Part shown: positions 1-23,041 of the stretch, one piece after another
Position numbering within the stretch: position 1 is the stretch's first letter
Layout: each line of letters begins with the position of its first letter
Source of the DNA: a virus
IMG/VR virus record: IMGVR_UViG_3300043446_004900
Coordinates: 1 to 23,041 of that record
Reading direction: 5' to 3' (one strand)
Length of the DNA stretch: 23,041 nt
Translations under genes and position numbers: made by a program
The notes under the pieces: generated by a model
Database searches by the model: none
Seen by the model: the letters and a program-made list of their open reading frames with translations, nothing else
What the model was told of the DNA's origin: nothing

Positions 1-28
1 TTGGAAGAGGCGGCGATTGTTTGCCCAT
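1..28 (-). CDS. Possible start of a truncated gene running off the left edge
   Basis: An ATG at 28 opens a minus-strand frame reading MGKQSPPLP before the window ends. A sigma-70-like promoter lies about 50 bases upstream, which is the main support. The short Pro-rich start would fit a phage structural or connector-type protein, but nine codons cannot identify it. There is no clear Shine-Dalgarno sequence; the leader is T-rich. The call is tentative. Confidence 0.3.
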
Positions 29-80
29 TATATAAAAAGGTAAAAAATACCAATATAGATAAGATTCTACGCATCTGTCT

Positions 81-109
81 AGTATACACTCTGCAAATAA
101 CTGTGTAAA
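81..109 (-). promoter_or_regulatory. Sigma-70-like promoter downstream of the cyclase gene
   Basis: On the minus strand a TTTACA box (104-109) and a TATACT box (81-86) are separated by exactly 17 bases. It starts just past the stop codon of the cyclase gene and points at the possible gene starting at 28. Boxes and spacing match host vegetative promoters; activity is inferred. Confidence 0.55.
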
Positions 110-110
110 G

Positions 111-2189
111 TTATTTCTCATGGGCGATAAATTCACCGTTCCAATTATCTGGTAAATCTTGGCCTTTCATAAATTCACAACGCTCAATCCACATTTTGTA
201 GTACTTGTCCATTTGGCCATCAAATGAACCTTTTAGTTCATCGCATAAAATAGCAGCTGCATCAAATTTTTTCTCTTTGTACAAGGTATGCATTTTTATG
301 TGAGTTTCTTTGGATTTATTGTAAGAATTTATATCGCCTTTGATGCGTAATGCTGTGTAAATTAAATCAGCAACAGTTTTGCCTTTTGGTTGTAAGTTGT
401 CTAGCATTAGATAGAAGAAATCGTCTTTGGTTCTGTTGTAAGTTTCAGCACCAATAATACATAATACACCGTAAGCCTTACAACGTGCTTCTAGTCGTGC
501 CGCAGTACTAACCATGTCACCTAAGATGTCATAGCTGTGACGTTCTGTTGAACCCATCTCGCCAATAAAGCCAATACCTGAGTTACAACCCCAACCCATT
601 GCGGCTGGTGGCAAGCCTTGTGCTTCCATTAGCTTAGTGTACTCGTCTACTTTGTCTAGCATCTCAAGTCCTACCTTAACAATAGTACGAGCATGATTTG
701 GATCTTCAATAGGAGCACCATGTATGTGCATTGACGCATCGCCTACATATTTGATAACCATACCTTTGTTATCTAGCATTGGCTTGCTGATAGCATCCAT
801 ATAGCCGTTCATGTATTTGCCTAAGCCAGCAACGTCATCACCATAGTGTTCACCGATTGGTGTAAAGCCACGTAAGTCTGAGAACATAACTGATACATCT
901 TTACGAACACCACGCTTGATTAAATCTGGGTCTTTTTGTAGTAGCTCTACGACTTCTTTACTGCAATAACCAGCAAACTGTTTCTTAATAGCCTGCTTCT
1001 GTAAGAACTCGCTTACAAACTTAACCCCATAGGCGTGTAACGCAACAAGAAGTATGCCGCCACTAAGCATAGTAGCGTCAAACAAATACAGATAATCCGC
1101 AAAGAGCCATCTGCTACCCAACACAGCCCCAAGAGCAAGAACAACGGTGCTAGCCAATCCAACATATACATACCTCGTTAAAAATAATAATAATAAGCCT
1201 GATACTAACAAGGCGATAATTTCTACACCGTCTGCATAATCAGGACGTTGTATTGTAACTTGGTTGGCCATAGTGCCAACTACTGCAGCCTGCATATCCT
1301 GCGGCCATACACTACCAATACTTGTTGGAACAGGATTACCCAATCCAGCCGCGGCAGTTCCAACAATAACAATGGCGCCACCAAAGTCTTTTGGCAAGTT
1401 GGCCATGGATACTGATTTTGATTTTTGACTCCAGTCGACCCATACACGGCCTAGGTTGTCTGTTGGTATAATTCCTACATCGCCTGGTAAGCGCATTTTT
1501 TCAACTCCGCCTTCAAACAGTTTAACTTGGAATGTTGAATTAGCAGTTGCCACACGCATTGTTTCCATAGCAAGGCTAGGATACAGTTTGTCATCTACAG
1601 CAACAACTAACGGTATACGGCGATTAACACCGTCAATTTCTGGTAGTGTATTTGTTGTGCCAACGCCAGCCGCGGCATTCTCTAAACGTGGTATGTTGGC
1701 AATAAGTCCAGGATAGGTAACAATTTGATCTAACCATTCTGGATTGAGAACAGCACTTCCTGGTGCTTTGGGCGTATTCTTTGTTTTCTGTGCAGGTGTA
1801 TTAGCCAACACTACTGGATAATGTTTTAGTATTTGTTCTAATGCTCGGTCACCACCTTGACGATCCGCTTCTGGCATTAACACATTCCAAACTACTAGTC
1901 CTGCTTTGCGAGCATACAAGTCTTCAATCATGTCTGCGTATACTTCGCGATTAAATGGCCATTGTCCGTATTTGGCCATCGTGTCTTCATCTATGTTTAC
2001 TGTATAGATATTGTTTTCTGTAGGTGCTTTGCTAGTGATTAATGTATCAAAATATCGTAAGCGAACTGATTCTACAAATGTTGGATCTGCAACACGTAAA
2101 CCAACAATTAAGGCTAGTGTTAATAATGCTGTCCAAGGACTTACTAATATTTTTTTAAGGTTGACTTGCTTTGGCAGGGAGATCTTCAT
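111..2189 (-). CDS. CHASE2-domain class III adenylate cyclase, membrane-bound
   Basis: A predicted sensor enzyme of 692 aa that makes cAMP from ATP. An N-terminal TM helix (about 15-33) is followed by an extracytoplasmic CHASE2 domain (about 40-315), three TM helices (about 322-388) and a cytoplasmic class III cyclase domain (about 430-615). Metal-binding Asp438 (FSDLRGFT) and Asp484 (KYVGDAS) are present. Lys480 and Asp554 (SYDILGD) fit adenine rather than guanine specificity, and Arg565 is the transition-state Arg. The usual Asn of the VNxAxR motif is Ser561 (VSTAARLE), which could lower activity. The C-terminus (about 625-675) looks like the helical tail common in CHASE2 cyclases. It is the last gene of the curli island and overlaps the lipoprotein gene by 35 bases. 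CHASE2 cyclases and FecR proteins often occur together in bacteria; finding both in a phage is unusual. The input signal is unknown. Confidence 0.9.
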   Translation of the reverse strand: MKISLPKQVNLKKILVSPWTALLTLALIVGLRVADPTFVESVRLRYFDTLITSKAPTENNIYTVNIDEDTMAKYGQWPFNREVYADMIEDLYARKAGLVVWNVLMPEADRQGGDRALEQILKHYPVVLANTPAQKTKNTPKAPGSAVLNPEWLDQIVTYPGLIANIPRLENAAAGVGTTNTLPEIDGVNRRIPLVVAVDDKLYPSLAMETMRVATANSTFQVKLFEGGVEKMRLPGDVGIIPTDNLGRVWVDWSQKSKSVSMANLPKDFGGAIVIVGTAAAGLGNPVPTSIGSVWPQDMQAAVVGTMANQVTIQRPDYADGVEIIALLVSGLLLLFLTRYVYVGLASTVVLALGAVLGSRWLFADYLYLFDATMLSGGILLVALHAYGVKFVSEFLQKQAIKKQFAGYCSKEVVELLQKDPDLIKRGVRKDVSVMFSDLRGFTPIGEHYGDDVAGLGKYMNGYMDAISKPMLDNKGMVIKYVGDASMHIHGAPIEDPNHARTIVKVGLEMLDKVDEYTKLMEAQGLPPAAMGWGCNSGIGFIGEMGSTERHSYDILGDMVSTAARLEARCKAYGVLCIIGAETYNRTKDDFFYLMLDNLQPKGKTVADLIYTALRIKGDINSYNKSKETHIKMHTLYKEKKFDAAAILCDELKGSFDGQMDKYYKMWIERCEFMKGQDLPDNWNGEFIAHEK

Positions 2190-2361
2190 CGTCTTTATAT
2201 CCTAAACTTGTAGCACCAGATTTTTCTTGTGCGGTCATTGATTTGCATTTACCTGCAATCATCATCTCACAGGGCGGAGGAGGAGGTGAAAAAACAGGTT
2301 TAACTTGTGTAGCACAGCCTGTTAATATAATTGCTGATAATATTGATACTTTTTTAAGCAT
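2155..2361 (-). CDS. Small predicted lipoprotein (68 aa)
   Basis: A secreted lipid-anchored small protein. The N-terminus has a basic start (MLKK), a hydrophobic stretch and a lipobox LTGC, with the lipidated Cys at residue 16. A PPPPP run follows, then a charged Lys/Asp/Glu-rich tail. No family is recognised. It lies between the 44-aa gene and the cyclase gene, overlapping the cyclase start. It may be an envelope accessory of the curli island or a regulator of the cyclase periplasmic domain (inference only). No Shine-Dalgarno is visible; a GATAAATA box sits 4 bases before the ATG. Confidence 0.7.
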   Translation of the reverse strand: MLKKVSILSAIILTGCATQVKPVFSPPPPPCEMMIAGKCKSMTAQEKSGATSLGYKDDEDLPAKASQP

Positions 2362-2365
2362 TCAA

Positions 2366-2373
2366 TATTTATC
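2366..2373 (-). promoter_or_regulatory. GATAAATA late-promoter-like box before the lipoprotein gene
   Basis: Minus-strand GATAAATA ends 4 bases before the lipoprotein ATG. It matches the T4 late-promoter core TATAAATA in 7 of 8 bases and recurs before other genes in this window. If used as a T4-type promoter, the transcript would begin at about the start codon (leaderless). In AT-rich DNA a chance match is possible. Confidence 0.35.
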
Positions 2374-2503
2374 TAGGAATCTGACCGTACCAGTGCCTTC
2401 TACAAGTTAGCATATAACGTACATTATCGCCGTTTTTTGACAGTATAGATGCACCTTCTTTACAGTTAGCCGCCTTACATACTGGTTGAATGTTTGGTAA
2501 CAT
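2369..2503 (-). CDS. 44-aa Cys/His protein, possible zinc-binding
   Basis: A small gene with a good Shine-Dalgarno sequence (AAGGA, 7 bases before the ATG), starting one base after the stop codon of the 759-aa gene. The protein begins MLPNIQPVCKAANCK and ends RHWYGQIPR. It has Cys9, Cys14, Cys34 and His37 (C-x4-C-x19-C-x2-H), a spacing that would suit one zinc ion and resembles small Cys/His phage proteins. There is no signal peptide, so it should stay in the cytoplasm, unlike its exported neighbours. Function unknown; a DNA- or RNA-binding regulator is one possibility. Confidence 0.7.
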   Translation of the reverse strand: MLPNIQPVCKAANCKEGASILSKNGDNVRYMLTCRRHWYGQIPR

Positions 2504-2504
2504 A

Positions 2505-4784
2505 TTAGTATCCTTGTCTTACAGTGATTGGAGCGCATCCGCCGGCAGTAGCACACGTTGTTGTAACAGTAACATTTTGTCCGCCATTTTGTTGTAGTAT
2601 AACACTAGCAGGGCCTCCGCTGTTAGTTAAATCTAAAGTAGCGCGATTAGCTGTTGTACCCTCTTGAAGTGCGCTAATACTATTATTATTTCCTGTTAGT
2701 TTATTTTCTAAGTAATGTTGGCCTGTACCTTTCTGTACAGCATCAACAGTATTGTTATTTCCAGTAATACTGGTAAACATTATCTTATTACCATTATCTG
2801 TTTGTTTAGCTGTGACACTATTTTGATTGCCGCTTATTGTTGTTTCCATATAGTGACCACCAACGCCTCCAGTATTACTCTGTTGTGTTGTTAGACTATT
2901 ACCATAGCCGTTGATGTCCACACTTTGATAGTGTCCGTTCGTGCCTATGGCCGATCCCTGTGTAGTACGTGCTTGATTAATGTTAAGTGTGTTGCTGTCC
3001 CCTACAACGCTAAAATTGATTTCGTTTTGTCCAGTTCCACTCACTCCTTGATTGATTGTGATATTATTAGAACTGCCTTGTATTTTAGCATATTGTGTTC
3101 CATTGCCGCTAATAAGATTTTTACTACCTGCTTGATCTATAGTTACAGTATTATTATTGCCGCTTACTTGATCAATATAAATTCTATTGCCGTCAGTTAC
3201 TGTTTTGTTTGTCCATACATCAACTCGAGTTTGTTGATCTGTAGTAATTGCACTACCAGTTCCAAATATCATTTCTCCTGGCGTTCCGCTACCAACTGTC
3301 ACATAATCTGGGTACATTGAAAATGTTGTACCAGTTATATCAACAACTGTGCTATTGGAATAAACAACGCCTGAAGTATCGATAGTGTTTGTTTCTGTTA
3401 TCCAGCCTGTAGTAAATGCAGAATTAGGAACGGCCATACGGCCGGCACCGTAGTCCCATTGAAATCGCAAACCATATGCGTTTAAATCGTTCCAATACCA
3501 TGCTTCGATATTATAAGTTTGGCCAGCAACTACATCAATCCAGCCAGAAGCAGTATACCCGCCAAGTATATTTTGTAATTGCCAGGTTGATCTATCGTTA
3601 ATAACATTTTGTCCGTTTATGTCTAAAACAAATCCGTCATCACTGTTACTGTAAAAATATAATCTATAAACACTACCAGCAGGGTGTGCTGTAGTAATTG
3701 GAGCTGTAATTGTTCCTGTGTATGCTACAAGTGTCCCTTCTCCCATACCTGGAAAACTTCCGTTAGTTGGAACATATATACCGTTAGTAGTTCTTCCGCT
3801 AGCAACTTGATTGTACGCACCTGGAGTTAAATTAGGTACACGATAAGGCCCTAACCAATTTTTAATACAACCTAACCAACCACAGTTATAAGTGTAAGCA
3901 TCAAAGTCATATACTTTGTAGTTTAATCCTTGCAAAACATTTTGTGTTGTAGTTGTTGGATTGCCGTTTGCTTCAATTGTAGTAACTCCGCTAGTTGTAA
4001 CTGTATTAATAGGTGTAGTGGTTGTTGTTAGAACACCATTTACAACTTTATTAGTTACTACATTAGAAGCAACTTTAGTTTGATACAATGTTTCTGTACC
4101 GTTACTAGTTGATGTTGTTCCATCACTATAAGTTGTTGTAGTTACAGGTGTGCGATAAACTGTAGTTGTGTTGCCACTTACTACTTGTCTTGTTGTGTAT
4201 GATGTGCTTGTTCCAGTTACTGTTTTAACTGGAGCAGTAGCAGTTACCGTTTGTCCTGCCGCAAGAATAGTTGTACTTCCTCCAGTAGCGTATGTATTAA
4301 CTTGTGCTATTGTAGGATTTAATGTTCCAGTCCATGTAACACCGCTAGTGTTAGAGAAACCTTGAGTCATACTAAACAACTGTCCAGTATTATTATCATT
4401 ACCAACAAAGAAGAAATAGTCTGCACCCATATTAATAATGTGTCCAGTACCCATAACTGCTTTTTGAGTTCCATTAGATGTATACTGTATTGCAAGCCAT
4501 GGATTAGTTGCATCTTGCACACCGTTGACCATGTTAGCTACAAATGCTATGTAATCCCCACTCCCCCAACTTAGTTGTCCGTTGTACCATGGAATTTGAT
4601 ATGCTGTCCCTGGACTTTTACTATAAATTTGGCAAGTGGCTGTATACATACAAGCTGACACGTTCCATTGACTATCGGCAACTTGGTATTGTCCAAACTT
4701 TAAGTCTGCTAAACCAGTAGCTTGGCTATATGCACTAAAGCATATACTCCATAGCAAGGCAAATAAAATCAAAAAACGTTTCAT
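2505..4784 (-). CDS. Secreted PA14-domain protein with C-terminal curlin-type repeats (759 aa)
   Basis: A predicted exported adhesin or fibre subunit. It has a signal peptide (1-20, cut near SAYSQA), an N-terminal domain (about 25-165), a Thr/Val-rich low-complexity linker (about 170-282), a PA14-like domain (about 285-450, with YFYSNSDDGFVLDING and a Trp/Tyr-rich segment) and curlin-like repeats from about 534 to the end. The repeats have the pattern N-N-x-V-x-(I/A)-x-Q, for example NNNTVTIDQAG and DSNTLNINQA. Curlin repeats form amyloid strands in CsgA/CsgB; PA14 domains commonly bind carbohydrate. The fusion suggests a fibre subunit carrying a sugar-binding head. The ATG shares one base with the fecR-like stop (TAATG) and has no Shine-Dalgarno, so it probably depends on translational coupling. 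It lies in the same operon as csgF and csgG. Confidence 0.85.
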   Translation of the reverse strand: MKRFLILFALLWSICFSAYSQATGLADLKFGQYQVADSQWNVSACMYTATCQIYSKSPGTAYQIPWYNGQLSWGSGDYIAFVANMVNGVQDATNPWLAIQYTSNGTQKAVMGTGHIINMGADYFFFVGNDNNTGQLFSMTQGFSNTSGVTWTGTLNPTIAQVNTYATGGSTTILAAGQTVTATAPVKTVTGTSTSYTTRQVVSGNTTTVYRTPVTTTTYSDGTTSTSNGTETLYQTKVASNVVTNKVVNGVLTTTTTPINTVTTSGVTTIEANGNPTTTTQNVLQGLNYKVYDFDAYTYNCGWLGCIKNWLGPYRVPNLTPGAYNQVASGRTTNGIYVPTNGSFPGMGEGTLVAYTGTITAPITTAHPAGSVYRLYFYSNSDDGFVLDINGQNVINDRSTWQLQNILGGYTASGWIDVVAGQTYNIEAWYWNDLNAYGLRFQWDYGAGRMAVPNSAFTTGWITETNTIDTSGVVYSNSTVVDITGTTFSMYPDYVTVGSGTPGEMIFGTGSAITTDQQTRVDVWTNKTVTDGNRIYIDQVSGNNNTVTIDQAGSKNLISGNGTQYAKIQGSSNNITINQGVSGTGQNEINFSVVGDSNTLNINQARTTQGSAIGTNGHYQSVDINGYGNSLTTQQSNTGGVGGHYMETTISGNQNSVTAKQTDNGNKIMFTSITGNNNTVDAVQKGTGQHYLENKLTGNNNSISALQEGTTANRATLDLTNSGGPASVILQQNGGQNVTVTTTCATAGGCAPITVRQGY

Positions 4785-5893
4785 TATTTTTGTGTTACTG
4801 TTATAATAGTATTACCGCCTTGATTAACACGATTTTTAAATTCAATGTTGTTTTGTGTCATTGATATTAAACTGTTTTGTGTTTGCGGAGTTGTAATACA
4901 TATACGGTCAGCACCGTTATCACGACATAACGATACAGTTGGATCTTCTTTAATTACAGTAATGCCACTAGTTTTTTTATAATCAGGTAACATACTATCC
5001 ACTTCACCTAATAATTTTTCGTTAAGTGCATTGCCCATAATGTCAAATATGTTTGCTAGGAAACTGTTATCTAAAAAATTTTGACTTAATCTATCTTGAT
5101 AAAATTGACGGGCACTATCATCTAGTGCATTTGTTAACCCTTGTTCTTTTAAAAAATCAATATCCAACGGGCCTCGCATTTCTTTACGTTGATCTTTGCC
5201 ACCATCTTTTTTCATCTCTTCTGGTGTTGACATTAATAATGTCTCAATAGCTTGTTCGCTAAGATTTAATGTTACAGGTTTGCTAGGAGGAGCACTACGA
5301 CTGTTAGCTTTGGTTGCTTGGAATGGTTGATTTAGTACAACGATTCCTGCATCCGTTTCAACACTGATAGAGCCAACTTTACAATTTGCTTCAATGTCTT
5401 TAAGTGAACGTGTTGGACGGTCAGTTGGACAACTAGGTAGCAGTACAAATGTACTTTGTCCTAGTTCATCGACTGATGCTGTAAAATCTGTACCGCGAAC
5501 ACTTACGGTTGCAGTTGGTGTGTTAAGTGCTACGTTTTGTGGACTGTTTTTAGCAATTTGTCCAGAGGCATAACGAACTGTGCCAAGAGCAATCTTAGCA
5601 CCTAGTTTACCGCTTTTACTTTTTGGGTCGTATACAAAGTCATCAATTACTAATTTACTATTTTCATTAACTTGAACCTTAGTATCGTCCTCAAAGGTTA
5701 TTCCTACTTTGCCCTGTTGTGTCTTGATAGCATCGTTCATCTCCACTCCCGTTCCTTTGGAGCCTGTCAACGTCTGTTTGTCCCTTTGTATACTGGGAGG
5801 AGTATTGATCTGTTCTGTTACTTTGCCTATTGCGGCGTAACTCAACGATGTACTTAGCAACGGTAAGCATAGTATTGCTTTCCATATTCTCAT
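4784..5893 (-). CDS. Secreted FecR-domain protein with a curlin-like C-terminal tail
   Basis: A 369-aa protein with a signal peptide (1-20, SLSYAA) and a FecR domain at about 35-150 (GVEMNDAIKTQQGKVGITF, then TPTATVSVRGTDFTASV). FecR domains sit in the periplasm and are linked to envelope signalling or cell-surface fibre systems. The middle (about 200-310) is charged and probably helical. The last 30 residues (NSLISMTQNN, then GGNTIITVTQK) look like curlin strands, which is odd for a FecR protein and could let it join or nucleate the fibre. The start overlaps the stop of the 57-aa gene (ATGA) with AAGGTGA upstream. The FecR call is firm; the curlin-tail role is inferred. Confidence 0.85.
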   Translation of the reverse strand: MRIWKAILCLPLLSTSLSYAAIGKVTEQINTPPSIQRDKQTLTGSKGTGVEMNDAIKTQQGKVGITFEDDTKVQVNENSKLVIDDFVYDPKSKSGKLGAKIALGTVRYASGQIAKNSPQNVALNTPTATVSVRGTDFTASVDELGQSTFVLLPSCPTDRPTRSLKDIEANCKVGSISVETDAGIVVLNQPFQATKANSRSAPPSKPVTLNLSEQAIETLLMSTPEEMKKDGGKDQRKEMRGPLDIDFLKEQGLTNALDDSARQFYQDRLSQNFLDNSFLANIFDIMGNALNEKLLGEVDSMLPDYKKTSGITVIKEDPTVSLCRDNGADRICITTPQTQNSLISMTQNNIEFKNRVNQGGNTIITVTQK

Positions 5894-6063
5894 TCGTCAC
5901 CTTTCTTAAACCAATGATACTTTTGCAATTCTCTCATTATGGCATCACCAGTAGTATTATTCCACTTAGCAGCCCATTCTACAAAGTCTGCCCAGTCACG
6001 GATGTAATGCTCGTTGCCTTGCATCCATGCCTGGTACATTCTTTGCAGTTCACTTTCAAACAT
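5890..6063 (-). CDS. 57-aa Trp-rich cytoplasmic protein
   Basis: A small gene between the curlin gene and the fecR-like gene. The ATG at 6063 lies one base after the curlin gene stop, and its TGA overlaps the next ATG (ATGA), so translation is probably coupled on both sides. It begins MFESELQRMYQAWMQGNEHY, is rich in Trp (five) and acidic residues, has no signal peptide and looks helical. No family recognised. Its conserved-looking position inside the curli operon suggests a dedicated cytosolic helper or translational regulator (inference). Confidence 0.7.
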   Translation of the reverse strand: MFESELQRMYQAWMQGNEHYIRDWADFVEWAAKWNNTTGDAIMRELQKYHWFKKGDE

Positions 6064-6064
6064 T

Positions 6065-6910
6065 TTACTGTCTTTGTGTAATATTGTATGTGTTGGTATT
6101 AGCAGCAGTTCCCGAACTACCTAATTTTAAATTAAACACGTTTGCATTAGCACTACCTGACTGCGCTAATGTAACGCTATTACCAGTACCGTTAATATCC
6201 ATCCATGCAACATGTCCTGTTGATCCGCCTGCTCCGCTTTGAGCAATATCAATTGTGTTTGTTGCACCTACTGCTCTGATATAAACGTTGCCGTTATCAC
6301 CAGTTAAGTTAGTTGTAACGCTGTTACCTGTTCCGCCACTAGTTTGAATATCTTGTCTAGTGCCAGCTGCAGCAACTGATGAAATTAATGTAGCACCACC
6401 GCCGCTTTGTGTAGCAGACAACTGGTTATCACTTCCAGACATAGTTACGTATGCTGTATTACTACCATTTAACTGTGTAACACTAACAATAGTATCGCTA
6501 GCTCTGGCACTACTTGAGCCTAATTGGAATGTTGCTACGTTATTACTTCCGCTTATATTACCGCTATTAACGGTGCTATAAGTAAAATCAACACTTTTAC
6601 TAGTTCCCATAGTGGCATCAATGCCTAGATTCATTTTGTTATTGCTTCCAGTCTGGTTAATGTTTACGTTAATACCATCACCTCTAATAATAGCAGGATC
6701 AGTTGCACTATTAGTTGCAACTGCTGCTGTCAAACCTTTTACTTGGTTTCCAGCACCATCCTGATTAATAGTAACTGTTGCAAAGTCACCTGACTGATCA
6801 ATATAAATGCTGTTGTCAGCCGCCATACCCAATGTTGTCATTCCAGACAACATCAGCATTGTGAGTAATTTTCTCGACAACCCACCAGCGCCTTTTATTC
6901 TCTTGTCCAT
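6065..6910 (-). CDS. Curlin-repeat protein (CsgA/CsgB-like), major fibre subunit candidate
   Basis: A 281-aa exported protein with a Sec signal peptide ending near GMAADN (about residue 31). The mature part is Asn/Gly/Ser/Thr-rich with imperfect curlin repeats of the form x-N-x-(V/I)-x-I-x-Q-x-G, for example NSIYIDQSGDFATVTINQDG, INVNINQTGSNN and NSVTLAQSGSAN, ending NTYNITQRQ. In curli these strands stack into an amyloid beta-solenoid. It follows csgF and csgG with a 63-base gap that holds two small inverted repeats. It is longer and less regular than E. coli CsgA (about 150 aa). Subunit versus nucleator cannot be settled from sequence. Confidence 0.85.
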   Translation of the reverse strand: MDKRIKGAGGLSRKLLTMLMLSGMTTLGMAADNSIYIDQSGDFATVTINQDGAGNQVKGLTAAVATNSATDPAIIRGDGINVNINQTGSNNKMNLGIDATMGTSKSVDFTYSTVNSGNISGSNNVATFQLGSSSARASDTIVSVTQLNGSNTAYVTMSGSDNQLSATQSGGGATLISSVAAAGTRQDIQTSGGTGNSVTTNLTGDNGNVYIRAVGATNTIDIAQSGAGGSTGHVAWMDINGTGNSVTLAQSGSANANVFNLKLGSSGTAANTNTYNITQRQ

Positions 6911-6973
6911 CTTTTTAAAATGATTGCTTTCTATTCACAATCAAGTTCCTTGGTCATTGACCTGTTATAGTTA

Positions 6974-8182
6974 TTACTGCTTCACCTCTTCTAATTTTTC
7001 AAGACGAATCCAACCACCTCGGTTAGTTCCGTCCTCGGTTTTGACTCTCACCCAACCTTCACTCCCAGGTTGTAAAACACTTATTTCAGTACCTTTGGCT
7101 ATCCACCACTTTCGGGTACTTTTTTCATCTTGATCTATATGTAAGAAAGCATTCTCTTTTACCTGTCGTCTTCCAAATAATACTACAGGTTCTTTCTTTA
7201 CTTCTGTGGCGGTACTGGGTACGGCCTCGGGCTTGGTTTCGGATGGGGTTTGCGGTTGTACCACGACATCTTTTTTCTCCTCAACTTTAGCTTCTTGTTT
7301 TATTTCACTACTAATAACAGGACTAGATTTTGGTTCTATTACAAGTGGTGCAGGGCCCTGTGGAATAAGTTGAGCTGCAACTGGCTCTTGTCTGTAATCC
7401 CAAACGCCTTTGCGTTGTCCTTCTTTAATCAATTCTACAACTGCCATTTCGGTGGCGGCTTTTACAGCATAAGTGCCAGGTTCGTTAATTGTTAATCCTG
7501 CTTCTGCTTCAAAACTTTGTGTTGCATTATCAAAGAATTTCAATGCTGTTACGCTGTCTCCTGTACTAAGAATAGTCTTTTGTACAGTAACAGTCATCAG
7601 TACTTTACCTGTGTTTACGCTAACTGCTCGTAAACTTACGGTAACTGTGTCTGTGCTCCATTGTGTTTGTTTGCCTATGCCAAAAATACGCATACCAGCG
7701 CCACCGCTAGTAGTACTTGTATCATAACCTACAATGCCGCCTTCAATAATAATACCTGCAAATTGCATTGGCATTAATGGTTTGGCATTAGTACCTTCAT
7801 ATGCTTCGCGCATTTGACGTATAATTAAACGTTCTTTAGTTAAGTTATCAATACCAACACGTTCTACAACTTCAAACCATTGCCCTTTGCCCACGTTTTG
7901 TAATGCTGAAATTAAGAATGACTCAGCACCTTGTGTAACTGCTGTTGACAAACTGGCTACGTTTGCCTGTGGACGACGTTGTCCTGTTTTATCTGTAAAA
8001 CTATAAACTGCTACGCTAACTGGTTTTCCAGCTGCAGGTGAAGGAATGGTGTCAAATTCTTTTTTGACATTTTTCATTTGGCTTGTTATTTCTGGGTCTT
8101 TATCTAGATGCCCAGTAGATTGCATTACTGCACAACCGCTTAATACTGTTAATATTGCTAAGGAAATTAGTGTCTTTTTCAT
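6974..8182 (-). CDS. csgG: CsgG-type curli secretion lipoprotein with added SH3-like domain
   Basis: Outer-membrane lipoprotein expected to form the oligomeric pore exporting curli subunits. The signal peptide ends in lipobox LSGC (Cys17). The CsgG domain covers about 45-275, including SVAVYSFTDKTGQRRP, the WFEVVER segment and a glycine-rich GGIVGYDTSTTSGGAGMRIF stretch. After it come a Pro/Glu/Lys-rich linker (about 278-335) and an SH3-like region (about 335-398, ending GGWIRLEKLEEVKQ) that E. coli CsgG (about 277 aa) lacks. SH3-like modules often bind peptidoglycan, so this may anchor the pore. The ATG follows the csgF stop by 3 bases. Confidence 0.92.
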   Translation of the reverse strand: MKKTLISLAILTVLSGCAVMQSTGHLDKDPEITSQMKNVKKEFDTIPSPAAGKPVSVAVYSFTDKTGQRRPQANVASLSTAVTQGAESFLISALQNVGKGQWFEVVERVGIDNLTKERLIIRQMREAYEGTNAKPLMPMQFAGIIIEGGIVGYDTSTTSGGAGMRIFGIGKQTQWSTDTVTVSLRAVSVNTGKVLMTVTVQKTILSTGDSVTALKFFDNATQSFEAEAGLTINEPGTYAVKAATEMAVVELIKEGQRKGVWDYRQEPVAAQLIPQGPAPLVIEPKSSPVISSEIKQEAKVEEKKDVVVQPQTPSETKPEAVPSTATEVKKEPVVLFGRRQVKENAFLHIDQDEKSTRKWWIAKGTEISVLQPGSEGWVRVKTEDGTNRGGWIRLEKLEEVKQ

Positions 8183-8185
8183 GTC

Positions 8186-8665
8186 TTAATTCCCAAATTG
8201 AAATTGGCTTAGTGGTATTTCCACTTGTGTTGGTGTTCCTGCAATATCAGTTACACGCATAACTACACTAGAAGTAGTTTTCCACCATGTAATATTGTTA
8301 CCTTCAAAATCAAATGATCCACAAGGCGCACTGTATGAACTTGAAGATGTTGAACAACTACCGCTATTTGCAAACATACTAGCCGCTAAATTTTGACTAA
8401 TTTGTGCATAGATACGTGATTCTAAGTTATTTAGAAATTTCTGTAAATTGCTGTTTTGTTTATCAGCTGCCGCTTTATCCAATGCTGCTTGAACTTGATC
8501 GCGCCATGCTTTTTGTCTAGTATATTCTTGATTTTCTATAGTTAAGACATGGCTGCTGTAACCAACACCATTAAATGCAGGACTTTTGAATGTATAGTCA
8601 GCAAGAGGTGCTGACATGCCCGTTAAAGGCAATAATACTAATAATGCTATTAGTTTTTTTGACAT
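8186..8665 (-). CDS. csgF: CsgF-type curli assembly protein
   Basis: A 159-aa exported protein with a signal peptide (about 1-18). The mature start is ADYTFKSPAFNGVGYSSHVL, which matches the CsgF N-terminus that inserts into the CsgG pore (Phe-x-x-Pro-x-Phe-x-Gly). It also has the helical SQNLAASMFAN segment, and the C-terminal part forms strands (VVMRVTDIAGTPTQVEIPL). A Ser/Cys-rich insertion (GSCSTSSSSYSAPCG) is not in E. coli CsgF. It is the first gene of the curli unit, with GGGAG 8 bases before the ATG and its own promoter upstream. No CsgE, CsgC or CsgD is visible. Confidence 0.88.
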   Translation of the reverse strand: MSKKLIALLVLLPLTGMSAPLADYTFKSPAFNGVGYSSHVLTIENQEYTRQKAWRDQVQAALDKAAADKQNSNLQKFLNNLESRIYAQISQNLAASMFANSGSCSTSSSSYSAPCGSFDFEGNNITWWKTTSSVVMRVTDIAGTPTQVEIPLSQFQFGN

Positions 8666-8676
8666 CTTTTCGCTCC

Positions 8677-8693
8677 CGGTATACCGTATTATA
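8677..8693 (-). promoter_or_regulatory. Probable promoter of the curli operon with a small palindrome
   Basis: A perfect TATAAT box (8688-8693) lies on the minus strand 23 bases upstream of the csgF ATG. No good -35 box sits 17 bases upstream (ATTTTC), so an activator or phage factor may be needed. The 10-bp palindrome CGGTATACCG (8677-8686) would cover the start of transcription and could be an operator. Confidence 0.45.
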
Positions 8694-8723
8694 TTTACAG
8701 TAACCGTAGCGAAAATAATAACA

Positions 8724-8745
8724 GAGTTTAATCTAGATTAAACTC
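8724..8745 (-). terminator. Perfect 22-bp inverted repeat, likely terminator
   Basis: A perfect palindrome overlaps the stop codon of the 636-aa gene. As RNA it can form an 8-bp stem with loop UCUAGA, followed by the U-rich run UGUUAUUAUUUU. It sits between that gene and the curli promoter, as expected for a transcription-unit boundary. The stem is AT-rich, so termination may be partial; protein binding to the palindrome is the alternative. Confidence 0.55.
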
Positions 8746-10648
8746 TTTGAGCTTTTGCCGCTTGTGCTTGTGTCATAACAAGATAAGCCGGAGTAGGAGT
8801 TTGCTGATCGTCGTTAAAGTTAAATCCGCCAGTGACTTTGATATCTTGCCCAAGTCTATCAATTAAATCATTTCCATTTTCTACTAATGCATAATCTAAT
8901 GATTCTGTATTCAAATACATGATAGTTGTAATACCATCAGCTAAGTGATAACTTTCATAAGCTAATAGGGTATAGGCTTTAATCATAGCATCAACATCAA
9001 TACCACCGTCTCTACCATCTTCTGTTTGTGGAATAGCTGAATCGATTAATTCTAATGCAGTTCTTCCTAAACTTTCTTCAACTTGTTCTAAATTGAGGAT
9101 AATTCTACGGAAAGTTTCCCAAAACAATTCAACAGTTAATTCTCTAGTACTAAAAGGACGTAATATATCATTATTAAGAGCAGTTAATCCAGTTTCATTA
9201 AAGTTATAACGAGCACCTTCTTTTCCTGCTCCTTTAATCTTTTCACCTGTATCAGAAACTTCTTTTTTGTAATTTATAATATTAGGAGAAAAATTATCCT
9301 TAGTTACAGCTACTACTTGTCCTGTTTCCTGATCTTTAATTCGAATTGGAGTGCCTTTAGGAATATGCGATACAATTTTTTGAATTCCTGGAGTCCATGC
9401 TTTCTTCCAAGCGGCGGCTGGTTTAGTAATTTTTTTACTGTTCAAACGGCCACCTGAAGTAGAACCTGCTTTAACTTCGATCTCTTTGTCACCAATTAAT
9501 AAGTCACCCTTCTTAGCCTTTTGTGCTGGGTTACCCATCATAGATAAAGCCATTTCGCCCGGGCCAATTGCTCCAGATGTCTTGCCTGGGTTATAAGAGA
9601 AAATTTTCTGTGTTTTAAAAATGTTAAACAATTTCATGAATTCTTCGTTAACATGACTTTCTACATTACCGTTAGTTTCTGCAATTAAAGACAACATATT
9701 AATAACTTTACCTGCTACACATGCTTGTAAAAACTCTTTAATTTCTGTTTCGTTAGTTTGATGAATTTCAGGTTTTAGGGTAATGTCAATAATTAAACCA
9801 AACATAAAATGTTTTAAGTTTTGTGTAAACGCACGAGCATTTTTTTCTTTACTCAATACTTGACTGCGTTCTTTAGAATTCAATGCTTGTTTTTCTTCAA
9901 CTGAAGTTTCTTTAAACTCTTGGACTTTGTTGCCCAATGCTTCTAATAAACTATTAACTTCTTTTAAGAAATTCTTAGCAATTTCTTTTTCAGCTTCACT
10001 TGCTTTTAATTTTCCAGTTAATGTTTTAACTTGTTTAATTAGTGCTTTGTTAATTTTGATACTATGTTCTATGTCTGCAACCATTGACATTTTTTGGGCA
10101 TGAGAAAATGTTTTAGTAATTGGTAGTTTTAAAATAAAATCAATGTGAGACATTAGACGTTCTGCTAATGCTTTAATTTCGCCTGACGTTACAGATGGAT
10201 CTTGTGTTTTTGCTTCTGCCAATTTTTCCTCTTCAGGCTCGTCTTCTTGTTCATCTGAATCTTGAGGAGTTGGAGTTTGCGCTATTTGGGGAACTCCTGC
10301 TAACTGTGCAACTCGATTAACTTCGTCTGATTGTGCTTGTTGAGCTGGTTGTGGTTCTGCTTGTTGTGCTTGTTGTGCTACTGGCTCTTGTGGTGTTGCA
10401 ACAGGTTCTGGTGTTACATCTATGCCTGCGTCTGGCAGCTCAATGCCTAGTTTTGCTAATTGCTGGGTAATTTTACTTTCGGTTCCTTGAAGATTTGCTA
10501 AAATTTTGTTAGTAATAGCTTGATTCTCTGGAGGAATCTCTTCTGCAATATTCGCAATGGATTGCAAATCAAACATCATAGTAGATGTTGAAATGTCTTT
10601 TTCTAGGGTATATTCTAATAGTGGTTGTTTAAACTCAAAAAATCGCAT
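8738..10648 (-). CDS. Large phage protein with PD-(D/E)XK-like motif (636 aa)
   Basis: It begins MRFFEFKQPLLEYTLEKD, a style I associate with marine phage proteins. A Pro/Gln-rich low-complexity stretch follows (about 75-145), then a long helical/coiled region (about 155-275). Residues 360-395 contain GAIGPGEMALSMM, then KKGDLLIGDKEIEVKAG: Glu365, Asp382, Glu391 and Lys393 fit the PD-(D/E)XK nuclease-fold pattern. The C-terminal part (about 490-620) is helical. It could be a nuclease or packaging-linked factor, or a virion protein that kept only the fold. A CATAAATA box lies 8 bases before the ATG and no Shine-Dalgarno is seen. The gene ends in the hairpin at 8724-8745. Confidence 0.6.
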   Translation of the reverse strand: MRFFEFKQPLLEYTLEKDISTSTMMFDLQSIANIAEEIPPENQAITNKILANLQGTESKITQQLAKLGIELPDAGIDVTPEPVATPQEPVAQQAQQAEPQPAQQAQSDEVNRVAQLAGVPQIAQTPTPQDSDEQEDEPEEEKLAEAKTQDPSVTSGEIKALAERLMSHIDFILKLPITKTFSHAQKMSMVADIEHSIKINKALIKQVKTLTGKLKASEAEKEIAKNFLKEVNSLLEALGNKVQEFKETSVEEKQALNSKERSQVLSKEKNARAFTQNLKHFMFGLIIDITLKPEIHQTNETEIKEFLQACVAGKVINMLSLIAETNGNVESHVNEEFMKLFNIFKTQKIFSYNPGKTSGAIGPGEMALSMMGNPAQKAKKGDLLIGDKEIEVKAGSTSGGRLNSKKITKPAAAWKKAWTPGIQKIVSHIPKGTPIRIKDQETGQVVAVTKDNFSPNIINYKKEVSDTGEKIKGAGKEGARYNFNETGLTALNNDILRPFSTRELTVELFWETFRRIILNLEQVEESLGRTALELIDSAIPQTEDGRDGGIDVDAMIKAYTLLAYESYHLADGITTIMYLNTESLDYALVENGNDLIDRLGQDIKVTGGFNFNDDQQTPTPAYLVMTQAQAAKAQRV

Positions 10649-10656
10649 AGTAACAA

Positions 10657-10664
10657 TATTTATG
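10657..10664 (-). promoter_or_regulatory. CATAAATA late-promoter-like box before the 636-aa gene
   Basis: Minus-strand CATAAATA overlaps the stop codon of the bilin reductase gene and lies 8 bases before the ATG of the 636-aa gene. It is the same box as at 14695 and 22416. No Shine-Dalgarno follows, so the transcript would be almost leaderless if this is a T4-type late promoter. Confidence 0.4.
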
Positions 10665-11340
10665 CGATTTCAGGGAAGAGGCATTCCTGTATGAATACCC
10701 GCACATCATCTTCGTTTAGCCCTAAACTAGCCATTACACGCGGTGTATGCGGGTTTTGTTTTTGATTATCACAATAGTAATTTTGATGTGATGTTGTATC
10801 TAAAACTGTATTATTAGTTTCTGCTACCGTGCTTAGATAGTGTGCAAGAGTAGTTTTTGCCATAGCAATAATTTGATCTAACTCTTCTTCGCTTTGTACA
10901 TTACCTGCAGCTACCATACTAGGACTAAAAATGCGTTTAGCCCAGTCAGGAAGTTCACGTTCTCTGCGCCATTCTAGTTTAGCAACTTCATCTGCAAACC
11001 AGTCCATCATAGGGTGAAACGTGTCGCCCGCTGCCGAGTAATCGTGAAAACAACCGGTAATTTTGTTCTTACCTGCTACAACGTCAAATCCGTAAATTGG
11101 TGCTGGGTTATGTATGTGCGGGAAAATGCAACAATGCATCATCCACAAGCCTTTAGTTTCTCTAGCGTCTACTACATCAACGTGAGCACGGCGATAACTA
11201 TCAGAAGTCCATACACGATTAATCCACCCAGGTTGATTGAATCGATCCATTCCTGGTTCAAAGATTTCAGTGCCAGTCCTGCCAAATTCTGTCTCTAATA
11301 AATGCTGAACTTCTATCAGCGTGTCCCAAACTTTACTCAT
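10660..11340 (-). CDS. pcyX: Ferredoxin-dependent bilin reductase (PcyA/PcyX/PebS family)
   Basis: It reduces biliverdin to a phycobilin with electrons from ferredoxin. The core LWMMHCCIFPHIHN, then PIYGFDVVAG, matches PcyA around His88 and Asp105, with the same 17-residue spacing (His73 and Asp90, counted from the upstream TTG). PcyA Glu76 appears replaced by Asp59 in AHVDVVDA. The C-terminal NYYCDNQKQNPHTPRVM motif is typical of the family. I chose the ATG at 11340, which overlaps the heme oxygenase stop; a TTG at 11352 is possible. The pair is therefore translationally coupled. Known phage members are PebS and PcyX, which make phycoerythrobilin; PcyX is PcyA-like in sequence, as this one seems to be. 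The exact product cannot be read from sequence. Confidence 0.88.
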   Translation of the reverse strand: MSKVWDTLIEVQHLLETEFGRTGTEIFEPGMDRFNQPGWINRVWTSDSYRRAHVDVVDARETKGLWMMHCCIFPHIHNPAPIYGFDVVAGKNKITGCFHDYSAAGDTFHPMMDWFADEVAKLEWRRERELPDWAKRIFSPSMVAAGNVQSEEELDQIIAMAKTTLAHYLSTVAETNNTVLDTTSHQNYYCDNQKQNPHTPRVMASLGLNEDDVRVFIQECLFPEIA

Positions 11341-11890
11341 AGTCCTTGGCAATAACTAACATTTCGTCAAAGAAACGTCTAGCAAACTCAAAGCATACTT
11401 TTGCTTCTTCTGCTAAACTATCATCTAATTTACTACGGATTGCTTCTTTGATCTTTTCTGGATCATCACCAAACTCGTAATATCTTCCTACACCTGGCAC
11501 ACGTTTTTTAATCATTTGGCCGCCGCTGAGATCTCCCATATGACGTACATAAATGTGTGCCATTAATAATTTTGGATCATGTTTAATGCTTAAAATATGT
11601 CTCATGTAGTCATCAACTACTGGACACATGCGAGGATTTTCTGTATTGTCCTCTCCCCATAATTCCATAAAGTCGGCTAGAATAGCAGGTGCTCTGCGAA
11701 TTTCAGGCAGACCACTAAACAAGTTATGCGGCATAGCGCATACTTCTAAAATTTCATATTGCGGATGCTGATTTTTTAAATATGTTGCGTATAATTTTGG
11801 ATTAATTGATCCTGAAAATAGAATTTTTACAAAAGCTGAACGTTCTGCATTAGTATGTGCTTCTTTTGTTAGTTCTCTTAAATTGCTCAT
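11333..11890 (-). CDS. ho1: Heme oxygenase (biliverdin-producing)
   Basis: It opens heme to biliverdin, CO and ferrous iron, using reduced ferredoxin in this pathway. It has 185 aa, shorter than cyanobacterial HO1 (about 240). The proximal heme ligand is His12 in LTKEAHTNAE, and the distal helix motif GDLSGGQMI (119-126) is intact, so it should be active. The ATG overlaps the clpS stop (ATGA) and its own stop overlaps the reductase start, giving a clpS-ho-reductase unit. Biliverdin is the reductase substrate, so the two genes form a complete heme-to-phycobilin route. Released iron could feed the phage Fe-S proteins (inference). Confidence 0.93.
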   Translation of the reverse strand: MSNLRELTKEAHTNAERSAFVKILFSGSINPKLYATYLKNQHPQYEILEVCAMPHNLFSGLPEIRRAPAILADFMELWGEDNTENPRMCPVVDDYMRHILSIKHDPKLLMAHIYVRHMGDLSGGQMIKKRVPGVGRYYEFGDDPEKIKEAIRSKLDDSLAEEAKVCFEFARRFFDEMLVIAKDYE

Positions 11891-12189
11891 TCTTCCTCCA
11901 ATTTAATTTGGAGAGGAAATCCGTTAGTACGTGCCTGCTGAGTTGCTTCAACTGCTTTGGCCTCGGCAATTTCAAAACTATAAACACCTGCAATACCACT
12001 GCCTGTTTCGTGTACTTGAAACATGATTTCTTTTGCAGTATCAGGAGTGTGTTTAAAAATCTCAACTAGTAATGAAATTACAAATTCCATTGGCGTCGAG
12101 TCATCGTTTAGCAAAATAACTTTCCAACGCTTTGGTTCTTGGACCGTTACTTTAATCTTTTCATCTAGTTGAATATCGGTGCTAGGCAT
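11887..12189 (-). CDS. clpS: ClpS, N-degron adaptor for ClpAP protease
   Basis: ClpS binds proteins with bulky N-terminal residues and hands them to ClpA/ClpP. The 100-aa protein has the diagnostic KVILLNDDSTPMEFVISLL segment (substrate pocket around NDD-TPMEFV) and the VHETGSGIAGVYSFEIAEAKA segment. The N-terminal tail (1-22), which engages ClpA in cellular ClpS, is present. No clpA or clpP is in the window, so it would act on the host protease. It is preceded by a strong GC-rich hairpin and AAAGAG, and is coupled to heme oxygenase (ATGA). It might spare or redirect host proteolysis. Confidence 0.93.
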   Translation of the reverse strand: MPSTDIQLDEKIKVTVQEPKRWKVILLNDDSTPMEFVISLLVEIFKHTPDTAKEIMFQVHETGSGIAGVYSFEIAEAKAVEATQQARTNGFPLQIKLEEE

Positions 12190-12208
12190 TTCGTTCTCTT
12201 TAAATTGT

Positions 12209-12228
12209 GGGGGAGTTTTACCTCCCCC
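12209..12228 (-). terminator. Strong hairpin between hsp20 and clpS
   Basis: GGGGGAG pairs perfectly with CTCCCCC around loop GTAAAA. It is followed by ACAATTTAAAGAG, not a T-run, so it is not a classic terminator. It may set mRNA stability or processing between hsp20 and clpS, or act as a partial terminator. Confidence 0.6.
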
Positions 12229-12237
12229 GGGTTACAG

Positions 12238-12666
12238 TTATTTAATTTCAATTACACGTGGTTTTAGTGCTTCTGGCACAATACGCTCAATTTGAATCTT
12301 AAGCATACCGTCTTTAACTTCAGCACCTTTTACTTCCATGTATTCTGCTAGTGTAAAATGTTGTTGAAAATCTCTAGCAGCCAATCCACGATGTAAGTAC
12401 TCTTTACTGTCGTTTTCAGTAGACTTTGTTCCTGTAATTGTAAGTTGATCTTGATCAACTTCTACAAGAATCTCGTCTTTACTAAAACCAGCAACTGCTA
12501 CTTCAATACCGTAATGTGTTTCATCATATTTTACAATATTGTGTGGAGGATAGTTACCATTTTGGTTACCTTGAAAGAAACGATCATTGAAATAACGATC
12601 GAATCCTACTAGGGCTCTGTTAAGCTGAGCTAGAGCTTGTGTATCAATAGTTCTTAATTGTGTCAT
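12238..12666 (-). CDS. hsp20: Hsp20/IbpA-type small heat-shock protein
   Basis: A 142-aa ATP-independent holdase that binds unfolding proteins and passes them to DnaK. The alpha-crystallin domain (about 38-130) begins with PPHNIVKYDETHYGIEVAVAG. It contains GFSKDEILVEVDQDQLTITG, the loop strand EYLHRGLAARDFQQHFTLAEY and the closing GMLKIQIERIVPE. The Leu-Lys-Pro-Arg and IEIK ending resembles IbpA. It follows dnaK and shares with it a duplicated leader (12674-12721) that may act as an RNA thermometer. Small heat-shock proteins occur in cyanophages; pairing one with DnaK is less common. Confidence 0.95.
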   Translation of the reverse strand: MTQLRTIDTQALAQLNRALVGFDRYFNDRFFQGNQNGNYPPHNIVKYDETHYGIEVAVAGFSKDEILVEVDQDQLTITGTKSTENDSKEYLHRGLAARDFQQHFTLAEYMEVKGAEVKDGMLKIQIERIVPEALKPRVIEIK

Positions 12667-12673
12667 TTTATAT

Positions 12674-12721
12674 CTCCTTAATTAAGCAAGAATGTGTAGG
12701 GCCCGACCATCGGCACCCTAC
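12674..12721 (-). promoter_or_regulatory. hsp20 leader: hairpin plus possible fourU-type RNA thermometer
   Basis: On the minus strand, GTAGGG...CCCTAC form an outer stem (12696-12721). Next come ACATTCTTGCTTAA and the Shine-Dalgarno AAGGAG (12674-12679). UUCUU (12688-12692) can pair with AAGGA (12675-12679) across an 8-base loop, masking the ribosome site with a weak 5-bp helix. The same design precedes dnaK. Thermometer function is inferred from this layout. Confidence 0.5.
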
Positions 12722-12733
12722 GTTTTTATTATA

Positions 12734-14638
12734 TTACTTTTTATCTGTTGGGTCAACTTCTTTGAAACTTGCATCTACAGTTGTATCACCAGATTGGCTC
12801 GACTGTTGATTTTTGGCTTCTTCAGCGGCTCGTTTCTTTTCAAAAACTGGAGTTGCAGATTCAAATAAGTCTTGAACAGATTTGTTAATTGTTTCAACAT
12901 CGTTACCTTTGATAGATTCATCAAGAGTTTTAAATGCTGATTCAATTTTGGCTTGTTCTTCATCGTTCAAACTACCTTTGTGTTCTTCGTAGTCTTTCTT
13001 CAATGTATGAACAGCCGCTTCTGCACTGTTACGTGCATCGATAAGTTCACGAGCTTTTTTATCTGCTTCAGCATTTTCTTCCGCTTCACGAACCATACGT
13101 TCGATTTCAGCTTCTGAAAGTCCAGAATCAGATTTGATCGTGATCTTATTTTCTTTACCAGTGCTTTTATCTTTAGCACTAATGTTCATAATACCGTTTG
13201 CATCGATATCAAATGTTACTTCGATTTGTGGCATACCACGTGGTGCTGGGTTAATGCCGTCTAACTTAAATTCGCCAAGTGCTTTGTTGTATTTGAACAA
13301 TTCACGTTCACCTTGTGCTACTTTAATATCAACAGCTGGCTGGTTGTCTTCTGCTGTACTAAATGTTTGGCTAGCTTTAGTTGGGATAGTTGTGTTCTTT
13401 TGAATTAACTTGGTAAACACACCGCCCATTGTTTCAATACCTAGGCTCAATGGTGTAACGTCTAGTAATAGAACGTCTGTCTTGTCTCCTGCTAACACAG
13501 CACCTTGGATGGCTGCACCTGCGGCAACTGCTTCGTCTGGGTTAACGTCTTTACGTGGTGCCTTGCCGAACAGTTTCTCAACTGCTTCTTGCACTTTAGG
13601 CATACGTGTTTGTCCGCCAACCAAGATAACTTCATCAATATCGTTAGCTGTGACGTTTGCATCTTTCATAGCAATCTTACATGGCTCAATTGAACGCTCG
13701 ATTAGTTTTTCAACCATTGCTTCAAACTTAGCACGAGTAAGTTTTACATTTAAATGTTTTGGACCGCTTGCGTCTGCTGTAATGTATGGCAAGTTGATGT
13801 CTGTACTTGCAGAACTAGATAATTCAATTTTAGCCTTTTCAGCTGAGTCTTTTAGGCGTTGTAGAGCCAACATGTCTTTCTTAAGATCGACGCCATTTTC
13901 TTTCTTAAATTCTTCTACCAAGTAATCCATGATAGCTTGGTCAAAGTCTTCACCGCCTAAGAATGTATCACCGTTTGTTGATAATACTTCAATTTGCTTG
14001 TCGCCGTCGATGTTGGCAATTTCGATAATAGAGATATCAAATGTACCACCACCTAAGTCATAAACTGCAATCTTACGATCCTTTTTACTTTCTTTATCAA
14101 CACCATAGGCTAGTGCAGCTGCTGTTGGTTCGTTAATAATACGCAGAACTTCTAAACCTGCAATCTTACCTGCATCCTTAGTTGCTTGACGTTGTTGGTC
14201 GTTGAAGTATGCTGGTACTGTAATAACTGCTTTGTCTACAGTTTCACCTAAATAGTCTTCAGCAGTTTTTTTCATCTTGCGAAGAACTTCAGCACTAATT
14301 TGTGGAGGTGCTAATTTTTCGTTATTTGCTTCTACCCATGCATCACCATTTTCTGCTCTGATGATAGTATAAGGCATTAAGTCAATGTCTTTTTGTACAG
14401 CCTTTTCTTCAAACTTGCGTCCGATCAAACGCTTGGCTGCGTAAATTGTATTCTTTGGATTTGTTACTGCTTGTCGTTTTGCTGTTGCACCTACGAGAAC
14501 CTCGTCATTGGTGTAAGCTACGATTGATGGTGTTGTTCTAGCACCTTCGCTGTTTTCAATTACTTTAGCCTTACCATTTTCTAGTACTGCTACACAGCTA
14601 TTTGTTGTACCTAAGTCGATACCGATGATTTTGCTCAT
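12734..14638 (-). CDS. dnaK: DnaK (Hsp70) chaperone, full length
   Basis: ATP-driven chaperone of 634 aa, the same size as bacterial DnaK. The nucleotide-binding domain (1 to about 385) has the [14 protein letters not shown] phosphate loop, [26 protein letters not shown] and [11 protein letters not shown]. The linker [13 protein letters not shown] is intact, followed by the substrate-binding beta domain and the helical lid (about 510-600). The tail ends EVDPTDKK, close to the cellular EEVxDKK ending. Nothing is truncated, so it should work with host DnaJ and GrpE, neither of which is in the window. The phage IscU also carries the LPPVK motif read by the Hsp70 HscA. The gene probably came from a bacterial host. 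It is preceded by the shared leader and a CATAAATA box. Confidence 0.98.
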
Positions 14639-14645
14639 TTTTGTT

Positions 14646-14689
14646 CTCCTTTGTTAAGCAAGAATATGTAGGCCCTAACGGCGCTCTAC
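14646..14689 (-). promoter_or_regulatory. dnaK leader: hairpin plus possible fourU-type RNA thermometer
   Basis: This is a second copy of the hsp20 leader. A GTAG...CTAC stem (14668-14689) is followed by ATATTCTTGCTTAAC and AAAGGAG. UUCUU (14660-14664) can pair with AAGGA (14647-14651) over an 8-base loop, exactly as before hsp20. The strings TTAAGCAAGAAT (plus strand, 14654-14665 and 12682-12693) are identical, while the hairpin arms differ but keep pairing. Both copies precede heat-shock genes. Confidence 0.5.
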
Positions 14690-14694
14690 AATTT

Positions 14695-14702
14695 TATTTA
14701 TG
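14695..14702 (-). promoter_or_regulatory. CATAAATA late-promoter-like box upstream of dnaK
   Basis: Minus-strand CATAAATA overlaps the stop codon of the MazG-like gene, 56 bases before the dnaK ATG. If used as a T4-like late promoter, the transcript would carry the whole hairpin and thermometer-like leader. Confidence 0.45.
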
Positions 14703-14988
14703 CCTGAATGTTGTCAGTTTTAAAAATATTTGACCAAATTTTTAGTTTTTCACGTTTGGCTTCTGCGGCTTTTTCAATATTGCTAAAACTAACAATATCA
14801 AGCTCTTGTAGTATATCTACCATTGCTTGTAAATCGCCTAGTTCTTCTTCCAAGTGTTCTCTATTAGTTTTGGGTTTACCAGGCTTTAGATTATCTAACC
14901 CAAAACGGCTGATTTTACTTACTGCTTGAATTACTTCAGCACATTCTTCTTGTAAGATATCCATTACTTCTTTTGTTTGTTTGTCCAT
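14698..14988 (-). CDS. MazG-like nucleotide pyrophosphohydrolase (96 aa)
   Basis: Predicted all-alpha NTP pyrophosphatase that hydrolyses nucleotide triphosphates to monophosphates. Metal-binding motifs are QEECAEVIQA (Glu14, Glu15, Glu18) and HLEEELGDLQAMVD (Glu48, Asp52), the EExxE...ExxxD arrangement of the MazG superfamily. At 96 aa it is one domain, as in phage MazG proteins. Proposed roles in phages are nucleotide-pool cleaning or altering the ppGpp starvation response; the substrate cannot be told here. It follows the exonuclease gene by 3 bases, so the two are likely co-transcribed from the promoter at 15604-15632. Confidence 0.85.
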   Translation of the reverse strand: MDKQTKEVMDILQEECAEVIQAVSKISRFGLDNLKPGKPKTNREHLEEELGDLQAMVDILQELDIVSFSNIEKAAEAKREKLKIWSNIFKTDNIQA

Positions 14989-14991
14989 ATA

Positions 14992-15576
14992 TTACCTTTG
15001 GTTTGCAAATGGGGCTATGTAGTTGCCATCTTTTGTAGTGCTAGTACGCAAAGTGTTATATACATTTTGAATACCAACTGCTTGATTCCATGCATCTTCC
15101 AACGCATGGTGTTTTAATACTGGAGGGCGATTAGGATTTATACCTAAGTCAAATGCGGTGCGTACATCGCGTACTTGCCAAAAGCTCCAAGGTACTGCCT
15201 TGTTAATACGTTTGAAAACTGTTTCGCAAATTACAACGTCAAATGCCGCACCGTTTGACCAAACTCTCTTTGCACCCCAGCAAAATTTATATAGCTGATT
15301 AAAAGCATCAACTATATGAATACGATTGTCAGGACTAAATGCTTCATCTTGTGCTTCTTTACTTTGATTAGCCCACCATGCAATGGTGTCATCGTTGGTT
15401 ACTAGTCCTATTTCGTGACAGCTATCAACATCAACTTTAACATAAAAACTGTCCATTGCTGGCTCTTCGACATCCATACCAAAAGGATCAAATTTTACTG
15501 CTCCTATGGTAAGAATGGCGGCATCGGTTGATGTCGCCAAAGTTTCTAAGTCAATCATTACATCTGTATTAGCCAT
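14992..15576 (-). CDS. DEDDh 3'-5' exonuclease (Rv2179c/T4-phage type)
   Basis: A 194-aa exonuclease of the RNase T/DnaQ superfamily. Motif I is MIDLETLAT (Asp9, Glu11), motif II NGAAFDVVICE (Asp113) and motif III KHHALEDAWNQA (His156, Asp161), so all catalytic residues are present. Small stand-alone proteins of this type in T4-like phages resemble the mycobacterial Rv2179c 3'-5' exoribonuclease. RNA or single-stranded DNA could be the substrate. It is first in the exonuclease-mazG unit, with AACGAAAGAGC before the ATG. Confidence 0.85.
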   Translation of the reverse strand: MANTDVMIDLETLATSTDAAILTIGAVKFDPFGMDVEEPAMDSFYVKVDVDSCHEIGLVTNDDTIAWWANQSKEAQDEAFSPDNRIHIVDAFNQLYKFCWGAKRVWSNGAAFDVVICETVFKRINKAVPWSFWQVRDVRTAFDLGINPNRPPVLKHHALEDAWNQAVGIQNVYNTLRTSTTKDGNYIAPFANQR

Positions 15577-15603
15577 ATGCTCTTTCGTTATTTTAGAGTA
15601 TAT

Positions 15604-15632
15604 AGTTTAACACAAAATGTTAACGATGTCAA
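15604..15632 (-). promoter_or_regulatory. Sigma-70 promoter for the exonuclease-mazG unit
   Basis: On the minus strand TTGACA (15627-15632) and TAAACT (15604-15609) are 17 bases apart, 28 bases before the exonuclease ATG. The -35 box overlaps the bS21 stop codon. It fits early transcription by host RNA polymerase. Confidence 0.7.
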
Positions 15633-15859
15633 TACATTTTTTTAGGTAATTGCTCTTTTTCGAGTTTCTTCTTCCAACGTGCTTTAGCTGCACCTTTGGC
15701 ACGTTTGCGAGCTGTGGTTGGTTTTTCGTAAAATTCTTTTTTACGCAAGTCGTCTAAAATACCAGCGTCTTCTACTTTACGTTTAAAACGCCTTAATGCT
15801 TGATTGATGTTTTCATTATCTCTAACGGTAACACCAGTTCCTTTACTCTTGTGATTCAT
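15629..15859 (-). CDS. rpsU: Ribosomal protein bS21 homologue
   Basis: A small basic protein of the 30S subunit near the anti-Shine-Dalgarno end of 16S rRNA. The bS21 signature is [20 protein letters not shown], followed by the [19 protein letters not shown] segment and a Lys/Arg-rich tail. Three ATGs occur in a row (15865, 15862, 15859); the third has AGAGG at the best distance. The start overlaps the end of the upstream gene. Phage bS21 is common in large aquatic phages and is thought to exchange into host ribosomes and favour phage mRNAs. That may matter here, since several genes lack a Shine-Dalgarno sequence. Confidence 0.93.
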
Positions 15860-16256
15860 CATCATCCTCTTCGTTGTTATCAGAAAACTGTTCTACAATT
15901 TGATCCAAATCCCAAATTCTATTTTTTGAAATTAAATTATAAGGAGTTGTTTCGTCCTTAGTTATATAGTGTGCATTGGGTTGTGCTAGTAAGAAAGTGA
16001 CAAATTTTTGAGTTATTGGATCGCAATTATCTATATCTACAATAACTACATCAACTTGTTGGGCTACACTTAGCATCCAACTTATATCTGTTTCTTGTTC
16101 ATCAAACATAAAAACATTTAGATCATCGATGCTTTTGCTCAAAATGGATTGAAATTGCTGTTTAATGTAATTTGAAGGTTTAACAAGCAGATAACTCAAG
16201 TTCATGTTGAACAGTTTATCCGGTGGTGTTATTAGAGTTATTTTTCCTAAGTTCAT
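15843..16256 (-). CDS. Conserved phage protein of unknown function (137 aa)
   Basis: It begins [19 protein letters not shown] from the ATG at 16256; an in-frame start at 16316 would add 20 residues but runs deeper into the upstream frame. The fold looks alternating alpha/beta, with strands [15 protein letters not shown] and [10 protein letters not shown], then helices, and an acidic tail ([13 protein letters not shown]). I recall similar proteins in marine T4-like phages near structural genes but know no function. The run [11 protein letters not shown] recalls a receiver or P-loop strand, but no complete motif is present. It overlaps the extension frame upstream and bS21 downstream. Confidence 0.7.
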
Positions 16257-16539
16257 ATATTCTACTTGCAAATTCTTGTAATCTTTCTCTTGAATAATTA
16301 GCAAATTTTGGACCACGTGCTTTAGTTTCTTCTACAAAATCATAAAGCGCAGGATCTGAATATTTGTCAATTATCAAATCATTGAAACGATCAATATCAT
16401 AAATCCTATACAGTTCGTCTTTTGGTTTATTAATGCGGGCCCAAAGTGTTGATTCACTTTGTTCTGCATTTTGTACATAACCTGTTACGATCTGCTCTTG
16501 ACTTGAATCTTGCCCGTCTCGTCCTTTGTCATGTAAGTC
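16216..16539 (-). CDS. -1 frame C-terminal extension of the 408-aa protein (no start codon of its own)
   Basis: A 107-codon minus-strand frame with convincing protein content ([51 protein letters not shown]) but no ATG, GTG or TTG near its start; the first TTG is far inside. It lies in the -1 frame relative to the 408-aa gene and overlaps its end. A -1 shift at A-AAA-AAG (16539-16545) would join 391 residues of that gene to this frame, giving about 498 aa. A base miscall in the A9 run or a natural indel would have the same effect. The zero-frame tail MTKDETGKIQVKSRS also looks natural, so the real junction could lie between 16539 and 16485. Confidence 0.65.
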   Translation of the reverse strand, partial: DLHDKGRDGQDSSQEQIVTGYVQNAEQSESTLWARINKPKDELYRIYDIDRFNDLIIDKYSDPALYDFVEETKARGPKFANYSRERLQEFASRIYELRKNNSNNTTG

Positions 16540-17711
16540 TTTTTTTTTGATTCTTCTGTTTCTTCTGCCTTAGGAAAGTCTGGTTCAACTTGGGCCTTCT
16601 TTTCTTCTTCAACCGCTTTTTCAGCTTCCTCAATCATTTTATTCCATTGCTCTAATGGCATTGGAGTTTCTTCCTGTTTTACATCTTCAAGACGTTCTTG
16701 TACACGCTCTTCGGCTTGTTTAAGAAAGTCTGGTTCAAGGTCTAATGCTTTTTCCTCCGGCGCTGTTATATCACCTCCTAGTGCAGTCGACGGTGTTTCG
16801 CTTGGTACCTCTACAGGTTGTTGTACTGATGGGAATGGCCATAGTGAGCTGATTTGCGGCCAATCAAAGTTTCTTACCTTTGCCTCTTCTTGAATTTGTT
16901 CTATTTGTGTGTCTGTTAATGGACCGTCATCTGGTTCATATTTAGGTTGTTGACTTCTATACCAACCAAATGTCATTTGTGCAGCTAACAACATAATAAC
17001 TGCCAACGGATCGAACACAATAACAATAAGGATAATAATCCATGTTACTGCACGTTCTAACATGTTTTCATCTGCGCCGTGGTCACCGTAGATAAATTTG
17101 GCAATATATTTTATAGGTCCAACTTCTGCTTCAACTTTTCGAACTTCGGCTGCGATAGGTGCACGGTCTTCATTAAGTTGTACAATTTTCTTCTGCTCGG
17201 CTTCGATTTCAGAAAGTAGTCTACTACGTTCCTTTTGTTGGGACCTACGTATAGCAACGGCTTTATCAGCACCTTTCTCGTCTGAGCTTCGACCCATAAC
17301 TTGGTCCACAGCCTCATCCATCTGTTTAAGCGCCTTGCGGTTAGCATCGATGTTTTCCTTTGTTATTTTAATTTTCTCGTCATAAATGGCAATCTTACTT
17401 TGAACATCGCCACTTACTAAGTTTTGGTCGTTGTGTGCTTTGCTTAGGAATCCAAAGATACCCATTGAAGTAATAATCATCAGCACCATCACTGCTGTAA
17501 TCATATAATACTTCATGAAACGTGGAGCACGTTCCCAATTGGCTTTGAGCCAACTCGCGCAAACAAGTTTAGCTACTTCTAATGAAGACCCCATTACAAT
17601 GATTGGAATGGCGGCGGCAGAAAATATTGCGGTAAGACCTACTACAGAGTAATAGATCGCTACCGCGGATATTGTTAAGCCAGTTAAGAGTAGTAACCAG
17701 GCTAGTATCAT
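16485..17711 (-). CDS. Three-TM coiled-coil phage protein (408 aa)
   Basis: Predicted inner-membrane protein. Hydrophobic segments lie at about 1-40 and 68-90, a long charged coiled coil at about 100-198, a third TM segment at about 221-246 (IIILIVIVFDPLAVIMLLAAQ), then a Pro/Glu/Lys-rich tail (about 255-408). Similar coil-containing proteins with the FDPLAVIML segment occur, as I recall, in marine T4-like phages; function unknown. The acidic, charged tail resembles a flexible linker, and the probable -1 extension would add a folded domain after it. It could be a membrane-associated virion protein, or a factor altering the host membrane. It starts 9 bases after the previous stop. Confidence 0.75.
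   Translation of the reverse strand: MILAWLLLLTGLTISAVAIYYSVVGLTAIFSAAAIPIIVMGSSLEVAKLVCASWLKANWERAPRFMKYYMITAVMVLMIITSMGIFGFLSKAHNDQNLVSGDVQSKIAIYDEKIKITKENIDANRKALKQMDEAVDQVMGRSSDEKGADKAVAIRRSQQKERSRLLSEIEAEQKKIVQLNEDRAPIAAEVRKVEAEVGPIKYIAKFIYGDHGADENMLERAVTWIIILIVIVFDPLAVIMLLAAQMTFGWYRSQQPKYEPDDGPLTDTQIEQIQEEAKVRNFDWPQISSLWPFPSVQQPVEVPSETPSTALGGDITAPEEKALDLEPDFLKQAEERVQERLEDVKQEETPMPLEQWNKMIEEAEKAVEEEKKAQVEPDFPKAEETEESKKKTYMTKDETGKIQVKSRS
16539..16548 (-). other. A9G slippery run, candidate -1 frameshift or transcription slippage site
   Basis: The minus strand reads AAAAAAAAAG. In the zero frame the codons are AAA AAA AAG, so the heptamer A-AAA-AAG (16545-16539) is in the phase used by E. 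coli dnaX. Nine A residues are also long enough for RNA polymerase slippage. No clear downstream stem-loop was seen. Confidence 0.55.
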
Positions 17712-17719
17712 TGATTGCC

Positions 17720-18355
17720 TTATTCTGCAGCCCCGGCAGAGTCAGTTGTAATTAACTCAGTGCCGTCGATTAATGTTACAGTTGTATCAGCCCAAATATC
17801 AGCTCCAGAGTCTGGAGCGGCAACAGTAATGCTTAACATATTATCTGTTCCAGCTGTACCGTTATACACTCGAACATTGGCTGTAGTTGCATCACGGAAA
17901 CCGCGAACAAACTGATCTTTAATTGCCAATGCTGTTGTTGTAATTGTAGTAGATCCATCTGCACCGGTATATGGAGTGCCAATTTGGTTTTTAACAGCAT
18001 CCAGTACTCCAGCATCTCGGTCGTATTTGACTGTGAATGCTAGGCTAGTTACTTGATTATCACCGGCAGTTTCTGGACCACCACCACTGATGCCTGTTTC
18101 AATATCTAAAATTTGGCAGTCTGCTAAACCTGTCAAACGATTAACTACATTGCGGAAACGCATATTTCCTCTAGCACGAGCTTTACCTTTAACCAATGTA
18201 GTTGGTAATGTAGCAAAACTATCTGCTGAGTTTGGTGTAATTGCACCGTTATCGTTACCGTCTGCTGTAGCGTATGTACCTGTAGAGGCTACCCAAACGA
18301 TTCTATAGAATCCTGGGCTTAATTGATTGCTGTCTTGTTGAAATCCTGATGGCAT
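17720..18355 (-). CDS. Predicted virion structural protein (211 aa)
   Basis: It begins MPSGFQQDSNQLSPGFYRIV and is beta-rich, with Gly/Ala/Thr-rich segments, LPTTLVKGKARARGNMRFRN, LADCQILDIE and FTVKYDRDAG. No signal peptide or TM segment. I recall proteins with this start in metagenomic marine phages, annotated only as hypothetical or structural. It is expressed from a strong site: GATAAATA box then AAGGAG 10 bases before the ATG, consistent with a late abundant protein. Tail, decoration or adhesin roles are all possible. Confidence 0.65.
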   Translation of the reverse strand: MPSGFQQDSNQLSPGFYRIVWVASTGTYATADGNDNGAITPNSADSFATLPTTLVKGKARARGNMRFRNVVNRLTGLADCQILDIETGISGGGPETAGDNQVTSLAFTVKYDRDAGVLDAVKNQIGTPYTGADGSTTITTTALAIKDQFVRGFRDATTANVRVYNGTAGTDNMLSITVAAPDSGADIWADTTVTLIDGTELITTDSAGAAE

Positions 18356-18377
18356 TTTGATGCTCCTTAATATCTAA

Positions 18378-18385
18378 TATTTATC
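18378..18385 (-). promoter_or_regulatory. GATAAATA late-promoter-like box before the 211-aa gene
   Basis: Minus-strand GATAAATA is followed by TTAGATATTAAGGAGCATC and the ATG. Placement (22 bases upstream with a Shine-Dalgarno between) is ideal for a T4-type late promoter, the best of the six copies seen. Confidence 0.5.
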
Positions 18386-18391
18386 GTTATT

Positions 18392-18727
18392 TTACTTGAA
18401 AACAATCAAAGCTAACAGGGCCGCTTGTACAAAAAAGCCAAAACCTATAGTTACAATGTTAAGTAAATCCTTTTGGATCGTTGCTTTAATAAAGAAAAGA
18501 AACAATCCTAGCCAACCAAAAAGTACCATGTCAACGGGAGGCATCTTTTCAGTTAATCCTGTAAGAACAGCAATCATTGTAGGAATGGTTGCCATGTGTA
18601 GTAGTACCACGGCAATCCATCCTGCTGTCTCTGCTGAAATGTGAGGTGCATGTTCTTTGATATTTTTAACCCAAAGATCTGCATTAAAAAAATCTTGTGT
18701 AAACTTCTTTACAACTTCCATGTTCAT
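18392..18727 (-). CDS. Small membrane protein with three TM segments (111 aa)
   Basis: It begins MNMEVVKKFTQDFFNADLWV, followed by hydrophobic stretches at about 35-55 (AGWIAVVLLHMATIPTMIAV), 67-82 (VDMVLFGWLGLFLFF) and 90-110 (NIVTIGFGFFVQAALLALIV). The ATG at 18727 has GAGG six bases upstream; the longer GTG start at 18739 is less likely. It directly follows the SleB lysin gene, so a holin or lysis-timing role is attractive but unproven. No family recognised. Confidence 0.7.
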   Translation of the reverse strand: MNMEVVKKFTQDFFNADLWVKNIKEHAPHISAETAGWIAVVLLHMATIPTMIAVLTGLTEKMPPVDMVLFGWLGLFLFFIKATIQKDLLNIVTIGFGFFVQAALLALIVFK

Positions 18728-18735
18728 AATTATCC

Positions 18736-19266
18736 TCACTTATAAAAAACGTGTCTACCAACTTTTGCAATTGGCTTTTTGCCCCACTTAGGATTAACGT
18801 AGTCAGCATGATAATACAATGCTTGCTTTACGCTGTCAAGTCTAAATCCTTCCAGTAGTACTTTCTTTGCTACTTCCATAGATTCATAGTAAACTGGGCC
18901 GTTCATAGGCTTTTTAAGGCTTGCACTATCGCAATACCAACTGAATTGGCAAAGTACCTTTTCATATACTACGTTCTTTTGATAAACAACCTGGCAGATA
19001 TCACTAGGGAATTGTCCACTTTCTGCACGATTGATTGTAACTTGTGCTACGGCTACTTTACCTTCAAAAGGTTCGTAACCAGCTTCATGATATATGTTAC
19101 GAGCAAGACAGTCTAATTGTTTCTGTCTCATACTTGCTGTAACGTTGCTCACTTCCATGCGAGCTGTTTTTAGGGTTTCCAGTTTATAATTAACTGCCTT
19201 ATACCCTGCGATTGTTACCGCTAGCATAGCTAGGGCAAATATTACAAATTTTATGATGCGTATCAT
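18736..19266 (-). CDS. SleB-type cell wall hydrolase with membrane anchor
   Basis: A 176-aa peptidoglycan hydrolase of the Hydrolase_2 (SleB) family, predicted lytic transglycosylase. An N-terminal TM segment or signal anchor (4-24) precedes the catalytic domain (about 52-174). The domain has CLARNIYHEAGYEP (catalytic Glu61 in YHEA), GKVAVAQVTINRAESGQFP and CQFSWYCD, all hallmarks of the family. It probably serves as endolysin, the anchor giving a SAR-type or Sec-exported form, or as an entry enzyme. AAAGGAG precedes the ATG, after a structured 150-base leader. The next gene encodes a small membrane protein. Confidence 0.9.
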   Translation of the reverse strand: MIRIIKFVIFALAMLAVTIAGYKAVNYKLETLKTARMEVSNVTASMRQKQLDCLARNIYHEAGYEPFEGKVAVAQVTINRAESGQFPSDICQVVYQKNVVYEKVLCQFSWYCDSASLKKPMNGPVYYESMEVAKKVLLEGFRLDSVKQALYYHADYVNPKWGKKPIAKVGRHVFYK

Positions 19267-19418
19267 TTAGTTTCTCCTTTACGCTGGAACAGGCGTCGCT
19301 AGCGCCGTTATTAAAAAGTTTTGGCCGTTGGCATCTCCTTGGTTAAACGGTACCTTATTTTTCAGGTACAATATATAGTTATGCCTGTGTGTCTCTGATA
19401 AAAACATAAGTTTTTAAG
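19267..19418 (-). other. Structured 152-base intergenic leader of the lysin gene
   Basis: No gene is supported here. On the minus strand it holds GTACCT...AGGTAC, a 6-bp stem, then an AAGGAGATG start opening a 7-codon frame (MPTAKTF, 19311-19334), then a GGCG...CGCC hairpin (19292-19306) close before the lysin Shine-Dalgarno. This could delay or tune lysin translation; no known riboswitch or tRNA was recognised. Confidence 0.4.
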
Positions 19419-19802
19419 TTATCTACGCATTTTACTAATTTCTACTGCTTGTTCATCACTAAAAATGGGCACAGCATTGCTTTTATGCATGGTTCCAATG
19501 CCTTTTATCATGGTTCCAGTGTAAACTTTATCTGGAGATTTCAAGCAAGGACCTGCGGTAAACGGCAAGCTGTCAATTTTTGGTGTTTCACGTATAAACG
19601 GTTTGTTTACAACAGGACTCATAGTTGGCGCAGCCAAACCGCGTTTACGCTTTTTATCCTCTGCTTCAATTGCCCATTTTTTCTGTAGGGCTTTCCAACT
19701 TTCGTCCAATTCTCTAGCCTTTCTAGCATGTTCTGCTGAAGCGAATTTCTTTTTGCCTTTCTTTTTGCCTGTGGTACTAAGCCACGGGCCTTCCAAATGC
19801 AT
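19419..19802 (-). CDS. Basic phage protein of unknown function (about 127 aa)
   Basis: From the ATG at 19802 it begins MHLEGPWLSTTGKKKGKKKF, then a charged helical stretch (SAEHARKARELDESWKALQK) and a Lys/Arg-rich segment, followed by a Pro-rich middle and an ending SDEQAVEISKMRR. A TTG at 19808 with GGAG six bases upstream is an equally good start. The same N-terminal pattern is known to me from marine T4-like phages without function. It sits alone behind a perfect consensus promoter with an operator-like palindrome, suggesting strong early, controlled expression. It could bind nucleic acid (inference from charge). Confidence 0.7.
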   Translation of the reverse strand: MHLEGPWLSTTGKKKGKKKFASAEHARKARELDESWKALQKKWAIEAEDKKRKRGLAAPTMSPVVNKPFIRETPKIDSLPFTAGPCLKSPDKVYTGTMIKGIGTMHKSNAVPIFSDEQAVEISKMRR

Positions 19803-19831
19803 ACTCAATTTATTCTCCAAAAGTAGTGATT

Positions 19832-19868
19832 ATTCTAGTATTATACTAGAATATCAAAATTATGTCAA
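19832..19868 (-). promoter_or_regulatory. Perfect consensus sigma-70 promoter with overlapping operator palindrome
   Basis: Minus-strand TTGACA (19863-19868), 17 bases, TATAAT (19840-19845): both boxes and spacing are ideal. A 21-base perfect palindrome with one central base (19832-19852; half-site ATTCTAGTAT) is centred on the -10 box. This suggests a repressor site blocking the promoter. Confidence 0.8.
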
Positions 19869-19879
19869 CTATTTTTGGT

Positions 19880-20206
19880 TTAAACTCGAAATGATTCGCC
19901 GCACCCACAGCGATCACGTTCGTTTGGATTGACAAAGTCAAACCCTTCATTAAGTCCGTTGCGGACCCAATCTATAGTTAGCCCATTTAGATAGGCTAGA
20001 CTTTTAGCATCAACAAGTATTGCAAAATCAGGTTGAGCAAAATTGGTTACACCTACTTCTGCTTCATACTTGTCCACATATTCTATGGTATAAGCCAATC
20101 CGCTACAACCTGTAGTTTTTACACCTAACCGAATTCCAATACCCTTGCCACGTTTCTCAAGCAGTTGTTTGATTTTCTTTTTGGCTGTGTCGGTTACGGT
20201 AATCAT
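19880..20206 (-). CDS. iscA: IscA/HesB-type Fe-S carrier protein
   Basis: A-type carrier of 108 aa that binds iron or Fe-S clusters and passes them to target proteins. The three conserved cysteines are present: Cys34 (TTGCSGLAY) and Cys100/Cys102 (DRCGCGESF). ITVTDTAKKKIKQLL is the usual N-terminus. The gene overlaps the end of iscU by 50 bases; AAGGCGG lies before the ATG inside iscU. The natural target in the phage context could be ferredoxin, needed by heme oxygenase and bilin reductase, or ribonucleotide reductase (inference). Confidence 0.95.
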   Translation of the reverse strand: MITVTDTAKKKIKQLLEKRGKGIGIRLGVKTTGCSGLAYTIEYVDKYEAEVGVTNFAQPDFAILVDAKSLAYLNGLTIDWVRNGLNEGFDFVNPNERDRCGCGESFRV

Positions 20207-20561
20207 TTACTGCCGCCTTGATAGCATCTTCTGCCAATATACTACAGTGTATCTTAACGGGCGGTAACGCAAGCTCAGTAGCGATATCTGAGTTCTTGAT
20301 AGTACCTGCCTCGTCAAGTGTTTTGCCCTTGAGCCACTCTGTGACAAGACTAGAACTGGCAATAGCACTACCGCAACCATAAGTCTTAAATTTAGCATCC
20401 TCGATTATCCCATCGTCGTTGACTTTGATTTGTAGTTTCATTACGTCCCCACAAGCAGGTGCGCCAACCATTCCGGTACCCACGCTAGGATCAGACTTGT
20501 CAAAACTACCCACATTACGAGGGTTTTCATAATGATCAATTACCTTGTCACTGTATGCCAT
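20157..20561 (-). CDS. iscU: IscU Fe-S cluster scaffold
   Basis: Scaffold on which cysteine desulfurase and iron build [2Fe-2S] clusters. The 134-aa protein has Cys37 and Asp39 (APACGDV), Cys63 (YGCGSAIASS), and His105/Cys106 (KIHCSIL), numbered as in E. coli. The chaperone-recognition motif LPPVK (99-103) is intact, so it should be unloaded by an Hsp70 (host HscA, possibly phage DnaK). No iscS, hscA or fdx is in the window. The C-terminus is about 6 aa longer than usual because it runs into iscA. The ATG lacks a Shine-Dalgarno and follows a GATAAATA box by 4 bases. Confidence 0.96.
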   Translation of the reverse strand: MAYSDKVIDHYENPRNVGSFDKSDPSVGTGMVGAPACGDVMKLQIKVNDDGIIEDAKFKTYGCGSAIASSSLVTEWLKGKTLDEAGTIKNSDIATELALPPVKIHCSILAEDAIKAAVNDYRNRHSQKENQTTA

Positions 20562-20565
20562 ACAG

Positions 20566-20573
20566 TATTTATC
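20566..20573 (-). promoter_or_regulatory. GATAAATA late-promoter-like box before iscU
   Basis: Minus-strand GATAAATA ends 4 bases before the iscU ATG, the same distance as at 2366 before the lipoprotein gene. There is no Shine-Dalgarno between, so it would give a nearly leaderless mRNA if it is a T4-like late promoter. Confidence 0.4.
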
Positions 20574-20576
20574 TGA

Positions 20577-20771
20577 TTATTTTGCGTCTTTGCGAGCGTT
20601 CTTAACTGCTGTTACATCGTTACGAACATCTTTACAGAGTTTGGCAAGTTCTTGTAAGTGTTTGCGAACACGGGTACCGGCAGCACCAACTTCTTTATCG
20701 TAGAACTTTTCGAAATCGCCTTCCATTGCTTCTACGATTGCTGTAAATTCCGAGTATCTGTTATTAGCCAT
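20577..20771 (-). CDS. Histone H1-like (Hc1-type) small protein
   Basis: A 64-aa helical, Lys/Arg-rich protein: FEKFYDKEVGAAGTRVRKHL, then LAKLCKDVRNDVTAVKNARKDAK. This matches the N-terminal domain of Hc1-type bacterial histone H1-like proteins (FDKFY...AAGTRVRKxLQ...LxKxxR). Such proteins bind DNA and may compact phage or host genomes. The long Lys/Ala-rich tail of chlamydial Hc1 is absent. It has its own sigma-70 promoter (20812-20840), a small hairpin in the leader and AAAGGAG before the ATG, so it is probably made early and abundantly. Confidence 0.75.
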   Translation of the reverse strand: MANNRYSEFTAIVEAMEGDFEKFYDKEVGAAGTRVRKHLQELAKLCKDVRNDVTAVKNARKDAK

Positions 20772-20791
20772 TTTATTTCTCCTTTAATGGT

Positions 20792-20804
20792 GAGCTGTTA
20801 GCTC
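20792..20804 (-). other. Small hairpin in the leader of the Hc1-like gene
   Basis: GAGCT-AAC-AGCTC forms a 5-bp stem between the promoter at 20812 and the Shine-Dalgarno AAAGGAG. It may protect the 5' end of the mRNA. Similar leader hairpins precede dnaK, hsp20, clpS and the lysin gene. Confidence 0.45.
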
Positions 20805-20811
20805 TACTACT

Positions 20812-20840
20812 AATTTAGCAGAACACAATAGCTATGTCAA
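20812..20840 (-). promoter_or_regulatory. Sigma-70 promoter of the Hc1-like gene
   Basis: Minus-strand TTGACA (20835-20840) and TAAATT (20812-20817) are separated by 17 bases. It lies between the PAAR-like gene and the Hc1-like gene and points at the latter. Confidence 0.7.
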
Positions 20841-20849
20841 GGGATTTGA

Positions 20850-21119
20850 TTACGGACCAACTTTGCCAGCGTCAACATTTGGGTCTGGGCTTAACACATT
20901 TACAGTTGAGCCCGATGCCATCATAGCACCTGTAACGGCAATGCGTTTGTCTTCAACGTATACTGTAGTTTGGCTAGCAACAACAACATCGCCCAATACC
21001 GAAACAGTTCCTTCTGTTGCAACAGCCCAAGGTTGATCACCGATAAAAACGGTTTTGTTAGTTGTGACTTTTAGTAAATCGGCTCCAACATCTTTTTGAA
21101 CTCTAGCTACACTTGGCAT
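20850..21119 (-). CDS. PAAR-like protein, possible tail-spike tip
   Basis: An 89-aa beta-rich protein with PAAR-type repeats: MPSVARVQKDVG, then TVFIGDQPWAVATEG, TVYVEDKRIAVTG and the closing GSTVNVLSPDPNV. PAAR proteins cap the membrane-piercing spike of contractile tails (T4 gp5.4). Typical PAAR proteins bind zinc through His and Cys; this protein contains no His or Cys at all, so it must fold without that metal site or differ in role. It lies next to two structural-type genes, which supports a tail function. Confidence in the family is moderate. Confidence 0.65.
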   Translation of the reverse strand: MPSVARVQKDVGADLLKVTTNKTVFIGDQPWAVATEGTVSVLGDVVVASQTTVYVEDKRIAVTGAMMASGSTVNVLSPDPNVDAGKVGP

Positions 21120-21124
21120 AATGT

Positions 21125-21778
21125 TTACTCTGGAGATTTGATGCCGGCTATGGCTTTTGTTGATTGTTCAGTTGATTTTGGACTTGGAGGGAAAAGAAAA
21201 TTCTTTAAAGTATCAACTTGTCTTTTAAACCAACCTGAAGTGTCTTTATAAGTTTCTGTTCCAGCAATCCAAGAAACTGTCCTACCTGCTTGTTCTGTCG
21301 CAAAATTAGTTACTGTGCCCTGAGTGTTTGCAGCACTTCTAATAATTCCAGCACCAACAATTTCTTCTCTAAACTGAGTAGGTACGCTTGGCATTTCTAA
21401 AGAACTAGTATTTGCTACAGCATTATCAAAATTATTTGTTTGTATTTGATTTGATGCTTCAGCCGCAACTATAACTGTTCGATATGAAGTTGCAGCCATT
21501 AATCCTTGTATTGCTACATCAATATCTGAAATAGCTTTGTTTATTGATTTTTGTTGTTCTAGATAGTTTGACAAATTTGATCGAATATAAAACAAGTCTG
21601 AACTCATTAACGTTAGCTCTGCTGTCAAAGCCGCAGTTTTTGCAGCGATTGCTGCTGAATCAGTATCAATTATAGTAGTAGTAACTGGTACAAACGGAGG
21701 TAAGTTATAAGCAGGATAAGGTAAATTACTTGTTCCTGGTTGAGCCGTGGCAATAGTTGTAATTTGTCTCAGACTCAT
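21125..21778 (-). CDS. Predicted structural protein, paralogue B (217 aa)
   Basis: Similar over most of its length to the 204-aa protein encoded just upstream. Shared blocks are LMSSDLFYIRSNL, ISDIDVAIQGLMAATS, EASNQIQTNNF, VTNFATEQAGRTVSWIAGTE, YKDTSGWFKRQ and FPPSPKS. The first half is helical; the middle is Ala/Gln-rich. It has a longer Pro-rich N-terminus (NLPYPAYNLPPFVPVTTT) than its partner. There is no known domain; with the PAAR-like gene after it, a baseplate or tail component is likely. It starts 3 bases after the previous stop. Confidence 0.65.
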   Translation of the reverse strand: MSLRQITTIATAQPGTSNLPYPAYNLPPFVPVTTTIIDTDSAAIAAKTAALTAELTLMSSDLFYIRSNLSNYLEQQKSINKAISDIDVAIQGLMAATSYRTVIVAAEASNQIQTNNFDNAVANTSSLEMPSVPTQFREEIVGAGIIRSAANTQGTVTNFATEQAGRTVSWIAGTETYKDTSGWFKRQVDTLKNFLFPPSPKSTEQSTKAIAGIKSPE

Positions 21779-21781
21779 ATT

Positions 21782-22396
21782 TTATTCGCTTGGATCTTTA
21801 GTTCCGCTCAAGGCTTTGCCTGATTGTGCGACTGCTTTTGGACTTGGAGGAAATACAGCAGCAACGATTAAATCTTTTTGTTTCTTTAACCACCCAGCAA
21901 CATCTTTATAAACTTCTGTTCCAATAATCCAAGATTGTGCAGCCGCTGCTTGTGTTGTAATAAAATTAGTAATAGCACCTTCTGTGGTTGCTGCGGCATT
22001 AAGTACCATAGAATTAGTTATCACATCTTTCATTTGATCAGGTATAGGAGGCATTGTTGGAGGAGTTTGTCCGGTTGCCACCATAGTTTGTTTAGTTGCG
22101 GCAACTTTAAAATTATTAGTTTGGATTTGATTTGATGCTGCGGCCGCTTGAATAACTCCCAAGTTACTAGTTGCCGCTGAAAGCCCAGCAATGCTAACAC
22201 TTAAATCACTCAACGCTTTTGATTGGACTTTAGATTGCTCTGCTAGTGTTTCTAAATTTGCTCGGATATAAAACAAATCTGTACTCATGAAAACTAATTC
22301 TGCTCCAATAGCTGTAGTTTGAGCACCGATTGCTAGAGCTGCATCATCAACAATAGTTGTTGTGCCTGGGCCTGTCATCGTAACTGTAGTTGGCAT
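21782..22396 (-). CDS. Predicted structural protein, paralogue A (204 aa)
   Basis: First of the tandem pair. It starts MPTTVTMTGPGTTTIVDDAA, followed by FMSTDLFYIRANLETLAEQS, LSVSIAGLSAATS, AAASNQIQTNNF, a Pro-rich stretch (GQTPPTMPPIPDQM), AAAQSWIIGTEVYKDVAGWL and FPPSPKAV. The block order matches paralogue B exactly, so this is a tandem duplication that has since diverged. A CATAAATA box and AGGAG precede its ATG, indicating late high expression. It may form hetero-oligomers with B in the virion (inference). Confidence 0.65.
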   Translation of the reverse strand: MPTTVTMTGPGTTTIVDDAALAIGAQTTAIGAELVFMSTDLFYIRANLETLAEQSKVQSKALSDLSVSIAGLSAATSNLGVIQAAAASNQIQTNNFKVAATKQTMVATGQTPPTMPPIPDQMKDVITNSMVLNAAATTEGAITNFITTQAAAAQSWIIGTEVYKDVAGWLKKQKDLIVAAVFPPSPKAVAQSGKALSGTKDPSE

Positions 22397-22415
22397 GTTA
22401 TTCTCCTATATAGGA

Positions 22416-22423
22416 TATTTATG
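22416..22423 (-). promoter_or_regulatory. CATAAATA late-promoter-like box before the structural pair
   Basis: Minus-strand CATAAATA overlaps the stop codon of the LSm-like gene and lies 19 bases before the ATG of the 204-aa gene, followed by CCTATATAGGAG with the Shine-Dalgarno. The position suits a T4-type late promoter for structural genes. Confidence 0.5.
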
Positions 22424-22709
22424 CTAGTTTTATGCCGGTAGTGCTCTCAATAAACTGATCAGCAAAACCCTTGTCTGTTGGCTCGCAAACTGTGACTGTG
22501 GTTTTAAGCAATCTAACTTCTTTGTCAGGACTTACAGTAAACAAATAAGGCATAAGTCCTGGACCTTTTTGGCCCATGCCAATAACCATTGGTTTGCTCA
22601 ACTTATAATAAGTTGCTGTTTCTTCAACTAGTTTTGCAACTATTTCTTCTCCGCTGGTTAATTTAAGTGTAACCACTTCACCTGCTGTAACGCCTTTATC
22701 AATTAACAT
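22419..22709 (-). CDS. Small beta-barrel protein, possibly LSm-like (96 aa)
   Basis: It begins MLIDKGVTAGEVVTLKLTSG. The segment VVTLKLTSGEEIVAKLVEET, then YYKLSKPMVIG, has the strand-turn-strand pattern of Sm/LSm barrels (a glycine turn, then a bent third strand). The second half (LMPYLFTVSPDKEVRLLK) adds further strands. Sm-like phage proteins of this size are known to me from cyanophages with no tested role. RNA binding is possible but the key RNA-contact residues cannot be checked by eye. It follows the glutaredoxin gene by one base. Confidence 0.5.
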   Translation of the reverse strand: MLIDKGVTAGEVVTLKLTSGEEIVAKLVEETATYYKLSKPMVIGMGQKGPGLMPYLFTVSPDKEVRLLKTTVTVCEPTDKGFADQFIESTTGIKLA

Positions 22710-22710
22710 A

Positions 22711-22953
22711 TTATCCCTTTAATGATTCAAAAAATGTTTCGTCTTTACCAGCTAGCCCTTGATAGCCACCAGGAAGGAGAACGCCGTCCTTAAAAATTTG
22801 TGGTACACTACGTAGTCCTAAATCAACTAATACTTCACGAGCATCTGGTTGTTCTTCGATATTAATTGTAGTGTATGTAATACTTTTACTTTCTAATAAT
22901 GCTTTTGCCCTATCACAAAATGGGCAATGATTCTTTGTGTATACTGTAATCAT
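22711..22953 (-). CDS. grx: Glutaredoxin (CPFC)
   Basis: An 80-aa thiol-disulfide oxidoreductase. The active site CPFC (Cys10, Cys13) follows the first strand (MITVYTKNH), and the cis-Pro loop SVPQIF and the GYQGL glutathione-contact region are present. The length is typical of a phage class I glutaredoxin. It usually supplies electrons to ribonucleotide reductase or keeps thiols reduced; with IscU and IscA nearby, a part in Fe-S handling is also possible. A CPFC dithiol site is more typical of redox than of cluster-carrier glutaredoxins, which are CGFS. GGAAATATAA precedes the ATG. Confidence 0.95.
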   Translation of the reverse strand: MITVYTKNHCPFCDRAKALLESKSITYTTINIEEQPDAREVLVDLGLRSVPQIFKDGVLLPGGYQGLAGKDETFFESLKG

Positions 22954-22973
22954 TTATATTTCCTAAAACTTTA

Positions 22974-23041
22974 TTATAAACTTGGAAGTTCGTCATAGTC
23001 AATAGCATCTGACATAACTCCAATAACATAATTAGTGCTTT
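22974..23041 (-). CDS. C-terminal end of a gene entering from the right edge
   Basis: A frame open from the window edge ends in TAA at 22974-22976 and reads STNYVIGVMSDAIDYDELPSL. The acidic ending and position directly before the glutaredoxin gene look like a genuine 3' end of a phage gene. Too little remains to name a family. Confidence 0.55.
   Translation of the reverse strand, partial: STNYVIGVMSDAIDYDELPSL

Follow-up and report, generated by a model that had tools for sequence, protein, structure and literature searches.

Fixed linkage of a clpS gene to the heme oxygenase-pcyX cassette in a large clade of big phages

In a 23,041-nucleotide stretch of viral DNA (IMG/VR record IMGVR_UViG_3300043446_004900; hereafter, the window), the gene for the N-degron adaptor ClpS is joined to genes for a heme oxygenase (HO) and a PcyX-type bilin reductase, and this fixed linkage of clpS to the known phage HO-pcyX cassette is real and strongly conserved. 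The clpS-HO-pcyX order is more than a local arrangement: it characterizes a large clade of big phages that includes more than 100 lineages. HO-pcyX and HO-pcyA/X-valaS cassettes, PcyX itself, and phage ClpS, ClpA, ClpP and CsgFG have all been published (PMC11480375, PMC7824862, PMC12619734, PMC7029224, PMC9004378), the ClpS of jumbo phages being noted in PMC7824862. A description of clpS linked to HO-pcyX was not found in the openly licensed literature that was searched, which is weak evidence of absence, and ClpS goes unmentioned in the paper on CB_2 (PMC11480375). The account that we favor, and to which we would give roughly an even chance, is that these genes form a co-translated phage operon, which arose when the HO-PcyX cassette became attached to an older hsp20-clpS module in one large clade and has been kept since, with HO and PcyX dismantling the heme that is freed by ClpS-fed proteolysis.

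The genes concerned lie on the minus strand, in the order dnaK, hsp20, clpS, HO, pcyX, a 636-aa gene without assigned function, csgF and csgG. clpS (11887-12189, 100 aa) is recognized by PF02617 (9.4e-30) and by matches to ClpS proteins in the PDB (to 2.1e-19); HO (11333-11890, 185 aa) is of the HO-1 type (PF01126, 2.5e-25; PDB heme oxygenases, to 1.6e-16); and pcyX (10660-11340, 226 aa counted from its ATG) encodes a ferredoxin-dependent bilin reductase (FDBR; PF05996, 1.6e-15). The stop of clpS and the start of HO share ATGA at 11887-11890, the stop of HO and the start of pcyX share the eight nucleotides ATGAGTAA at 11333-11340, and a Shine-Dalgarno sequence for HO, GGAGG (11895-11899), is nested within the last clpS codons (LEEE), the corresponding position in most relatives having GGAGGAAGA or GGAAGAAGA. 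The flanking gaps are free of overlap (67 nt between dnaK and hsp20, 48 nt between hsp20 and clpS, 11 nt between pcyX and the next gene). The first-pass annotation had described both overlaps and had considered the three genes as one translationally coupled unit; the overlaps are borne out by the sequence and, along with the internal Shine-Dalgarno site, support a single unit whose layout is that of translationally coupled genes. What such overlaps indicate is a potential for coupling, as distinct from coupling proper. Whereas a phage gene pair that shares ATGA is nothing unusual by itself, the conservation of the clpS/HO overlap is out of the ordinary: it measures exactly 4 nt in 74 of the 83 distinct loci and in 89 clusters of a wider set of ~118, and in most relatives HO and pcyX overlap by 4-29 nt. 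The possibility that the HO Shine-Dalgarno sequence is covered by a hairpin (CUCCAAAUUAAAUUGGAG, at the 3' end of clpS) which translation of clpS would open was considered and rejected: the hairpin, though present in the window, is not conserved in relatives.

Viral contigs were scanned with PcyX, the best 80 of 385 confirmed relatives being kept, and with ClpS, the best 80 of 240 being kept, while a ClpS alignment used as the query extended the set to relatives with as little as ~48-50% identity; gene order was read by tblastn and HMMs. Clustering at 95% identity yielded 121 ClpS clusters, 117 of them scorable downstream and 113 upstream. In these samples, which comprise best-scoring rather than random matches and in which clustering lessens the recurrence of near-identical fragments but leaves some, HO adjoins clpS downstream in 108 of 117 clusters, lies 80-400 nt off in 8, and is absent from a single one (L292). 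PcyX comes after HO in all 116 clusters, directly in 98 and 60-3000 nt away in 18, and hsp20 is located directly upstream of clpS in 109 of 113, dnaK holding this position in the remaining 4. When only the clusters gathered by ClpS, and hence blind to HO, were counted (n=71), HO was adjacent in 63, near in 7 and missing in 1. The recurrence of the clpS-HO-pcyX order, proposed in the initial annotation as a check, is thereby established, and the observation that the annotation had named as telling against it, clpS placed elsewhere in relatives, was not borne out, the order being near-universal. A correlation of pairwise distances between ClpS, HO and PcyX was discarded, since the loci had been picked by identity to either gene.

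The residues expected for activity are kept in ClpS, HO and PcyX, so that all three are predicted to be active. HO retains H12, which we take to be the proximal histidine, and the GDLSGG (GDxxGG) motif of what is presumably the distal helix; both are conserved, the motif in 119 relatives. ClpS, whose N-terminal extension is by alignment ~6 residues shorter than that of E. coli ClpS, retains N28, D29, T32 and H60, which, judging from the E. coli protein, we assume to form the N-degron pocket, as well as E73, E76 and K78, presumably the positions that dock onto ClpA. Across the phage ClpS proteins, the equivalents of the docking residues E79, E82 and K84 are E in 122 of 122, E in 122 of 122, and K in 112 with R in the other 10. 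By their sequences, neither HO (starting with MSN) nor PcyX (starting with MSK) carries an N-degron. Because E. coli ClpS inhibits the degradation of ssrA-tagged substrates by ClpAP (PMC9663308), the phage protein, with its docking residues kept, might be envisaged as a shield that spares phage proteins, ssrA-tagged or not, by redirecting ClpAP, heme breakdown being a separate benefit; yet the pocket residues (N34, D35, T38 and H66 by their equivalents) are invariant in 122 of 122 phage ClpS, and a mere blocker would not need them, so that we regard this role as very improbable.

The bilin reductase belongs to the FDBR family and is nearer to PcyX than to PcyA or PebS; the best solved structure, 5owg ('PcyX_EBK42635'), is matched by phmmer at 3.5e-69, far closer than PcyA (3.8e-14). 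It retains D55, H69 and D86. Asp55 is the PcyX-specific catalytic residue that is missing from the PCB-forming enzyme of the freshwater phage CB_2 (PMC11480375), whereas the window clade has D55 in 114 of the 117 PcyX sequences compared, the window's own included; characterized PcyX enzymes yield phycoerythrobilin (PEB). The vHemO of CB_2 is active (PMC11480375). The proposal that HO and the reductase together complete a route from heme to a phycobilin is therefore supported by the families and the kept residues.

The window's cassette resembles the hemO-pcyX cassette of Mosig EXVC030M and the metagenomic EBK42635 in that a PcyX gene comes straight after HO and overlaps it; the window's PcyX is ~51% identical to that of Mosig and aligns along its length with the EBK42635 protein. 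Unlike the window, the marine pelagimyophage cassette has no clpS, hsp20 or dnaK nearby and is followed by gp13, and in Mosig and many of its relatives genes for 2OG-Fe oxygenases and ferrochelatase lie upstream of HO-PcyX. The hemO-pcyA/X-valaS phages of freshwater and marine habitats, such as CB_2, combine HO and an FDBR with an ALA synthase (PMC11480375). An ALA synthase adjacent to HO-pcyX, the feature that defines the hemO-pcyX-valaS cassette, is not part of the window's arrangement; none was seen among the annotated window genes, and in relatives the gene resides elsewhere on the contig. Conversely, the ClpS genes of the jumbo phages PA5oct, Atu_ph07 and Phosso lie near hsp20, as in the window, but without a neighboring HO or PcyX.

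Phages that carry only a part of the unit shed light on its origin. None of the 80 pelagimyophage-type (Mosig-like) HO-PcyX loci contains clpS, and none contains hsp20 or dnaK, the upstream sequence being short in many of them; in these loci, the gene after HO-PcyX is usually that of the neck protein gp13. A separate alignment was used to sample the ClpS of other jumbo phages, and in the resulting set, which mixes members of the window clade with others, ~20 clpS loci are devoid of HO and PcyX, often with hsp20 beside clpS. PA5oct has hsp20-clpS, and Phosso and Atu_ph07 have hsp20-thymidine kinase-clpS, in each case without HO; PA5oct ClpS used as a scan query retrieved one locus only. The association of hsp20 with clpS is thus wider than the HO-PcyX linkage, which suggests that ClpS was at first part of a general proteostasis module and is most simply understood if, in a single large clade, HO-PcyX was added to hsp20-clpS genes that were already together, a direction that we infer.

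Since hsp20-clpS without HO suggests such an earlier, general role of ClpS, shared timing is a live alternative to the co-translated operon: ClpS would serve general proteostasis along with Hsp20 and DnaK, HO-PcyX would merely occupy the same expression slot, and the synteny would reflect descent together with recombination within the slot. The occurrence of each part without the other, as well as the tolerance of insertions between clpS and HO and between HO and pcyX, fit this possibility. The adjacency nevertheless persists despite changes in the order of hsp20 and dnaK, moves of PcyX, and replacement of HO, and the leaders of hsp20 and clpS differ in ways described below; we consider shared timing alone possible, if on the unlikely side.

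The replacement of HO can be judged from its sequences, which divide into two large groups with <50% identity, plus several small groups. Over 97 loci, the changes between the A and B labels of HO that are needed number at least 11 on the DnaK tree, at least 17 on the PcyX tree and at least 9 on the ClpS tree, counts that are rough as they come from quick trees. Because the HO label switches many times on the trees of its neighbors, HO has been replaced repeatedly at its place next to clpS and pcyX; the feature kept would then be the presence of a heme oxygenase in the slot.

The gap between hsp20 (12238-12666; PF00011, 1.4e-18) and clpS holds a GC-rich hairpin, GGGGGAG-GUAAAA-CUCCCCC (12209-12228, minus strand; z -2.86). 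Of 116 hsp20-clpS gaps, 111 have a stem with six or more base pairs, the loops being mostly GNRA in relatives and GUAAAA in the window; the hairpin is mostly located 15-25 nt ahead of clpS and lacks a U-rich tail, so that it is no typical terminator. Among 37 distinct stems, 98% of the cells are paired and 62 have changed on both sides (shuffle mean, 12), and the covariation score is reached by 0 of 500 shuffles, with the reservation that stems picked by folding favor pairing and inflate such counts. An independent comparison of the folding energy of the whole gap with shuffled sequences gave a median z of -3.12, with 110 of 116 gaps below -2. The T4-late-like TAAATA found before the hairpin in 63 of 111 loci was dismissed, as it is confounded by the C-terminal codons of hsp20 (Ile-Lys-stop).

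The leader of hsp20 (12661-12722, minus strand) resembles a ROSE-type RNA thermometer, although its Rfam ROSE_3 score of 32.4 bits (E 4.3e-4) is below the gathering score of 43, and at the gathering threshold Rfam gave no match, either in the window or in any of 17 relatives. The motif in the window is UUCUUGCUUAA..AAGGAG with a hairpin upstream, and a ROSE-like motif also occurs in the leader (14639-14697) of the dnaK open reading frame (12734-14638, both on the minus strand). The UYGCU anti-SD/SD motif is found in 90 of 119 hsp20 leaders and 75 of 99 dnaK leaders, versus 0 of 121 clpS leaders. No description of ROSE-like elements in these phages was encountered in the openly licensed literature searched. 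Ahead of hsp20, a sigma70-like sequence, TTGACC-17-TATAAT (12728-12756, minus strand), is a candidate promoter for hsp20-clpS-HO-pcyX; sigma70-like sites in the local scan are no commoner than chance, and this one matches at 11 of 12 positions. A similar site precedes hsp20 in 53 of 119 relatives, versus 1 in shuffles. Just before the hairpin, a promoter-like site is found in ~19 of 111 loci, versus 1.4 in shuffles, so that a separate start is possible for the clpS unit. The anatomy of the leaders, namely the hairpin, the absence of the thermometer motif at clpS, and the promoter-like sites, thus sets clpS-HO-pcyX apart from the heat-shock genes, which speaks against shared timing alone.

As the window is a 23-kb fragment, the wider gene content was searched in 14 related contigs of 133-364 kb, which represent relatives distinct from the window's own phage. 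ClpP is encoded in 11 of the 14 (9 with strong canonical scores) and an open reading frame of ClpA size with a ClpB_D2-small domain in 10; the three such frames that were scanned fully contain Clp_N and have TIGR02639 (ClpA) as the best match, at 885-895 bits with the cut-off at 993. ClpA and a strong ClpP co-occur in 7 of the 14, so that related large phages, whose ClpA-like proteins are of full length, possibly encode a whole ClpAPS system; neither protein was seen in the 191-kb relative G011, and the window's own phage may lack both. IscU is present in 12 of the 14, and the window itself carries iscU and iscA-like genes (19880-20561, minus strand; TIGR01999, 7e-69; TIGR02011, 5.5e-40, below cut-off), the products of which are a possible sink for released iron. 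ALA synthase, the enzyme of the Shemin pathway, is encoded in 7 of the 14 contigs, far from clpS-HO-pcyX; in G003, its gene adjoins clpP. Because 2Fe-2S ferredoxin and leucyl/phenylalanyl transferase (Aat) were each found in 0 of the 14, both would need to be supplied by the host.

With regard to the host, the best cellular DnaK proteins among the matches listed come mostly from heterotrophic Burkholderiales, such as Limnohabitans and Polynucleobacter (~68-75%). The nine genomes of this type that were searched all carry their own ClpS (36-46% identical) and HemA, and in the cellular loci that were read clpS adjoins a clpA-like gene. A phage population from Baikal that carries genes for DnaK, curli and S21 has been assigned to Methyloglobulus (PMC7678222). 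The window, too, contains a curli-related cluster (2505-8665, minus strand) with CsgF, CsgG, a FecR-domain protein and two curlin-like repeat proteins, one of 759 aa (Curlin_rpt, 5.5e-4, just under the cut-off) and one of 281 aa; as published pelagimyophages reportedly lack CsgA/B, these candidate curlin subunits may matter. Also on the minus strand are genes for a 692-aa protein with CHASE2 and adenylate/guanylate cyclase catalytic domains (111-2189) and a 64-aa Hc1 histone H1-like protein (20577-20771; PF07432, 4.2e-18); PHROGs gave little for the unassigned proteins of the window. The candidate hosts bear on the idea that the pigment itself is the purpose, phycoerythrobilin or another bilin being made for a light-sensing or light-harvesting protein of the infected cell. 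The kept D55 and the known product of PcyX enzymes accord with this idea, but mostly heterotrophic candidates do not, and a light-harvesting role was doubted by the authors of the CB_2 study for the proposed alphaproteobacterial hosts (PMC11480375); we hold it to be the least credible of the explanations considered here.

The presence of HemA in the candidate hosts raises another alternative, in which ClpS would be a dedicated regulator of tetrapyrrole synthesis: it would deliver host HemA to ClpAP, shutting heme synthesis while HO consumes heme, and phages with ALA synthase would bypass HemA. The precedent of Clp control over heme synthesis makes this reading testable: in Salmonella, GluTR/HemA is among the substrates of Clp, in chloroplasts it binds ClpS1, and heme stimulates its degradation (PMC7966870, PMC6597238, PMC4214671). 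Tetrapyrrole metabolism is a target of the Clp machinery in both systems, plant ClpS-Clp, where ClpS takes part, and Salmonella ClpAP-Lon (PMC7966870, PMC6597238), but neither comes with a described operon that contains HO or a bilin reductase. An ALA synthase, as such a bypass would demand, is encoded in half of the large contigs and was not seen in the other half, and the hosts are candidates only, so that a dedicated control of HemA appears unlikely.

Returning to the co-translated operon, its workings can be envisaged as follows. Ribosomes that end translation of clpS would re-initiate first at HO and next at pcyX, yielding the three proteins together and at a set ratio. ClpS would deliver N-degron proteins to ClpAP, encoded by the host and, in many related phages, by the phage as well, and the breakdown of host proteins, including heme proteins, would free heme. 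HO would open this heme to biliverdin, CO and Fe2+, PcyX, drawing on host ferredoxin, would reduce the biliverdin to phycoerythrobilin, and the iron would supply Fe-S assembly, the phage having IscU/IscA of its own. Hence, as we infer, the part of ClpS in heme handling is most likely to be co-timed proteolysis with salvage of heme and iron. The ALA synthase of half of the related contigs counts against this scheme, as it makes heme precursors, and so do the lack of an N-degron in HO and PcyX, the need for ferredoxin and Aat from the host, and the chance that the window's phage has no ClpA or ClpP. In a broader scheme, which we offer as speculative and rather doubtful, ClpA, ClpP and ClpS constitute a phage-run N-degron protease within a heme/iron program: ClpS, in fixed ratio with HO, would direct the destruction of host heme proteins or HemA, HO-PcyX would dismantle the heme, and phage ALA synthase and IscU would rebuild the tetrapyrrole and Fe-S economy of the host to the phage's ends.

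Published work has not settled why phages of non-photosynthetic bacteria carry HO and bilin reductases, and calls their co-occurrence enigmatic (PMC11480375). A near-universal ClpS partner with a conserved overlap, together with phage-encoded ClpA, ClpP and IscU in relatives, places these enzymes in a testable setting of protein destruction and heme/iron recycling. Judging by D55, PcyX-type enzymes occur beyond the pelagiphage type, and the ROSE-like leaders and the covarying hairpin mark off the heme unit from the heat-shock genes. Taken together, these data suggest that the giant aquatic phages of this group control protein destruction and heme breakdown jointly during infection.
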